NCBI GenBank assembly: GCA_014860575.1
Contig: JACZJK010000016.1
Coordinates: 62,001-126,000 of the forward strand
Reading direction: 5' to 3'
From: Bacteroidales bacterium
Lineage (GTDB): Bacteria > Bacteroidota > Bacteroidia > Bacteroidales > JAAYJT01
DNA length: 64,000 nt
Both the position numbers and the translations under genes were made by a program. Under the pieces are notes generated by a model. That model ran no database searches and was not told the origin of the DNA. It was given only the letters and a program-made list of their open reading frames with translations. Numbering within the stretch: position 1 is the stretch's first letter; every line of letters begins with the position of its first letter. Below are positions 1 to 64,000 of this stretch, piece by piece.

Positions 1-135
1 CAAAAGAATATTGCCTGGTTTTCATCGGATAGCCTGTTTTGTGAATTTAAAAAATGTACATTTTTTACAGCAGTTTCAGCTCGCACGGTAATGATTTTGC
101 GTCTTGCTGAAGCAGGTATAAGAACCTGGAATTTC
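1..135 (-). pseudogene. Open reverse frame, possible frameshifted tail of the next gene
   Basis: Directly past the TGA that ends the neighbouring reverse-strand gene, the +1 frame is open to the window edge. It reads on with plausible protein (EKFQVLIPASARRK, then ITVRAETAVKNVHF). Skipping one base at the stop would join the two frames without a gap. This could be the true C-terminus separated by a one-base insertion, or chance, since only about 44 codons are visible. No start codon or ribosome site of its own is seen. I cannot assign a family. Confidence 0.3.
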
Positions 136-1044
136 TCATTCTAATTCTTCTCTATCAAAATCCGGGTCAAAGCGCAATAAATACGTGTTAGTATCATTTC
201 TGGAATCATTACCAATTAACAATCCCTCATCAGTAACCTCTTTAAACTTATCTAGTTCATTTCTTGAAAAAGTTTTGGAGAATTGTATCCGGTTTTCAGG
301 CATCACTACAATAAAAGTACGTTTCTGATAATCCTCCAATGTAAGATAACTAGTTATAAACTTATTATTGACAGCGGCAATTTCCATCATTCCTTGTCCT
401 TGTACTTCTCTGTCAATAACTATTTCATCATTTTGTACATTTATGATACGATATCCTGTTTTTGACATCTCAGTTTCATCTTCATTCAAACCAGTTCCAT
501 AAACATAGCCAAAATATTTACCATTATTTGTAATGCAAGGCTGCAAAATCTCTGTATCACTACTTTTTATCGTTCGAATAAGCTCACCCTTTGCATTGTA
601 AATATTCAGAATTGCAGCGTGTCCTAAACGTCTATTATCTGAGAAAAGATTTAAGTAGTGAATAACAATTATATATTGGTTGTTTTGTGAAAGTTCAAGT
701 GTTGAATATGTTCTGCCTGATTTAAGAAAACAATCAGGTGATAAATCATAAGAAAACAAGCCTAGTGCTTCTTTTTCTGGGAACTCTACTGATTGCAAAT
801 TGAAAACCTTTCTTTTACCTAAACCTTCGGGTTTTACCTCCTGATAAGGCAAATTCCAATAAGGGCTATATTCCACCAGGGTAAACGACCGTACTACCTC
901 ATTCTTTACAGTATCAACAAAGGAAACGATGCAGGAGTCGGGGTCGTGGGGATGGAAATTGTATTTTACAGTGTATTGGCCGATTAATTGAGTTGGGATG
1001 ATGAAGATCGCCAAAATGATGAATATGACAACTTGCTTTCTCAT
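136..1044 (-). CDS. Secreted protein of unknown function
   Basis: 302 residues beginning with a clear signal peptide (MRKQVVIFIILAIFIIPTQL, then IGQ), so the product is exported to the periplasm or beyond. The rest is a mixed, beta-rich sequence with short repeats of the style 'seen value, then text of it' (for example NNQYIIVIHYLNL and NNGKYFGYVYGTG), which recalls beta-propeller or WD40-like blades. I see no catalytic motif and no T9SS sorting domain. The stop falls at a place where an adjacent frame stays open to the window edge, so the protein may be truncated by a frameshift. Its promoter is not obvious. Function is unknown. Confidence 0.6.
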   Translation of the reverse strand: MRKQVVIFIILAIFIIPTQLIGQYTVKYNFHPHDPDSCIVSFVDTVKNEVVRSFTLVEYSPYWNLPYQEVKPEGLGKRKVFNLQSVEFPEKEALGLFSYDLSPDCFLKSGRTYSTLELSQNNQYIIVIHYLNLFSDNRRLGHAAILNIYNAKGELIRTIKSSDTEILQPCITNNGKYFGYVYGTGLNEDETEMSKTGYRIINVQNDEIVIDREVQGQGMMEIAAVNNKFITSYLTLEDYQKRTFIVVMPENRIQFSKTFSRNELDKFKEVTDEGLLIGNDSRNDTNTYLLRFDPDFDREELE

Positions 1045-1122
1045 GGGGTATAATGTTGGTTAAGTGGATATTCTAATGTACAGAAGCAAATGCTGAAAAT
1101 GCCGCAAGAATTATGCCCTGTT

Positions 1123-2187
1123 TCACCTAATCACCCCGCTTCCCAAACAGATCTTTTCCTCCCGGTCATAAACTACACCAAACTGCCCGGCTGCGATTCC
1201 GGCAATTGGTTTTTCGGATTTGAGGATGATTTTGTTGCCTTCGCTTTTTATTGTTCCTTTTGTGAATTCCGGCGTATGGCGGATTTTAAATGTAATATCA
1301 GCGCCATTAGCAAGATCAGGAAATGGGTTTTCGGTGATGAAAAGGAAATCTTCGAGCAGAATGGCGTCGCTGTATTGTGCTTCGGGATCGTAACCGTTGG
1401 AAACATAAATGACGTTTTCTTCCGCATCCTTTTTCACTACGAACCAGGGGCCTTGTCCCAGCCCCAGGCCTTTGCGCTGGCCGATGGTATGAAACCAATA
1501 GCCTTTGTGTTTGCCAAGAATTTTTCCGGTTTCAAGTTCCACAATTTTACCTTCCTTTTCGCCCACATAGCGCCGGATAAAATCGTTGTAATTGATCTTG
1601 CCGAGGAAGCAGATGCCCTGACTATCGCGGCGGGCAGCGCTGGGTAGTTTCATATTGTGAGCCATTTCCCGCACCTCCTGCTTCAGCATATTTTCGAGGG
1701 GGAACATGAGTTTTTGCATCTGTGCGCCGGTAATCCGCCCCAGGAAATAGGTCTGGTCTTTAACATGATCGCTGGCGGTTCCCAGAAAAACTTTGCTGTT
1801 GCGTTCCACCCTGCCGGCATAATGCCCGGTGGTAATGCGATCGAAATCATTGCCGTAGCGTTCGTTAAACACCCCGAACTTGATCAGCAGGTTGCACATC
1901 ACATCAGGATTGGGCGTAAGGCCTTTTTTCACGGTATCTATTGTATAAGCCACCACACTTTCCCAGTAATCCTTTTGCAGGTCAACGATTTCCATACGGC
2001 AGCCATACTTTTTTGCGATCCAGGTTACAATCTCAATGTCCTCTTCCGAAGGGCAGTCCATGAAGCCGGCCTTGTCTTCCATCCCTATTTTGATATAGAA
2101 GATATCCGGCTCAAACCCCTGCTCTTTCAAAAGCGGAATGGTCACCGAGCTGTCAACCCCACCTGAAACCAATGCAGCAATTTTCAT
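1123..2187 (-). CDS. mnmA: tRNA-specific 2-thiouridylase MnmA
   Basis: Cytoplasmic enzyme that thiolates U34 of the Lys, Glu and Gln tRNAs using ATP and persulfide sulfur. The PP-loop SGGVDSS lies at residues 8-14. The two expected catalytic cysteines are present: C98 in NPDVMCN and C193 in [13 protein letters not shown] at 121-125 is also typical. The 354-residue length fits the family. The C-terminal part (about 205-354) reads as the usual two beta-barrel domains, with [13 protein letters not shown] as the family motif. A TACCTTTG box lies 18 bases upstream on the same strand. The gene stands alone here and its closest neighbours are unrelated. Confidence 0.95.
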
Positions 2188-2205
2188 CTATGAAGATTTA
2201 GTTTA

Positions 2206-2213
2206 CAAAGGTA
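2206..2213 (-). promoter_or_regulatory. Bacteroidota-type -7 box upstream of mnmA
   Basis: On the reverse strand this reads TACCTTTG, a full match to the Bacteroidota sigma-ABfr -7 consensus TAnnTTTG, 18 bases before the mnmA start codon. A TTTG lies about 24 bases further upstream, slightly longer than the usual 19-21 spacing, so the -33 element is uncertain. Confidence 0.55.
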
Positions 2214-2248
2214 CAGAAAGCATTCAAGCGTAATTTACAAACTCAAGG

Positions 2249-2394
2249 TTGAGTCTGCTCCGAAAAGTCAATACGCCCCTAAATCCCCTAAAGGGGACTT
2301 CCACAAATTGCTGATTTTTAGCGTTTCCCCTTTAGGGGCCAGGGGCTAAAAGCGATAAAAATCAGCAATTTGTGACTTTTCGGAGTGGACTCAA
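2249..2394. repeat. 146-bp inverted-repeat element (copy A)
   Basis: The ends are 22-base inverted arms (2249-2270 and 2373-2394) with two mismatches and a core of CTCCGAAAAGTCA. Inside is a second, perfect 19-base inverted pair (2302-2320 with 2356-2374) and G/C-rich CCCCTAAA and CCCCTTTAGGGG words. Transcribed, it would fold into a nested hairpin. The same arms recur at 60227-60369 and as a single arm at 43536-43557, so this is a dispersed family. It encodes nothing. A MITE-like or REP-like origin is an inference. Confidence 0.7.
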
Positions 2395-2422
2395 GGTTTA
2401 TGAGCATTCGTAAACAAGAAAA

Positions 2423-2528
2423 ACACTGTATTACTGCACCCGCCCAACACTCCATTACTCCACTACTCCATACAGCATCTTGAGCGCAGCGAAATCCCGA
2501 GAACGAAGTGATTCGGGAACTGCATCAC
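2423..2528. repeat. Octamer-word repeat with CTTGAG/TTCGGGAAC module
   Basis: Non-coding stretch with degenerate tandem 8-mers (ACTCCATT, ACTCCACT, ACTCCATA) followed by a module beginning CAGCATCTTGAG and ending TTCGGGAACTG. The same order, 8-mers and module together, is found at 48660-48772. Inside the module, ATCCCGAG and GATTCGGGA form a short palindrome. The 2188-2582 spacer otherwise holds only the 146-bp element and the promoter boxes. Confidence 0.6.
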
Positions 2529-2554
2529 AAGAAAGCCAGCATCACAAAAACCCA

Positions 2555-2562
2555 TACCTTTG
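2555..2562 (+). promoter_or_regulatory. Candidate -7 box for kbl
   Basis: TACCTTTG matches TAnnTTTG and sits 20 bases before the chosen kbl start. No convincing TTTG is found at the -33 position, so this is a partial promoter match only. It does support starting kbl at 2583 and not further upstream. Confidence 0.4.
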
Positions 2563-2582
2563 CAGCCGAAATACCCGAAGCG

Positions 2583-3782
2583 ATGTACGGAAAAATGAAA
2601 GAACACCTGCAAACTGAACTTGAGAAGATCAGGCAGGACGGACTATATAAGGATGAACGCATTTTAATGACCCCACAGGGGGTTCATATCAAAACCAAAA
2701 GAGGTTTGGATGTTTTAAATTTCTGCGCAAACAATTACCTTGGTTTGTGTAACGATCCCAGAGTCATGGCCGCTGCGAACTATGCCTTCTTCAAATGGGG
2801 TTTTGGCATGGCATCCGTCAGGTTTATCTGCGGAACCCAACTGGTTCACAAGCAACTTGAAGAAAAACTCAGTGAGTTCCTCGGAATGGAAGACACCATT
2901 TTGTACTCATCAGCCTTTGATGCCAATGGCGGCATTTTTGAACCATTGCTTGGCGAAGATTCCGCCATCATCAGCGATGAACTCAACCATGCTTCCATCA
3001 TTGACGGCGTAAGGCTTTGCAAGGCGCAGCGCTTCCGTTACAAAAATAACGACATGAACGATCTGGAAGCCCAGCTCAAAGAAGCATCCGGAGCAAAGTT
3101 CAAACTCATTGTAACGGATGGTGTTTTTTCAATGGATGGCATCATTGCCCAGGTTGACAAAGTATGCGATTTAGCTGAAAAATATGATGCCCTCGTCATG
3201 GTTGACGACTCTCACGCCACCGGTTTTATTGGTGAGCGTGGACGTGGAACCCACGAGCATTGCAATGCGATAGGAAGGGTGGATATCATCAGCACTACTT
3301 TCGGGAAAGCGCTGGGCGGTGCATCCGGTGGTTGTGTTTCGGGTCACAAAGAAATCATTGATTTGTTACGTCAACGCTCAAGGCCGTATCTTTTTTCAAA
3401 TTCCCTTACTCCGGCTATCAGCGGGGCAACCCTCGAAGTGATAAAACTGCTTACCGAAACAACAGAACTGCGCGATAAGCTGAATGTAAACACAAAACTT
3501 TTCCGCAGTGGAATAGAAGAAGCAGGTTTTAAGATAGTACCTGGCACTCATCCGATTGTTCCTGTTTTGCTCGGCCACCTACCAAATGATGCACAATTGT
3601 CGCAGGATTTTGCCAATGAATTGCTCAATGAAGGCATCTATGTCATTGGTTTCTACTATCCTGTGGTTCCAAAAGGGAAGTCGAGGATAAGGGTTCAGAT
3701 CAGCGCAGCACACTCAAAAGAGAATATTCTTTTTGCCATCGAAAAGTTCACGAAAGTGGGAAAGAAATTAGGCGCGATATAG
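2583..3782 (+). CDS. kbl: 2-amino-3-ketobutyrate CoA ligase (glycine C-acetyltransferase)
   Basis: PLP enzyme of the alpha-oxoamine synthase family that interconverts glycine plus acetyl-CoA and 2-amino-3-ketobutyrate in threonine breakdown. At 399 residues it matches Escherichia coli Kbl along its whole length as I recall that sequence ([40 protein letters not shown]). The PLP lysine is K242 in [13 protein letters not shown] and the DDSH motif is at 208-211. An upstream in-frame extension of 25 codons reads through repeat sequence; the start at 2583 aligns with the family and lies just after a -7 box. No threonine dehydrogenase lies beside it; acpS follows 47 bases downstream. Confidence 0.93.
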
Positions 3783-3829
3783 CCAGAAATCAGACTTTTT
3801 CCTATCTTGCGGCCTAAATTCAAAAGGCC

Positions 3830-4204
3830 TTGATCTTCGGAATAGGAACAGATATTATTGAAGTTGAACGCATTGAAAAACAGCTTGAAAACAATTCAGG
3901 GCTGAAAGAAAAGCTGTTCACTCCCGGTGAAATTGCTTATTGCGAAACCAAGAAAAATAAAGCCCAGCATTATGCGGCCCGCTTTGCCGCCAAGGAAGCC
4001 TTCCTGAAAGCCATCGGCACCGGCTGGCGCGACGGGCTTCAATTCAACGAAGTGGAGGTTACCAACGATCAGCTTGGAAAGCCATTAATAGTCCTTTACG
4101 GAAAAACCAGGGATTTTGTTGCAGAAATAAATATTACCAATATCCAGGTATCGCTTTCGCATATCCGGGATATGGTGAATGCAATTGTGATTATTGAGAA
4201 GTAA
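3830..4204 (+). CDS. acpS: Holo-[acyl-carrier-protein] synthase
   Basis: Transfers the 4'-phosphopantetheine arm of CoA to a serine of acyl carrier protein. The 124 residues carry the family signatures GTDIIEVERI near the N-terminus and RFAAKEAFLKAIGTG in the middle, with the acidic residues expected to bind Mg2+. The start must be TTG at 3830, because an in-frame TAA lies five codons upstream and no ATG or GTG intervenes; AAAAGG just before it could serve as the ribosome site. It lies between kbl and the acsA-like gene, and a possible substrate ACP is encoded at 6672-6920. Confidence 0.92.
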   Translation: MIFGIGTDIIEVERIEKQLENNSGLKEKLFTPGEIAYCETKKNKAQHYAARFAAKEAFLKAIGTGWRDGLQFNEVEVTNDQLGKPLIVLYGKTRDFVAEINITNIQVSLSHIRDMVNAIVIIEK

Positions 4205-4210
4205 GTTTTT

Positions 4211-4407
4211 AAACACATAGACACATAGGACACAATAGTAATAATATTTTGAAAGTTAAATTGACGAGCTACTCTGAATTTCAATAGCATTAACATTTTT
4301 GAACACGGACAACAAACGCTAGTAAATGAGATTTATGCCAAACTACCAGCGGAGTGAAATTTTAAACTATTCTATGTGATATCTATGTGTCTCATGTGTC
4401 TATGTGG
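4211..4407. repeat. Inverted CACATAG-word repeats bracketing a gene remnant
   Basis: The left flank (4211-4238) is built of CACATAGACACATAGG words and the right flank (4372-4407) holds the same words in reverse complement (CTATGTGTCTCATGTGTC). Between them, about 130 bases contain a short readable fragment (NSINIFEHGQQTLVNEIYAK) that ends at a TGA and lacks a start, so it looks like a decayed small gene. An equivalent pair of word repeats occurs at 43284-43527. Confidence 0.5.
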
Positions 4408-4450
4408 TAAGAAAAAAAACATCTCAGTAACTATAAAAACAAACATCTCT

Positions 4451-6154
4451 ATGTCGAACATCCGCTCTTACGAAGAACGATTGAAAGACTTCAGCTGGAA
4501 AATTGCTGAAGACGAACTTGACTACAAACCCGGCGATATGATCAATATCGGCTGGTACTGCTCCGACCGCATCTGCCAGATGGGCAAGGCAGATAAAATG
4601 GCCTTGCTCTGGGAAAACGCCATGGGCGTTGAAAAGAAATACACTTACAATGATGTGAGGCTGACTTCCAACACCATCGGCCATTTCCTCCGCTCGCTGG
4701 GCATAGATGCCGGCGACAGGGTGTGCATTTTTTTGGATCGCATCCCCGAACTCTACCTTGGATTTTTGGGCGTGCTGAAAATCGGCGCCATCGTGCAGCC
4801 ATTGTTTTCCGCTTTTGGCGAAGAATCCCTGCATGTTCGCCTCGAGAATGCCGAAACCACCGCCATCATTACACAGCGCAAGCATGTGGGTAAGGTTCGC
4901 AAGCTCATTGACAAAATGCCTTATCTCAAGCACATCATCATTGTTGACCACGATGGCAAAAAAGAACTCAAGGAACGCGAAGTGGTGTTCTCTCTCGAAG
5001 ATGCCGAACCGGTTGAGCATATCGAAATTCATCCAACAACCGCCGAGTCGCCATCGGTGCTGCATTACACATCAGGAACCACCGGTCAGCCGAAAGGCGT
5101 GAAGCATGTGCATTATTCGCTGATTTCTCAATATCTGACCTCAAAATGGACATTGGATTTACAGGAAGATGACATATACTGGTGCACCGCAGACCCGGGT
5201 TGGGTAACCGGAACATCCTATGGAATCATCGGCGGCTTCAGCAATGGCGTGACTAATTGCGTACTCGAAGCAGGTTTCTCGGCAGAAGCCTGGTACCGGT
5301 TTATTGAAAAATACCGCATCACCATGTGGTATTCGGCGCCCACGGCAATCCGCTCGCTGATGAAAGCCGGCGATGAGATTGTGAAGAAATTTGATCTCTC
5401 ATGCTTACGCCACTTAGCCAGTGTTGGAGAACCACTCAATGCCGAAGCCGTGATCTGGTCGGAAAAAGTGTTTGGGAAACCATTTTACGATACTTTCTGG
5501 CAAACAGAAACCGGTTCGCACATGATTTGCAACTATCCCGGCATGAAGGTAAAACCCGGTAGCATGGGCAAGCCTTTCCCGGGCCTCACGGCTGCTGTTC
5601 TGAACGCAAAAACTTACGAACCCATTTCCGAACCCGGAGTTATTGGGTTGATTGGCTTCAGACCCGATTGGCCTGCTTTGATGAGAGGTTACTGGAACAA
5701 CGAAGAAACCTTCAAAAAGAAATTCGTAAACGGCTGGTATCTCTCCGGCGACCGCGCAAAACTGGATGCCGATGGTTATTACTGGTTTGTAGGCCGTGAT
5801 GACGATGTGATCAACACCGGCGGACACCTTGTAAGTCCGTTTGAAGTAGAATCTGCATTGCTGGAATATGAAGCCGTAGCCGAATCTGCCGTGGTGAGCA
5901 AACCCGATGATATCAACATGGAAGTTGTAAAAGCTTTTGTGACCCTGAAACCTGGGTTCGAACCCAATGACGACACCGAACTGCAAATCATGAATTACAT
6001 CAGGAAAAGGCTTTCGCCCCTGGCCATGCCGCAGGAAATTGAGTTCATTGAAAAACTCCCCAAAACCCGCAGCGGCAAGATCATGCGCCGTATCCTCCAC
6101 GCACAGGAGTGGGGAGAGGAGATTGGGGATACTTCCACTCTTGAAGATGATTAG
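4451..6154 (+). CDS. acsA: AcsA-type acetyl-CoA synthetase (AMP-forming acyl-CoA ligase)
   Basis: 567 residues of the ANL adenylating superfamily; activates acetate (or another short acid) to the acyl-CoA via acyl-AMP. Seen: the ATP loop YTSGTTGQPKG at 206-216, YWCTADPGWVTGTSYG, DTFWQTETGS from 347, and the C-terminal PKTRSGKIMRR in which K543 is the conserved, often acetylated lysine. The sequence follows Bacillus AcsA closely as I recall it, even to the ending GDTSTLED. The open frame extends upstream through CACATAG repeats, so the start is placed at 4451 (MSNIRSYEERL). It shares the region with acpS, an ACP and two alpha-oxoamine synthases. An acetate symporter gene lies at 14844. Confidence 0.88.
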   Translation: MSNIRSYEERLKDFSWKIAEDELDYKPGDMINIGWYCSDRICQMGKADKMALLWENAMGVEKKYTYNDVRLTSNTIGHFLRSLGIDAGDRVCIFLDRIPELYLGFLGVLKIGAIVQPLFSAFGEESLHVRLENAETTAIITQRKHVGKVRKLIDKMPYLKHIIIVDHDGKKELKEREVVFSLEDAEPVEHIEIHPTTAESPSVLHYTSGTTGQPKGVKHVHYSLISQYLTSKWTLDLQEDDIYWCTADPGWVTGTSYGIIGGFSNGVTNCVLEAGFSAEAWYRFIEKYRITMWYSAPTAIRSLMKAGDEIVKKFDLSCLRHLASVGEPLNAEAVIWSEKVFGKPFYDTFWQTETGSHMICNYPGMKVKPGSMGKPFPGLTAAVLNAKTYEPISEPGVIGLIGFRPDWPALMRGYWNNEETFKKKFVNGWYLSGDRAKLDADGYYWFVGRDDDVINTGGHLVSPFEVESALLEYEAVAESAVVSKPDDINMEVVKAFVTLKPGFEPNDDTELQIMNYIRKRLSPLAMPQEIEFIEKLPKTRSGKIMRRILHAQEWGEEIGDTSTLEDD

Positions 6155-6163
6155 TCTTTGATT

Positions 6164-6611
6164 GTGATACAGTGATGCAGTAACACAGTGATACTGTAAA
6201 GAGAAAGACTTGTTTTATGTTTGCGAAGAGTTTTGAGGATTTGGAGATTTGGAAGATGGCAAGGGAAATTGTTAAAGATGTTTATGTGGATTTCAGTGCT
6301 TGCAGAGACTTTGAGTTCAGGAATCAAATAAACAGTGCATCCATCTCAATTATGAATAATATTGCTGAAGGCCATGGCCGTGAAGGCAAAAAGGAATTTC
6401 ACCAGTTTCTCAATATTTCAAAATCATCATGTAATGAAGTAAAGAACATGTATTACATCGCTGAGGACCTGAACTATCTCAACAAAGAAACAGCCGAAAA
6501 ACGAAGATTAAGGTGCGATCACGAAAAAAACGCAATCGCCAAACTTATGTACCACCTCAAATCCAAGTAACAACCTCACTGCATCACTGTATAACTGCAT
6601 CACAGCATCAC
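6164..6611. mobile_element. Putative cassette: four-helix-bundle gene between inverted octamer arrays
   Basis: The 34-base array at 6164-6197 (GATACAGT, GATGCAGT, AACACAGT, GATACTGT) is matched as reverse complement by 6578-6611 at 28 of 34 positions by my count. The pair encloses exactly one gene of the 23S-rRNA intervening-sequence (IVP/S23) family, at 6217-6570. No transposase is present. IVP genes in 23S rRNA are known to be carried in insertions closed by complementary ends, so the arrangement may be a non-rRNA version. Mobility is inferred. Confidence 0.5.
6217..6570 (+). CDS. Four-helix-bundle protein of the 23S rRNA IVP (S23) family
   Basis: 117 residues, predicted all-helical. Family signatures are FEDLEIWKMAREIV at the start, SASISIMNNIAEGHGR in the middle and a KEFHQFLNISKSSCNEV stretch. 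Members are known from intervening sequences in bacterial 23S rRNA genes and as dispersed genes in Bacteroidota; the diversity-generating retroelement protein Avd has the same fold. Their molecular role is unsettled. No rRNA or reverse transcriptase is nearby. It splits the acsA/ACP group and is flanked by inverted octamer arrays, so it is probably a late arrival. It could alternatively be a simple resident gene whose spacers happen to hold repeats. Confidence 0.85.
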   Translation: MFAKSFEDLEIWKMAREIVKDVYVDFSACRDFEFRNQINSASISIMNNIAEGHGREGKKEFHQFLNISKSSCNEVKNMYYIAEDLNYLNKETAEKRRLRCDHEKNAIAKLMYHLKSK

Positions 6612-6671
6612 AAGTAATAAGCAAACAGTACGAACCCTTCAAATTAATACTAACTTTAAAAAAACACGAAA

Positions 6672-6920
6672 ATGGAAGAAGAAATGAAAGACGTTGTATT
6701 ACAGTATGTAATTGATGAATACCTCGAAGACGAAGACGAGGAGATATTGTACGACACCCCGCTGATCAGCGGCGGTATTGTTGACTCTTTTTCAATGGTT
6801 TCGCTCAAACGATTCCTTGAAAACAAGTACAAAATCTCTATCCCCGACGACAAAGCAACTCCGGAAGCTTTCGACTCGGTGAACAAGATCGTTGTTTTGG
6901 TAAATGAATTCCTGAAATAA
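6672..6920 (+). CDS. Acyl carrier protein
   Basis: 82 acidic residues with the ACP helix-II signature GGIVDSFSMVSL; S39 is the expected phosphopantetheine site. The N-terminus is unusually rich in Asp and Glu (DEYLEDEDEE). It is not the fatty-acid AcpP by context, because no fab genes are near. It lies 197 bases ahead of a second alpha-oxoamine synthase and downstream of acpS and an AMP ligase. Caulobacter sphingolipid synthesis also pairs an alpha-oxoamine synthase with a dedicated ACP and an AMP ligase, so this ACP may supply an acyl group to the 7118-8365 enzyme; that link is inferred. Confidence 0.88.
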   Translation: MEEEMKDVVLQYVIDEYLEDEDEEILYDTPLISGGIVDSFSMVSLKRFLENKYKISIPDDKATPEAFDSVNKIVVLVNEFLK

Positions 6921-6956
6921 TGTTGGCAGTTGGAAACTGTCTCAATAGTTCAAATC

Positions 6957-7029
6957 TTGTCATCCTGAACGGAGTGAAGGATCTTTGCGTGTCTGTGTCT
7001 TAGATTCTTCGCTGCGCTCAGAATGACAA
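6957..7029. repeat. Imperfect hairpin repeat of the TTGTCATCCTGA family
   Basis: Two 28-base arms (6957-6984 and 7002-7029) pair at 23 of 28 positions. The right arm, starting AGATTCTTCGCTGCGCTC and ending in GAATGACAA, is repeated base for base at 10496-10523. A related core sits inside the inverted element at 60227-60369. It lies in the spacer between the ACP and the alpha-oxoamine synthase gene and could form a strong RNA hairpin there. Words of this kind are common in bacterial intergenic repeats. Confidence 0.65.
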
Positions 7030-7117
7030 AAAATAGCAAGTTCACAGGTTTTGAAACAGCATCATTTTGCCGTTTCCCACCAAATAACTAAATCTACACC
7101 CTAAAAATCAGAGAAAC

Positions 7118-8365
7118 ATGGCTTACAGCAACAAAGTAAGAGACATTTACAAGCAAACCCTGACCGACATGCAGGACGCAGGCTTGTTCAAAGTTGAACG
7201 TTATATACACTCCTCACAGGCTGCCGACATTGAAGTGGAATTCCCCGAAGGCGCTTCCCTGAAAAAAGTCATTAACATGTGCGCAAACAACTATTTGGGG
7301 CTTTCGAGCCATCCGGATGTGATCAAAGCTGCACACGAAGGACTTGATACCCGCGGCTATGGCATGTCATCCGTAAGGTTTATCTGTGGAACCCAGGACA
7401 TTCACAAAGAACTGGAGCGCAAGGTTACCGAATTCCTTGGAACCGAAGACACTATCCTTTTTCCGTCTTGTATGGACGCTAACGCCGGCGTTTTTGAGGC
7501 GATCCTAACCAAAGATGATGTGATGATCAGTGACCGTTTGGTTCACGCCAGCATCATTGACGGCATTCGTCTTTGCAGTGCGATGACCGATACCTTCAAA
7601 CACAGCGACATGGCACACCTGGAGTCGAAACTGCAACTGCACAGCGATAAGCGCCTGAAAGTTGTGATAACCGATGGTGTTTTCAGCATGGACGGCGATA
7701 CCGCCAAACTTGACGATATGGTGGAACTCTGCGATAAGTACGATGCCATGCTGTTTGTGGATGACAGTCACTCCAGCGGCTTCATTGGCAAAACCGGCCG
7801 TGGCACCCACGAACATTGCGGCGTGATGGGCAAGATTGACATCATCACTACTACTTTCGGGAAAGCGCTTGGTGGTGCATCCGGCGGCTGTGTGTCGGGT
7901 CGTAAGGAGCTGGTGGAAATGTGCCGCCAGAAAGCGCGTCCCTATCTTTTCTCGAACACGATTGCTCCAGTGGTTGTGGCAGGCGTTTTGAAAGTGCTTG
8001 AAATCCTTTCAGCCTCCACCGAACGTCGCGATAAACTTGAAGCAAATACTGCATTCTGGCGTAAAGGTTTGGAAGAAGCCGGCTTTGTGCTTCGTCCCGG
8101 CGATACACCCATTGTTCCGGTGATGTTGTTCAATGCCAGGCTTGCCCAGGATTTCTCACGCGATTTGTTTGCCGAAGGCATTTACGCCATTGGGTTCTTC
8201 TTCCCGGTGGTTCCGCAAAGCGCCGCACGTATCCGCACGCAAATCTCAGCCGGCCACGAAATGCACCACCTCGAAAAAGCGCTGGATGCTTTCATTAAAG
8301 TAGGCAAGAAGTACAACATCCTTGGCAAGAGCAAGCAGGAGATTATTGAGATGTACGGGATGTAG
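7118..8365 (+). CDS. Alpha-oxoamine synthase, Kbl paralogue
   Basis: 415-residue PLP-dependent enzyme of the same family as kbl at 2583. Conserved pieces: [39 protein letters not shown], and PLP lysine K249 in [13 protein letters not shown]. It is longer than Kbl, with an insert near residues 30-50 and an extra C-terminal tail (GKSKQEIIEMYGM). The family condenses an amino acid with an acyl thioester with loss of CO2, or runs the Kbl reaction. Kbl-like motifs favour glycine and acetyl-CoA, but the ACP encoded just upstream raises the possibility of an acyl-ACP substrate. A terminator follows at 8439. The exact substrate cannot be told from sequence. Confidence 0.85.
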   Translation: MAYSNKVRDIYKQTLTDMQDAGLFKVERYIHSSQAADIEVEFPEGASLKKVINMCANNYLGLSSHPDVIKAAHEGLDTRGYGMSSVRFICGTQDIHKELERKVTEFLGTEDTILFPSCMDANAGVFEAILTKDDVMISDRLVHASIIDGIRLCSAMTDTFKHSDMAHLESKLQLHSDKRLKVVITDGVFSMDGDTAKLDDMVELCDKYDAMLFVDDSHSSGFIGKTGRGTHEHCGVMGKIDIITTTFGKALGGASGGCVSGRKELVEMCRQKARPYLFSNTIAPVVVAGVLKVLEILSASTERRDKLEANTAFWRKGLEEAGFVLRPGDTPIVPVMLFNARLAQDFSRDLFAEGIYAIGFFFPVVPQSAARIRTQISAGHEMHHLEKALDAFIKVGKKYNILGKSKQEIIEMYGM

Positions 8366-8438
8366 GAAGAGAGAAGAAAGGCTGGGAGAAATGGAGACAA
8401 GGAGAAGGGGTGAGCCAAAGAGAGAATGATTAAACTGA

Positions 8439-8480
8439 AAACCCCGTTAGGTTTGGAGCCTGGCGGGGTTTTTCTTTTTT
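8439..8480 (+). terminator. Rho-independent terminator after the alpha-oxoamine synthase
   Basis: Stem AAACCCCG (8439-8446) pairs with CGGGGTTT (8464-8471), with an inner AGG/CCT pairing, followed by a T-rich run to 8480. It closes the forward group begun at kbl. The rest of 8366-8641 shows no gene. Confidence 0.85.
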
Positions 8481-8641
8481 CAGAAACCAAATAAGGTTCA
8501 AACGAATCTAGAGTTTCAGATAATTCTTACTTAGGAAATGAAAATTCCCGAATAGCCAACACGTGTGGCTTGATAAAGGTGAAGGAAAATTTAGTGATTT
8601 CACTTCATCAAAGTCAGAATTCAGACGGGGGTTTTGTTTGT

Positions 8642-9553
8642 TCAGTTCACTGAGGCAAACGTTCGCTTAATCCCTTTCCGGTAAGTAACTGCCGGATATC
8701 CAAAAATTACAAACAAGCCCTCACGGCTTTTGCCCTTGATGCCATGCTGCTCTCGGAATTGCTTTGCTTTCTTTCCACTTTGTATCAGTGGATGGATTCC
8801 GCCCAGCATGCATGTTCCCAAACCCAGTGATTCGGCGGCGATCATGGCATAAGTGGCAGCAACAATAGGATCAGCTGGATCGCAATATGTTGAACCATAA
8901 AAATACATCGCAAGCGGCGCATCGTAGTTCACCAGATTTTTGCCTTCTTTCATGCCTTCGGTATAAACTTTAAAAAGCGGTTTTATGAAACCCCGAAACA
9001 TTTCATCGGCAGATTTGCCCCAAAATGGACGCATAATTGTAAGGAACCAATCCGATACGAACCATTTCATTCCCTCAAGATAAGTACAGAAGTCCTGCGC
9101 AAAAGCGCGGTTCTTTTCTTTGGTTTCAAACACCAGCACATTTACATCTGATGGCGGCAAGCCCATGGGTGCGGTGCTTGCTGCTGCCAGTATTTTCTCG
9201 GCAATTTCCTGGCTGATAATTTTATCCTTAAACCTCCGTATACTCCTTCGCCGCTGCAGAAGTGAAAGAACTTCATTATAATTTGCGGAGCCTTCCCTGG
9301 AAGGCAAATCAAACAAATCATCCGGACTTAGCGTGCGGCCAAGGATTTCGATGGCGTCGTCAGGGCAAACAGCCATGCAATGCCCGCAACCGATACACCC
9401 AAAATGCGGGGAATTTCGTTCAGCCACTTTGCCGCTTTCGAGCATCAGGCTGTTATCGCTGCAAACATCAACACAACGGCCGCAGCCAGTACATTTTTCG
9501 ATGTTGATGTGTATACTTGCCTTTTCTTTGGTTCTGCTGGTGGGAATGGCCAT
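8642..9553 (-). CDS. Ferredoxin-nitroreductase fusion protein
   Basis: 303 residues. An N-terminal two-[4Fe-4S] ferredoxin domain (C21, C24, C27, C31 and C53, C56, C59, C63) is followed by a nitroreductase-family flavin domain (about 95-303; RRRSIRRFKDK and AAESLGLGTCMLGG are typical). Such proteins are thought to pass electrons from ferredoxin-type donors to an FMN centre; the substrate is not known. The product is cytoplasmic, with no signal peptide. A TAATTTTG box lies about 36 bases before the start. The gene is single, converging on the alpha-oxoamine synthase gene. Confidence 0.88.
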   Translation of the reverse strand: MAIPTSRTKEKASIHINIEKCTGCGRCVDVCSDNSLMLESGKVAERNSPHFGCIGCGHCMAVCPDDAIEILGRTLSPDDLFDLPSREGSANYNEVLSLLQRRRSIRRFKDKIISQEIAEKILAAASTAPMGLPPSDVNVLVFETKEKNRAFAQDFCTYLEGMKWFVSDWFLTIMRPFWGKSADEMFRGFIKPLFKVYTEGMKEGKNLVNYDAPLAMYFYGSTYCDPADPIVAATYAMIAAESLGLGTCMLGGIHPLIQSGKKAKQFREQHGIKGKSREGLFVIFGYPAVTYRKGIKRTFASVN

Positions 9554-9588
9554 GATTTTTATTGGTTAGGATGGAATAATCTGCGAAA

Positions 9589-9596
9589 CAAAATTA
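9589..9596 (-). promoter_or_regulatory. -7 box for the nitroreductase gene
   Basis: Reverse-strand TAATTTTG matches TAnnTTTG, upstream of the start codon at 9553 and just downstream of the preceding terminator. The -33 element is not clear. Confidence 0.45.
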
Positions 9597-9610
9597 GCGT
9601 AATGAAATAA

Positions 9611-9647
9611 AAAATCCCGGCGGACTTTAAAAAATCCGCCGGGGTTT
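9611..9647 (-). terminator. Rho-independent terminator of the outer-membrane barrel gene
   Basis: A perfect 9-bp stem CCCGGCGGA/TCCGCCGGG (9616-9624 with 9635-9643) is followed on the reverse strand by ATTTTTTATTT. It ends transcription of the gene at 9671-10255. The plus-strand reading also has a short T run, so it may act both ways. Confidence 0.85.
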
Positions 9648-9670
9648 TGAATAATAATATACCCAAAGGT

Positions 9671-10255
9671 TTAAAATCTTTTCACAATCCCCACGCGTGC
9701 TGAAATATAATTGTGCTTCAATTCCCTTGTACTTCCTTCAAGATCAATGTCACGGTTCAAAGAATTGAACTTTACGCCAGGTGCAACGCTCCAGTTTGAA
9801 CCCAGGGGGATTTCAACACCACCGGCAACCTGCCAGCCGAAACCATGACCACTATCTTTGACTATGTCGCCATCGGCATTCTCAATTTCAATGTGGTTGT
9901 ATAAACTTCCGGCGCGAAGGAATGCAGTTGTGTTGGAGTTGCCAAGCGCTTGCCTGAACTGTAACCCTAAGATGTAACCTGTTTCTTCAAAACAAACATC
10001 CTGTCCGGCAAAGGAATCGTCGGCGCCAAAACGGTTCCAGCCCCATCCACCATAAACTCCGAGTTGCGGCAGAAAATGATATTGTAAAATGCCTTCGAAA
10101 CCAAAACCTGTGTTCAGTTCTGCTTCGCTGAGTTTTTGGGTCGCAAAAGATGCGCCACCATTGAGTTCAATACCAAAGCGGTTGTTTTTTTGAGCGAAGC
10201 TGCTGATTGATAAAACGGCTATCACTGCTGCTGTAAGAAAAATTCTTGTTTTCAT
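9671..10255 (-). CDS. Small outer-membrane beta-barrel protein
   Basis: 194 residues with signal peptide (MKTRIFLTAAVIAVLSISSF, cleaved near AQ), then alternating amphipathic strands rich in Gly and aromatics, ending in the outer-membrane signature phenylalanine (VGIVKRF). Length and pattern fit an 8-stranded OmpA/OmpX/OmpW-like barrel (porin-family outer membrane beta-barrel domain). Function is unknown. It is a single gene with a TACTTTTG box upstream and a strong terminator downstream. Confidence 0.85.
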   Translation of the reverse strand: MKTRIFLTAAVIAVLSISSFAQKNNRFGIELNGGASFATQKLSEAELNTGFGFEGILQYHFLPQLGVYGGWGWNRFGADDSFAGQDVCFEETGYILGLQFRQALGNSNTTAFLRAGSLYNHIEIENADGDIVKDSGHGFGWQVAGGVEIPLGSNWSVAPGVKFNSLNRDIDLEGSTRELKHNYISARVGIVKRF

Positions 10256-10300
10256 TGTTGTAATTTTTTTCGAGTTAATGTTTAAATGAAATTTTCACGG

Positions 10301-10308
10301 CAAAAGTA
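10301..10308 (-). promoter_or_regulatory. -7 box for the barrel gene
   Basis: Reverse-strand TACTTTTG matches TAnnTTTG 45 bases before the start codon at 10255. A TTTG occurs about 24 bases further upstream. Confidence 0.45.
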
Positions 10309-10446
10309 GATGCGCCTGAAAGGGTGGTAAAACAAAAATGGATGAGTCCGCCTGAATAGCCGTTGAAAGGGCTGTATCAGAGCTTAAACGGCAATTGCCA
10401 GATGATTGGGGCTAAGACAGGCTATAAATTAAAAGGTTAAATCCTG

Positions 10447-10523
10447 TCATCCAGAACCACAACGGTGGAGAAGGAGCTCTAAATAGTTGTAAAACAGATT
10501 CTTCGCTGCGCTCAGAATGACAA
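10447..10523. repeat. Second copy of the TTGTCATCC hairpin family
   Basis: Begins with TCATCCAGAACC and ends with the same 28 bases found at 7002-7029. The left arm has diverged strongly, so pairing is poorer than in the 6957 copy. Immediately downstream, ACTCAAT and ATTGAGT form a further small hairpin (to about 10545). It fills the 10256-10554 spacer, which has no gene. Confidence 0.55.
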
Positions 10524-10554
10524 AAAACACTCAATCCATAAGTATTGAGTCAGC

Positions 10555-12378
10555 CTATTCTGTCTTTTTGAAAACGATGGTTTTGTAATTCTTTTCTAGC
10601 CAAAGATTGACCATTGTTCTGAAAGATTCATAATCTTCAGGAGAAACAAGCGTGTTGGTCAGTTGGATTACGCGTGTTACCATTAATTGATTTTCATCGT
10701 TACTAAAGTTTATGCTTACTGAGCCGGCAGCGCATTTCTCTTCCAGACTGGCATCCGGGTTAACAAATTCATATCCCGCAGGTAAATCAATTGTAAACTC
10801 GTATTTCTCATCTAAACCGGCTGGCACCATAAAAGAATCGGTGCGTGAAGTAGCCAGGTAATTTACCCGGTAACTTTCGAACCCATGGTTCATAAAAGGA
10901 AGTTCCCATTGATAATAGCCTGAAAATTCCCTGAATGGATTAGTTTTCTCAACGGCTAGTGTTGCTGAAGATTTTTCCTTGCTCAGTTCAGTGATACTGA
11001 CAGAATTTTCACCCTTTTTGATGATTCCACCGCTGATGAAAGAGCCCAATTTGCCTGGCGCTTCACTTAAGCTGAAAAACGGATTGTTGCTCCCTTGCAG
11101 GCTGGTTTCAATTTCGCCGGTAAGGTTCATTGCTGTATCAATGCTAAATCGTCCGTTAAAGGTTATTTCGCCCGGGAATGATTTTGGAAATATTGGAGTA
11201 ATTTCCCCTGTTTTCAATAAAGGCATGATCACCTCATTCTGAAATAGATACTCAAGACTTTGGTTTTCAACAACTGTTGCTGACAAATAAACGGTTCCGT
11301 GGTTTCGGGTATTAATAATTACGATGGACTCTTCAAACAACAGCAAATTGGAGGCTTTGGGTTCGAACAAGCTGCGGGGACCAGCCAATGCCGGCGAAGC
11401 ATCAATGCCGGCATGCCTGAGCATTGCCGCAAGCAATACTGTTTTTTCCAACAGGCTACCTCCGTTGCTTTTCCAGACTTCGGAAGGGGTTCGGCATACG
11501 AAGCCGGTATAGATTGGTTCGGCTCTGCCCCAGGCCATTGACTGAGCCACTTCCTTTTGCAATGATTGAATGATCTTCAATTCATCAGGTTTTTCGGCAG
11601 TGATTTTATCAATGAAGCTTTTTATTTCATCGCTAAGTTGGTAATCAAATGCGTCCTGGCGTGCGACCCAATGGGCTAAATCTGAGATATTCCCGGCTGT
11701 GCTGAAAATCAACCTTGGTGTCATTGCTTGGTATTTGCCAATAAATGGCTCTTTTGACGAAGCGCTGAGATTGTCGAATTTCCAGGTAAATATTTGTTCT
11801 GAACCTTTTGTTACAACTTCCGGTTTGGTTTCAGAATTGAACATTTGATAGTTCAATTGCTGGTTATCAGGCATGCGTACAATAACTTCCATTTCCCGCA
11901 CGGGCGACGATTCTTTGATTAATACATTTCCCATCAGCGCATGCCAAAAGTCTTTTTTTGTGATGATGCTGTAGTCGAAATAAACGCTGGCACCGATTTC
12001 CAGCCCGGTATGTGTAACCACCATTTCGCGAAGGTGATTGTACGTGGCCGATTGTGCTGCGTTGCGCGGCAATACTTCGTTGAATGCATTGGGCGGGGTT
12101 ATAACTTTGCTGCCATCGGCCATAATGGTGTAGGCTTCGTTGATGACAAGTTCCTGGAAGCGGGGATTATACACAATGAAGGTTTCGCCGTAAAGCCGGT
12201 TAAATGATAAATGAGTCAGGTATTTCATTTGTTTGAACTCCCTGAAAACCATGCTTCCATCGTTGTTCAGCGTGTATTCCCTTTTAATCTTTTCATAAAT
12301 AGCATCAGCATTTTCATTTTGTGAATAGCCTGCCGCAACACAAAGTAAGGATATGATGAGTAAAGTAAGTTTTTTCAT
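10555..12378 (-). CDS. DUF3857/transglutaminase-fold protein, catalytic Cys missing
   Basis: About 607 residues. Start chosen at MKKLTLLIISLLCVAAGYSQ, a clean signal peptide; a GTG 45 bases upstream, overlapping the previous stop, is less likely. N-terminal DUF3857 domain (about 20-230), then a transglutaminase-like core (about 240-380) and a C-terminal beta domain. Where active relatives have a CKDKA-type motif, this one has SNGGSLLEKTVLL, so the nucleophile is gone. It is encoded right after an apparently active paralogue (12420-14366), which suggests a paired function with this member structural or substrate-binding. The substrate is not known. Confidence 0.82.
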   Translation of the reverse strand: MKKLTLLIISLLCVAAGYSQNENADAIYEKIKREYTLNNDGSMVFREFKQMKYLTHLSFNRLYGETFIVYNPRFQELVINEAYTIMADGSKVITPPNAFNEVLPRNAAQSATYNHLREMVVTHTGLEIGASVYFDYSIITKKDFWHALMGNVLIKESSPVREMEVIVRMPDNQQLNYQMFNSETKPEVVTKGSEQIFTWKFDNLSASSKEPFIGKYQAMTPRLIFSTAGNISDLAHWVARQDAFDYQLSDEIKSFIDKITAEKPDELKIIQSLQKEVAQSMAWGRAEPIYTGFVCRTPSEVWKSNGGSLLEKTVLLAAMLRHAGIDASPALAGPRSLFEPKASNLLLFEESIVIINTRNHGTVYLSATVVENQSLEYLFQNEVIMPLLKTGEITPIFPKSFPGEITFNGRFSIDTAMNLTGEIETSLQGSNNPFFSLSEAPGKLGSFISGGIIKKGENSVSITELSKEKSSATLAVEKTNPFREFSGYYQWELPFMNHGFESYRVNYLATSRTDSFMVPAGLDEKYEFTIDLPAGYEFVNPDASLEEKCAAGSVSINFSNDENQLMVTRVIQLTNTLVSPEDYESFRTMVNLWLEKNYKTIVFKKTE

Positions 12379-12419
12379 TTTGAATGTGTTTTTCGTGGTT
12401 TTTATGATCTTGAACAACA

Positions 12420-14366
12420 TCACTTTTTAAGGATGACAGGCATCCCAGCCAGGTTTTTCTGCGCCTGAACCGCGGCCCTGAATTCAGGCCATTCAGAAGG
12501 TTCATACACTCTTTTTCCGAGAATAATCTGTTGGTTCAACACAATTGAATTTCCCTGCTGGGTGTATCCACCCTTATAAGAAGCAGCCTCGCCTTCGGTG
12601 GTGACCTCTTCCTTCGGTAATAAAAGTTCATAGCCTTCGGGCAGGCTGATGGTTTCGTTAACCTCCACCAGACGACTGCAACGATCGCGGAAAGCATATT
12701 TTCTTTCCTGTAAATCGGTGTTCAGCGACAAATGCCCCATGGCGCGGCTCATAAAATTACCGGCGAGCAACGGAGTGAAAAGCATTTGTTTGTTGCCTGT
12801 GAAAGCAAAATCCGGGATGTTGAAGCTGATTTGAATATTTACAGGCCCGGCCATGTAATCAATAGGATCGCTAAACTTTATGTCAGTAATTTCAGCCCGG
12901 GGATACAACCGCAATAGTTCGGCGGCAACGTTGTGCTCCCATTGCGATTTGTAATCCCGTGTAAACATTCCACGTATAGCGGCATCGGTTTGGCCTTCAG
13001 CCTCTAAGCTTACAACGCCAGTCAATGTGCCGTCAGATTTTAAATCCGAAGTGGCACTCATTCTCAGGTAATGGTTCTCGGGTGGCGAAATGGGTGTTTC
13101 CATCAGATCGGCGCCTTCGGGCAAACCCATCAATACATGCTGTTGCTGCTCGGCGCTTGACCATAATTCCCTCACAAAAGGCACCCAGGTTGGATCGAGC
13201 AGATGATACTGCCCATCGGAGAGTTTTACCACCGTGACGCTGTGGTTGAAATGATCGGCAGGAATGTCTTCGATGCGCGAACCGGCCATCGTCATTGCCG
13301 CGTAGGATTCAAAACCGGCAATTCGCAAAAACGAAATGAGCAATGCAGCTTTGTCTTTGCAAACCCCGCAGCGGTCGGTAAAGTTCATGGCTGTATTATG
13401 TAGTGTGAACCCTTCGCCTGGCCCCATTGAAATGCCTGAATAACGCATATTGTCGGCCACCCAGTGGGTGAGGATCGAAACACTGTCCATTTCAGTTTTC
13501 GCATCTTTCAGCAATTCTTTAACAAATGCTTCGGCTTCAGGGGTCGGATCGAAACTGCCATAATCTTCGTTCACACCATAAAACCAGCGTGATTTTGCTT
13601 CCCAATCAGGGCTTGTGGTGAGCAAGAGTTTTGGACCCACATCAAAAAGATCAACCATATTGGGTTCGCGCTTTAGCGGCAAAATATTCTTCATTGAAAA
13701 TGTGTACACGGTTTTTCCATCTTCAAACCTTAATGAGGATTTACATTCACCATTGTAAAACTCATATTGAACGGGCTTGTCGTTTGGCATGCTGACCGAA
13801 TAAACCTTTTCAAGCATAGGCTCGCTGCTCCAGAAGGGCACAATATCGTAATAATGGCCACGCATGGGAGGGATAAAGCGTTCCTCATCATCCTCAAGAA
13901 GCAAGGCATAAGTAAAACCTTTCTTGAAGTATTTTAGCTCCACGGCATCACCGGGTTCGAGCCTTCCCAACTCGATCATTTTCTCGCTGGCGCCCCAATA
14001 AATTGCCCGGGCAGGCGCCGGATAATCGAGTACAGCAGAAAGATCAAGCTCTTCAACCGTTCCGTTTGAGCGATAAATCTTTACCATGCGGAATTCCACA
14101 TCAGCTGAGAGCGGGTCGTAATCAATCCTGATTACCCGTTTGTCAAGCGCACCTTGTTTGGTTAGCACCTTAAAAACCTGGTGCATATTAAAATACCCAA
14201 GCCCGGTTTCCTGAACCTCAACATTGGTGCTATCGAAAAGGATCAACAGGTTGCAGCCTGGATAGTCCTTTGCGTTTCCCGAGGTTTTTATCAGATCTGA
14301 TATTGGGTTGGCAATAACCGCAAGTGCGGTTAACATTAACAGCAGAAAAGTTGTAAGCTTTCTCAT
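12420..14366 (-). CDS. DUF3857 domain transglutaminase-like protein
   Basis: 648 residues with signal peptide (MRKLTTFLLLMLTALAVIAN), a DUF3857 domain (about 40-250) and a transglutaminase-like core with an intact-looking triad: C336 in GVCKDKA, H375 in FNHSVTVV and D391 in LLDPTW. A C-terminal beta domain follows. The family is widespread and exported in Bacteroidota; the natural substrate is not established. It is the first gene of a two-gene unit with the Cys-less paralogue downstream (41 bases to its chosen start). The upstream region holds TACTTTTA, a near match to the -7 box. Confidence 0.87.
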   Translation of the reverse strand: MRKLTTFLLLMLTALAVIANPISDLIKTSGNAKDYPGCNLLILFDSTNVEVQETGLGYFNMHQVFKVLTKQGALDKRVIRIDYDPLSADVEFRMVKIYRSNGTVEELDLSAVLDYPAPARAIYWGASEKMIELGRLEPGDAVELKYFKKGFTYALLLEDDEERFIPPMRGHYYDIVPFWSSEPMLEKVYSVSMPNDKPVQYEFYNGECKSSLRFEDGKTVYTFSMKNILPLKREPNMVDLFDVGPKLLLTTSPDWEAKSRWFYGVNEDYGSFDPTPEAEAFVKELLKDAKTEMDSVSILTHWVADNMRYSGISMGPGEGFTLHNTAMNFTDRCGVCKDKAALLISFLRIAGFESYAAMTMAGSRIEDIPADHFNHSVTVVKLSDGQYHLLDPTWVPFVRELWSSAEQQQHVLMGLPEGADLMETPISPPENHYLRMSATSDLKSDGTLTGVVSLEAEGQTDAAIRGMFTRDYKSQWEHNVAAELLRLYPRAEITDIKFSDPIDYMAGPVNIQISFNIPDFAFTGNKQMLFTPLLAGNFMSRAMGHLSLNTDLQERKYAFRDRCSRLVEVNETISLPEGYELLLPKEEVTTEGEAASYKGGYTQQGNSIVLNQQIILGKRVYEPSEWPEFRAAVQAQKNLAGMPVILKK

Positions 14367-14504
14367 AAAACGTTGTTAAATAATTTGAACTGTAAAAGTA
14401 CAGATTTTGTAATACCAATCAAGCTATCCTCAACAAACAAGAACCGGAAAAGCACTACATTTCCATAGACTAATTATAAGTTTATCAGATTTTTAAATCC
14501 ACTC

Positions 14505-14534
14505 TTGCACATGAGCATAAAAACTTTATTTTTG
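14505..14534 (+). promoter_or_regulatory. Bacteroidota promoter for the DUF485-symporter operon
   Basis: TTG at 14505-14507, a 19-base spacer, then TATTTTTG at 14527-14534: both elements of the Bacteroidota housekeeping promoter with ideal spacing, 28 bases before the start codon of the DUF485 gene. This is one of the two best promoter matches in the window. Confidence 0.7.
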
Positions 14535-14562
14535 CCCATCAATCTCATCTAAAACCAACATT

Positions 14563-14847
14563 ATGCTCCACGAACACTCAAATCATGAAATCGGCCCGGA
14601 TAAAGCGGCTGAAAAGAAAAGCAAGCTTGGGGTCAAGCTTTTTTTAATTTACACGATCATTTATTTTGGATTCGTCATCATTGGGGTGTTTTTTTCCGAC
14701 CTGATGGGCGTTTACATCATCGGAGGTCAGAACCTTGCAGTCGTTTACGGCTTTGGCCTGATTATCCTCGCCATTGTTATGGGCTTCATTTATAATGCGA
14801 TGTGCACACGTCTTGAAAACAAAATGAATGGAGGGGAAGAGTCATGA
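14563..14847 (+). CDS. DUF485 inner-membrane protein
   Basis: 94 residues with two membrane helices (about 25-50 and 60-85) and charged ends. DUF485 proteins (YjcH in Escherichia coli) are the small partners encoded directly ahead of ActP-type acetate symporters, as here. The stop overlaps the symporter start by four bases (ATGA), a sign of translational coupling. The exact role in transport is not known. Confidence 0.88.
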   Translation: MLHEHSNHEIGPDKAAEKKSKLGVKLFLIYTIIYFGFVIIGVFFSDLMGVYIIGGQNLAVVYGFGLIILAIVMGFIYNAMCTRLENKMNGGEES

Positions 14848-16757
14848 TATACGAAGTATCAATCTGGGCTGTCATATTTTTTGTTTTTTTTGTAGGTTTA
14901 GTGCTGGCGCTGTCTTTCTATTTTGGTTCGAAGACCAAATCTGCAAGTGGTTATTTCGCTGCCGGAGGCAATATTCACTGGGGCGTTAACGGAATTGCAT
15001 TTGCCGGCGATTATCTTTCGGCTGCCTCTTTCCTGGGCATTTGCGGGATGATCGCATTTGCCGGGTACGATGGCTTTTTATATTCCATCGGGTTTCTGGC
15101 CGGCTGGGTGGTTGCCCTTTTTATTGTTGCCGAACCGCTTAAACGCATGGGGAAATATACGTTTGCCGATGCTTTGGATGCGAAATTCAACTCCAAAGGT
15201 ATCAAGTTAATGGCCTCCATAAGCACGCTTGTGGTTTCCATCTTTTATCTGATCCCGCAAATGGTAGGAGCTGGTGATCTGGTAGTTCCATTGCTTGGTC
15301 TTCCGCATTGGATTGGAGTCATTATTGTTGGCTCAGTGGTAATTCTGATTGTTGCCACGGCCGGCATGACCTCCACCACCTATGTTCAGTTTATTAAAGG
15401 TGGTTTGCTGATTATATTTTCAACGCTTATTACTTTTTTTATTCTCAATAAAGGCCTCGATAACCCGCCCCGCCCCGATTATATTGCACCTTGCAGCATA
15501 GAGGTTGAGATGAAAGACGGGCAAATGGACTTTCATAACCTCGAAGAATATGATTATTTAAGTGAGGTTGCTGTGGGCAAATACCTTTTTGTTAAACTCT
15601 TGCATAGTGGTACTGAAAGGTGGTATAAGGTAGATTCTGCTGATGATAATTCCATTTGTCTGAGTGAAACCTTGTCAAAAACAGTTCTTGCAAGCGGCGA
15701 TGTACTTTACAACGGCCAGCCCAAAAGTGAACGTATGTTTTACCAGGTAGGCCATATGAGCAGGATCATGGAAGATGGAGAAGAAATTGAAAGTACCGGT
15801 CCAGTTGGTCCGCTGGGCTTCCTTAAAAGAATTGAACAAAGTGAGATGGTATTGTTTAAGAAAAGCTATTTCAATGATGGAGCCGAAAAGGTGACAGTTT
15901 GGTACCAGGAAACGAGACAGGGTAAAGATGTAATGAAGCCTGGCCTGGTATTTAAAGTAGGAAAAGAGGCATCATTCTGGGATAAGCTCAATTTTGCCTC
16001 GCTGATGCTTGCACTGTTTCTGGGAACTGCTGCTTTACCACATATTCTGATCCGGTATTATACGGTTCGCAGCCAGCGTGCCGCAAGAAAATCCACCATT
16101 GTTGCCATTGCCGCCATTGGCTTCTTTTATATTCTAACCATGTATATGGGCTTCGGAGCCATGATCAATGGCGTACTCGATATGGAAAGCAGTAATATGT
16201 CGGCGCCATTGCTTGCCAAGTCGTTTGGTGTTTTTATTTTTTCTATAGTCTCAGCCATAGCTTTTTCTACTGTGTTGGGAACCGTGAGCGGACTTATTGT
16301 GGCATCATCAGGCGCTATCGCCCATGACTTTTTTGATAAGTACCTTAACCGGAAAATGAATGACAAAGCCAAGGTGAGAGCAGGAAAACTGGCCGCCTTT
16401 GGCGTTGGGATCGCCGCCATTCTCCTGGGTATTTTATTCAAAGGTATGAATGTATCGTTCCTGGTCGGACTGGCCTTTGCAGTTGCGGCTTCTGCAAATT
16501 TGCCGGCCATTGTGATGATCATTTTCTGGGATAAGACCACATCGAAAGGCATTGTTGCTTCCATCTTTGTGGGCATCGTATCGGCCATTGTGATTATTCT
16601 ATTATCACCCAGTATGTTTGAACAGTTCAGGCTGCCCCGCGAAAGTGCATTGATGCCTTTCGATAATCCCGGAATCATTTCGATACCATTGTCATTTATC
16701 ACCCTGGTTGTGGTTTCGCTGCTGACACAGAAGAAGAAGCAAGCACTTACACCGTGA
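14844..16757 (+). CDS. ActP-like sodium:solute (acetate) symporter with a large inserted domain
   Basis: 637 residues of the sodium:solute symporter family, probably importing acetate or a similar short carboxylate. Helices run from residue 5; signatures are GVNGIAFAGDYLSAASFLG and the FLGTAALPHILIRYYTV stretch. Compared with Escherichia coli ActP (about 549 residues), there is an extra hydrophilic segment of about 165 residues between helix 6 (ending FFILNKGL) and the WDKLNFASLMLALF helix, roughly residues 207-375. It is beta-like, with repeated VDSADDNS and GEEIESTG turns. Which side of the membrane it faces is not clear. An AcsA-type ligase gene 8.7 kb away could use the imported acetate. 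Confidence 0.87.
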   Translation: MIYEVSIWAVIFFVFFVGLVLALSFYFGSKTKSASGYFAAGGNIHWGVNGIAFAGDYLSAASFLGICGMIAFAGYDGFLYSIGFLAGWVVALFIVAEPLKRMGKYTFADALDAKFNSKGIKLMASISTLVVSIFYLIPQMVGAGDLVVPLLGLPHWIGVIIVGSVVILIVATAGMTSTTYVQFIKGGLLIIFSTLITFFILNKGLDNPPRPDYIAPCSIEVEMKDGQMDFHNLEEYDYLSEVAVGKYLFVKLLHSGTERWYKVDSADDNSICLSETLSKTVLASGDVLYNGQPKSERMFYQVGHMSRIMEDGEEIESTGPVGPLGFLKRIEQSEMVLFKKSYFNDGAEKVTVWYQETRQGKDVMKPGLVFKVGKEASFWDKLNFASLMLALFLGTAALPHILIRYYTVRSQRAARKSTIVAIAAIGFFYILTMYMGFGAMINGVLDMESSNMSAPLLAKSFGVFIFSIVSAIAFSTVLGTVSGLIVASSGAIAHDFFDKYLNRKMNDKAKVRAGKLAAFGVGIAAILLGILFKGMNVSFLVGLAFAVAASANLPAIVMIIFWDKTTSKGIVASIFVGIVSAIVIILLSPSMFEQFRLPRESALMPFDNPGIISIPLSFITLVVVSLLTQKKKQALTP

Positions 16758-16800
16758 TGTATTCAGCGGGGACTGAATTGATCAAATTTTAGTGCATTGC

Positions 16801-17985
16801 CTAAATTCCAAGTTCAACCTGGAACTGCACATTTAAATAGGCATTTTCAGGCCCGGTAAGAGGCCTGAAAATGCCATAAGTCACATTACCCTGCGCTTTA
16901 ACCCTGTGCTTGCGGATATATTTGGTTACTCCCAGTGTATATTCAGTTTGTGCCGCTTCAAGAGCGGAAACCTTATGATCAGGTTCAATCATTGAGAACC
17001 TTCCCGCCACTTCCCATGTATTGATAAGATAGTGACTAAGCTGGGTTGTAAATCCTTTTCCTGTGACAATATGGATACTGTCCTCACCTGCATAGGTTAG
17101 CGGGTTATCCACATTTCGTTGCATCAGTTCCGATGACCATGCCCACCCCATATATTTAAAAAGTAAATCACCATAGAATGTGTGAATATCACGGGGTTCG
17201 TAAAGAAAAACTCCCCTCTGACCAGCTTCTTTAAGGGCTTTATGATTAAAGCTGTATCCAACTGACAGGGCAAGTTTTGGTCTTATTTCCCTTACCAGAT
17301 CCCCTTCAGAAAAATCCCCGTCGAAAAGGAACTTTCCTAGAGGCAGCAGTTCAATCCTTCCGGTGTAAGCCAGGCCGTTATCAGATTTCAGGTTGTTTCG
17401 GCCTTCGCCGCTTGATATGGCTCCCTTAAGATTATAATCAATCACGCCAAGATTGTCGGAGAAGTAAAGCATTAGCCCAAAATCTCGGTCAATATTAAAC
17501 TCAGCGTTTACAATTGAGCGATCAGCAAATTGCAGTTGACCTGATGAATTAATGCGCTGCCTGTTGCCGGGCAGTTTTCCCTGCCCAAAGCCTATATAAA
17601 ATTTGGGATTGAAACGATAATAGACCATTGCATCGCGAACCACATTTGGAATTTTTGAATTGTCCCAATCCTGATCATCGCGGGAGAAAGATAGCTGAAG
17701 GAAATAAGTAAGCCTCTGATTTTTTGTATATCCATCTATCCTCAGCCTGAGACGACGAATCCGGGCTTCAACTTCATCAATTAAAACATCATTCCCTAAA
17801 GTGTTTTTAAGACCCATGCGGTTTTGGATCCGAAACCGAAGATTAAGTCCAAAAGCGCTATCAGGTGCATGAAAACCCAGGCCTTTCTCAAAACTGATCA
17901 CTGCTCTTTCATCAAGTTCGGTTTGGGCATGGATCGGAAGCCAACATATAAGGATGAAGGCTAAGGTAAAAACAAAACGGCTCAT
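16801..17985 (-). CDS. Porin of the phosphate-selective OprO/OprP family
   Basis: About 394 residues. The start at 17985 gives a signal peptide (MSRFVFTLAFILICWLPIHA, then Q); an upstream extension of 21 codons is less likely. The mature protein has the family's FRIQNRMG...RIRRLRLRIDG strands, VRDAMVYYRFNP, FYIGFGQGKLPGNRQR and DRDFGLMLYF. It forms an outer-membrane channel, usually anion-selective, though specificity cannot be read here. It lies downstream of the T9SS glycan genes on the same strand, 78 bases after the 18064-20949 gene, and may be cotranscribed. Confidence 0.85.
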   Translation of the reverse strand: MSRFVFTLAFILICWLPIHAQTELDERAVISFEKGLGFHAPDSAFGLNLRFRIQNRMGLKNTLGNDVLIDEVEARIRRLRLRIDGYTKNQRLTYFLQLSFSRDDQDWDNSKIPNVVRDAMVYYRFNPKFYIGFGQGKLPGNRQRINSSGQLQFADRSIVNAEFNIDRDFGLMLYFSDNLGVIDYNLKGAISSGEGRNNLKSDNGLAYTGRIELLPLGKFLFDGDFSEGDLVREIRPKLALSVGYSFNHKALKEAGQRGVFLYEPRDIHTFYGDLLFKYMGWAWSSELMQRNVDNPLTYAGEDSIHIVTGKGFTTQLSHYLINTWEVAGRFSMIEPDHKVSALEAAQTEYTLGVTKYIRKHRVKAQGNVTYGIFRPLTGPENAYLNVQFQVELGI

Positions 17986-18063
17986 GTTAATGATGTTTAA
18001 AATTGCTTGAAGGGATTTCCAAAACAACTTATATAAAGAAAAGAGCATGATAAAAAATGAGAT

Positions 18064-20949
18064 CTATCTTATAATTACTCTTTCATTTGCTACCTGGTTT
18101 CCATAAGTCAATCGTACTATATAAACGCCTCCAGTCTGGGTTCCAAGGTCAATGTCGTATTCCTGATTACCCCAATATCGGTTCGAAAATACCTGTTCAC
18201 CAGGCATGTTGAATACTTCAACTTTCAGCACCGGGAATTCATCAGCACTACTTACCTTGACCCTAAACTTTCCGGAATTGGGATTTGGAAACACCTGAAC
18301 AATGGGCGCTTTCTCAACAGCTAAAGGCAACTCATCAGCAATCTCAGTTGGCTTTGAGCGCAACATTGCCGGAGGTTGGCAATAAACATCAGTAATCAGC
18401 GCATGCATGCTTCCACCCGCTTCAACCACAAAACCACCGAGGAAAAGAATGCTAACCCCGGCCCTGAATTCAACATTCGCTCCATTTTGGATCACTGTCG
18501 TGGAAACAGTGATGTTATTGGTAGCATCAAAGCATTCGGTTATCTCATTGCCGATCGTTTGCCCCTCAACTACAAGGGTTTCCGGCGTCAGGTCAGTAAC
18601 TATTGTAAGCACTCCCGATACGAAAACCCCGGCTTCCCAGAAACCGCCTCCCTCTTCAGAATAGCCTCCGTACACGAAATCCTGGTCAAGGTATTGATAG
18701 CGATAAGCATAGTAATAAGTTCCTTCCTCGTTTATAGCTGAACCGAGGTTCGCAATAAATTCATCGTTGTCGCCGGTAGCCTCATTAAAAGTAGCGGGTA
18801 TCCAATTGGGCCAGGTTTCAGGATGGGTATCTCCGGTGTGATAACCTACCCAGGCCTGAAGGCCATCAGTTGCAATTCCGGAACCGGTGATTCCGCTGAT
18901 CCATACCCTGCCATACACATTGAATTCCTGCGCTGTTTCAATAGTTCCAGCCGGAGGATGTTGCAGGTTGGCCCAATTTATTTCAGGTGTTGGGGGCGCC
19001 GTGACTGTGTAAGTGGTTTCTCCGCTTATTTCCCCGTTTGACCCAACAGTAACCACAAGGTTTGACCCCGCAATCAGCCAGATGCCAAACTCGGTGCCGT
19101 CGTTTTCAAGAACTCCCCATTCATAGGTTCCTGGTGCTACATCCAATGTAAGCGTCCATGTAAATTCAGGATCTTCGTCCATTGGAACCGTTGCCCACTC
19201 TATCATTTCTCCTTTGAACTCAATGGCCTGATAGGATTCGGTTTCATCAACCACTTTGAAAAATACCGGAAAGGTGATTATTTCTTCAATAACAGTGAGG
19301 ATGCCACTAACATGGTCAGTACCATCCCAGAAGCCACCATCATCCTCTGAAAACCCACCGTATATAAAATCGCCGCCATCTAGCTGGTAGCGGGTAGCAT
19401 AATAATAGGTTCCTGTGGTATTAATATCCGAACCAATATGTCCAATATATTCAGGTCTGCCAGTAAACCCACTGATGCCGGCGTAGGGAGCCAGATACCA
19501 GTTGGTCCAGGTGTTGGGATGGGTGTCTGCATCACTGTAGCCGATCCATGTGGTCAGACCATCGTAACCGTTTTCAGTAAGAGCAACACCAACAGCCAAT
19601 ACCTGAGCATACACGACCACTGAATCGCCTATAAGTATTTCTGCAGAAGGAGGATGCTGAAGATTGGCAAAGGTAATTTCAGGATCGGGAAGCACGACCA
19701 CATCAACAGAACCACTTACATACAGCGAGCCATCCCAGAAACCACCGCCTCCGGCAGAGTAACCTCCATACACGTAGTCCTGATCATCGAGCTGGAAACG
19801 GCTGGCATAGTAGTAGGTTCCCAATTCGGTGAGGGAAGCCCCCAAATTCGCAATATACTCATCGGTACTGGCCGCGTCACCAAAATAAGTTGCAGCAATC
19901 CAGTTTGTCCATGTATCCGGGTTTGTGTCGGTAGTGCTATAGCCAATCCATGCTTGTATTCCAGCGCCCTGTCCCGGATCATTTGTTATTCCGTTGGCAA
20001 ATGCACGGGCAAAAACATTAAATTCCTGACCCGATTCAATTGTGCCCGAAGCGGGGCTCTGCAAGTTGGCCCAACTGATCTCTGAGGTGGGGGTTCCCAC
20101 CACAGCATAAGCATAAAAATTTCCGCTATTGTTGTTAAGATGGATTGTATAAAGGTCGAAATCAGCGATTATACTGGCCACTGTTGAACTGAAAGCATAA
20201 TACTCTACATTGGTGCCTTCCGGTTGCCCGGGAATGGTGGCGGTACCCGAACTACCGCTCATATTCACTGCTACTACCGAAGAGGTAATCCAGTCATTAA
20301 TTGTATATCTTACATAAAAAACCTCCTCAGCTGATGCAGCCAAACTGGTAGTTATCGTTACCAATACCTCTTGATTTGGATCAATACTTCCGGCAGGAGA
20401 AGAAACAGATGCGATGTTAACAGGCTCGGCGCTGGTTTCCATAAAAATGGCCTGTGTAGGTAAATAACCGCTATCTTTCCACACCACGGTGTACCATTTG
20501 TTATTTACCAGGGTAATATTATTATCATTCGCCCCTTGGAAAGTATAGCTTTGCAGTGTGTTCATTAACACATTTACATTGGCCCATTTGTTTTGAAATG
20601 GAGTTCCGGTTGGACCGCTTGTGAAAAGCCAGTCATAGGTTCCTCCAATCAGGTCCCCACCGCTTTCAGCAACACTGAAAATGGTTTGCCAGCGGGGAAT
20701 TCCTGTTGATATTTTGGTAACGCGGCCACCCGTAACCTGTGTATAACTTGCGAGCGCAAGATTGTTAGTCGGAGGATTTGTCCAGCCATTCCATGCCCCA
20801 GGCATGTTGAGGCCTTCAGGTTCATAAATCTGTGCATGGGTTAGTGTAAACGGAAATATTAGCAGTGTGAGATAAAGCACAGCCACAGAACTGAAAGCCT
20901 TCATTAATGAAGCAATGCCTGTTGAAAAGGTCGGGTAGTTGTTTTTCAT
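18064..20949 (-). CDS. T9SS-secreted multidomain glycan-binding-like protein
   Basis: 961 residues. Signal peptide 1-40; an N-terminal module (41-285) shared with the 21040 and 28562 genes; three copies of an aromatic-rich domain (290-418, 423-554, 655-785), each with NLQxP, WxGY, TWxNW, YYYAxR and YGGxS motifs; a beta-sandwich at 559-650 (KGEMIEW, PGTYEWGVLENDG) that recalls starch-binding modules; a Gly-rich beta-solenoid spacer (about 790-857); and a type A T9SS sorting domain (886-961, VFPNPNSGKF...GGVYIVRLTYG). No catalytic site is seen. The amylase next door suggests a surface starch or glycan binder; that is inference. Confidence 0.85.
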   Translation of the reverse strand: MKNNYPTFSTGIASLMKAFSSVAVLYLTLLIFPFTLTHAQIYEPEGLNMPGAWNGWTNPPTNNLALASYTQVTGGRVTKISTGIPRWQTIFSVAESGGDLIGGTYDWLFTSGPTGTPFQNKWANVNVLMNTLQSYTFQGANDNNITLVNNKWYTVVWKDSGYLPTQAIFMETSAEPVNIASVSSPAGSIDPNQEVLVTITTSLAASAEEVFYVRYTINDWITSSVVAVNMSGSSGTATIPGQPEGTNVEYYAFSSTVASIIADFDLYTIHLNNNSGNFYAYAVVGTPTSEISWANLQSPASGTIESGQEFNVFARAFANGITNDPGQGAGIQAWIGYSTTDTNPDTWTNWIAATYFGDAASTDEYIANLGASLTELGTYYYASRFQLDDQDYVYGGYSAGGGGFWDGSLYVSGSVDVVVLPDPEITFANLQHPPSAEILIGDSVVVYAQVLAVGVALTENGYDGLTTWIGYSDADTHPNTWTNWYLAPYAGISGFTGRPEYIGHIGSDINTTGTYYYATRYQLDGGDFIYGGFSEDDGGFWDGTDHVSGILTVIEEIITFPVFFKVVDETESYQAIEFKGEMIEWATVPMDEDPEFTWTLTLDVAPGTYEWGVLENDGTEFGIWLIAGSNLVVTVGSNGEISGETTYTVTAPPTPEINWANLQHPPAGTIETAQEFNVYGRVWISGITGSGIATDGLQAWVGYHTGDTHPETWPNWIPATFNEATGDNDEFIANLGSAINEEGTYYYAYRYQYLDQDFVYGGYSEEGGGFWEAGVFVSGVLTIVTDLTPETLVVEGQTIGNEITECFDATNNITVSTTVIQNGANVEFRAGVSILFLGGFVVEAGGSMHALITDVYCQPPAMLRSKPTEIADELPLAVEKAPIVQVFPNPNSGKFRVKVSSADEFPVLKVEVFNMPGEQVFSNRYWGNQEYDIDLGTQTGGVYIVRLTYGNQVANERVIIR

Positions 20950-20983
20950 CTTATTATGGTTTATTGATAAATTAATTGGTTCA

Positions 20984-20991
20984 CAAAAATA
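20984..20991 (-). promoter_or_regulatory. -7 box for the 18064-20949 gene
   Basis: Reverse-strand TATTTTTG matches TAnnTTTG and lies about 35 bases before the start codon. No clear -33 element is visible. Confidence 0.4.
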
Positions 20992-21039
20992 GGCTTTTAC
21001 CTCTTTTTGGAGTTTTTTTAGTGTGAGCCTTTTAGAGTA

Positions 21040-24000
21040 CTAATGTTTCACTATTTTTTCAAAGGCCATTTTATCTTTAGTCATAAGCCTTACAATATAG
21101 ACTCCACCTGGGTTCCCGGAAAGATCAAATTCAAATTGATGCGATCCGGAGAATTGTCTTTTATGAATTGATTCCCCCACAATAGAATAAATTTCAACGA
21201 AAATGTCGGAATCTGCTTCAGCCTCATTCAACTGTAAAATGAAGCGGCCGGTAGTGGGATTCGGAAAAAGCTTGAAAAAGGATTCGCTAACTGCAGAGTT
21301 ATTAAAATATTCTTCAAAAGGTTCCTCTTCCGAAGCCAGGATTGAGCGGGCTTGGGTACAGGGATCAAATGCCACGATTGTTGCGTTGAAGTGACCGTTA
21401 GCGCCAGGGGTAATCAGAACATCAGGACTGAGTAAAATTCCTGTAGCAGCGCTCAGCAAAGCAGTTCCGCCTTCGCTTACCACAAAACTGCTTGCGGTGA
21501 TGTTCCCGCCGGACCTGATATCGGCGACGGCGCCATTTTGAATGGTAGCATTGTTTATTGCAATTGACAAAGAAGCATTGAAACATTCTTCGGCGTTTAA
21601 GACTCCGCTTATTTCAAGTATCTCTGGAATAGAAGGCCCCTCTATGGCAAAAGTTGACACAAACGGCCCGTTTTCCAGGATACCCGGAACTCCCGTTCCT
21701 GTGATTGTAAATAGTATTTTGAAGTAATAGGTTCCGGCTTCCAATCCTTCGCTGATTTCAATTTCGTTGCCAAAACCCGCCCATGTCTGGTTCCCGTTTC
21801 CCTCGTTGGATGTCCAGCCAACATTGCGCAAGGAATATTCAGCCGGTTCTACTTCAGATGAGTTCCAAACCTTGTATTTGAACTGCGCGCCTGTTACATC
21901 GCCTCCAGTGGATTTCCAGGTTTTGAAACTTGCGCCCTTGACATAAAGAGCATTGATATCTCCCAAATTACTGTTGTTGAATGCTGAACCTTGCTGTGTG
22001 ATGTCCGAACCCAGCCCGGAGTACCAATAAGTTATTGTTGGCAGGTTTATACCACCATCATCAAGAATGCCATAATTAGGTGGTTCTTCAGTCAAAGTGA
22101 GAACACCACTTGTATTGTTCACCCCATCCCAGAAACCGCCTCCACTTGCTGAATAACCACCATAATTGAAACTTTGACCCGGAAGCTGAAACCGGGTTGC
22201 ATAATAATACGTGTCTTCGGCTGCAATATCACTTCCAATCATTGCGCTGTACTCAGGCCTGTTTGTGAAGGTGCTGACTCCATTGTAGGTGGCCGGTATC
22301 CAGTTGATCCATTCCGATGGATTTGTGTTCGCAGTATGATAGCCCACCCAAACCTGCAGGTTTTCATAACCGGTTTCGGTAAGTGGGATTTCGTTGGTTT
22401 CAACCTGGGCAAATATTTCAACTTCATTCCCAATGAAAAGGTTTGCAGTTGGCGGCCATTGCAGGTTTGCAAAAGCCGATGATGGATCCCAACCGGCATC
22501 CAAAGCAATGGTTACAAAACTGTTTCCGTTAACGTTTGTAGCTATCGAATTATTCATCCATCCGAATTTGGAGGCGTGTATAGAAACCTGTTGTGGGAAC
22601 GCAAGAAAATAGGCTTTCCCGGAAACATCGGTTTGGCGGCTGCCGGCATTGCCGAGTTGCACCGTGGCGTTTTCCAAAGGAATGTTGGTTTGGGTTTCAA
22701 CGATTGTCACTTCCAGTTCATGAAATGGTTTGGGAAGTGGCTCGCTGGTGAAGACTTTGTATTCACCTGGCCCATACCAGAAAAAGTGGCCGCCAGGGTC
22801 GGAAACATAAAATGACTCACCTGTAAAGTAGTTATACCAGGTTCCGGTTTTTGTGAAACCAGGCATCATATCAAATCCGTTCACACCAATGTTTGCACTT
22901 ATCACCACATCCATGCTGCTGTGTGCGATCCAAATGCGTTTTCCTTTTCCACCTAAATCATGGCTGAAATTTCCATAACGAAAAGCATCAGTTTTTCTTA
23001 AACTGGCCATGGCAGAAGCCACGCGGTGAAGACGCTCCCTTTGAGGATGATCCATGTAGTCCCATCTCGGTGGTTTTGAAGCCGTGCGCCCACCATTATA
23101 AAAGATGCTGTAATCGTAACCCATTTCCTGGAATTGCCAGATCATTTTTGGCCCAGGGATGCCCATGAACAAAACCAGCCCTTGTTCCTGATGGTTCAAG
23201 GCAGTAAGTGTGTCGGTGATGTTGTAAGAACCGGACGAATTTCCGTTGCTCAGGGCTTCAAACATCATGCGTTCCTCATCGTGGTTTTCCATATAATCCA
23301 TCAGGTTGGGATAGTTCCAGCCCCTGTTGCCGTGAAAGGCCCATGAAAGATCAGAACTTTGCTCCCAACCCATGGCAACCTGCTTGTACACGTGGTGCAT
23401 GGCACTGTAGAGCAGCATGCCGGTATTGGCAAGTACGGTTTCTTCATCATTATTGGCAAAATGCTCAAGGATCACATAGGCATTTGGGTTCACCCATTTA
23501 ATATGGTTGTAATAATCGGTGAGTATGTTGATGCGGCTTTGATCATACGCATTCCATTCACCAAAATCGCCGGTTTGGCTTTGGGTCAGGCCTTTTGATA
23601 AGTCAATGCGGAAACCATCCACCTTAAACTCGGTGAGCCAGTATTGAAACACATCCTTAAAAAACTGACGGGTATGCGGGCTTTCATGATTAAAATCGTA
23701 TCCAATGCTGTATGGATGGGGCGCCTGGGAGTTCAGCCAGGGATTGTTCCATGCAGGTTGTCCATACCCACCTGCGTCCGGGTCGAAATACATTTGCACA
23801 AATGGGTTCTGACCCATGGCATGATTGGGAACAACATCCAGGATCACCGCAATATCTCTTTGATGGGCTGCATCAATGAATTCTTTGTAAGCCTGCGTGG
23901 TTCCATAATATTTATCGGTTGCAAAGAATAAATTTGGCGCATAGCCCCAGCTATCATTGCCATCGAATTCCATGATGGGCATAAGCTGTATGGCATTTAC

Positions 24001-26439
24001 GCCCAATTCCTTAAGATAATCCAACTTTTGTTCGGCATCCTTGATGTGGCGTGAGTCAACAAAATCGCGGATCAGCAATTCGTAAACCAGCAAATCTGAT
24101 TGGGTGTTGTTCAATGCCGGAGGGATAAAATCTGGCAGCTGCCATTGGTACTCAGGCCTGTTGATGTGAAAAACCGAAACCAGTCCGGAAGTATGGCCGT
24201 GAGGGTAAGGCTTCAAATCAGGGTAAGTGCCTGATGAAATCCATTGGTCGTTCCAGGGATCAAGTATTTTTTCGGAGTAAGGATCGGCGATTTTTATTTC
24301 ATCATCAATAAAGTATTGGAAACCATATTCATAATCAGAATCCAGGTCGGTAATTGTAAGCCAGAAATAGTCGCCTGAGGGCGTTTGGTTCATAAGTTCT
24401 GTTTCTGAAATTTCCCATGCGTTGAAATCGCCGATCACATAAACAAATTGCTTTAAACCTGCCGGATCATGCAACACCAACGTTACGGTTTCCTCATCCA
24501 CATAGTTGATACCCTTGTTTGCCCCTTCCGGAAGTTCGGCAACTTGAACAGTGCCGCGGCGGTAGATTTCAATGGAATCCCTTACTTCCGAACCGTTGTT
24601 TTCTGCTACGGCTACAAGCCAGTTCATTCCAGGCAAAAGCTGTTGCATCACAAGCATATATGAAAGTGTTTCAACTTCATCCTGCACAATCAACTGCTCA
24701 TTGACGTAAAAGCTTAGTTGTGTATGATTAACGGCTTCGGCGCAAAGCGGAATGCTTGCCCCCGGATTCAAAAGGTATTCGGTTTGTGTTGGGTTCAGGA
24801 ACCGGACATGCATGCCAGCTTCGTAAATGGGTACATAAATGTCAGTTTCATCAGCGTTTCTGTGCGCGAGGTACGAACCATTTCCCTGGGCTACGCCACT
24901 TCTGAAAACAAATACCAATTGCTCAATGGTTTCACCAACAGGCACACCATAATAATTGATGGGGTTCGCAATGGCAAGACTATAAAGATTATCATCGAGC
25001 CGGGTCAGCAAGGTTTCAGGCGTATTTTCACCCCAGTCGCTTTTCATGTATCTCCAGTCTTCAGGCCCGTTGCTGAGGTTGGTGATGACAGCAGTATGCG
25101 CATACACATCGCCGGTATAATCGAGCAAAGCGCCATTGCCAAACTCTGCATTAAATTGGATTGTGAGCGCCTGATCCTGAAGAGGAAATGCAGGATCGGA
25201 AAATGCAAGGCCGGCATAAACTGTACAATCAATCGTATGGCCTACGGTAAGAAGCCCGCTGGTATTTTCAACGCCATCCCAAAAGCCGCCTCCCGTTGGG
25301 GAATAGCCGCCATAAACAAAATCCAGATCACCATTTTTAAACCGGGTAGCATAGTAATAAGTGTCTTTCACCGTTATGTGAGAACCGATATCCGCAACGA
25401 ATTCGTCGTTGCTGCCAACAGCGCCACTATAGCTTGCTGCAATCCAGTTGGTCCATTGATCAGGATGAATATTTTCTGTGCTGAAACCAACCCATGCTTC
25501 CAGCCCTTCAAGAGGATCAGATCCGCCAGTCAGGTTTTCGATCCATACTTGTCCGTAAACATCAAATGGTTGAGCAGGCTCAATGGTTGCGCTGGGTGGC
25601 CATTGCAGGTTGGCCCAGTCAATCTGAACCGCTGAAGATCCTTCCACAACAAAGCTGTAGTTAAGGCCACCGTTGTTATTAAGACGGATAGTGTAAAGAT
25701 CATAATCATCGCTAACGCCTGAAACGGTTGAGCTGAAAACGTAATACTCAATAACGCTTCCTCCGGGCTGGCCGGGAATGATTGCCGTTCCACTTGTAGC
25801 TGACATATTTGCAACCAAAACAGCCGAGGTACTCCACGCATTGTTGGTATAACGCAGGTAAAATACTTCCTCAGGAGACGCCAACTGACTGATGGTGAAA
25901 TTAACAGTAACATCCTCAAATTCTTCAACCAGCGTTGGAAGAGAAACCTGGGTAATCTCTACTGGCTCATCACTGCTTTCCATGAAGATTGCCCTGGAAT
26001 GATTGTAGCCATTGTCTTCCCAAACAACAGTGTACCACTTGTTCTGGGCTAAAAACACGGTGTTGTTATTATCGGGTGCCGATGCCCCGTTGTATCCAAC
26101 CGGCTGCAGCGTGTTTAACAGGAAATCAGTGTTTCTCCATTCATTCTGCCAGGGGTTTGAAGTTCCGCTGGCAAACTTGAAACTTTGCTCACCATCGGCA
26201 TCTTCAAACTGGAAAGTTGTTTGCCAGCGCTGGGTTCCCACACTTATTTTTTGCATGTCGAAAACGCCGCCCATATCATGATTATTGATCCAGCCATTCC
26301 ATGATCCGGGTAAACGCAAGCCGTCAGGTTCATAAATTTGTGAATGAACCTGTGAATGAAGAAAGATAGTCAAACAGAGGGTCAGGATAAAAGGCAACAG
26401 GAAAAATGTGCCGGAGAGGTATTTGGGTTTGTTTTGCAT
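21040..26439 (-). CDS. Giant T9SS-secreted GH13 alpha-amylase
   Basis: 1799 residues from the chosen start MQNKPKYLSG (signal peptide ending HSQVHSQ; another ATG lies 45 bases upstream). Order: N-terminal module shared with its neighbours (about 34-268), aromatic-rich domain copy (272-400), a DUF4961-like beta domain (about 405-540), an E-set/CBM48-like domain (about 650-735), the GH13 barrel (about 780-1200), a short carboxypeptidase-regulatory-like domain, a second aromatic-rich copy, a further beta domain, a Gly-rich spacer and a type A T9SS domain. Catalytic set intact: DVVPNH from D878, nucleophile D946 in GFRIDL, acid E992 in VILEHF and D1054 in ENHD. Cleaves alpha-1,4 glucans at or outside the cell surface. 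Its start lies 60 bases behind an AT-rich two-gene insert. Confidence 0.93.
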   Translation of the reverse strand: MQNKPKYLSGTFFLLPFILTLCLTIFLHSQVHSQIYEPDGLRLPGSWNGWINNHDMGGVFDMQKISVGTQRWQTTFQFEDADGEQSFKFASGTSNPWQNEWRNTDFLLNTLQPVGYNGASAPDNNNTVFLAQNKWYTVVWEDNGYNHSRAIFMESSDEPVEITQVSLPTLVEEFEDVTVNFTISQLASPEEVFYLRYTNNAWSTSAVLVANMSATSGTAIIPGQPGGSVIEYYVFSSTVSGVSDDYDLYTIRLNNNGGLNYSFVVEGSSAVQIDWANLQWPPSATIEPAQPFDVYGQVWIENLTGGSDPLEGLEAWVGFSTENIHPDQWTNWIAASYSGAVGSNDEFVADIGSHITVKDTYYYATRFKNGDLDFVYGGYSPTGGGFWDGVENTSGLLTVGHTIDCTVYAGLAFSDPAFPLQDQALTIQFNAEFGNGALLDYTGDVYAHTAVITNLSNGPEDWRYMKSDWGENTPETLLTRLDDNLYSLAIANPINYYGVPVGETIEQLVFVFRSGVAQGNGSYLAHRNADETDIYVPIYEAGMHVRFLNPTQTEYLLNPGASIPLCAEAVNHTQLSFYVNEQLIVQDEVETLSYMLVMQQLLPGMNWLVAVAENNGSEVRDSIEIYRRGTVQVAELPEGANKGINYVDEETVTLVLHDPAGLKQFVYVIGDFNAWEISETELMNQTPSGDYFWLTITDLDSDYEYGFQYFIDDEIKIADPYSEKILDPWNDQWISSGTYPDLKPYPHGHTSGLVSVFHINRPEYQWQLPDFIPPALNNTQSDLLVYELLIRDFVDSRHIKDAEQKLDYLKELGVNAIQLMPIMEFDGNDSWGYAPNLFFATDKYYGTTQAYKEFIDAAHQRDIAVILDVVPNHAMGQNPFVQMYFDPDAGGYGQPAWNNPWLNSQAPHPYSIGYDFNHESPHTRQFFKDVFQYWLTEFKVDGFRIDLSKGLTQSQTGDFGEWNAYDQSRINILTDYYNHIKWVNPNAYVILEHFANNDEETVLANTGMLLYSAMHHVYKQVAMGWEQSSDLSWAFHGNRGWNYPNLMDYMENHDEERMMFEALSNGNSSGSYNITDTLTALNHQEQGLVLFMGIPGPKMIWQFQEMGYDYSIFYNGGRTASKPPRWDYMDHPQRERLHRVASAMASLRKTDAFRYGNFSHDLGGKGKRIWIAHSSMDVVISANIGVNGFDMMPGFTKTGTWYNYFTGESFYVSDPGGHFFWYGPGEYKVFTSEPLPKPFHELEVTIVETQTNIPLENATVQLGNAGSRQTDVSGKAYFLAFPQQVSIHASKFGWMNNSIATNVNGNSFVTIALDAGWDPSSAFANLQWPPTANLFIGNEVEIFAQVETNEIPLTETGYENLQVWVGYHTANTNPSEWINWIPATYNGVSTFTNRPEYSAMIGSDIAAEDTYYYATRFQLPGQSFNYGGYSASGGGFWDGVNNTSGVLTLTEEPPNYGILDDGGINLPTITYWYSGLGSDITQQGSAFNNSNLGDINALYVKGASFKTWKSTGGDVTGAQFKYKVWNSSEVEPAEYSLRNVGWTSNEGNGNQTWAGFGNEIEISEGLEAGTYYFKILFTITGTGVPGILENGPFVSTFAIEGPSIPEILEISGVLNAEECFNASLSIAINNATIQNGAVADIRSGGNITASSFVVSEGGTALLSAATGILLSPDVLITPGANGHFNATIVAFDPCTQARSILASEEEPFEEYFNNSAVSESFFKLFPNPTTGRFILQLNEAEADSDIFVEIYSIVGESIHKRQFSGSHQFEFDLSGNPGGVYIVRLMTKDKMAFEKIVKH

Positions 26440-26498
26440 TTCGGTTTTCAGTTTAAAATTCTCACTTGATGTCTTGGAATACACATTGGGAATACAAA

Positions 26499-27365
26499 TC
26501 AGTAATCTTTCTTTTCTGGAATAACTCCTCTCACTCCGCCTCTTGGTTCTTTTACATCGCCTTTGAATCTTGGAATTAAATGTATATGAACATGTGGTAT
26601 TGTTTGACCTGCGGATTCGCTGATGTTGATTCCAACATTGAATCCGTCAGGATTCAAGTTCTTTTTCAAAATCTCTTTTGCTTTGTTAAGCATAAACCAG
26701 CAAGCGGATTGTTCTTTGAAAGAAAGTTGAAAATAATCTGCACAATGTTTTTTCGGTATGATTAAAGTGTGTCCGTCGCTCACTGGGAATTTGTCATACA
26801 TTGCATAAACAGTTGCAGACTCTAAAAGCAATTCTCTTTCTGAATCGGGATTGCAAAACGGGCAATCAGCATTTGTCTTTTTGTTTATTTGGTTGAAGTG
26901 TTTGTACTCATACACCTCGCAATTTTCATTTTTGAAAATTGAATTGTAATTCAAAATCACATTGCATTGGTAAGTCGGCTTCTGATGAATCTTGTGAATT
27001 CTGAAACCCTCATATTGCAAATCCCTTCTCACTGCAAAATATGCTTTGCCTGTTGGCTTTAAGAGTTGAGAAATCTCCATCAAAACATTTGCCTGTTCTT
27101 CTTGCATCAAAACATTCAGCACATAAAAGCAAATGATGGTATCGAATTTCTTTGTTGGATATTCTGGGAAATAATGTTTGTCATAGCCGACAATATTTTT
27201 CCCTTTAACTTTCAGTAATTTAACATCGTTTCCAAAGCCACAACCGAAATCTAAAACATCACCAACCAATAAACTTTTGTTCAACAAAAGTTTTGCTGGA
27301 AAAGAAAGAGTTAGTCTTTCTTTCGCTGTTAAATGGCTATATGGGTTTGACTTTAGATTTTCCAT
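26499..27365 (-). CDS. Class I methyltransferase-HIT hydrolase fusion
   Basis: 288 residues in two parts. Residues 1-115 are a SAM-dependent methyltransferase: motif I VLDFGCGFGND (37-47), acidic D62 after motif II, FDTIICFYVLNVL, and LKPTGKAYFAVRR. Residues about 155-288 are a HIT-family nucleotide hydrolase/transferase: CPFC (158-161, zinc-like), GHTLIIPKKH, and the histidine triad HVHIH (238-242). It overlaps the upstream HNH gene by 13 bases, so the two are co-translated. The DNA is visibly richer in A and T than the flanking amylase genes, which suggests transfer. The substrate is unknown; a nucleic-acid modification, repair or defence role is inference from the partner. Confidence 0.88.
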   Translation of the reverse strand: MENLKSNPYSHLTAKERLTLSFPAKLLLNKSLLVGDVLDFGCGFGNDVKLLKVKGKNIVGYDKHYFPEYPTKKFDTIICFYVLNVLMQEEQANVLMEISQLLKPTGKAYFAVRRDLQYEGFRIHKIHQKPTYQCNVILNYNSIFKNENCEVYEYKHFNQINKKTNADCPFCNPDSERELLLESATVYAMYDKFPVSDGHTLIIPKKHCADYFQLSFKEQSACWFMLNKAKEILKKNLNPDGFNVGINISESAGQTIPHVHIHLIPRFKGDVKEPRGGVRGVIPEKKDY

Positions 27366-28465
27366 TCTTCATAGCCACGATTAGAAATTAGATATGTGCA
27401 ACTGCTTTGCAGTTGAATGATTCCTTTTTGCTGCCAAGCAGCAAATGAATTATTTCCAAGCAATGCAATCTGAATCTCCTTTTTGAAACGCTGTGATTGC
27501 CTTTCGCTAATCATTTCCCAGTAATGAAGAATCAAATCTTTTCTTCTCTCAATTAATACTGGCGATGGAATTTTGTCTCTCTTTTGATTATTCGTTTTCG
27601 GTTCTGATGGAAGTAAGTTCCACAAATCATTGTTCTTCCATATCGAAAAAGGAATCATGTGGTCAACATCATAGACTGATATTCTTTTTCCGGTCCAGAC
27701 ACAATAGACATTCCCTTCTCTATTTAGAATCTCTTTGTAAATCTTTTTTGATTCAGCAATTTCTCTTTCATTTATCGGACTTTTTAAAACTTCATTCACT
27801 ACTTTCTCGAATGAAAGATTTCTACCTGACGCATTTACTGAAAATTCAGCCCACTTAAAAAGAATGGAATCTTTACCATTGATGAAACTTCCTAAAACTT
27901 TAAACGCTTCATAATAATCTTTGGGAATTGAAAATGTCCCGAAGTTTAAAATCAAAAACTCCAAATCTATTTGATTTATGTTTCTACTTGAAGGTCCAGT
28001 TTCAAAATTGAAAATAGAATAGTAATCGTTGCTGATTGAACGACCTATATATTTCATTGGCATTTTTGTGATCGTATCACGAAGTTTTTTTGCTAACGCA
28101 AAAAAATCTGTTTGCAACGTTATTGGAATGCCCTTGTTCTTTAAGTCGTTGTAGAAAGCAGAAAAACCGCCAATTGCTTTATAATCTGAAATAATTTTTG
28201 CAAACTGAACTTCAAATGCAAGATTAGTTTCACCATTAATTTGTGGGATAGCAGTTTGAGATTCTAAAATTGGATAGTAATATAAAAGCCATTTCTCAAT
28301 TAACAAGCCAGTTGGAAATTGAACACGATCATCAGAAAATGCAATAAATGGCGAATTTTCTTGAATAATATCAATTACTCCTCGCAAGAGAGCAAATTTG
28401 TAAGTTGTGGTCTTACTATCTCTTTCAATTATTTTGCTAATATTAGTAAAGACAACATTATTCAT
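27353..28465 (-). CDS. HNH endonuclease domain protein
   Basis: 370 residues, cytoplasmic. The N-terminal 240 residues are helical and not recognised. The HNH core lies at about 250-300: YCVWTGK, DVDHMIPFS (H269), DLWNLLPS (N283) and TNNQKRDKIPS (N292/N293, K295). The paired zinc CxxC knuckles seen in some HNH families are absent. It is followed with a 13-base overlap by the methyltransferase-HIT gene. The two lie as an AT-rich insert between two paralogous T9SS genes. Metal-dependent DNA cleavage is expected from the family; the target is unknown. Confidence 0.85.
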   Translation of the reverse strand: MNNVVFTNISKIIERDSKTTTYKFALLRGVIDIIQENSPFIAFSDDRVQFPTGLLIEKWLLYYYPILESQTAIPQINGETNLAFEVQFAKIISDYKAIGGFSAFYNDLKNKGIPITLQTDFFALAKKLRDTITKMPMKYIGRSISNDYYSIFNFETGPSSRNINQIDLEFLILNFGTFSIPKDYYEAFKVLGSFINGKDSILFKWAEFSVNASGRNLSFEKVVNEVLKSPINEREIAESKKIYKEILNREGNVYCVWTGKRISVYDVDHMIPFSIWKNNDLWNLLPSEPKTNNQKRDKIPSPVLIERRKDLILHYWEMISERQSQRFKKEIQIALLGNNSFAAWQQKGIIQLQSSCTYLISNRGYEEWKI

Positions 28466-28561
28466 ACTTAAAGTTTGCTATCGCATTAATGCACCTGTAT
28501 TATCGTTGAATGCAAGTGAAGGTTCTGCCTCCCGGTTAAGTTTTGGGTAATTTAAAGGGAA

Positions 28562-31177
28562 TTAAAACTGCTTTACGATCTTTTTCACAATCGTTTTGCC
28601 TTCAACTTTCATCTTGAGGATATACACGCCGGGAACAAGATTTGAAATGTTTACCCTATGCAGGCCCTCATCAAATGTCTTTTGCATGATCAGTTTGCCT
28701 GATGGTTCGAACAGCCTGAGCAAAGCATAGGAATTTTTGTTGGGAAATGAAATTACCAGCTCATCCGTGGCCGGGTTCGGGTAGATGACGATTGCATTTA
28801 AAAGCTCTTCTACTGAAGTGTATGTAATAATGTAAGTCGTATCGCCAGTGATGTTACCCTCAGCATCAATCATTACCTCAAGGTTCTCGCCTACAATCAG
28901 CCATATACCTTCGGGTGTTCCGTCATCTTCAATCAAGCCCCATTCATAAATGCCGGGCAAAATATCAAGTGTAACAGTCCAGATGTTGCCGTTTTGTTCC
29001 ATATCAACAGCTTCCCAATTGGTCATTTCGCCTTTGAACTTGATGTTATTCCATAGCCCCGTTGATTCTGTAACAGTGAAAGTTACCGGATAATATACGA
29101 TTTCATTCACAACAACCAGGTAGCCGGAAACATAATTGACACCATTCCAGAAACCGCCGCCCCCATCCGAAAATCCGCCATACACATAATCCTGATCATC
29201 GAGCTGAAAACGTGATGCATAAAAGTATGTGTCTTCAACATCAATAGCGGCGCCGAGGTCGGCTACAAATTCATCGTTATTGCTGGCAGGTGCGTTATAT
29301 GTTGCTTCGATCCAGTTGGTCCAGGTATCAGGATTGGTATTTTCGGTGTTATATCCGACCCAGGCCTGCAGACCCGGAGCCGGGTTTGGCTGTCCGGTAA
29401 CATTTTCGATCCATGCCTGGGAGAAGACGATGTATTCCTGTCCAGGTTCTATTGTTCCGCTTGGAGGCCATTGCAGGTTCGCCCAGCCAATTACCGGATC
29501 GGGCGGTGTGCCTTCCACCGTGAGAACCCCGCTTATATTGTCTGTTCCATTCCAGAACCCGCCCCCGTCAACGGAATAGCCACCATAGATATAGGACTGC
29601 CCGGCCAGTTGAAAACGGCTCGCATAATAATAAGTTCCGCCTTGTGTGATTCCGGACCCAAGCTGGCCAAGGTATTCGGGCTTGTTGGTAAACCCGCTGA
29701 TGCCATTGTAGGTAGTACTGTTCCAGTTGGTCCAGGTGTCAGGGTTGGTGTTCTGATCGCTATATCCGATCCAGACTGTCAGCCCTTCATAACCACTGCC
29801 TGTGAGGTTAACGCCCGTTGCTTCCACCTGGGCATAAACATCCACTGAGCCAGCAATAGGAATACTTGCTGTTGGCGGCCAATGAAGGTTCGCATAGGTG
29901 ATTTCAGGATCGGGTACAGTAGTACTCACGGTCAGCTCACCGCTTACATTTACAGTTCCATCCCAGAAACCTCCTCCGCTGGCTGAATAACCGCCATACA
30001 CATAATTCTGGTCGAGGTATTTGAACCGGTAGGCATAGTAGTACACTCCTTCTGTAGTGAGTGATTGGCCCAGATTCGCGATGAATTCATCGTTGTTGCC
30101 TGCCGGGCCGAGGTATGATGCAGTTAACCAGTTTGACCAGGTGTTTGGGTTGGTGTTTGATGTGCTGTAACCGATCCATGCCTGAAGTCCCGGAACTACA
30201 CTGCTTCCACCGCTGAGGCCGTCAATCCATGCCTGCCCGTACACATTAAATTCTGCACCGGGTTGTATGCTGCCGCTTCCGGGCCATTGCAGGTTCGCAA
30301 AGCCTATTTCGGGAATGAATATACCTTCAACTATATAGCTGTAATTCAGCCCGCCGTTGTTGTTCAGCCTGATTGTGTAAAGATCGTAATCGGCGCTTAT
30401 GCCGGCAACCGTGGAACTCATTGCATAATACTGTACCGTGACGCCTTCGTTTTGCCCTGGAATTGTTACCGTTCCGCTATTGCCACTCATGGTTGCGGCA
30501 AGCACGGAAGATGTGTTCCAGTTGGTAGCTGTATAATGGATGTAAATGATTTCTTCGGGTGATTTTGGAAGATTGGTGGTAACGGTTATCTGCACTGCCT
30601 GATTGGGAACGACTGATCCGGCAGGTGTTGAAACGGAGTTTATCTCAACCGGTTCAGCGCTGGTTTGCATAAAAATTGCGCGCGAATTGTTGTATCCGGC
30701 ATCTTCCCAAACCACGGTGTACCAGTTGTTGTCCACAAGGGTGATATTATTATCACTGGCTCCCTGGAAAGTATAGCTTTGCAGGGTATTCATGCTAACA
30801 ACCACACTGGCCCATTTATTCTGGAAAGGAGTTGCCTCAGGCCCGCTTGTGAAAAGCCAATCATAGGTTCCGCCCACCAGATCGGCGCCACTGGAGGCAA
30901 CACTGAAAATCGTCTGCCAGCGGACGATGCCATCAGTGATCTTAATAACCCGGCCGTTTGCTACCTGTGTGCTGCTGGCGAGTGCAAGGTTGTTTACCGG
31001 TGGGTTTGTCCAGCTGTTCCACGCGCCAGGCATGTTGAGTCCTTCCGGTTCCCAGATTTGTGAAAAAGCCATTGCAGGGAAAAGAAAAGCCATGCTTATC
31101 AAAAATTTAACAATAAAGCCGTTGGAATTTCTAAGCGAAATACTAACTCGTGCTGGGTTCGTAAAATTATCTTTCAT
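28562..31177 (-). CDS. T9SS-secreted multidomain glycan-binding-like protein, paralogue of 18064
   Basis: 871 residues. Signal peptide 1-40; N-terminal module (41-288) almost word for word like that at 18064; three aromatic-rich domains (289-417, 424-554, 560-688); a starch-binding-like beta-sandwich (696-785, KGEMTNW, PGIYEWGLIEDDG); and a type A T9SS sorting domain (795-871, IYPNPATDEL...GVYILKMKVEG). It lacks the Gly-rich spacer of its paralogue. No catalytic residues. It is the first gene of the reverse-strand glycan block and is separated from the amylase by the HNH/methyltransferase-HIT insert. Surface glycan capture is inferred. Confidence 0.85.
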   Translation of the reverse strand: MKDNFTNPARVSISLRNSNGFIVKFLISMAFLFPAMAFSQIWEPEGLNMPGAWNSWTNPPVNNLALASSTQVANGRVIKITDGIVRWQTIFSVASSGADLVGGTYDWLFTSGPEATPFQNKWASVVVSMNTLQSYTFQGASDNNITLVDNNWYTVVWEDAGYNNSRAIFMQTSAEPVEINSVSTPAGSVVPNQAVQITVTTNLPKSPEEIIYIHYTATNWNTSSVLAATMSGNSGTVTIPGQNEGVTVQYYAMSSTVAGISADYDLYTIRLNNNGGLNYSYIVEGIFIPEIGFANLQWPGSGSIQPGAEFNVYGQAWIDGLSGGSSVVPGLQAWIGYSTSNTNPNTWSNWLTASYLGPAGNNDEFIANLGQSLTTEGVYYYAYRFKYLDQNYVYGGYSASGGGFWDGTVNVSGELTVSTTVPDPEITYANLHWPPTASIPIAGSVDVYAQVEATGVNLTGSGYEGLTVWIGYSDQNTNPDTWTNWNSTTYNGISGFTNKPEYLGQLGSGITQGGTYYYASRFQLAGQSYIYGGYSVDGGGFWNGTDNISGVLTVEGTPPDPVIGWANLQWPPSGTIEPGQEYIVFSQAWIENVTGQPNPAPGLQAWVGYNTENTNPDTWTNWIEATYNAPASNNDEFVADLGAAIDVEDTYFYASRFQLDDQDYVYGGFSDGGGGFWNGVNYVSGYLVVVNEIVYYPVTFTVTESTGLWNNIKFKGEMTNWEAVDMEQNGNIWTVTLDILPGIYEWGLIEDDGTPEGIWLIVGENLEVMIDAEGNITGDTTYIITYTSVEELLNAIVIYPNPATDELVISFPNKNSYALLRLFEPSGKLIMQKTFDEGLHRVNISNLVPGVYILKMKVEGKTIVKKIVKQF

Positions 31178-31596
31178 TTGATTGGTTTTGATATTGATGA
31201 TTGATTTTAAGTAATGGCTTGAATGTGGTTCGAAAATAAAGCAGGCACAAATCTAGTGGTTCATTTCCATTGGGATAACAAAAATACTAAGAAATAGAGC
31301 ATAAAAGGCAGTTTAGCATTCAAAACTGCTGATGACAGCGCTTTCATCCCAATGCTTTGCATAAGTGGTTTTGGTTTATTGTGTTTTTGAATAAAGCAAT
31401 GAATGGACTGAGTGAATTTCTTCACAAATTTTACTTTTTCATTTTGCCAATCCATTCGATGCAAGCATTTTGCATTTTGTAATCTATATCTTCTTACACC
31501 TGGTGTAACTTTTTTGGGTTTTTATGATAAATCACTGGAGTGGGCTGTGTATTTGTCCTTAAAATCCCAAGTAATTAATTTTTAATACCTGATTCA
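31178..31596. other. Divergent spacer with a palindrome
   Basis: 419 bases between a reverse and a forward T9SS gene. No gene is credible here. TTACACC-T-GGTGTAA at 31494-31508 is a perfect 7-bp inverted repeat followed by a T run. It could be an operator or a weak terminator. I see no clear TAnnTTTG box for the forward gene. Confidence 0.35.
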
Positions 31597-33639
31597 ATGC
31601 GAAACTTTATTGTGCTGTTCAGCATTTTTGTCCTTGGCGGATCTTCATTATCTGCGCAAACACTGTCAACTGAAACTTTTATGGGAGCGGATGTTCCAGC
31701 TGTTGGAAATACTATCGAGATTCCTATAAGTGTGAGCGGATTTCCTGAAATTATTTTCGCTATGCTTATATATATGGAGTACGATCCTGCAGTGCTTTCG
31801 TATTTCGGAGTTCTCTTTAATTCTGATCCCAACAGGATAACAGTTACCTCAGTTTCTCCATCTATAATACATGTTCAAGTATCCAGCTCTGGTTTTTTAT
31901 CTTTCCCCGCCCCGGAAGGCGTGATAGTTAAACTTGGGTTTACCTATAATGGTGGAATTTCACCGCTTACATTTATTCCTACCGACCCTCATGCATGCGA
32001 ATATATGAACTTAGAATTCGAAACAATTGCCATCCCCAATTTGGTTCATGGTGCCGTTCAGGGTACACTGCTTAACAGAATCAGCAATGGTGCATGGGAA
32101 ACAGCAACCAACTGGAGTTTGGGCATTTTACCTGACTCTTCCCAGAATGTTATTGTTGAAGGCGCAACCATAATCACTGCCGAAGCCAATACCGCCGACC
32201 TGACAATAAAAGCTGGAGGAAGTTTAGCCTTAGCGTCCAATGCGAACCTAACAGTTACAGGAGAGTTTGTTAATGAGGTTGGTGTAAGCGGACTCATTAT
32301 CGAATCATCTGACATGGGAACCGGTTCAATCATTCACTATAATCAGGGACTGAGAGCGTTGGTGCAGCGTTACGTGAGCGGTCCTGAATCTGCACTGCAC
32401 CAGATATCCTCTCCCGTTGAAGACCAGCCAATTTCTCCGGAATTTACCGATGGTAGTTTTTTCTCCTGGTTCGAACCGGCACAATCATGGATAAGTTTCT
32501 TTAACAACACGGTATGGCCCACCTGGACAGATGCAAATACCGACGAGTTCATTGCATGCGCAAAAGGCTATATGCTTGCCCTTCCTTATGCCGAAGGCAA
32601 TCCACAAACAAAGGAATTTACAGGAGATCTCAACGAGGGCGCCTTCAACTTCAACCTATCTTTCCAGGCACATCCCGATGATTATCACCGTGGTTTTAAC
32701 CTTGCCGGCAATCCCTATCCCTCATCCATTGACTGGAAAGCCGCAGGCTGGGACAGGAGTTCGCTTTTGCTTTCGCCGGGTGATCAGGATGGTTATTCGT
32801 ATTGGGTTTGGAACCCCGTACTCGGGCAATATGGCACTTATCATTCGGGTCAGATAAGTGAAACCGGAACTGCCGGAACTTCACGCTATATTTCGCCAAT
32901 GCAGGGGTTTTGGGTCAAAACCGCTGAAACAGGAACACTGGGCATGGATAACAGCATCCGTGTTCACAGCAACCAGAACTGGTTAAAGGATAAAAAATCT
33001 GAACCTGGAGTTCTTCACCTTTCGGTCAGGAGTGATGTCAATGCCTACCGCGATGAGGTAATTATTGAGTTCGGCCATGAAACCAACCTTGGTGGCTCGG
33101 AAAAAATGTTCAGTCTATATCCTGCTGCTCCAGGCCTTTATACCATGAAAGAAAACAAAGCGTATAGCATAAATTTTCTTGGACAGCCTGATGCACATCC
33201 TGTAATTTCTGTGGGTTTTATTCCCGGCGTTGATGGAATTTACACCATCGCTGCAAGCGGTTATGAATCTTTTGAGGATTTGATCTTTGAAGATTTACAA
33301 ACTGGAACACTTCATCCCATATGCGATCAACATTACCAGTTCGTGGCACATCAGGATGACGAACCGCTGCGATTTTTGCTCCGCTTCAAAGCACTTGGAA
33401 CGGACGATGCTGCATTGACCCAACCCCATGCTTTTTACAAACATGGCGAGCTGGTCGTTTTCAATCCGGCAGCCGAAAAAGCTACTATATATCTGTTTGA
33501 TGCCAATGGCCGCAAGGTGCAGGAATTTACCCTTCTGGAAACACAGCAACGCTTCCACTTTAATCCCGCTCCGGGATTTTATTTAGCAAGCTTTGTTTAT
33601 GATTCACATGTAAGAACCCTGAAACTGATTGTGCACTGA
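31597..33639 (+). CDS. T9SS-associated protein with cohesin-like domain
   Basis: 680 residues. Signal peptide (MRNFIVLFSIFVLGGSSLSA), a cohesin-like beta domain (about 22-165: FMGADVPAVGNTIEIPISVS, YMEYDPAVLSY), a Gly-rich solenoid start (NGAWETATNWSLG), then a long conserved T9SS-cargo module (about 240-470: SFFSWFEPAQSW, AHPDDYHRGFNLAGNPYPSS, YWVWNP) and a T9SS-type C-terminal domain (about 600-680). The same module occurs in the next gene and partly in the 37111 gene. Secreted to the surface or medium; no enzymatic motif. The function is unknown. Confidence 0.78.
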   Translation: MRNFIVLFSIFVLGGSSLSAQTLSTETFMGADVPAVGNTIEIPISVSGFPEIIFAMLIYMEYDPAVLSYFGVLFNSDPNRITVTSVSPSIIHVQVSSSGFLSFPAPEGVIVKLGFTYNGGISPLTFIPTDPHACEYMNLEFETIAIPNLVHGAVQGTLLNRISNGAWETATNWSLGILPDSSQNVIVEGATIITAEANTADLTIKAGGSLALASNANLTVTGEFVNEVGVSGLIIESSDMGTGSIIHYNQGLRALVQRYVSGPESALHQISSPVEDQPISPEFTDGSFFSWFEPAQSWISFFNNTVWPTWTDANTDEFIACAKGYMLALPYAEGNPQTKEFTGDLNEGAFNFNLSFQAHPDDYHRGFNLAGNPYPSSIDWKAAGWDRSSLLLSPGDQDGYSYWVWNPVLGQYGTYHSGQISETGTAGTSRYISPMQGFWVKTAETGTLGMDNSIRVHSNQNWLKDKKSEPGVLHLSVRSDVNAYRDEVIIEFGHETNLGGSEKMFSLYPAAPGLYTMKENKAYSINFLGQPDAHPVISVGFIPGVDGIYTIAASGYESFEDLIFEDLQTGTLHPICDQHYQFVAHQDDEPLRFLLRFKALGTDDAALTQPHAFYKHGELVVFNPAAEKATIYLFDANGRKVQEFTLLETQQRFHFNPAPGFYLASFVYDSHVRTLKLIVH

Positions 33640-34189
33640 GATTACACCGCAAGGTCGCGAAGGCGCTGATGCAGTGATGCTGTATGTGATTAGTTAATTT
33701 GTTAATTAGTCGATTAGTTGATTGGTGGAATAGTGGAGTGACTTGTCCGCCGAAAGCACGGGCTTGTGGGTGGGTGGCGGATGCTGTAATGGAGTGATGT
33801 AGTGTGCGACAAAGTTTGCGAAGAGCTCATCCCCCTTTGAAAAAGGGGGCCAGGGGGATTTGTTTTCTTGTGAACTTATTTCAGTACAAGATACTTAGGA
33901 TGTTTTGTGATGCAGTAATACTGTGATGGGTGTTGGAGTGATACCCGCCCGAACGACGTTCAGTCGGTCGGGGAATGTGCTACAAAGTTTGCGAAGAGCA
34001 AGTCCCCCTTTGAAAAGCCTGCCTACCGGCGAGGCACGGAGCCAATTGCCAACTGCCAATTGTCTATTGCCAACTTCGCGATTTAAATCAAGCCTGCCTG
34101 TTTCCTTCCGGTTGAAAGGTTCGCACAATTGATCTGAGCCGCTTAAATCTCACCGCAAAATCATTGACTCAGCAAATTATTGCTGTTGT
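33640..34189. repeat. Repeat-filled spacer with a 38-base direct repeat
   Basis: No gene. The text contains degenerate octamers (GATGCAGT, GATGCTGT), a C5/G5 hairpin (TCCCCCTTTGAAAAAGGGGG), and a roughly 38-base direct repeat (around 33804-33842 and 33977-34016) with core ACAAAGTTTGCGAAGAGC followed by TCCCCCTTTGAAAA, about 173 bases apart. Further on are GCCAATTGCC/GCCAACTGCC words (34040-34075). It looks like a locally duplicated patch of dispersed repeats. Confidence 0.6.
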
Positions 34190-34214
34190 TTGAACCTATA
34201 TACTCCTGCAATGT

Positions 34215-34222
34215 TACCTTTG
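34215..34222 (+). promoter_or_regulatory. -7 box for the second cohesin-like gene
   Basis: TACCTTTG matches TAnnTTTG, with TTTG at 34189-34192 (22-base spacer). It lies inside the longest possible open frame, which argues that the real start is the later ATG at 34256. Confidence 0.5.
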
Positions 34223-34255
34223 CAGCGATTAATCAGACCAAAACCAATTCAAGCT

Positions 34256-36913
34256 ATGATCAGAACAATACTACTCTCAGTAGTGGCTATACTATTTTAC
34301 CATCTTAGCCTCTTTGCCCAACCCACAATTAAAGTTTATGACGTTACCGCTTCACCAGGTGAGATTCTGGTACAGCTAGATATGTTAAATTTCACAGGCT
34401 CCAATACTTTTTCCGCATTCAACCTGGAAATCAGTTTCGATGATGATCTATTGGTTTTTACCGGAATACAAAACACTTCCATTGCCGGTACCTGGTTTAG
34501 CAATCAACTGGAAGGAGGTGCCAGTCCGCTGGTAGTCAGCTTTACTTCTTTTGGATCATCATATGGGATGAACGGCAAGCTGCTGGATCTCAGATTTACC
34601 TATTACGGCGGCTTTAATACGCCCCTGATTTTCAACACCCAATATTGTGAGGTAGCCAACGCCAATCTTGAAATCATACCCAATATCATTTATATCAACG
34701 GCAGCGTTTCTCAAGTGGCGGGTGTTGGAACGGTTTCAATGGAGGAAGTCGAATCGCCGGCCGGGAATGTGCTGATGCCTGTCAGCATGGGCGGGGCAGG
34801 TTTTGGCAGCATTACCCAAACCAAACTCAGGGTGGCTTTCGACAAGGACAACCTGAGCTATCAAAGCATAGAGAATGCTGTACTTCCGGGTTTTACCGCC
34901 TCAGTTGCCAACGACATTCTTACTTTTGAGTGGACCGGCAGCGCGCAGAATTTCAGCGCTACTACCAAGGTATTTGATATTGCCTTCAATTATACCGGTA
35001 CGGCCAATGCTGCACTGGAGTTCCTCCCCGGAAGTTTTATAAAATCGGGCAGCAGTTTCCTGGCTACCGATTATGTGAACGGCCTTTTTATTACGAACCT
35101 TACTTCCTGGACCGGCGCCGTTAATTCCGACTGGGACAATCCAGGCAACTGGTCAGGTTCGGTTCCGGGATTAGACAACAAAGTTGTGATAGCTCCTTCA
35201 GCCAACAATCCTGTAATTGGCGTCAATGCCGGGGTTGGTGAATTACTCATCGAAGCCGGTACGGCGCTTTCCATTGCTCCCAATGGCTCGTTAACCGTAA
35301 GCACATCATTGCAAAACAATGCAGGCACCAATGGCCTGCTGATCCTCTCCGATGCAGATGCCACAGGCTCGCTGATCTATGGTTCGGGAAATGTAAGTGC
35401 AACTGTACAAAGATTCATTGGCGCAGATGAAGGCAAATGGCGTCAGCTTTCTTCTCCGGTACTAGCCCAGGATATTGAAGATGGGTTCAGCGGCGGCAGC
35501 TTTTTTTCATGGTTCGAACCTGCACAAAGCTGGGTAAGCCTCAGCAACAATATTGTATGGCCTACCTGGGACGATGTTAACAACAACCACAAGAATTTTA
35601 TCCCGGGTAAAGGGTATCTGATCACCCATCCAAATGCTTCCATCCCCGAAACAAACAGCATTGGCATCCTGGTGGTGGGTTCAGGAATAAGCAGAACCTA
35701 CTATGCCAATCAAACCATCACTGCCGCCGGAAACGGGAACACGGTGCAGGTGTTGGATGGCGGCAACCTGAATTTGCTGGCGGGACAAAACATCTTGTTG
35801 TCCGATGGCTTCAGCGTGCAGGCCGGTGGTGGTTTTCATGCAGAAATTGACCCGGATACTGTATTTTACACCCATCCTGATTTTGCCGGAACCCTGAATC
35901 ATGGCCCTATAAACATTTACTTGAACCGCAAGGCACACCCCGACGATGCTTACGAGGGATTTAACCTGCTTGGCAATCCCTATCCCTCGTCCATTGACTG
36001 GAAAGCATTGGCTGGCTGGAGCGGCCGCGAAAATCTTGAACAAAATGGCGGAGGTTACACTATCTGGGTGTGGAATGGCGAAAGCGGCAATTTCGGAAGC
36101 TATAATTCGGCTTCGCTTGTTGATGACGGAACCAATGGCGCATCGCGCTATGTTGCACCAACACAGGGATATTGGGTAAAAGCATTAACCAACCAAGGCG
36201 TGCTGGGCATGAGCAATGCCATACGAACCCACAGTATGCAGGAATGGCTTAAAACCACACCTGCCCTTGCCGATGTGCTGCGTTTGAAAGTCAATGGTAA
36301 TTCGAACGCTTTTTCCGATGAAGCCATCCTCGAGTTCGGACATGAAAGCAGCGAGGGTGGAGCCGGGAAAATCTACGGCATGGAAACCGCTGCGCCGGCA
36401 CTGTACTTTCCCAAAGACGGTGCAACGTTCAGCATTAGCTTCCTCGCAGATATTAGTGGGCATCCGCAGGTAAACCTTGGTTTCGAAGCCGGAGCCGATG
36501 CCATGTATACGCTTGCGATCGCCAATGCTGATTTTTTTCATGACATCATCCTTGAAGACTTGCGCGATGGCCGCATGCAAAAACTTAACTTAAAAACGCC
36601 TTATCATTTCAGTGCGCGAACCGTGGATGAACCCAATCGTTTTGTGTTGCATTTCAAGGCATTGGGAACCGATCCGCTTGAGTTCAGCCATGAACTTACC
36701 GCATGGGCTTACAAGCAGATGCTGTATGTTTTAAACCCGGGTGGAAATAAGACGTCCGTGGAAGTCTACAACCCGGCGGGCATGCTTCTTAAGACATGGG
36801 AAATAAATGGAGAATCCTTGCAGCGCCTGCAGCTTGATCTTCCTCCCGGCATTTATATGGTAAAATTACAGGGCAGCAACATGGCATCAAACGCCAAAAT
36901 ACTGGTTTATTAG
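34256..36913 (+). CDS. T9SS-associated protein with two cohesin-like domains
   Basis: 885 residues from MIRTILLSVVAILFYHLSLF (signal peptide); an upstream ATG at 34190 lies before the promoter box. Two cohesin-like domains in series (about 22-155 and 156-285), a solenoid start (SWTGAVNSDWDNPGNWSG), and the same T9SS-cargo module as the previous gene (FSWFEPAQSW, AHPDDAYEGFNLLGNPYPSS). An additional Gly-rich solenoid of about 80 residues (GNTVQVLDGGNLNLLAGQN...) is inserted into the module and is absent from its neighbour. A T9SS-type C-terminus (YNPAGMLLKTWE...PGIYMVKLQG) ends it. Secreted; function unknown. Confidence 0.8.
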   Translation: MIRTILLSVVAILFYHLSLFAQPTIKVYDVTASPGEILVQLDMLNFTGSNTFSAFNLEISFDDDLLVFTGIQNTSIAGTWFSNQLEGGASPLVVSFTSFGSSYGMNGKLLDLRFTYYGGFNTPLIFNTQYCEVANANLEIIPNIIYINGSVSQVAGVGTVSMEEVESPAGNVLMPVSMGGAGFGSITQTKLRVAFDKDNLSYQSIENAVLPGFTASVANDILTFEWTGSAQNFSATTKVFDIAFNYTGTANAALEFLPGSFIKSGSSFLATDYVNGLFITNLTSWTGAVNSDWDNPGNWSGSVPGLDNKVVIAPSANNPVIGVNAGVGELLIEAGTALSIAPNGSLTVSTSLQNNAGTNGLLILSDADATGSLIYGSGNVSATVQRFIGADEGKWRQLSSPVLAQDIEDGFSGGSFFSWFEPAQSWVSLSNNIVWPTWDDVNNNHKNFIPGKGYLITHPNASIPETNSIGILVVGSGISRTYYANQTITAAGNGNTVQVLDGGNLNLLAGQNILLSDGFSVQAGGGFHAEIDPDTVFYTHPDFAGTLNHGPINIYLNRKAHPDDAYEGFNLLGNPYPSSIDWKALAGWSGRENLEQNGGGYTIWVWNGESGNFGSYNSASLVDDGTNGASRYVAPTQGYWVKALTNQGVLGMSNAIRTHSMQEWLKTTPALADVLRLKVNGNSNAFSDEAILEFGHESSEGGAGKIYGMETAAPALYFPKDGATFSISFLADISGHPQVNLGFEAGADAMYTLAIANADFFHDIILEDLRDGRMQKLNLKTPYHFSARTVDEPNRFVLHFKALGTDPLEFSHELTAWAYKQMLYVLNPGGNKTSVEVYNPAGMLLKTWEINGESLQRLQLDLPPGIYMVKLQGSNMASNAKILVY

Positions 36914-37110
36914 GGAGCACAAAAGTTTTACTACGGTACCTGATAAAATCTATAAACAATCAACCAAAAGGCTTAAATAACTGAAAGATATGCTATTGCT
37001 GGTTTCCCGGCGAAAAAGATTAAATTTATTAAGAATTTATTAACACAATGGATTGCAAATATTCCGTAATTTGCAGCACCAATTATGACAATTAACCAAA
37101 ACCAATAACC

Positions 37111-40100
37111 ATGAAAAAATTTACACTTTTAAAATCTTTTGCAATTGCGGCAGGCGTAATGCTTGCGATGAACGGGTGGGGGCAGATTTTGACATTTGAA
37201 TTTTCTGCTCTTGCAGGAGGTGAAGCTACTGCAACTTCAAATTCTAATGATGCAAACCTTAATTCCTCAACAATCTCGCGTGGTGCAGGACTAACTGCAG
37301 CCGCTAATGGAGGAAGGTTCAATGCAACAAATTGGGCATTAACATCTATCGCTAACGCGGTTTCGGGTAATGACTATATGGAGTTCACTATGACACCTAA
37401 TTCTGGTTATCAATTTAGTGTATCTTCCATTTATGTTCAATGGCAGCGTTCAGCTACTGGAAATACTGCAATTTCACTTAGAAGCTCCGTTGATAGCTAC
37501 GCAACAGACTTAGATGCAGTAAAGAGTGTTGTAGATAACACTAATACGCAAAATTTTACATGGACATTTACTCAGGAGAATAGTTCTTCGCCTGTAACTT
37601 ATAGATTATACTCCTATGCTGAGGCGCTTACTGGTTCCGGTGGCCCAGGTGATGGGACAGGAAATGATATTGTGGTATATGGGACTACAAGTCCTATCGG
37701 CGGCACCCCTCTCATCACAGTCGCCCCCACTACCCTCAGCAATTTCACTTATGTTTTCGGCAGCGGGCCATCGGCGGAGCAAACTTTCACAGTAGAAGGA
37801 AGTGATTTAACTGCTAATATCACGATCACACCGCCAACAAATTATGAGATTTCTGAAACTTCATTAAGTGGCTTCACAAGCAATCCAATAACGCTTACTC
37901 ATAGTGATGGCGTGGTTGCAGAAACAACCATTTATGTTCGCCTGAAAGCCGGATTGGCTGTTGGCAATTACGACAATGAATTGATAACCCTTGCTTCAAC
38001 TGACGCAGATAATAAAACAGTTACCTGCAGCGGGTCGGTTACTGCCCCTCCATCTATTACCTTCTATTTCCGTGGCCCATCATGGATGGATAACAACCCG
38101 CATAACCCCCAAATCTGGGGGCCGTATAACGGATGGGCAACACCTCCTGCAATGACATTTGATGTTGTACCGGGCTGGTGGTCTGTAACTGTTGAAGTTG
38201 CGGATGCTACTGCAGCAATAGAATACCAGTCAAGGTTTGCTCAAGCTGGGTCAACCAAGTATCAAAAAGCATTTGAAGACTTTGGTGCAAATGCAACATT
38301 TACTACCACTACCGATGAAATCTGGATTGATGCCAGCGAAAACGATTCATTCACATGGAGTGGAAACGATTTCTATCTTGCTGTGGGTAAAATTACTGAA
38401 TCAGAGCCTGTTCCGCCAGCGCCGCAAATTGATTGGGCAAACCTGCAATGGCCCGTTTCCGGTGAGATAACTGCCGGTGGATCATTTAATGTATATGCAC
38501 AGGTTAACGAACCAGGAGTTACCGATGCTGCAGGACAAGGCGCAGGAATTACTGCATGGATAGGGTATAGTTCAAACAATACCGATCCCTCCACCTGGAC
38601 GAATTGGGTTTCGGCTGCATACAGTGGAGATGCTGGAAGCAATGATGAATATGTGGCTGATATTGCACCTGGACTTACACCCGGAACTTACTATTATGCC
38701 AGCCGGTTTCAGTTAGGAGCCGCTGATTATGTTTATGGTGGTTACAATGCCGGTGGTGGCGATTTCTGGGATGGAGCAACCAATGTATCAGGTGTTCTCA
38801 CTGTGAATGCCCCACCTCCGCCCAATGTTTGGATCAATGAGATTCACTATGATAATGCTGGAACTGATGTTGATGAGTTCATAGAGGTTGTTTTGGAAAA
38901 TCCAGGAGCTTATACACTCACCGATTTTGCAATTTATCTGGTGAATGGAAATGGAGGTGCTATCTATAATACAAAAACGCTTGATCAATTTGCTGTTGGT
39001 ACCAGTTATGGCAATTTCACTGTTTATACATTTACTTATCCGCTTGATGGGTTACAAAACGGTGCTCCTGATGGGATGGCAATTGCCTACCAGAGTGCTT
39101 TGGTTCCAGGCCAATTCTTGAGTTATGAAGGAACTTTTACAGGAACTGGTGGGGCAGTTAATGGCATTTTATCAGTTGATATCGGAGTGTCTGAAGGTAG
39201 TTCCACGCCGATTGGATATTCTCTGCAATTAGCAGGAGCCGGAACTCAGTATTCCGATTTCTTTTGGATGCAAGAGGCACAAAATACCAGTGGAACAATT
39301 AACAACCTTCAATCTTTCAGCGCCGCTACAACCTGGAACGGAAGTATTGATAATGACTGGGAAGATGCAGCAAACTGGAGTAACGGCCTTCCAGTAACTG
39401 GCTCAAACGTAACAATACCGGCTGTTACAAATCTTCCGGTACTTTCATCATCAGCAACAATAGGTGATTTGTCAATCGAAAATGGAGCTGGTTTAACAAT
39501 CCAGACTACAGGTTCACTTACGGTCTCCGGCACCCTCACCAATGCAGCCGGCGCTACTGGACTGGTAATAAAATCTGATGACATCAGCACAGGTTCACTC
39601 ATTCAAAGCACTGCCGGTGTAAATGCTACAATGGAGCGCTTTATGAACAATGCAGATTGGACTAACTGGAAAGACGGCTGGCATTTCCTGGGATCACCGG
39701 TTGCAAATCAGGCTATCAGCCCCGCATTCACTACCGTTACTGTTACGGCCTATGATTTTTACCTATGGAACGAACCCACCAACGAATGGGTGAATTTCAA
39801 AAACCAGAGCGGTGGCGGCGGTACAGCACCTTTCTTTGATATAGTAAATGGGTCAAATAACTTTGAATTAGGCCGTGGCTATATGGCTGCTTATGATGCC
39901 GGAGGAGTTAAATCCTTTACCGGCGCTTTAAACGTGGCCGATTTACCAATAACAGGATTAGGAATTTCGGCTGGGAATAATAACAGCTGGCATCTGCTCG
40001 GCAATCCTTTCAGCAGCGCTTTAACATGGGACGCCTCTGCAGCATGGGGTCTTACCAACATTGCCGGTGTGGCCAAAATCTGGAACGAGGCTAACCAAAG

Positions 40101-40893
40101 CTATACCGACCTTACCTCATCACCTTCAACAGTGATTCCCGCAACAAACGGATTCATGGTGCAGGTTTCTGAAGGTACAGGTAGTCTTACGATACCTGCC
40201 GCAAAACGGGTACATTCAATACAGGCTTTCTACAAATCAACAGTTTCGGGAATGATGCTTACAGCAAGAAGTCACACAGCCGGGAATGCCCAGGAAGCCC
40301 GGATCGTGATTAACCCCGATGCCACCAACGGATTTGACCAGATGTACGATAGTGAGTTCCTTGCAGGTCACGCACCGGCGTTCTATTCCTCTGCAGGTGA
40401 AATTAAACTGAGTACCAATTCACTCCCGGAATTATCAGTTGAAACCGAAATCCCCTTCAACTTTATTAAAAACGAAGGCAATCAGTTTAGCATCGAAGCA
40501 TCCGGCATCGAAAGCATTTCCGCTACACCTTACCTCGTTGACCTGAAAACAGGCACAAACCAGAACCTGGCCGAAAACCCGGTGTATAACTTCACGTCCC
40601 AGGATGGTGATGCCCCCGGGCGCTTCCTCTTGAAATTCTCAGCCGTCGGCATTCCAGAAGTTCCGGGCAGTGAAAGTTTGCATGCTTACGTTTACGACAA
40701 CATTCTGTATGTTATGAATTCGGGCGCCTCTAAAGTCCGCGTGGAGGTTTACAATATACACGGACAACTGCTCATGGGTGAGGAAACAGCCCAGGGCCTG
40801 CAAAGCCTGCCGGTAAGTGTGCCTCCGGGAACCTATCTTGTAAAGATGACTTCGGAAGGCGCTACTGCAATCCGCAAAATTTCGATTCAATAA
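37111..40893 (+). CDS. T9SS-secreted multidomain protein with lamin-tail domain
   Basis: 1260 residues. Signal peptide (1-25); an unassigned N-terminal beta domain (26-195); an immunoglobulin-like domain (200-310); a starch-binding-like stretch (about 315-430); one copy of the aromatic-rich domain (439-565); a lamin-tail-like domain (572-745, VWINEIHYDNAGTDVDEFIE); the WNGSIDNDWEDAANWS solenoid and cargo module; and a type A T9SS ending (VEVYNIHGQLLMGE...PPGTYLVKMTSEG). No catalytic motif found. A small anchored protein gene follows after 26 bases. Confidence 0.82.
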   Translation: MKKFTLLKSFAIAAGVMLAMNGWGQILTFEFSALAGGEATATSNSNDANLNSSTISRGAGLTAAANGGRFNATNWALTSIANAVSGNDYMEFTMTPNSGYQFSVSSIYVQWQRSATGNTAISLRSSVDSYATDLDAVKSVVDNTNTQNFTWTFTQENSSSPVTYRLYSYAEALTGSGGPGDGTGNDIVVYGTTSPIGGTPLITVAPTTLSNFTYVFGSGPSAEQTFTVEGSDLTANITITPPTNYEISETSLSGFTSNPITLTHSDGVVAETTIYVRLKAGLAVGNYDNELITLASTDADNKTVTCSGSVTAPPSITFYFRGPSWMDNNPHNPQIWGPYNGWATPPAMTFDVVPGWWSVTVEVADATAAIEYQSRFAQAGSTKYQKAFEDFGANATFTTTTDEIWIDASENDSFTWSGNDFYLAVGKITESEPVPPAPQIDWANLQWPVSGEITAGGSFNVYAQVNEPGVTDAAGQGAGITAWIGYSSNNTDPSTWTNWVSAAYSGDAGSNDEYVADIAPGLTPGTYYYASRFQLGAADYVYGGYNAGGGDFWDGATNVSGVLTVNAPPPPNVWINEIHYDNAGTDVDEFIEVVLENPGAYTLTDFAIYLVNGNGGAIYNTKTLDQFAVGTSYGNFTVYTFTYPLDGLQNGAPDGMAIAYQSALVPGQFLSYEGTFTGTGGAVNGILSVDIGVSEGSSTPIGYSLQLAGAGTQYSDFFWMQEAQNTSGTINNLQSFSAATTWNGSIDNDWEDAANWSNGLPVTGSNVTIPAVTNLPVLSSSATIGDLSIENGAGLTIQTTGSLTVSGTLTNAAGATGLVIKSDDISTGSLIQSTAGVNATMERFMNNADWTNWKDGWHFLGSPVANQAISPAFTTVTVTAYDFYLWNEPTNEWVNFKNQSGGGGTAPFFDIVNGSNNFELGRGYMAAYDAGGVKSFTGALNVADLPITGLGISAGNNNSWHLLGNPFSSALTWDASAAWGLTNIAGVAKIWNEANQSYTDLTSSPSTVIPATNGFMVQVSEGTGSLTIPAAKRVHSIQAFYKSTVSGMMLTARSHTAGNAQEARIVINPDATNGFDQMYDSEFLAGHAPAFYSSAGEIKLSTNSLPELSVETEIPFNFIKNEGNQFSIEASGIESISATPYLVDLKTGTNQNLAENPVYNFTSQDGDAPGRFLLKFSAVGIPEVPGSESLHAYVYDNILYVMNSGASKVRVEVYNIHGQLLMGEETAQGLQSLPVSVPPGTYLVKMTSEGATAIRKISIQ

Positions 40894-40919
40894 AGTTTAA
40901 AATCAAAATCTATACAGCA

Positions 40920-41147
40920 ATGAAAATATTAGTCAAAATCTTATTGATTCCGGCCTTCGCGTTGTTTATGCATGTTGCAGCGGTTGCACAAAGTTCACCT
41001 CCTCCTCCTCCCGGTCACGGCGATCCCGGTAATCAACCGCCCGGTGGCGGCGCACCTATTGGCGCAGGTATTGGTTTCATGCTTTTAATGGCCGGAGGTT
41101 ATGGCGCTAAAAAAGTTTACGACGCCCGCAAGAAGCTGACGGAATAA
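40920..41147 (+). CDS. Small proline-rich protein with C-terminal sorting-type anchor
   Basis: 75 residues: signal peptide (MKILVKILLIPAFALFMHVA), a Pro/Gly linker (SSPPPPPGHGDPGNQPPGGG), then API-GAGIG, a short hydrophobic segment (FMLLMAGGYGA) and a basic tail (KKVYDARKK). The order short motif, hydrophobic helix, basic cluster is that of C-terminal protein-sorting signals, and it resembles proteins I recall being annotated as PID-CTERM in Bacteroidota, with PIG in place of PID. The function is unknown. It is probably cotranscribed with the large T9SS gene upstream; a strong terminator follows. Confidence 0.7.
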   Translation: MKILVKILLIPAFALFMHVAAVAQSSPPPPPGHGDPGNQPPGGGAPIGAGIGFMLLMAGGYGAKKVYDARKKLTE

Positions 41148-41170
41148 ACCCGGATCACAGGAAAGTACAG

Positions 41171-41210
41171 GCGATAGTATTGCTTCAAGCAATGCTATCG
41201 CTTTGTTTTT
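41171..41210 (+). terminator. Rho-independent terminator
   Basis: Stem GCGATAGTATTGC / GCAATGCTATCGC (12 of 13 pairs plus one G-T), loop TTCAA, followed by TTTGTTTTT. It ends the unit made of the 37111 and 40920 genes. Confidence 0.88.
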
Positions 41211-41274
41211 AGAAACGCTAACTTTCAAGACAAGTCAGCAGATTACACGCCCATCATACTCAGAGAACCTGATG

Positions 41275-41282
41275 TAACTTTG
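41275..41282 (+). promoter_or_regulatory. -7 box for the papain-type protease gene
   Basis: TAACTTTG matches TAnnTTTG, 45 bases before the ATG at 41328. The -33 element is not visible. Confidence 0.4.
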
Positions 41283-41327
41283 TACTTATTGCGTCCAATC
41301 CGGCAATGATAAGTTTTTGGCAATATT

Positions 41328-43259
41328 ATGTTTTTGCGAACCTTGATACTTCTGCTCCTGGCAGGTTTTTACTGTCCGCTGCTCTTCCCGCAGCGCGGGC
41401 CTGTGAAAACTCCTGCTGATCCAAACTTTTATAGTTCCCCGAAAGATTTTCTTGAAATGAAAGCAAATGGTGTGGTTCTTCCACCAATCAGGCCGGCTGA
41501 GAACCGCTGGAAGAATTATCAGCACAGCGAAAGAAATGATTTTCCTGTGGTGTATGATATGCGCGATTCCGCCTGGGTTACGCCGGTAAAAACGCAATCG
41601 GCTGGCGCTTGCTGGGCTTATTCAGTAATGGGCGCGTTGGAATCAAGGCTGTTGATGCTTGGTTATGGAACCTATGATTTGTCGGACAACAACCTGAAAC
41701 AATGCCATAAATACGTTCCCGAGCGTAGCACCAACGGCAACCACTGGATGGCGACGGCTTATTTCGCCAGAAGAGACGGCCCTTACCTTGAAACCGAAGA
41801 TCCTTACCCTGGTGGCACTTCAGGCCCGGGAAACTGCCCCGGCAATCTTAATGCCTTGTTCTACGTTCATCAGGCCAGGTATCCGATCCCGCAAAATATT
41901 GATGCAATCAAACAGACGGTGCTGGAAATTGGCGCAGTCTGGAGCCTGATGTATTTTAAAGATACTTACCTGAACCCAACGGATCACACTTATTATTTTG
42001 ACGGAACCACTAACGTGAATCATGCCGGTTGTGTGGTCGGATGGAACGATACAATAGTAACAGCCGGCGGTACAGGCGCATGGATCGTAAGAAATACCTA
42101 TGGACCAGCCTGGGCTGACAATGGTTACTATTACGTTTCGTACAACGATTCACAATTTCTGAAATACAATGCTTACTGGCCAACGGTAATGGAGACCGAG
42201 GAGTACACAGCAATCTTCCAGCATGATGAAATTGGCGGTTATTGGGGTGCGGGCGGCTGGAATGAGGTTGCGTACGGGCTGGTGAAATTCGAAGGACCGG
42301 CATGGGATATGGAAATCACGAAAATAGGAAGTTTCGTAGTCTACGGCGGTTGCGGGATCGAAATTAAAATATACAGCCAGTTTGGTGATTCGCTCAGTGG
42401 TTTGCTCGGTTCGCAGGAAGAAGAGGTACTTGAACTCCCGGGGTATTATACATTTAATCTTGATTCAGCCATTCTCATTCCGGCAGGTCAGGATTTTTAT
42501 GTGCAGGTAAAATACAATTCAAATCATCCTGAGCTCCTTTACCCTGTTCCGATTGAAGATACCATTGCCGGCTACTCCATGCCGGAAATAGAAACCGGAA
42601 AATACTGGATCAATCCAGATCCGGTGGAATACCCGGATGGCTGGTTCCAGCTCGGGCATGGCACAGATTTCCATTACGACCTTTGCATCAAGGCCTACAT
42701 GAAAAGATTCACAGCTATCCATCTTGCAGATATTGTTATTCCTGAAGGTTCTGACACATGCTTTGAGGCATTGCAAACGCTTTGCCTTGCAGGGAACAAT
42801 TCCCTTTTCACGGTTGAAACGGGCGCAAGCGCTTATCTTATTGCAGGTTCCAAAATTTTAATGCATCCCGGCACTCATTTCCAAAACGGCTCATCAGTAA
42901 CGGCTTTTATTGAGCAGGGCGAAAATCTGTGCAACTCACTGCGTCCTTCTGAATCGGAAAGCTTTTTCGAAGATGGCTTACTGAGCACATCTGACCCACA
43001 ATCCAATCGCGCTAAGCTTTTCAGTATTTTTCCGAACCCCGGCAATGGCTTGTTCACGCTTGTTTTTGATGAGGAATGGGAGCAGCAAAGGATATCTTTA
43101 CAGATAGTCAATTTGATGGGCGACATTCTGTTGCAGAAAGAATTCCAGTTGCAGCAACTCCATCATGAATTCAATCTTACAGGTTTACCAAAGGGTATTT
43201 ATATCATAAGCGCGCGCTCAGGCAACCTGATTGAATTTGACAAGGTGGTGATCCAATAA
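41328..43259 (+). CDS. T9SS-secreted papain-type (C1A) cysteine protease
   Basis: 643 residues. Signal peptide (MFLRTLILLLLAGFYCPLLF). Papain fold with Cys C95 in QSAGACWAYS, His H232 in NVNHAGCVVGWND and Asn N256 in WIVRNTYGPAW, so the catalytic set is complete. A lectin-like beta domain follows (about 285-460; KIGSFVVYGGCGIEIKIY), then a Gly-rich solenoid spacer (about 465-530) and a type A T9SS ending (IFPNPGNGLFTL...GIYIISARSG). No long propeptide is visible. Probably a surface or released peptidase. It is followed by a serine protease gene after a repeat-filled spacer. Confidence 0.9.
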   Translation: MFLRTLILLLLAGFYCPLLFPQRGPVKTPADPNFYSSPKDFLEMKANGVVLPPIRPAENRWKNYQHSERNDFPVVYDMRDSAWVTPVKTQSAGACWAYSVMGALESRLLMLGYGTYDLSDNNLKQCHKYVPERSTNGNHWMATAYFARRDGPYLETEDPYPGGTSGPGNCPGNLNALFYVHQARYPIPQNIDAIKQTVLEIGAVWSLMYFKDTYLNPTDHTYYFDGTTNVNHAGCVVGWNDTIVTAGGTGAWIVRNTYGPAWADNGYYYVSYNDSQFLKYNAYWPTVMETEEYTAIFQHDEIGGYWGAGGWNEVAYGLVKFEGPAWDMEITKIGSFVVYGGCGIEIKIYSQFGDSLSGLLGSQEEEVLELPGYYTFNLDSAILIPAGQDFYVQVKYNSNHPELLYPVPIEDTIAGYSMPEIETGKYWINPDPVEYPDGWFQLGHGTDFHYDLCIKAYMKRFTAIHLADIVIPEGSDTCFEALQTLCLAGNNSLFTVETGASAYLIAGSKILMHPGTHFQNGSSVTAFIEQGENLCNSLRPSESESFFEDGLLSTSDPQSNRAKLFSIFPNPGNGLFTLVFDEEWEQQRISLQIVNLMGDILLQKEFQLQQLHHEFNLTGLPKGIYIISARSGNLIEFDKVVIQ

Positions 43260-43283
43260 CTTTTCAGCCTAAGCATCCCCAAA

Positions 43284-43557
43284 ATATAATAAACACATAG
43301 AAGGCACATTGCCATAAAGTTATGATTAGGTACTTAGCGTCCGAAGCTAACCAACATGTTGTTTCATTTTTGTGATACAGTGATGCTGTGACACTGTTTT
43401 TGTTGTTTGGTTTTAGCCAACTGCTTATTGCCTATTGCCAACTTTTTTCCGAAGGGCTTTTCTCCGGGACGAAGAAATCCAGATACTATGTGAAAAACTA
43501 TGTGTCTCATGTGTCTATGTGGAAAAAAATGACTCAGACTTTTCGGAGAGGGCTCAA
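43284..43557. repeat. Spacer with CACATAG words, TTGCCAAC words and one element arm
   Basis: 43260-43675 has no gene. AAACACATAGAAGGCACAT (about 43287-43306) and CTATGTGTCTCATGTGTC with its neighbours (about 43490-43522) face each other as reverse complements, as at 4211-4407. Between them are octamer words (GATACAGTGATGCTGTG) and ATTGCCTATTGCCAAC. At 43536-43557 lies a single 22-base right arm of the inverted element found complete at 2249 and 60227. No remnant gene can be read inside. Confidence 0.5.
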
Positions 43558-43675
43558 CTTTTCGGGATTCAGTTTGTTTAAGTTGAATTCTGCATTTTAA
43601 TTTCTTCGTTTTGCAGATATCCATCAGACTGCGAGGAGTTTTCTATTCATCCATTTCTGTAACCAAAACCTCGTT

Positions 43676-46600
43676 ATGAAAAAATTTACTTTCTCTGGCA
43701 TGTTATGCCTCCTGCTTTTGCTGGTTTCAATAAGCACAATTGCACAAAGCCAACAACAACGTGAAAAACTAAACGAATTATCCATTGAGCTGGAACGTGA
43801 CTTTGCGATCCGGAAAGCAGAAGCCATACGCCTGGCTGATTCATTGGGCTTACCAATCAGGTATGAAGTAGATGGCCGGACTGTCGAACTCATGTTTTTT
43901 GAAAATGGAATGCCGTTCTACAATACCACGTTCAATGCCGGGGGCGCTGCATTGATAAACTCTAGTAGGGTGTATCCGGGTGGCGGTGCCGGGCTGAGTC
44001 TTACGGGAAGCGGACAAACCCTTGGCATCTGGGACGGGGGCAGAACACGCATTGAGCACCAGGAGTTCGGAGGCAGGGCCACACAAGTAGATTTCTCTCC
44101 AACAAATAATTTTCATGCTACCCACGTGGCCGGAACCATGATTGCCTCAGGGGTTGTCCCTTCAGCCAAAGGAATGTCGTATGCCGCCAGTCTTAATGCA
44201 TATGATTGGGATTTTGATGCCTCGGAAATGGCCACTGCTGCGGCTTTAGGCTTAAAGGTATCACAACATTCCTATGGCTTCATCACTGGTTGGAGAGCAT
44301 ATGGTAGTGATTGGTATTGGTTTGGGGATGCAAATGTAAGCACAACCCAAGATTATAATTTCGGGTTTTATAGTTCGGAAGCCATGTTATGGGATCAGAT
44401 TGCCCACAACGCCCCCAACTACCTGATTGTAAAATCAGCCGGAAATGACCGTGGCGAAGGCCCTGCTCCCGGGAGTTTTCATTATTACTGGGATGGATTC
44501 GATTGGACAGGAAGTTCTGCCACAAGAGAACTTGATGGCGGATCGAACGGCTACGATTGCATTTCGGATCGCGGCAATGCGAAAAACATTCTCACAGTGG
44601 GTGCTGTTACAGGAAGCGGAGTCATGTCTTCATTCAGCGGTTGGGGTCCTACCGATGACGGCCGTGTGAAACCCGATATTGTTGCCAAAGGTGTTTCGGT
44701 TTATTCAACTTTCGAAACATCTAATTTTGATTATGGTAGCCTGAATGGGACATCCATGTCAGGGCCAATGGTCAGCGGCTCTGTTGGGTTGCTGCTGCAA
44801 CATCAGCAAAACCTCCATCCCGGAGATGTTTTGCTCTCTTCAACGATGAAAGCCCTGATCATCCACAGCGCCGAAAACCTCAGCGGAACACCCGGCCCTG
44901 ACTACCGTTTCGGCTGGGGTTTAATGAACACTGAGGAGGCCACCCTGATCATGAGTGAGAACAAAGTTGCAGACGAGATTCATATTTATGAACTAACCCT
45001 CAACAATGGAAATACAACTACGATACCTGTTAAGGCCATTGGCGGAGAGCCACTGCGTGCCACCCTGGTTTGGAATGATGTTCCAGGAAATCCACCAGCT
45101 GCCTCCCTAAACCCCACTACGGCAATGCTTGTCAACGACCTGGATTTGCGTATACAGGATGCCAACAGTATAAATACCTTTCCATACAGACTTAACCCTG
45201 CCAATCCATCGGCTGCCGCCACCACCGGCGATAATTTCCGCGATAACGTTGAAATGGTGCATATTGCTGCACCATTAGCCGGACAGCTTTACAGTGTAAA
45301 AATCACTCACAAAGGAAACCTTAGCGGCGGAAATCAACAGCTCTCGCTAATCATTACAGGCAATGAACCGGTTTCAGGTGTTTCGAACCCGCAAAGCCTT
45401 ACCGCAACAGCAATCAGCGGGAGCCAGATCAACCTTGCCTGGACAAAGAATATTGATAACAATAACGTGATGCTGGTGTGGACGGCCAACGGCACTTTTG
45501 GCGTACCTGTAAATGGTACGGCATATTCAGCAGGACAATCAATCCCAGGTGGCGGAAATGTGATATACCGTGGTTCAAATACCAGTTTTATGCATACAGG
45601 CCTCAACTCAAATACAACCTATTACTATAAGGCTTTTTCTTACAATGCTTCCAATACTTATTCCATTGGCCGGATTGCTAATGCAACAACTGATTGCGGT
45701 ACGGTAACCGTATTGCCATTTTCTGAAAACTTCAATTCATCTACTTCACTTCCTCCGTGCTGGTCAATCGGTGATCACATTGGCAACGGACAGGTATGGC
45801 AGTTTGGAACCCACGCAAGTGGCCTGACGGGAACCACAGGAAATTATGCGTTTTTAAACAGCGATGCGTATGGAGATGGAAATTCTCAGAACTCCGATCT
45901 GATCACCCCGAGGTTGGATCTCACAAACTATACTGGTATTACTCTTGGCTTTACCCATTATTTCTTAAATTGGACAGGTTCATCAGGTAATTTATTCTAT
46001 AGTATTAATGATGGCGCATCCTGGACACAATTACAAACCTGGGTGTACTTTACTCCCAATCCCGCCTTTTTCAGTCAGGTTATTCCCCAGGTGGCAGGCC
46101 AATCGCAAGTGCGGTTCAAGTGGAATTATACCGGAGCGTGGGGTTATTACTGGGATGTTGATAACGTGTCAGTTACCGGTACATCAACGGTTCCCGCCAA
46201 TCTAACGCTAACCAATATGACCGTACCTGCCGGCCAGCATTGTTATGATGCCACCCAAACCATTACCACCGGCGGAGGTGGCCAACAGTTTCTTGTAACG
46301 TCTGCCAGCACTGTTGATCTGGTGGCCGGACAAAATATCAGAATGTTACCCGGAACTCGCGCTCAAAGTGGCGCCAATCTGTATGCCAGGATTTCTCCGG
46401 GAGGACCATATTGCCTTTTGCTTTCAAGCGATCTTGTTTCAGAAGATCTGTCTGACCCGAAATTGCCTGAGACATTAGTGGTTTCGGAAAATGATTCATT
46501 TTTCAGGATTTTCCCAAATCCAGCCACTCAGGGATTTAACCTTGAACTGAATGCATTTGATGAGCAGGAACAAGTGAGGGTTGAAATTTACAGCATCATC

Positions 46601-46741
46601 GGAAACCGGATGCTAAGTAAGGAAATGCCTGCCGGAACTGTTCATTACTTTGAACTTGATGGGTTCAACCCAGGAGTTTATCTGATCCGTGTAATGCAAG
46701 GCAAGCAAACTGGTGTTGAACGATTGATCAAACAGTTCTGA
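43676..46741 (+). CDS. T9SS-secreted subtilisin-type (S8) serine protease
   Basis: 1021 residues. Signal peptide (MKKFTFSGMLCLLLLLVSIS), a short propeptide region (25-100), then the subtilase domain with D120 in LGIWDGG, H147 in HATHVAG and S360 in NGTSMSGP. A beta domain, a fibronectin type III domain (about 570-670), a MAM-like jelly roll (about 680-840), a Gly-rich spacer (about 845-905) and a type A T9SS domain (IFPNPATQGF...GVYLIRVMQG) follow. Secreted endopeptidase; the substrate is unknown. Its last codons (KQF-stop) are included in the first unit of a 120-bp tandem repeat. Confidence 0.92.
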   Translation: MKKFTFSGMLCLLLLLVSISTIAQSQQQREKLNELSIELERDFAIRKAEAIRLADSLGLPIRYEVDGRTVELMFFENGMPFYNTTFNAGGAALINSSRVYPGGGAGLSLTGSGQTLGIWDGGRTRIEHQEFGGRATQVDFSPTNNFHATHVAGTMIASGVVPSAKGMSYAASLNAYDWDFDASEMATAAALGLKVSQHSYGFITGWRAYGSDWYWFGDANVSTTQDYNFGFYSSEAMLWDQIAHNAPNYLIVKSAGNDRGEGPAPGSFHYYWDGFDWTGSSATRELDGGSNGYDCISDRGNAKNILTVGAVTGSGVMSSFSGWGPTDDGRVKPDIVAKGVSVYSTFETSNFDYGSLNGTSMSGPMVSGSVGLLLQHQQNLHPGDVLLSSTMKALIIHSAENLSGTPGPDYRFGWGLMNTEEATLIMSENKVADEIHIYELTLNNGNTTTIPVKAIGGEPLRATLVWNDVPGNPPAASLNPTTAMLVNDLDLRIQDANSINTFPYRLNPANPSAAATTGDNFRDNVEMVHIAAPLAGQLYSVKITHKGNLSGGNQQLSLIITGNEPVSGVSNPQSLTATAISGSQINLAWTKNIDNNNVMLVWTANGTFGVPVNGTAYSAGQSIPGGGNVIYRGSNTSFMHTGLNSNTTYYYKAFSYNASNTYSIGRIANATTDCGTVTVLPFSENFNSSTSLPPCWSIGDHIGNGQVWQFGTHASGLTGTTGNYAFLNSDAYGDGNSQNSDLITPRLDLTNYTGITLGFTHYFLNWTGSSGNLFYSINDGASWTQLQTWVYFTPNPAFFSQVIPQVAGQSQVRFKWNYTGAWGYYWDVDNVSVTGTSTVPANLTLTNMTVPAGQHCYDATQTITTGGGGQQFLVTSASTVDLVAGQNIRMLPGTRAQSGANLYARISPGGPYCLLLSSDLVSEDLSDPKLPETLVVSENDSFFRIFPNPATQGFNLELNAFDEQEQVRVEIYSIIGNRMLSKEMPAGTVHYFELDGFNPGVYLIRVMQGKQTGVERLIKQF

Positions 46742-47086
46742 TCCCCAGGGCGGATCAAAATTCAAAGTTCAAAATCCAAAATTCAAAGGAAAGCGGACTT
46801 GAGCAATCAGGGATGCCATCCCCTCGTGTCTCGGGGCTTGCATACCTTCAAACAGTTCTGATCCCCAGGGCCGATCCAAGCCCAAAAACAAAATTTAAAA
46901 TTCAAAGGAAAGCGAACTTGAGCAATCAGGGCTGCAAGCCCTTCATGCCTCGGGGCTTGCAGCCCTTCAAAACAGTTCTGATCCCCAGGGCCGATCCAAG
47001 CCCAAAAACAAAATTCAAAGGAAAGCGAACCTGAGCAATCAGGGATGCAAGCCCCTCGTACCTTGGGGCTTGCATCCCTTCAAACA
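46731..47086 (+). repeat. Three tandem 120-bp units, each with a hairpin
   Basis: AACAGTTCTGATCCCCAGGG starts at 46731, 46851 and 46971, exactly 120 bases apart. Each unit has an AAATTCAAAGG-type A/T-rich part, GAAAGCG, TGAGCAATCAGGG, and a stem-loop. Unit 2 pairs GGGCTGCAAGCCC with GGGCTTGCAGCCC; unit 3 pairs GGGATGCAAGCCCC with GGGGCTTGCATCCC, so one pair has switched from C-G to A-T with both sides changed. Unit 1 pairs less well. The first unit begins inside the last codons of the protease gene. No ORF is supported. Confidence 0.85.
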
Positions 47087-47103
47087 AATTAACCAATCAT
47101 CCA

Positions 47104-47165
47104 CCCCATCACTCCATCACCCCATCACTCCATTACTCCATCACTCCATCACCCCATCACTCCCC
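47104..47165 (+). repeat. Octamer array (CATCACTC type)
   Basis: About seven tandem 8-mers of the form CATCACTC, CATCACCC, CATTACTC lie directly downstream of the 120-bp tandem units. These words resemble the ACTGCATC octamers at 48660 and 6164. No coding sense. Confidence 0.75.
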
Positions 47166-47206
47166 GAGCCCCCATGCTCCATGCTCCAAGCCCTACTCCT
47201 CACACC

Positions 47207-48406
47207 CTAAGGCATCTCACCAAATATCGAGACGGAAAAATTGATTTTAATAATGAAATGCAGCCCATAGGCTAATCCCCAACGGAAGGCAAACATCAGC
47301 AAGATCAGGAAAAAGAGGTAGCCGAGCTGCAGTTTCCGGCCATGATGTTTCGGAAAATTCTTGATTCGGTCAGGCCTTGCCCTTTTATTGAACACGGCAG
47401 TAATGGTTGCAGCAAGCATAGTAGCAAGCACAATAATCTGGTAAGGTGGGTTGAACGGCATTCGGATCAGATAGATAATTACGGATCCGATAATACTTGG
47501 TAACAGCACATGGTAAACCAGGAATTGTTTTCGCTTTTCGGGTTTCAGGAAGGAAGGCGAAAGGGCAGTTTCAAGAAAATAACGGGTAGCATGATAACCA
47601 AATGTGCCCAGGGCAAACAGGAAAACCAATGAGAAGAAAATCCTGAAAACAATATTCATACGTAACCAAAGCGCAACATAACCAAATCCATCACTGGTGG
47701 TAACCCCGGCTACAAAAGCGCCAAAAAACATATTCAGGGCCTGCAGGGCTATCCATAAATAAAACAGTTTGAGAATAGGATTTTTGGTAGATGGAACCAG
47801 CAGCCTGAAAAATATCAGGCCGATTATCATTGAAATAAAGGGCCCGGAGCCTGTGATGAGGATAATTTTGTAATACGGAAACCAAAGTGGCGAACTGTTT
47901 CCGATTGGCCAGAAAATCTGGTAATAATACAGCACTCCGGAGATACCGAAATGATTGGCTGTAAAAATAACTGTCATCTGGTAAACAATGTACATGATCA
48001 CAAATGCAAGCAGGAACATGATCGTTGAGTTTACCGTGATCATTACCCGCCGGCTCATTTGGAATCTTTCGCGCGGTGGTTCCGGATCAACAGGCTTAAC
48101 AAAGAGTGGTTTGGATTTCTGGCGGCTCTTGCGCCTGCGCGGAACAAATAAGCCTACCCACCAGGGCGGACGGTGTCTTTTTATTGGCTTTGCCTCAAAA
48201 GCAGGCCTGATGATATCGCCTTCTTCCGGAGGAATATAAAAATCCTGGGAGGAAGCTGCCTCGCTGTCGAATTTTGGGATTTCCCATTCAGATTCGGTGT
48301 TTCTCATCAGCGATGGAGAGATTTTCTCATCCCTGGGCGGTGGGCTTGGTTTCTTTACCAGCCGGTTGAGCCATGACTCTTGCGGCTTGCTTCTTCTCCT
48401 TTTCAT
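47207..48406 (-). CDS. Polytopic membrane protein of unknown function
   Basis: 399 residues. The first 115 are basic, Pro-rich and probably disordered (MKRRRSKPQESWLNRL...PRRRKSRQKSKP). About seven hydrophobic helices follow (from roughly 120 to 395), with ITGSGPFISMIIGLIFF and LFYLWIALQALNMFFGAFVAG the clearest. The TGSGP and ALN-MFFGAF motifs leave room for a metal-free polytopic family, but I do not recognise it; M50-like HExxH is absent. It lies 378 bases downstream of the DUF4956 gene on the same strand. The cytoplasmic N-terminus could bind nucleic acid or acidic lipids; that is a guess. Confidence 0.7.
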   Translation of the reverse strand: MKRRRSKPQESWLNRLVKKPSPPPRDEKISPSLMRNTESEWEIPKFDSEAASSQDFYIPPEEGDIIRPAFEAKPIKRHRPPWWVGLFVPRRRKSRQKSKPLFVKPVDPEPPRERFQMSRRVMITVNSTIMFLLAFVIMYIVYQMTVIFTANHFGISGVLYYYQIFWPIGNSSPLWFPYYKIILITGSGPFISMIIGLIFFRLLVPSTKNPILKLFYLWIALQALNMFFGAFVAGVTTSDGFGYVALWLRMNIVFRIFFSLVFLFALGTFGYHATRYFLETALSPSFLKPEKRKQFLVYHVLLPSIIGSVIIYLIRMPFNPPYQIIVLATMLAATITAVFNKRARPDRIKNFPKHHGRKLQLGYLFFLILLMFAFRWGLAYGLHFIIKINFSVSIFGEMP

Positions 48407-48659
48407 TGGTTGGTGTGGTTAAGCAGGTTTAACTAAAAGGGGCAGTATTTCCAGGGCGTAAAAGTAGTAATTATGCCGGCTCAATGTCAAGTGGTTAAAA
48501 TTCCTTGTTTTACATTGGTTTTGTCAGGCGGTGGCCGTACTAGCTGGAGCGCCCGCCTGCCAAATCTATCTCCCTAAGGGTATTTCTCAAAACTTCTGTG
48601 TTCACTTTTTGGTCATTCTGATCTGCCACTGCGGAACAAGTAAACTCAGCCACAGGCAC

Positions 48660-48772
48660 AACAGCATCTTGAGTGCAGCGATTCGGGAACTGTATCACCG
48701 TATCACTGCATTACTGCATTACTACATCACTGCATCACTGCATCACTGCATCACTGCATTACCGCATTACAG
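48660..48772 (+). repeat. Octamer array with CTTGAG/TTCGGGAAC module
   Basis: Begins ACAGCATCTTGAG and TTCGGGAACTG as at 2472-2528, then about ten tandem 8-mers (ACTGCATT, ACTACATC, ACTGCATC repeats, ACCGCATT). It lies in the 48407-48784 spacer, which holds no credible gene. It is the longest octamer array in the window. Confidence 0.8.
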
Positions 48773-48784
48773 TTAGCTAAGCAT

Positions 48785-49459
48785 CTAATCCTCATCGAAA
48801 AACAAGTTAACAGTTTTTACGCCCGGAAGTTTTTTGATCTCTGAAATAAGATCTTTACCGCGCTCTTCATTTTTCAGACTGATGTAATAAGAGAACTCGA
48901 GAACTTCATTGGCTTCATCGCCTATGGTTTTTACATTAACCAGTTTGTTTCTTTTGCAATAGGATCGGAACAATGATGTAAAAGGCGCATCGGGAAGGAT
49001 AGTTGAGGAAGCGGAAATTTGGAGCAAAAATTCCCGGTTTTGAGGCAATGCAAAACTGAATTTTGTGATCACAAGATAAACACCGCCAATGAACAGGGTC
49101 CCAAAGAAGGCAATAGAATAGAGTTTCACACCTGCTGCCAGCCCAATTGAAAGCGCAAAGAAAATAAACATGATGTCTGCTGCATCCTTTACCGCGGTTC
49201 GAAACCTGATGATGGACATAGCCCCCACCATACCAAAAGCCCGCGCCAGGTTGTTGCCAATTACCATAATTACAATGGCAGTGATCATGGTAAGCAGGAT
49301 GAGTGAGATGGTAAAGGATGCTGAATAATTCAGGCCTTTATACGTGTATTTATAGATCAGGGCGATGGTGATGCCACAAAGTAAGGCGATGAGCATATTG
49401 GCAATCACATCAACTGCCGAGATACTCATTACGAATATGTTTTGAAAATCATCTATCAT
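48785..49459 (-). CDS. DUF4956 inner-membrane protein
   Basis: 224 residues: four to five membrane helices (about 15-135), including the conserved GNNLARAFGMVGAMSIIRFRT loop that marks DUF4956, then a cytoplasmic domain of about 85 residues. DUF4956 proteins are commonly encoded beside VTC-domain polyphosphate polymerases, as here (16 bases after the VTC gene). The role in polyphosphate handling is suggested by neighbourhood only. Confidence 0.88.
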   Translation of the reverse strand: MIDDFQNIFVMSISAVDVIANMLIALLCGITIALIYKYTYKGLNYSASFTISLILLTMITAIVIMVIGNNLARAFGMVGAMSIIRFRTAVKDAADIMFIFFALSIGLAAGVKLYSIAFFGTLFIGGVYLVITKFSFALPQNREFLLQISASSTILPDAPFTSLFRSYCKRNKLVNVKTIGDEANEVLEFSYYISLKNEERGKDLISEIKKLPGVKTVNLFFDED

Positions 49460-49475
49460 GGCTTCCTTCCCTCAA

Positions 49476-50219
49476 CTAATGGACAATCTTTTTCCGGACA
49501 TCACATGCCTGATATCCGATGGTATATTTTGACAAGGCATCGTTCCTGAGCCTGAACTCCTGCACCAGCGACCTGGCCCATAGCGGCATTTGATCAGTAA
49601 AATATTTGATTTCAAGTATAAAGTGATTATCAAATAAATACGTCATGTTATCATCCTCAAAGAGCCGGTCAATATCGGGATAATTAAGGCTGCGGATGTT
49701 TTTATCGAAAGTAATCCTTACGCCCGGATCAAATTTGCCATGGTATGCCTCGCGCTCATACACGATCAGGCAGGTGGGAATAAGCTGGCTTTTTTTTATG
49801 TGGTATAAAAAACGCTGGGCATCTTCAATGGCTTTGGGGCATCGGTTATCATTTACAATATACTTTTCGATGTCTCCGGAAGCCAATATTTTATCAACAT
49901 TATCAAATTGAACAAAACTCCGGTGTTTTTTAACGCGGTTTTCAATTTTTCGTTTGATCTCAAAAACAACCCTGCAACCGGCTTCAAATTTATCATAGCC
50001 CCTTATCCTGAATTTTCGGCGGTGAATGAGGCCTTCTATTTTTTCATTATAGAAATCCAGGTTATGGGTATCGAAATAAATACTTCTGACGCTATATTGC
50101 CTGATGCCATTTTCAGCAGGATGGGTAAAAACATCGGGCTTTACAAATGAACTTATACGAGAACGTATGCGATCCATCATTGCATTGGGTACCAGGTATT
50201 TTTTTTCGTAGCGTAACAT
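49476..50219 (-). CDS. VTC-domain (polyphosphate polymerase) protein
   Basis: 247 residues of the triphosphate tunnel metalloenzyme superfamily. Alternating basic and acidic residues expected to line the tunnel are visible: LRYEKKYLV at the start, SVRSIYFDT, RRKFRIRGY, VFEIKRK, CLIVYEREAY and FILEIKYF near the end. VTC domains in eukaryotes make polyphosphate from ATP; bacterial members are inferred to do the same. It is flanked by a DUF4956 gene downstream and a broken membrane-fusion gene 3 bases upstream, so the three form one operon. Confidence 0.87.
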   Translation of the reverse strand: MLRYEKKYLVPNAMMDRIRSRISSFVKPDVFTHPAENGIRQYSVRSIYFDTHNLDFYNEKIEGLIHRRKFRIRGYDKFEAGCRVVFEIKRKIENRVKKHRSFVQFDNVDKILASGDIEKYIVNDNRCPKAIEDAQRFLYHIKKSQLIPTCLIVYEREAYHGKFDPGVRITFDKNIRSLNYPDIDRLFEDDNMTYLFDNHFILEIKYFTDQMPLWARSLVQEFRLRNDALSKYTIGYQACDVRKKIVH

Positions 50220-50222
50220 AGT

Positions 50223-51349
50223 TTAATTCGCGTAAACAATCCGGAACAACCTTTTAAAATAATCTTTAACTGAAACCATTCCGCATTTGATACTGGCATC
50301 CACTACCATACCCGGAATAATACCCGGGCCATTCTCATCAAGCAAAGCGGTAACAAATACATTTTGCCGTTGACTATTCATTTGTACGACATTATCAACA
50401 GAAATAATGTTTGCATTGTAAGAAACACCAAAGCTTCCTGTTTTCAGAACCACTAGCTGGCCTGTTTCTATATAAGGCAACTGGTGTATCTCAACCGGCA
50501 AAACAACCAAACACTGTGAGCTATCGGTTATGCTTATCACTATCTCTTCTCCGGGCTGTATAGCCCTTCGGCCAACCAACCTCCCATCAATAGGCGATAA
50601 AATATGAAAGCTCTCCAGCCTTTCTTCCACCTGCCTGAGTTGCAATTCGAGGGCATTGATGCTTGCCATCAGAAAATTCAGTTGTTCCTCTTTGGCGCCG
50701 GTCTTACAGCTTCAAAGCTTGACCTGGCGATATTCATATTCTGCTGCTTAATCAGCAACTCACTATGCGATAATTCAAATTGCTCAGCAGCAATAACACT
50801 GTCATTAAACAGAATTTCATTTCTGGCGCTTATCTTTTTTTGCGTTTCATATTCCTGTTCGGCCTTGATCATTGCCTCGTAAGCCATTTGCACCGTTTCA
50901 GGTTTTTCACCTGTTGAATGAACCTTTAAAAGACTTTTCTGAACCTGAAGCTGGGCAATCATCTCAACATGTCTTCTCTCCTCTTCACTTGAACTAATGA
51001 TACCAATGGTATCACCCGCATAAATAAATTCCTGGCTGAGGATTTTATCATTGACCTTGAAACCAGCCAGTTCACCTCGTTGAAACTCTGTTACAGAAAA
51101 GTCTGTTATTGTATTCCTCAGATTGTCTTTGTAAACGGAAACCAGCATACCATCGCCCGATTTTTTCAGGCTCCATTCTTTCGCCGGAAGGACCATACCC
51201 CTTGAATGAACATCATAGGGAATGGATATAAAAAATGATCCGGCAATAAGGCCTGCCAGCACCAGTATCAGAATGATGGTTAAAAATCTGTATTTCATAG
51301 TCAGATGATGAACGAAATGCCATGCAAGCAAATCATTTTGTTTTTTCAC
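50223..51349 (-). pseudogene. HlyD-type membrane fusion protein, split by a frameshift
   Basis: Two frames make one protein. The first part (51349 to about 50704) has an N-terminal membrane helix (ILILVLAGLIAGSFFISIPY), the first half of a barrel domain and a coiled coil, and then ends early. The second part (to 50223) continues the coiled coil (INALELQLRQVEERLESF) and ends with a barrel (ILSPIDGRLVGRRAIQPGEE). Adding one A in the reverse-strand GTAAGACC (near 50704) restores the reading EAVKTGAKEEQL. The start is a GTG at 51349 or ATG at 51298. HlyD proteins link an inner-membrane exporter to the outer membrane; no exporter is next to it. Whether the shift is real or a sequencing error is open. 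Confidence 0.8.
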
Positions 51350-51540
51350 CTATTATCCCGGTCAGTGAATAAACGGATTTGGCTTCATAACATTAAAAAC
51401 CGCAAACGCAGGAATCAGGTAAGCGGAAACATTTTCGCTGGCCTGCAAACTGTTTTCTTAGTGGGGACAAATTTAATAAAGTTTTAGATGTGCGTAGTCA
51501 TAATGCTTTAATGTTCCAGGGATGTCTGTACTTCATGCGT

Positions 51541-51798
51541 AGAAAATTATGAATCTCTGAGCCTGGCCTACCCCTCTCAATGGAGAACCATCATTGCTTC
51601 CCAACGCTTTATTCTCAAATCATGATTTCATACTGAGGTGTATGTAGGAATGGATTTCCGGGTAAGAACTCACTTTTGGGTCGAACACAATCACAGCATT
51701 AACTCTACATCAAATTGTTTTATCCGGATTACGATGATTATGGCCACTACAGCAATAATGTAAACATCACAAAATCAGAGAATAAGTATATGCTCTAA
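51541..51798 (+). pseudogene. Possible relic of an outer-membrane barrel gene
   Basis: The 51350-51903 spacer has no intact gene. From 51632 one frame reads TEVYVGMDFRVRTHFWVEHN, and from about 51705 another reads IKLFYPDYDDYGHYSNNVNI ending at TAA (51796). Both have the alternating pattern of porin strands and could be joined by a frameshift. No start or signal peptide remains. This is weak evidence; the rest of the spacer shows nothing. Confidence 0.25.
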
Positions 51799-51846
51799 CT
51801 CTACCTGATGAATTGAAATAGTTATTACACCTATGCAGAATATTTC

Positions 51847-51875
51847 TTGTGGTTAAACAATTCGGACTAAGTTTG
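51847..51875 (+). promoter_or_regulatory. Bacteroidota promoter for the DUF47-PiT operon
   Basis: TTG at 51847-51849, an 18-base spacer, then TAAGTTTG at 51868-51875, 28 bases before the DUF47 start. Both elements and the spacing fit the consensus. Confidence 0.65.
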
Positions 51876-51903
51876 TAGAGCCATTCATCCTAAACCAAGA
51901 GCC

Positions 51904-52551
51904 ATGTTTTCATTCAAGCACGCCAACAAATCAATTGAGCTCATTGAACGCTTTCTGAATTCGGTTGACCAGGGTGTTCTCATATTTAAAGAAGGGGTGA
52001 AGAATTATCTTCACAATAACAGAGAAAGCTTTCTTGACAATGTGCGAACCTTGTCAGCCCTTGAAACCGACGCTGATATCATCAAAAGAAAGATTGAAAA
52101 CATCCTTTACACCCAATCGCTTATGCCCCAGTTAAGGGGAGACATTCTTAAATTGCTGGAGAGCCTTGACAATATCCTCGATCTTGCCAAGTCAAACCTT
52201 TACCAGTTTGATGTCGAAATCCCTTTTATCCCTGCTGAAATCCATCAGGATATGATCAAGCTTACCGAATTATCTGGTTCGGCCATTGAATCGGTTATTC
52301 CGGCAGCAAAAGCATATTTCCGGAACCCGGAGGCTGTAAAGGAAAGCCTGCACCGGGTGTATTTATTTGAAAAGGAGGCCGACAAGTTGGCTGATGCGAT
52401 CAAGCGCAAGGTTTTTCATGATATGCCCAACCTGAAATTAAGCGAAAAATTTCATCTCCGTTATTTTACCCTGCACATTGAAACATTATCTGATGCGGCA
52501 CAAAAGGTTGCCGATTTACTTTCAATAATGGCCATCAAAAGAACCATATGA
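51904..52551 (+). CDS. DUF47 (PhoU-like) phosphate-transport accessory protein
   Basis: 215 residues, all helical, of the DUF47/PhoU-related family. Signatures include LETDADIIKRKIENIL and YLFEKEADKLADAIKRKVF, the paired acidic/His metal-binding helices of PhoU-type proteins. DUF47 proteins are encoded next to PiT transporters and are thought to govern their activity. Here the PiT gene starts 13 bases downstream. Confidence 0.9.
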   Translation: MFSFKHANKSIELIERFLNSVDQGVLIFKEGVKNYLHNNRESFLDNVRTLSALETDADIIKRKIENILYTQSLMPQLRGDILKLLESLDNILDLAKSNLYQFDVEIPFIPAEIHQDMIKLTELSGSAIESVIPAAKAYFRNPEAVKESLHRVYLFEKEADKLADAIKRKVFHDMPNLKLSEKFHLRYFTLHIETLSDAAQKVADLLSIMAIKRTI

Positions 52552-52564
52552 TTAATCAAAGCAA

Positions 52565-54313
52565 TTGATGCTGTTTCTCGTTTTCATATCTAGCGGTCTT
52601 TTCCTGGGTTGGTCACTCGGGGCAAATGACGCGTCCAACATTTTCGGTTCGGCGGTTGGTTCAAAGATGCTGAGTTTTAGGAATGCGGCCATTATCGCAA
52701 GTATTTTTGTTGTGATAGGGGCTGTATTTCAAGGCCGCGGAGGCTCCGAAACGCTTAATCAACTTGGCTCTGTTGATGCATTAGGCGGAGCATTTACAGT
52801 GGCATTATGCGCAGCATTTATCGTTTTTATTATGACCCAGCGGAGCCTGCCTGTTTCCACAAGCCAGGCAATTGTTGGCGCAATTATAGGCTGGAGTGCC
52901 TTTACGGGAAATCCGACTGATTACAAGGTATTGGGAAAGATCATGGGATCGTGGGTTAGCGGGCCTTTACTAGGAATGCTATTTGCCGCCGGGCTATTTG
53001 TACTTATGCGTTGGTTTCTGCGAAAAAGCAAAATCCATGTTATTAAACTGGATTATTACATCCGGATTGGTTTGATAGTAGTTGGCGCTTTTGGAGCCTA
53101 CAGTTTGGGCGCTAACAACATTGCAAATGTCATGGGTGTTTTTTTCAGCTCGGCACCGAGTCTCGAACTTGATTTTGGCATCCTTACACTCGATGGTGTT
53201 CAGATACTCTTTTTGTTGGGAGGACTTGCCATAGCGCTTGGAATTTTCACTTACAGCAAACGGGTCATGAACAAGGTTGGAAACGGCATACTCTCACTCA
53301 CACCCGAAGCCGCCATTGTAGTTGTACTGGCCCATTCATTGGTGCTTTTTATATTTTCAGCGCAATCGTTGGCCACACTCATTTCATCATTGGGGCTGCC
53401 TCCTTTGCCAATGGTACCCGTTTCGAGCACACAGGTGGTAATTGGATCGCTTTTAGGTATTGGCATGGTAAAAGGGGTTCGCGAAATAAAGTTTAAAGCG
53501 TTATGGGGCGTTGCAATTGGTTGGATACTTACACCTATAGCTGCCGGGGTACTCACCTATGTTGTGCTGTTTTTTGTGCAGAATGTCTTTAACATGCAGG
53601 TTACACTGAGCCGGTTGCCCGAAACCATTGCACAGCCCAGACCTGCTGAGTTACAAGAAGCTGTTGAAAAAATAAACATGGTGTTGCCCGGAATATTCAT
53701 TGCTGCTGCAGCAATCATTATTGTGCTGGTAGTGCTTTATTTTAACCAGCAGAAACTCAGGATGAAAGCCGAGAACGAACTGTTGTTTGAGCAGAACCAA
53801 TCGTACACATCGCAAAAAGTTTTGAATGAGTTGGCGCTGAATGTGATCCAGATGGAGAACGAATTGCTGAACAGTAAGCTGGAGTCAAAGCGAAGGGAAT
53901 TCATAAATGTGGCGCTTAATATTACCGAGCAGCGGTCATTCCTCGATAATGTTGCAACGGATCTTGACCATATTATTAAAGAAAGCGACCACCAGGAGGG
54001 CAAAAGCAAATTAGCAGAGTTGCTTTTGCTTATCAAACAGAAAATGTCGTTTTCAACTGAAACTGCGGAGTTTTACACAAGGATCGAAAAAATACATAAG
54101 GATTTCCAAACCAAGCTCGAGGCTGGATTTCCTGATTTAACCGATCAGGAAAAACGACTGGCCACTCTACTGCGGGTTAATCTTTCAACCAAGGAAATAG
54201 CTTCGCTGATGAACATTACACCCAAAAGCGTAGAGATAGCACGGTATCGTTTAAGGAAAAAACTCAAGCTAACCAAAGGGGATAACCTGATTCAGTATCT
54301 CACGAATTTATGA
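52565..54313 (+). CDS. PiT phosphate transporter fused to a LuxR-type DNA-binding domain
   Basis: 582 residues. Residues 1-395 are an inorganic phosphate transporter of the PiT family, with the repeated signatures GANDASNIFGSAVG and LGANNIANVMGVFF and about ten helices. A last helix (about 376-393) leads to a coiled coil (about 395-500, QQKLRMKAENELLFEQNQ...) and a C-terminal LuxR-type helix-turn-helix (525-582, with LSTKEIASLMNITPKSVEIA). The tail closely resembles that of Bacteroidota membrane regulators that carry beta-propeller or TPR sensors. The frame is open throughout, so this is a genuine single ORF. It may be a transporter that senses phosphate and binds DNA from the membrane. Confidence 0.9.
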   Translation: MMLFLVFISSGLFLGWSLGANDASNIFGSAVGSKMLSFRNAAIIASIFVVIGAVFQGRGGSETLNQLGSVDALGGAFTVALCAAFIVFIMTQRSLPVSTSQAIVGAIIGWSAFTGNPTDYKVLGKIMGSWVSGPLLGMLFAAGLFVLMRWFLRKSKIHVIKLDYYIRIGLIVVGAFGAYSLGANNIANVMGVFFSSAPSLELDFGILTLDGVQILFLLGGLAIALGIFTYSKRVMNKVGNGILSLTPEAAIVVVLAHSLVLFIFSAQSLATLISSLGLPPLPMVPVSSTQVVIGSLLGIGMVKGVREIKFKALWGVAIGWILTPIAAGVLTYVVLFFVQNVFNMQVTLSRLPETIAQPRPAELQEAVEKINMVLPGIFIAAAAIIIVLVVLYFNQQKLRMKAENELLFEQNQSYTSQKVLNELALNVIQMENELLNSKLESKRREFINVALNITEQRSFLDNVATDLDHIIKESDHQEGKSKLAELLLLIKQKMSFSTETAEFYTRIEKIHKDFQTKLEAGFPDLTDQEKRLATLLRVNLSTKEIASLMNITPKSVEIARYRLRKKLKLTKGDNLIQYLTNL

Positions 54314-54427
54314 ATAAACCCAAATACAGATTATTATAAGGCTTCCATGATTGCAGTATTCTAATTAACAATGAAGACAAGTTATATTCACAAACAGGTC
54401 CATTTATACACCAAAATCAAAATTTTT

Positions 54428-56011
54428 ATGAAACAGAAAAGTGTTTTATTAAGCATCGTGCTAAGCATCTTATGCCTGGTTTCGTTTGCACAAACCCGGA
54501 TTGTTAACGGCAAAGTAACATCTTCGGATGGCGATGTTCCGCTGGCCAATGTCAGCGTACGCCTGAAAGGAGCAATCACTGTTGCCCAAACGAAAGAGGA
54601 TGGAACTTTTTCAATTGAAGTGCATCAGGGATCAACGGATATGTTGATATTTTCACACCCGGATCACGATGAAATTGAATTCTTCCTGAACGGTAACACT
54701 ACGGCCAAGGTTCAAATGACCGTAAACATACGCTATAATCAATACGGCGTAAGGGTAAACCGCAACCCATTATTTGTTGAAGAGCGGAATGGAATCCTTG
54801 TTTTTGAGAACAAGGATCAGACCCATAGGGTTTGGTACGATGTACGCGTCCAGGCTGATGGTGCCATGTTTTTTGGCGAAACCTATAACGATATAGGCAA
54901 TGGAACTTCTATTCGGCGCGCACGTTTTGCAGTTAAAACAGAGTTTGCCAAACATTGGTACGCTGAATTTGATATGGATATTGCCAATTCACAGCTTGAA
55001 CTGAAGGATGCCTATTTACAACGCAGTTTTGGTAAAAACTTTGAATTAAGGGTTGGTAACTTCAAAGAAAGTTATTCGATGGAATCAACAACTACTTCCC
55101 GTTACCTTACATTCATGGAAAGGCCAATGGCCGTTCATTGCTTCGCCCCATCCCGCCACATTGGACTTGCAGCCAATTATAATAAAAACTGGCTACTTGC
55201 CCTCGGCGGCATCTATTTCCAAAAGGTGGATGACATTGAGGAGAGAACCTTCTCACTCGACAATAACAAAGACTTTGGCATAGATGAAGGCTACTCGCTG
55301 ACCGGGAAACTGGTTATCATGCCATTTTATAACGATATGAATAAAGGACTGCATTTTGGTGTGGCAGGTTCATACCGCACTCCCAAATCCGATGCCGAAG
55401 TGGCCGGAACGCATAGGTATAGTGTGCGCTCACTTACTTCCATCAACAGGAAGAAATATATGGATACCGACCTTATCGGGAAAGTTGACAATACAACCCT
55501 GGGCGGTTTTGAACTGGCCGGATATTACAAAAACATCAGGATACAAAGTGAATACCTGATGAGCAGTGTTAACAGGTTAGAGGATTTGGAAACCCTCAAT
55601 TTCGATGGCGGATATGTGTTTGGAAGCTGGCTGCTGTTTGGTGGTAAATACAATTATAACACCAGCGAAGGAGAATTTACCCAGGTAACACGCGGCAAGT
55701 CGTGGGGCGATGTTGAACTGGCCTTACGTTTTGATTACCTCAGCCTGAACAGTGATATGGAAACGCTGATGGGTGGCGCAGGCGAAGGCATAACTTTTGG
55801 CCTGAATTATTACGCAAACAATAACGTAAAAATTATGCTTAACTATGCTTACCTGAACCATGACCGTTATGCAAGTGGAAAGAACAAGCTGTTTGTAGGA
55901 TACGATGCCAATGGCGAACTCACCCGCATCCCACAGCTTGTGGTTGATGGTAAAGGCAAGGCCGGAGAAGACTATAGCATGATAAGCCTCAGGTTCGAAG
56001 TTGATTTTTGA
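54428..56011 (+). CDS. OprO/P-type porin with N-terminal carboxypeptidase-like domain
   Basis: 527 residues from MKQKSVLLSIVLSILCLVSF (signal peptide; an upstream ATG at 54371 is less likely). Residues about 22-115 are a carboxypeptidase-regulatory-like beta domain (RIVNGKVTSSDGDVPLANVS), then a porin of the phosphate-selective O/P type (WYDVRVQADGAMFFGETYND, IRRARFAVKTEF, LKDAYLQRSF). It ends in RFEVDF, an outer-membrane signature. Lying 115 bases behind the PiT fusion gene, it could be under phosphate control; selectivity is not proven by sequence. Confidence 0.85.
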   Translation: MKQKSVLLSIVLSILCLVSFAQTRIVNGKVTSSDGDVPLANVSVRLKGAITVAQTKEDGTFSIEVHQGSTDMLIFSHPDHDEIEFFLNGNTTAKVQMTVNIRYNQYGVRVNRNPLFVEERNGILVFENKDQTHRVWYDVRVQADGAMFFGETYNDIGNGTSIRRARFAVKTEFAKHWYAEFDMDIANSQLELKDAYLQRSFGKNFELRVGNFKESYSMESTTTSRYLTFMERPMAVHCFAPSRHIGLAANYNKNWLLALGGIYFQKVDDIEERTFSLDNNKDFGIDEGYSLTGKLVIMPFYNDMNKGLHFGVAGSYRTPKSDAEVAGTHRYSVRSLTSINRKKYMDTDLIGKVDNTTLGGFELAGYYKNIRIQSEYLMSSVNRLEDLETLNFDGGYVFGSWLLFGGKYNYNTSEGEFTQVTRGKSWGDVELALRFDYLSLNSDMETLMGGAGEGITFGLNYYANNNVKIMLNYAYLNHDRYASGKNKLFVGYDANGELTRIPQLVVDGKGKAGEDYSMISLRFEVDF

Positions 56012-56040
56012 GAAGTCTAAAACATTAATAATTGAAGAAA

Positions 56041-58506
56041 ATGAAAACAAAGTATTTAGTATTGATCGCGCTAGTACTCAGCCTTGCTTTTAATGGCTGT
56101 GTGAAAGATGAAATCTTCCAGGGTCCTCCTATCATCAGTGACATGGTGCTTAATCCGCAGGTTCCTTCCGAAAACCAGGCTGTAACCGTGACTGTGAAAG
56201 TGACCGATATGAATGAATTGAAAACGGTAACATTGCATTACACTCCCGGAAGCGGTGCCAGGGTTTCAATTCCGATGACTTCAACTGTTAACAACCTGTT
56301 TACTGCGCAAATACCTGGACAGGCAGCAGATGTAACTGTCAATTTTTATATAGAGGCTGAAAACAATTCTGGTAAAATATCTTATCATCCTTCCGGCGCC
56401 CCAGCTACAACTGCTGCTTACACAGTAGGTGCACCACTTATTGTTATGAATGAGATATATTCCCGTGGTCTTCCTGAGGATCCGGATTGGATTGAAATAT
56501 ACAATGGTTCTGATGTACCTGTTGATATCAGTGGTTATACAGTTTATGATAATGGAGGTCAATCCGGAGCCAAACCAAAACTTCCAGTTCCCGATGGAAC
56601 CATCATTCCTGCAAAAGGATTTTATGTAGTTGTAACCGATATTGGCGGTGAAAACGGCTTTGGAATTTCAAGCGGAGGCGAAGAACTTTGGCTGGAAAAC
56701 GACAAAGGGAATGTCATTGACAATGTGAATTGTCTGGCTATGGATATTACACAGAGTTATGGCCGCAATCCCGATGGCGTGGGTAGCTGGGAGTTGCTGA
56801 ATACTATCACCCGTGGCGGAGCCAATAGCACATCTGCTCCTGCCCCGCTGGTCAAAATGAATGAAATTTTCAGCCAGGGCGCAGTTGATAACCCGGATTG
56901 GATTGAACTTCACAATGGTTCTAATTTTACTGCTGAAATTGGTGGATATAAAATTTATGACAGCGGCGGACAATCGGGAAGTAAACCGAAATTTGAAATC
57001 CCGGCTGGTACTACCATTCCGGCATTCGGATTCGTGGTTATCGTGGTTGATGATGGAACTGCCAGTGGTTTTGGGCTCTCAAGCGGAGGAGAAGAAGTTT
57101 GGCTGGAAAATGCTGCCGGAACCATCCTTGATAATGCAACCTTCCCGGCACTTGAGGCTACGCAGTCGTACGGCAGATATCCCGATGGCACTGAAAACTG
57201 GCAGGTTTTGTTTGTGGTTACCCGTGGTTTAGCAAATGACAATTCCACTCCTCCTCCACCCGCACCGGTGCTGATGAATGAAATATATTCACGGGGAACT
57301 ACTGATGATCCCGATTGGATTGAAATTTATAATCCTACAAACAATCCGGTTGATATCAGCGGGTATAAAATCTATGACAGCGGCGGCAATGCCGGAACCA
57401 AACCCAAGAAAGAATTTCCGGCCGGAACATCCATCCCCGCAGGTGGTTTTGTCGTGATCGCAACTGAAGGCACAGGCGACGCAAGCGATTTTGGTCTTTC
57501 CAGCGGAGGCGAAACAGTCTGGCTCGAAAATATTGAAGGATCAGCTATAGATAGCATTGCTTTTCCGGCGATGGATGTAACCCAATCCTTTGGGCGCATG
57601 CCTGATGGAACCGAAAACTGGCAATTGCTGAATACAATCACCAGGGGAGCGCCAAACAGCAATGCGACGCCCATTGTCGTACTATTGAATGAACTATATT
57701 CCCGTGGCACAACTGAAGATCCTGATTGGATTGAAATATTTAACGCCTCAACAACCGATGCTGATATTAGCGGTTTCAAGATTTATGACAGCGGTGGCAA
57801 TGCAGGCACCAAGCCTAAGAAAGAAATCCCGGCAGGTACAATCATTCCGGCAGGTGGTTTCTTTGCGATCGCAACTGAAGGCACAGGCGATGTAAGTGAT
57901 TTTGGCCTGTCAAGTGGAGGCGAAAAGGTATGGCTCGAAAATGTAGCTAATACGGTGATTGACAGCGTTGAATTTATAGCAATGGAAGCAACTCAAAGCT
58001 ACGGGCGTTTCCCTGATGGTTCGGAGAATTGGCAGATTCTGAACACGATAACACGGGGTTCAGCAAATAGCAATGCGATGCCAAATCCCATATTTATGAA
58101 TGAAATATTTTCAAGAGGAACTACTGAAGATCCCGACTGGATTGAAGTTTATAACACTTCAACTACAGACTTTGATATCAGTGGGTATAAAATTTATGAC
58201 AGTGGCGGACAGGCCGGCACAAAACCTAAAAAGGAATTTCCGGCCGGTTCAGTTATTCCGGCATCAGGATTCCTTGTGATTGTGGTTGACGATGCCGATG
58301 CAAGCGGTTTTGGATTATCCAGTGGCGGAGAGGAAGTTTGGCTCGAAAATGCAAATGGTGAGCTGATTGACGATATCGTTTTTCCGGCGATGACGGAAGT
58401 CACCTATTCATACGGTCGCAAACCTGACGGATCGGCTAATTTTTTCATCTTCACTGAGATAACCAGGGGCGCTTCAAATAACAATGCTGCAACATTAGGC
58501 AAATAG
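56041..58506 (+). CDS. Lipoprotein with five tandem lamin-tail (LTD) domains
   Basis: 821 residues from MKTKYLVLIALVLSLAFNGC (lipoprotein-type signal, acylated Cys at 20). A domain of about 110 residues (VTVTVKVTDMNELKTVTLHY) comes first, then five lamin-tail domains of about 137 residues, each starting MNEIxSxG..PDWIE and containing GGxELWLEN-type turns and SYGRxPDG. Units 3, 4 and 5 are close in DNA sequence, a sign of recent duplication. It is probably an outer-membrane-anchored surface protein. It lies 29 bases after the porin gene and is likely in the same transcript as the PiT operon. The ligand is unknown. Confidence 0.87.
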   Translation: MKTKYLVLIALVLSLAFNGCVKDEIFQGPPIISDMVLNPQVPSENQAVTVTVKVTDMNELKTVTLHYTPGSGARVSIPMTSTVNNLFTAQIPGQAADVTVNFYIEAENNSGKISYHPSGAPATTAAYTVGAPLIVMNEIYSRGLPEDPDWIEIYNGSDVPVDISGYTVYDNGGQSGAKPKLPVPDGTIIPAKGFYVVVTDIGGENGFGISSGGEELWLENDKGNVIDNVNCLAMDITQSYGRNPDGVGSWELLNTITRGGANSTSAPAPLVKMNEIFSQGAVDNPDWIELHNGSNFTAEIGGYKIYDSGGQSGSKPKFEIPAGTTIPAFGFVVIVVDDGTASGFGLSSGGEEVWLENAAGTILDNATFPALEATQSYGRYPDGTENWQVLFVVTRGLANDNSTPPPPAPVLMNEIYSRGTTDDPDWIEIYNPTNNPVDISGYKIYDSGGNAGTKPKKEFPAGTSIPAGGFVVIATEGTGDASDFGLSSGGETVWLENIEGSAIDSIAFPAMDVTQSFGRMPDGTENWQLLNTITRGAPNSNATPIVVLLNELYSRGTTEDPDWIEIFNASTTDADISGFKIYDSGGNAGTKPKKEIPAGTIIPAGGFFAIATEGTGDVSDFGLSSGGEKVWLENVANTVIDSVEFIAMEATQSYGRFPDGSENWQILNTITRGSANSNAMPNPIFMNEIFSRGTTEDPDWIEVYNTSTTDFDISGYKIYDSGGQAGTKPKKEFPAGSVIPASGFLVIVVDDADASGFGLSSGGEEVWLENANGELIDDIVFPAMTEVTYSYGRKPDGSANFFIFTEITRGASNNNAATLGK

Positions 58507-58551
58507 TATATAATTACAGTGACTGCCTTAACCTGTAAGTCTGGCTATTTT

Positions 58552-58587
58552 TGTCAATCTGATCCGCCACGGCGGATCAGATTGACA
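58552..58587. terminator. Perfect 17-bp palindrome after the lamin-tail gene
   Basis: TGTCAATCTGATCCGCC (58552-58568) is the exact reverse complement of 58571-58587, with only AC between them. A related GATCCGCC word sits in the element at 60227. There is no clean T run, so it may be a repeat, a transcript-stabilising hairpin or a weak terminator. Nothing else is seen in 58507-58693. Confidence 0.5.
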
Positions 58588-58693
58588 TGAATTAGTCTCT
58601 TAAGACAGCCTCGGTTCTTGTGAACCATAAAGACTCTCTTGTTTTACAAGTGGTGGTTACCAATGTTATAGATCACTTTAATACTACAATACA

Positions 58694-59335
58694 ATGACAA
58701 AAGAAAAATTTGAGATAGGCCAGATTTCGAAACCCCGCTTCGAATTCCGCTCCTTTGGACAGAACTTTGACAATGCCCATTTCAGGATGGCCAGATTTTC
58801 GGCTCCGGTGCCGGAGAAAGTCTGGGAACGCCACTCTGACGAGATTTACATCTTATCGAGAACCAACGACATCAATAACACCAAGATTCGCGATGGCAAA
58901 ATGGATATAAAAACCTATGTGCAAACCGTTGACGGCCTTGAGCAATGGAACCCGCTGATGAAAGGCGAATTCCCGATCAATGCCGATGTTTTAAAAAACG
59001 AGGTGTTTCCTGCATTTCAGGTTCAGATGCCGGAACTCACAAAAGAGGTTTATACCTACGATGAATTCCTTGAAATGATTAGCAAGCACCCTGATCTGCA
59101 GGCTGTAAAGGTGCACAAACAGCGCCTGGGCTACATGGTTAACGATACAATCTGCGAGTTCGGAGAGGTACTCATCAACGGTGCCAGGGTAGTTACAATC
59201 AATTCGGAGTCAACAGAAGTTGCTGATATTTTAAAAACCCTCAGGGATTGCAACCTCGAAGGAGTGGAAAACATCAACTACCTGCAGGCCATCAAGCGTG
59301 TAATAGGAATGATTGACAAACCTTTGGCAAACTAA
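58694..59335 (+). CDS. Divergent CYTH/TTM-like protein
   Basis: 213 residues, cytoplasmic. The sequence has pieces in the order expected of a triphosphate tunnel metalloenzyme: HSDEIYILSRTNDINNTK with KIRDGKMDIK (basic strand), a middle segment with VDGLEQWNP, and a C-terminal half (CEFGEVLINGARVVTINSES... ending LKTLRDCNLEGVENINYLQA) that resembles the closing strands of CYTH domains. The canonical ExExK is not clear at the N-terminus. A clear CYTH gene lies 351 bases downstream. I consider the family assignment likely but not proven; it may otherwise be a conserved unknown. Confidence 0.6.
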   Translation: MTKEKFEIGQISKPRFEFRSFGQNFDNAHFRMARFSAPVPEKVWERHSDEIYILSRTNDINNTKIRDGKMDIKTYVQTVDGLEQWNPLMKGEFPINADVLKNEVFPAFQVQMPELTKEVYTYDEFLEMISKHPDLQAVKVHKQRLGYMVNDTICEFGEVLINGARVVTINSESTEVADILKTLRDCNLEGVENINYLQAIKRVIGMIDKPLAN

Positions 59336-59686
59336 TACAAATAGGTTTAGGAGTTTAGAAGTTTATATGTTTAGTAATTGACAACCCTAAACCCCTAAAC
59401 CTCTAAACCTCTAAACCTCCTAAACTCCCTAAACCTCCTAAACTTCTATACTTCTAACCTGAAAACTCCAGAAACAACAAAAATCAAATATCAAAAACCA
59501 AATAAATCCAAAATTTTAGTGACCGAAAATATAAACAGTCGAAATAGCTAACTCTCTGAAAATGTTTTGAATTTGATGTTTTTATTTTTGGATTTTGGAT
59601 ATTTTGAATTTTGAATTTTATACCCCCAAAGCAAAAATTATTAAAACAAGACACTAAACCCCCTAAACCCCCTAAACTTTGTAAAA
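59336..59686. repeat. CCTAAAC word array and TTGAATTTTG words in a spacer
   Basis: About 20 degenerate copies of 7-8-base words (CCCCTAAAC, CTCTAAACC, CCTAAACTC) fill roughly 59380-59455, matched at 59341-59375 by the opposite-sense TTTAGGAGTTTAGAAG words, and recur at 59655-59680. Around 59580-59630 are TTGAATTTTGAATTTT words. No gene. The array lies between the divergent CYTH-like gene and the CYTH gene. Confidence 0.75.
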
Positions 59687-60154
59687 ATGGCACAAGAAAT
59701 AGAACGTAAATTTTTGGTGAAAGGCGAATTTAAACCCTTTTCACAGAAACAAACCCGCATCACCCAGGGTTATCTTTCATCGGTTCCGGAACGCACGGTG
59801 AGGGTTCGGATCAAAGGCGACAAAGGATTTATAACCATCAAAGGAATCGGAAGCGCTTCTGGTGCAAGCCGCTATGAATGGGAAAAGGAAATCCCTGTTG
59901 CTGAAGTGGACGAACTGTTGAAAATCTGCGAACCGGGCGTAATTGACAAAACCCGTTACCTGGTGAAAGCAGGAAAGCATACCTTTGAAGTGGATGAATT
60001 TTATGGTGAAAACCAGGGACTGGTGGTAGCCGAAGTTGAACTGGAATCAGAAGAGGAAAACTTTGAGAGACCCGATTGGCTGGGCGAAGAAGTAACCGGC
60101 GATGTGCGTTACTTCAACTCCATGCTGATGAAAGAACCGTATAGTAAATGGTAG
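59687..60154 (+). CDS. CYTH domain protein (triphosphatase-like)
   Basis: 155 residues of the CYTH/triphosphate tunnel family. EIERKFLV at residues 4-11 is the ExExK signature. Further tunnel residues are TVRVRIKGDKGFITIKG, ASRYEWEKEIP, TRYLVKAGKHTFEVDEFYG and VVAEVELESEE. Bacterial members of this size often hydrolyse inorganic triphosphate; adenylyl cyclase and thiamine triphosphatase activities also occur in the family. It lies with PiT, VTC and DUF47 genes in the same 15 kb, so tripolyphosphate breakdown is a reasonable guess. Confidence 0.9.
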   Translation: MAQEIERKFLVKGEFKPFSQKQTRITQGYLSSVPERTVRVRIKGDKGFITIKGIGSASGASRYEWEKEIPVAEVDELLKICEPGVIDKTRYLVKAGKHTFEVDEFYGENQGLVVAEVELESEEENFERPDWLGEEVTGDVRYFNSMLMKEPYSKW

Positions 60155-60226
60155 CGTTTGGCGTTTGACGTTCGGCGTTGGGCGAATTGAGAGCGATTAA
60201 TGATTTACGAATGACGATTTTGAATT

Positions 60227-60369
60227 TTGAGCCTACTTCGAAAAGTCTTTTTTTTTCTCTATAGAGGCTTTCAAATAGGCTGATCTTGTCATCCTGATCC
60301 GCCGCGTCGGAGAAGAGTGACAAAAAAATACTAAGCTCAGTAGTTTGAGACTTTTCGAACTAGACTCAA
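60227..60369. repeat. 143-bp inverted-repeat element (copy B)
   Basis: The ends are 22-base inverted arms (60227-60248 and 60348-60369) with two mismatches and core TTCGAAAAGTC, the same arms as at 2249-2394. The interior differs: it contains the CTTGTCATCCTGATCC and AGTGACAAAAAAATA halves of the hairpin family seen at 6957 and 10447. It lies just before the DASS symporter gene. Degenerate GGCGTTTG words precede it (60155-60185). Confidence 0.7.
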
Positions 60370-60399
60370 TTTGGATTTTGAATTTTGAACAAATTAAAC

Positions 60400-62034
60400 A
60401 TGGCTGACCAGGAAAAGCATCTCATTGAAAATGGTGTCGAAAAAGGGTTCGATCCGTTGGACATGCACAATTACCGTATTGAAAAACTTCCAAAACGGCA
60501 AAAGTCGGATTTTGAACGATACCTGGCCATGGCTGGGCCACCGCTGGCGCTTATTGCCTTTTTCCTGCTTGGTTTTGTAATCAAAATTCCATTTTTGCAG
60601 GAAATTGATGCGGCCAGCCTGGTAGATAATGCAGCGAGAAAGGCTTTTGATAAAATAGGCCCTGAAGCATTCATCCGCAGCAATTATCTGATGCTGGCAA
60701 TTTTTGTGGCAGCCATAATTCTCTGGATCACCGAAGCCATTCCCAACTATCTTACTTCACTTATTTTAATTGTGAGCCTTGTATTGACCGGTGTTTTACC
60801 GGAAAAGGAAGCCTATGCCCAGCTAGGACATCCGGTGATGTGGCTCAATATTATGTCGTTTGTGCTGGCAAGCATGCTCGTGAAAACCGGGGTTGCCAAA
60901 CGGTTTGCCTTGTGGTTCATACTTCGGTTCGGGAAAAATGCCTCCAACATTTTCCTGAGTTTTATCGTCATCAATATGGTGTTGTCGGCTTTTATCTCTG
61001 CCACAACGGCCAAAGCAGCAATTCTGTTGCCGATATTTATGGTCATTGCGGCCATTTACGGCGCACGCAGCGGCGATGGCAAGAATAATTTTGGCCGCAG
61101 CATTGTATTGCAAAACCTGCTCAACATCAATCTTGGCGCGGGGGCTTTTCTTACAGGTTCAGGCGCCAACCTTCTTGCTGCTGCAATCATTGGAGGTGCT
61201 ATTGGTGGAACCATTTATTTTTCTGACTGGATGCAGGCCATGTTTCCGGTTATGCTGATCCTGATGTTCACCGGCTATATACTCGCTATGAAGGTGTTCT
61301 TTCCCTTACCCGAAAATGAACGTGTTCCGCAAATCAAAGGAGGAATGGAACGTTTGCGCAATGAATACGTCAAACTTGGCAAAATTGATTTCCAGGAAGT
61401 GAAGGCAACAATCATTTTTATTCTGATCCTTACTTTCTGGGCTACAGATAAACTGCATGGCATCAGCGCCACCGCAGTGGCCTTTGTGGGAGCAATTGTT
61501 GCACTGCTTCCGGGAATCGGGATTGTGAAGTGGAATGATGTTGACATTCCCTGGCACCTGATGCTGTTTTCGGCAGGCGCTTATGCCCTTGGCTCAGGCT
61601 TTGCCATCACCGACCTGCCTTCAATCAGCGTCAATGCTTTTTTCGATCATCTTGGCATTGGCGATCAAACCCATTTCTGGGTGCTTTATTTATTACTCAC
61701 AGGGGTCATGATTTTCAGCGCACTGATTTTTCAATCCAAAACCATGCGGGCAATGATTTTTGTGCCAATAGCAATAGGGGTGGCCAACAGGTTTGGATAC
61801 CCTGTGATAAGCCTGGCGCTTCCGGTAGCATTTATGATAGAACATGTGTATGTGCTGCCATTTAACAGTAAACCGGCCGCGCTGCTTTATGAAACCGATA
61901 TGTATAGTTATGGCGATTCTTTTAAATTTGGATTCACCATGATGGTTACAGGCTGGTTGCTGAACATAGTAGCCGGAGAAACCTGGTTCCGTTATCTGGG
62001 AATTACACCCGATGGAGTTTTTGGGATATTCTGA
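60400..62034 (+). CDS. DASS (SLC13) family sodium:anion symporter
   Basis: 544 residues from ATG at 60400 (a TTG lies five codons upstream). About 12 membrane helices. The family signature regions are WITEAIPNYLTSLILIVS, VMWLNIMSFVLASMLVKTG and GSGANLLAAAIIGG. Family members co-transport dicarboxylates, citrate, sulfate or phosphate with sodium; the true solute cannot be decided here. The hydrophilic N-terminus (MADQEKHLIENGVEKGFDPL) is about 45 residues. It precedes the unknown gene at 62069 by 34 bases. Confidence 0.85.
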   Translation: MADQEKHLIENGVEKGFDPLDMHNYRIEKLPKRQKSDFERYLAMAGPPLALIAFFLLGFVIKIPFLQEIDAASLVDNAARKAFDKIGPEAFIRSNYLMLAIFVAAIILWITEAIPNYLTSLILIVSLVLTGVLPEKEAYAQLGHPVMWLNIMSFVLASMLVKTGVAKRFALWFILRFGKNASNIFLSFIVINMVLSAFISATTAKAAILLPIFMVIAAIYGARSGDGKNNFGRSIVLQNLLNINLGAGAFLTGSGANLLAAAIIGGAIGGTIYFSDWMQAMFPVMLILMFTGYILAMKVFFPLPENERVPQIKGGMERLRNEYVKLGKIDFQEVKATIIFILILTFWATDKLHGISATAVAFVGAIVALLPGIGIVKWNDVDIPWHLMLFSAGAYALGSGFAITDLPSISVNAFFDHLGIGDQTHFWVLYLLLTGVMIFSALIFQSKTMRAMIFVPIAIGVANRFGYPVISLALPVAFMIEHVYVLPFNSKPAALLYETDMYSYGDSFKFGFTMMVTGWLLNIVAGETWFRYLGITPDGVFGIF

Positions 62035-62068
62035 ACAATAACTCAACGGAATCATAAAAAACAGATGA

Positions 62069-63535
62069 ATGATTGAAGAGGTTCTGAAAATACACGATAA
62101 GTTTTCAATTGAGATAAAACTTGGGTTCATTGCCAGGAAAAAAATGAAGGTAAGTGATTTTGCCTGCAATACCTGGATGTTTATTCCCAACAGCCTTGAT
62201 GTAAATCAAGCCACCCTTTCTAAAATGGATTTCTACCGGATGATAAAATCCAATATCAGGCTTATCACTCCTGTTTTTCTTCTGCGCGATATTGCTGACG
62301 CCAATGGCTCTCCGTTCAAATTTCTTGAGCAATCATTTGTTAATCTTGCTTCATCGCCCACAAGATCAAAAACGGCTGAGTATGAGTATCAGATTAAAAT
62401 GTTTTTGTCCATTCTCAAAAGTGCCATCCGAAACGAGATAAACCATATCAGCGGCAACAACATCCATGACGACCTGGCCTTTCTCATTGATAATTATACT
62501 AGCAATATCTACAAGATTGCTGAGAATTACAGGAACCTGCGCAGGATCATTAATGTGCCAACAGTTACAAAAGAGGTGCTTAATTATTATTTGTTTGGCG
62601 ACGAATTCATGAGCAACCTCATTGAACAGCACACATTTACACTTATCAGCGAATTGGAGAAAAACACGAATGTTAAAAAAGGGTCCTATCAACAACTTTC
62701 TTCACTTATCAGTAAAGAAATCGCTTATAAAAAAGAAAAGGGCTACCTGGTAGTTGAAAAGAACAGCCCGGATAAAAACAAGGATTTGGTATTCCGCCTG
62801 GGTTTGCTGAAAAAATATGCCGAAAACGAATTGTTTCTGAATGCCGATAGAAAAAGGGATGGCGCTATTGCCGAGCAGGTTTATTATAGCCTTGCGGCGG
62901 GTTTATCAATGATCTTTGCCACAGCAATTGCGTTTTCATTTCAGCAACGGTATGGTAGTCTGACCATGCCCTTTTTTGTCGCCCTCGTGATTAGCTATAT
63001 GTTGAAAGACCGGATTAAAGACCTGAGCAGGTTTTATTTTGCCCATAAATTAGGCCGGAGGCATTTTGATCAAAAAACACAGATAACATTAAACGAAAAC
63101 GAAATTGGCTGGAGTAAAGAAGCCATGGATTTTATTTCAGAAACCAAAGTGCCTGAGGAAGTGATGCGCATGCGGGCCCGTTCAGCAATTCTGGAAGCCA
63201 ATAACAGGAACAATATGGAAAAGATCATTTTGTACCGGAAATTGGTGAGGTTAAACCGCGAAGCCCTTGATCGAAGCAGCAAGTTTGCCACCTCCGGCAT
63301 GAATGAAATCATCCGCATAAATTTTTCAGGCTTTATCAATAAAATGGACGACCCGATTGTTCCTGTTTATATGCAAGGCGAGGATGGCGGCAAAAGATAT
63401 GAAATTGTTAAAGGTGAGAAAATCTATTACGTGAACCTGATCATGCAGCTTAAGAGCGAGGATCAAATGGAATACCACCGTTATCGCATTGCCCTGAACC
63501 GTAAAGGGATCAGGAACATAGAATCCTTTCAGTAA
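62069..63535 (+). CDS. Conserved-type unknown protein with two central membrane helices
   Basis: 488 residues. A mostly helical, charged N-terminal half (1-270), two hydrophobic helices (about 272-315, YYSLAAGLSMIFATAIAFSF and LTMPFFVALVISYMLKD), then a C-terminal half (320-488) with FISETKVPEEVMRMRARSAI and a basic/acidic mix. No catalytic motif is recognised. It is encoded 34 bases behind the DASS symporter gene, and a beta-propeller-like gene follows. I cannot name a family; topology suggests cytoplasmic N- and C-terminal domains around a helical hairpin. Confidence 0.7.
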   Translation: MIEEVLKIHDKFSIEIKLGFIARKKMKVSDFACNTWMFIPNSLDVNQATLSKMDFYRMIKSNIRLITPVFLLRDIADANGSPFKFLEQSFVNLASSPTRSKTAEYEYQIKMFLSILKSAIRNEINHISGNNIHDDLAFLIDNYTSNIYKIAENYRNLRRIINVPTVTKEVLNYYLFGDEFMSNLIEQHTFTLISELEKNTNVKKGSYQQLSSLISKEIAYKKEKGYLVVEKNSPDKNKDLVFRLGLLKKYAENELFLNADRKRDGAIAEQVYYSLAAGLSMIFATAIAFSFQQRYGSLTMPFFVALVISYMLKDRIKDLSRFYFAHKLGRRHFDQKTQITLNENEIGWSKEAMDFISETKVPEEVMRMRARSAILEANNRNNMEKIILYRKLVRLNREALDRSSKFATSGMNEIIRINFSGFINKMDDPIVPVYMQGEDGGKRYEIVKGEKIYYVNLIMQLKSEDQMEYHRYRIALNRKGIRNIESFQ

Positions 63536-63557
63536 TTTTAATGTGAACCATGATACC

Positions 63558-64000
63558 ATGAACCTTATGATAAAACCGCTTACGCTCCTGATCCTGCTTT
63601 TATTTGCCCTGCCCGAATCCCAAACACAGGTGAAGGAAGCCATGAAACTGTGCGAACACAACGCTTTTTCAACAGCCAATCCCAAAAGTCAGTCCTATAC
63701 AATTGATCTCAGGACCATCACAAGGCTACCCGCATCGCTTTATGAAAGCTCTGGGATTGTGGTCAGCAATGAAAACCGGATATGGTCGCACCAAGATTCG
63801 GGCAATGAAAACATGCTGTATTGCTTTGATACCACTGGCAGCATAATCCGCACGCTTGTGATTTCAAATGCGCAAAATATTGATTGGGAAGATCTTGCTA
63901 TTGATGATCAGAACCGGATTTACATTAACGATGCAGGCAATAACAACAACAACCGAACCGATCTTGTGATTTACCGCATCCCCGATCCCGAAACTTTCAC
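63558..64000 (+). CDS. Exported beta-propeller-like protein, cut by window end
   Basis: At least 147 residues and still open at the edge. The start at 63558 (or ATG at 63567) gives a signal peptide (MNLMIKPLTLLILLLFALPE). The mature part reads LPASLYESSGIVVSNENRIW, DWEDLAIDDQNRIYINDAGN and NRTDLVIYRIPDP, a pattern typical of a family of bacterial secreted beta-propellers with unknown substrate. It follows the 62069 gene by 22 bases. Function cannot be assigned from the visible part. Confidence 0.7.
   Translation, partial: MNLMIKPLTLLILLLFALPESQTQVKEAMKLCEHNAFSTANPKSQSYTIDLRTITRLPASLYESSGIVVSNENRIWSHQDSGNENMLYCFDTTGSIIRTLVISNAQNIDWEDLAIDDQNRIYINDAGNNNNNRTDLVIYRIPDPETF

Follow-up and report, generated by a model that had tools for sequence, protein, structure and literature searches.

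A PiT-family transporter continued into a LuxR-type DNA-binding domain: a probable membrane-bound regulator of its own operon in Bacteroidales

In bacteria, the control of phosphate is known mainly through the Pst-PhoU-PhoR-PhoB pathway, in which the step that converts the state of transport into a signal is still debated. Membrane-integrated regulators such as CadC and ToxR have a single TM helix, a DNA-binding domain of a different type from the one considered here, and no transporter. These regulators work on DNA from the membrane, a property that the protein presented below would share. The closest known kinds of protein are the 12-TM LuxR regulators of Eggerthella lenta and the fusions of transporters with kinases. 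DadR, HcdR, and CadR of E. lenta are reported to activate catechol dehydroxylase genes on their substrates (PMC9734109). In the second group, CbrA is described as a signalling protein that also transports histidine (PMC7918813), and Ks-Amt5 as a relative of ammonium transporters with a kinase tail (PMC10433425).

The window, meaning the whole 64-kb stretch of DNA that was analysed, contains a gene with the following parts:

52565..54313, + strand: PiT-TM-coiled coil-LuxR HTH fusion gene, one uninterrupted ORF with TTG at 52565
52568..53599, + strand: PiT (PHO4) transporter domain, residues 2-345, from the PHO4 match and the motifs GAND, PVSTSQ, GANN, and PVSSTQ
53681..53749, + strand: extra TM helix, residues ~373-395, from a long helix in the model and the positive-inside pattern
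53750..54109, + strand: coiled coil or helical linker, residues ~396-515, from the model and similarity to regulators elsewhere in the genome that have a C-terminal HTH
54110..54310, + strand: LuxR/GerE-type HTH, residues 516-582 with the recognition helix at ~553-566, from the GerE match, conservation, and the model

The gene is intact and encodes a complete PiT transporter domain followed by an extra TM helix, a coiled coil, and a LuxR/GerE HTH. A likely alternative start is the ATG at 52568, and the match begins at residue 2 in 12 of the 21 other full-length matches. In Pfam, PHO4 (PF01384) is matched at residues 19-330 with an E-value of 4.9e-58 and 197.2 bits (cut-off 33.7), covering positions 2-349 of the 350 in the model, and GerE at residues 525-577 with an E-value of 2.9e-6 and 27.2 bits (curated cut-off 23.5); Sigma70_r4_2 overlaps the HTH below threshold, with 22.9 bits versus a cut-off of 25.7. 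These residue numbers count from the TTG, whereas those of the AlphaFold model count from the ATG, one codon later. The AlphaFold2 model, built on a 61-row alignment (mean pLDDT 83.6, pTM 0.64), shows the PiT helices up to residue 339, a disordered link at 349-363, a single long helix at 372-470 that comprises the TM helix and the coiled coil, and a helical HTH region at 511-580. Foldseek against the PDB gave both chains of TmPiT 6l85 as the sole matches below 0.001 (E-values of 5e-13 and 6e-13), with the response regulator StyR at rank 50 (107 columns, E-value of 0.21). The whole fusion protein matched TmPiT alone at an E-value of 0.01 in phmmer; for the HTH part by itself, weak matches to FixJ, DosR/DevR, and the response regulator 1yio were obtained (E-values of 0.005-0.02). 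The initial annotation had read this ORF as a PiT transporter that continues via a coiled coil into an HTH, which is borne out by the presence of PHO4 and GerE in a single ORF and by the model. That first reading did not include the extra TM helix, the genes for the porin and the lamin-tail protein that follow, or the site array upstream.

Like the E. lenta regulators (10-12-TM), as outlined in their report (PMC9734109), the protein joins a multi-TM N-terminal domain to a C-terminal LuxR HTH in one chain, and like them it would activate genes for a specific substrate. The comparison is one of descriptions: the portion of that report used here does not describe the 12-TM domain as a working transporter (PMC9734109), while the fusion has a clear PiT/PHO4 domain, and the fusion further differs from the group so described in its extra TM helix and coiled coil, its phylum, its transport operon, and its phased site array. 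With CbrA and MxtR/CrbS (PMC7918813) and Ks-Amt5 (PMC10433425), it shares a transporter fold that is used as, or coupled to, a sensor; those proteins act through a histidine kinase and phosphotransfer, whereas in the fusion the transporter and the DNA-binding domain form a single chain. With PiT transporters accompanied by DUF47 (TmPiT 6l85; SLC20 family) it has in common the PHO4 fold, and the DUF47 partner is also found beside its unfused relatives; TmPiT, with 402 residues, has neither coiled coil nor HTH, and its motif letters differ from the GANN and STSQ of the fusion. Literature searches covering open-licence PMC papers, at the level of titles and abstract starts, showed no report of a PiT-LuxR HTH fusion.

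The search for the same architecture in other genomes, proposed in the initial annotation, gave at least 69 distinct complete fusion relatives for comparison, mainly from Bacteroidota. A genome of the same genus, G002, encodes a full-length fusion protein with 70% identity. Given that this and many other assemblies contain the same protein, a chimera from misassembly, the doubt raised in that annotation, is ruled out. In an order-wide search of 393 genomes, 39 had a match at 1e-50 and 25 of them were fused, including one stop-split gene, one cut at the 5' end, and L026 with its decayed HTH. In a sample of 395 genomes from the phylum, 13 had a match at 1e-80, and the HTH was reached only in the window's own genome. 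The fusion is therefore found widely across the order, and only rarely among the other genomes sampled from the phylum. When the best 80 named loci among the matches listed are considered, 54 match to residue 569 or beyond; these 80 belong mainly to Bacteroidales and Lentimicrobium, and also to Chitinophagaceae, Saprospiraceae, Prolixibacteraceae, and Dysgonomonadaceae-type lineages, with a few MAGs labelled Chlorobiota or Melioribacteraceae, labels that may be binning errors. The fusion gene of L013 (G076) has one TAA separating the PiT half from the rest, which is either an assembly error or a real break. Loci L112, L115, L117, and L188-L196 encode PiT proteins of other groups, in frames of ~480-530 aa, with a C-terminal part unlike the TM-coil-HTH module.

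Conservation was determined from an alignment of 102 distinct proteins, from which eight identical copies and the stop-split L013 had been removed. It comprised 69 complete fusions, 27 unfused relatives, and six proteins cut by contig ends (L028, L033, L059, L084, L098, and L101) that were left out of both groups. Across the 69 fusions the mean majority identity is 0.73 for the PiT part, 0.68 for the HTH, 0.45 for the coil, 0.42 for the extra TM helix, and 0.23 for the periplasmic link, while the recognition-helix segment at 545-566 reaches 0.82 and is more conserved than the PiT part itself. Among 61 aligned members, PHO4 was found in all 61 and GerE in 60 (E-value of 0.01 or better), and L026 (G295) has PHO4 and lacks a Pfam HTH match. 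An HTH model trained on 63 fusions, L026 not among them, gave L026 a score of 52.7, compared with 100.9 or more for the 68 other fusions; five fusions outside of the training set scored 110.5-117.3. The initial annotation had allowed that the DNA-contacting residues might be gone in all homologues; judged by conservation, the HTH is kept in nearly all of them. The position that we take to correspond to the Lys contact of NarL seems to be a Glu in the fusion HTH.

The topology was evaluated from the charge pattern across the 69 fusions, with loops taken from the AlphaFold model. The fractions of K+R in the successive loops of the PiT part are 0.25, 0.05, 0.23, 0.03, 0.26, 0.01, 0.10, 0.01, and 0.35, followed by 0.07 (0.072) in the link at 338-372 and 0.19 (0.186) at 396-425, after the extra TM helix. 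By the positive-inside rule, this alternation suggests a periplasmic end for the PiT domain and a return of the chain to the cytoplasm through the extra helix, so that the HTH would lie on the cytoplasmic side only thanks to this helix. As in membrane-bound one-component regulators, a proposed sensor and a predicted DNA-binding domain are found in one ORF, with the HTH cytoplasmic by its charge pattern.

Eight other proteins of the window's genome match the C-terminal part only, with 28-34% identity within residues 364-582; the matches start anywhere from residue 364 to 432. The extra TM helix is included in the two longest, those of L003 (from 364) and L005 (from 370), while those of L002 and L004 start at 379 and 390. 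Pfam identifies sensor domains in several of them, namely TPR in L003, Y_Y_Y in L002, and Reg_prop with Y_Y_Y in L004. These matches lend weight to the earlier proposals that the HTH is of the type that ends Bacteroidota membrane regulators, given that TM helix, coil, and HTH match the modules of sensor-regulators in the same genome, and that the usual sensor part has been replaced by a transporter. The fusion thus shares its C-terminal module with the Bacteroidota regulators in which a TPR or Y_Y_Y sensor precedes TM helix, coiled coil, and LuxR HTH, and differs from them in having a transporter as the proposed sensor and in the site array described below, given that the loci L002-L008 have no CTCTACA array and show only single scattered sites at score 9. 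The fact that sensor-regulators match from residue 364 or 370 onwards suggests that the TM helix may have arrived together with the module; the extra TM helix followed by a short charged tail in many unfused relatives means that it may instead predate the fusion. Unfused proteins with PiT, extra TM helix, and short charged tail are L035, L096, L097, L099, L102-L109, L113, L114, L116, and L118; many of their tails end in S-E-E-K-F-W-K-N or similar, and no porin was found downstream of them. The Reg_prop/Y_Y_Y regulator L004 lies directly upstream of a gene for a TonB receptor, and the gap between them has no CTCTACA array.

The fusion gene is accompanied on the same strand by three genes:

51904..52551, + strand: DUF47/PhoU_div (PiT accessory) gene, 215 aa, PF01865 with an E-value of 2.3e-18
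54371..56011, + strand: Porin_O_P outer-membrane porin with a CarboxypepD_reg-like N-terminus, PF07396 with an E-value of 2.4e-43; the likely start, ahead of a signal peptide, is 57 bp inside the ORF
56032..58506, + strand: protein with five lamin-tail (LTD) domains, PF00932 with an E-value of 2.7e-79 over 5 stretches, probably the last gene of the unit

From their spacing, the four genes DUF47, PiT-HTH, porin, and LTD would be cotranscribed. DUF47, which the initial annotation put forward as a cotranscribed regulator and which may have such a role, immediately precedes the fusion gene in 65 of 65 loci that leave room for it, and equally the unfused gene in 26 of 26. A relative of Porin_O_P is found downstream in 58 of the 62 fusions with 1 kb of downstream sequence versus 3 of 25 unfused loci. 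The fusions without an adjoining porin are L026, L072, L073, and L091, the last of which has it one gene further on. A lamin-tail relative follows in 34 of the 40 fusions that have 4 kb or more of downstream sequence, compared with 2 of 17 unfused loci, both of which also have the porin; for this count six identical copies were used, given that their twins had short flanks.

Upstream of DUF47, the following predicted sites precede a candidate promoter:

51703..51709, + strand: predicted operator site 1, CTCTACA, PWM score 14.8, in an array conserved before the operon
51745..51751, + strand: predicted operator site 2, CACTACA, PWM score 10.3, 42 bp past site 1
51799..51805, + strand: predicted operator site 3, CTCTACC, PWM score 9.3, 54 bp past site 2
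51868..51875, + strand: TAAGTTTG, a pattern match that fits the TAnnTTTG promoter box

Site 3 is 69 bp ahead of the TAnnTTTG box, which we take to be the -7 promoter element of Bacteroidota, and is missed by the strict pattern, made of CTCTACA and the near forms CACTACA, CTATACA, CCCTACA, and CTTTACA. Direct repeats of the CTCTACA type, on the operon strand within 300 bp before DUF47, are found in 63 of 64 fusion loci versus 2 of 26 unfused loci (L037 and L099, one site each). DUF47 start codons were chosen by rule, and loci with less than 200 bp upstream or no DUF47 in the contig were left out (L024, L043, L083, L089, and L095 among the fusions and L105 among the unfused). The number of sites per fusion locus is one in 10, two in 27, three in 19, and four in seven, so that 53 loci have two or more. 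After clustering, the sites are found in 58 of 59 fusions versus 2 of 26 unfused loci at 90% identity, 54 of 55 versus 2 of 20 at 80%, and 39 of 40 versus 1 of 11 at 70%. The opposite strand has sites in 8 of 64 fusion loci, and about 16% of dinucleotide shuffles have any site; given that the motif was picked after inspecting these promoters, the shuffles only describe its strength, and the real controls are the unfused loci, the pst stretches, and the losses.

The spacings between sites cluster at 11, 21, 33, 43, 54-55, 97-99, and 108-110. A period of 10.95 bp fits best, with R of 0.81 for the 185 pairs of all loci and 0.82 for the 103 pairs that 55 representatives provide, compared with at most 0.35 in 2000 random placements; raw counts and spacings are not independent, since the fused genes share ancestry, while the approximately five losses described below are. 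The operon array supplies the only two strict sites of the 64-kb window that lie within 115 bp of each other; across the 633 kb of loci L039-L095, groups of at least three sites are found in 24 of 57 loci, ahead of the fusion operon. On the minus strand of L094, at 6946-6988 and just past the fusion gene, there are three CTCTACA-type sites with spacings of 32 and 10. The TAnnTTTG box is present in the last 120 bp of 49 of 64 fusion loci versus 15 of 26 unfused loci and is lacking there in the other 15 fusion loci; in 48 of the 49 it lies 23-42 bp before the chosen DUF47 start. A scan for E. coli-type promoters and terminators found promoters at chance level and 12 terminators versus 7.2 expected.

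Whether a wider regulon can be seen was addressed with two coarse patterns. A two-site pattern, applied to both strands of nine genomes, gave 18 matches versus 25 for the reversed-pattern control in the six fusion genomes, and 4 versus 2 in the window's genome (G000). A second pattern gave 46 matches versus 178 in ten fusion genomes, with 5 versus 7 in G000 and 15 versus 14 in G346; this pattern is insensitive, as G302 and G198 were the only genomes in which it detected the operon array, and the array of the window, whose third site is CTCTACC, is beyond its reach. With no further arrays above control in the fusion genomes at this coarse level, the protein appears local and self-directed. In the unfused genome G229, the two-site pattern had 8 matches versus 1 in the control, away from any PiT-HTH operon.

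The loss of the HTH is accompanied by the loss of the sites. In the PiT tree, unfused L078 groups with fused L039 and L047 (100/92), unfused L111 with fused L086 (100/98) and L079, unfused L034 with fused L092 and L032 (92/73 and 100/97), and unfused L100 with fused L094 (100/99), while L026, with its decayed HTH, groups with L048 (91/66). Upstream of L078, L111, L034, L100, and L026 there are zero sites at a PWM score of 7, whereas every fused neighbour named here has at least one. L026 is the sole site-less fusion among the 64, has no porin, and is a natural loss. Among three further unfused rows, L010 and L038 have no sites and L037 has one. The fact that L111 and L010 keep the porin without HTH and without sites means that the presence of the array goes with the HTH rather than with the porin. 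The 11 changes between fused and unfused that the tree counts are an overcount, given that five cut rows were labelled 'non'.

Taken together, it is quite probable that the protein is a membrane-bound one-component regulator with a PiT-family sensor that binds the CTCTACA array and activates its own uptake operon. The PiT domain, with both termini periplasmic, would be connected, through a brief stretch in the periplasm, to the TM-coiled coil-LuxR HTH module, which elsewhere in the genome carries TPR or Y_Y_Y sensors. The membrane-held HTH would recognise the direct repeats, which in the window are found 69 to 165 bp upstream of the operon's -7 box and share one side of the DNA helix, an arrangement that a tethered protein would require. 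What is sensed would be the loading or turnover of the transporter, with low phosphate as the most likely condition, and this may be relayed through the TM helix and the coil to the HTH, which would then activate the operon DUF47-PiT-HTH-porin-LTD, and with it an outer-membrane pore, an inner-membrane transporter, and helpers. The earlier suggestion of DNA binding from the membrane gains support from the conservation of the recognition helix (0.82), the charge pattern, and the HTH-linked array, all of them features of sequence. LuxR-type HTHs are best known on inverted repeats, and the direct repeats found here count against the proposed regulator.

The same protein could also act as a repressor that closes the operon at high phosphate. 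Of the 49 loci with a box, 7 have their nearest site 33-45 bp ahead of it, where a bound protein could hinder the polymerase, and 21 have it outside 65-71 bp (range 33 to 168 bp); in 28 it starts 65-71 bp before the box, mostly with further sites upstream, which suits an activator and makes repression unlikely. That the HTH is a passive passenger or scaffold, serving dimerisation or membrane placement with no role in transcription, is highly improbable: 27 unfused relatives manage without it and its role is predicted from sequence, but the recognition helix is strongly conserved, the HTH is lost together with the site array, and it is associated with the porin. The array could instead be the Pho box of a separate PhoB-like response regulator, with the fusion HTH confined to dimerising or to modulating that regulator. 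PhoB/PhoP boxes, too, typically consist of direct repeats with an 11-bp period, the operon is a phosphate-type one, and PstA-like genes (E-value below 1e-40) are present in 12 of the 23 fusion genomes examined. Nonetheless, 17 stretches around PstA-like genes from these 12 genomes, of 6-10 kb each and scanned whole on both strands rather than as individually located pst promoters, hold a single strict-site pair within 115 bp, in L137 with a spacing of 57 and inside the PstA-like gene by its coordinates, so that no array outside coding sequence is found where a PhoB regulon would have the same box. Eight such stretches from seven unfused genomes, two with less than 2 kb upstream, have no pair. 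The other 11 of the 23 fusion genomes have no PstA-like match below 1e-40; nine of the ten with a measurable promoter have sites, the tenth being L026, and the eleventh, L024, has too little upstream sequence. PhoU below 1e-20 is found in just 5 of the 23 and absent in 18, G000 having no PhoU match, and L010 and L111 have the porin but neither HTH nor sites. Pst loci without arrays speak against a PhoB box, and on these sequence comparisons a Pho box is disfavoured and looks improbable.

It may also be asked whether the PiT domain of the proposed regulator still transports, or is a decayed transporter turned receptor that only senses. Relative to TmPiT, the second motif is GANN instead of GAND, and STTH is replaced by STSQ and SSTQ. 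The same letters are found in the unfused relatives, with GANN in 27 of 27 and the Q in 27 of 27 for the first motif and 26 of 27 for the second, so that they are a trait of the subfamily rather than of the fusion. In the 69 fusions, GAND/PVST and GANN/PVSST are nearly invariant, and their being shared with unfused proteins suggests a similar constraint on the pore with and without the HTH. The fused gene is also the only PiT found in G000 (E-value of 0.001, fusion query); the fusion genome G117 has a second, unfused PiT, which shows that a genome may have another PiT besides the fused one. The example of CbrA indicates that transport activity can persist in a transporter domain that belongs to a signalling protein (PMC7918813). 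From the motifs, a transporter that also signals appears more likely than a dead receptor, for which the chances seem small. Phosphate would be the substrate favoured by the context of DUF47 and Porin_O_P, and the match to the CysP sulfate permease model, with 71.7 bits, is far under its cut-off of 400.

Whether a working phosphate transporter is in addition the transcription factor of its own operon, that is, a one-protein transceptor that acts from the membrane on a helically phased operator, is evenly balanced. If true, it would operate in many genomes that have no classical Pst-PhoU system, and phosphate control would do without a kinase, response regulator, or diffusible signal. With a transporter and a DNA-binding domain in one chain and a predicted operator, the coupling of transport to transcription becomes testable in a single protein. 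This would show how transporters get recruited as sensors, and would provide a predicted phosphate switch for many related Bacteroidota that are largely known from MAGs.
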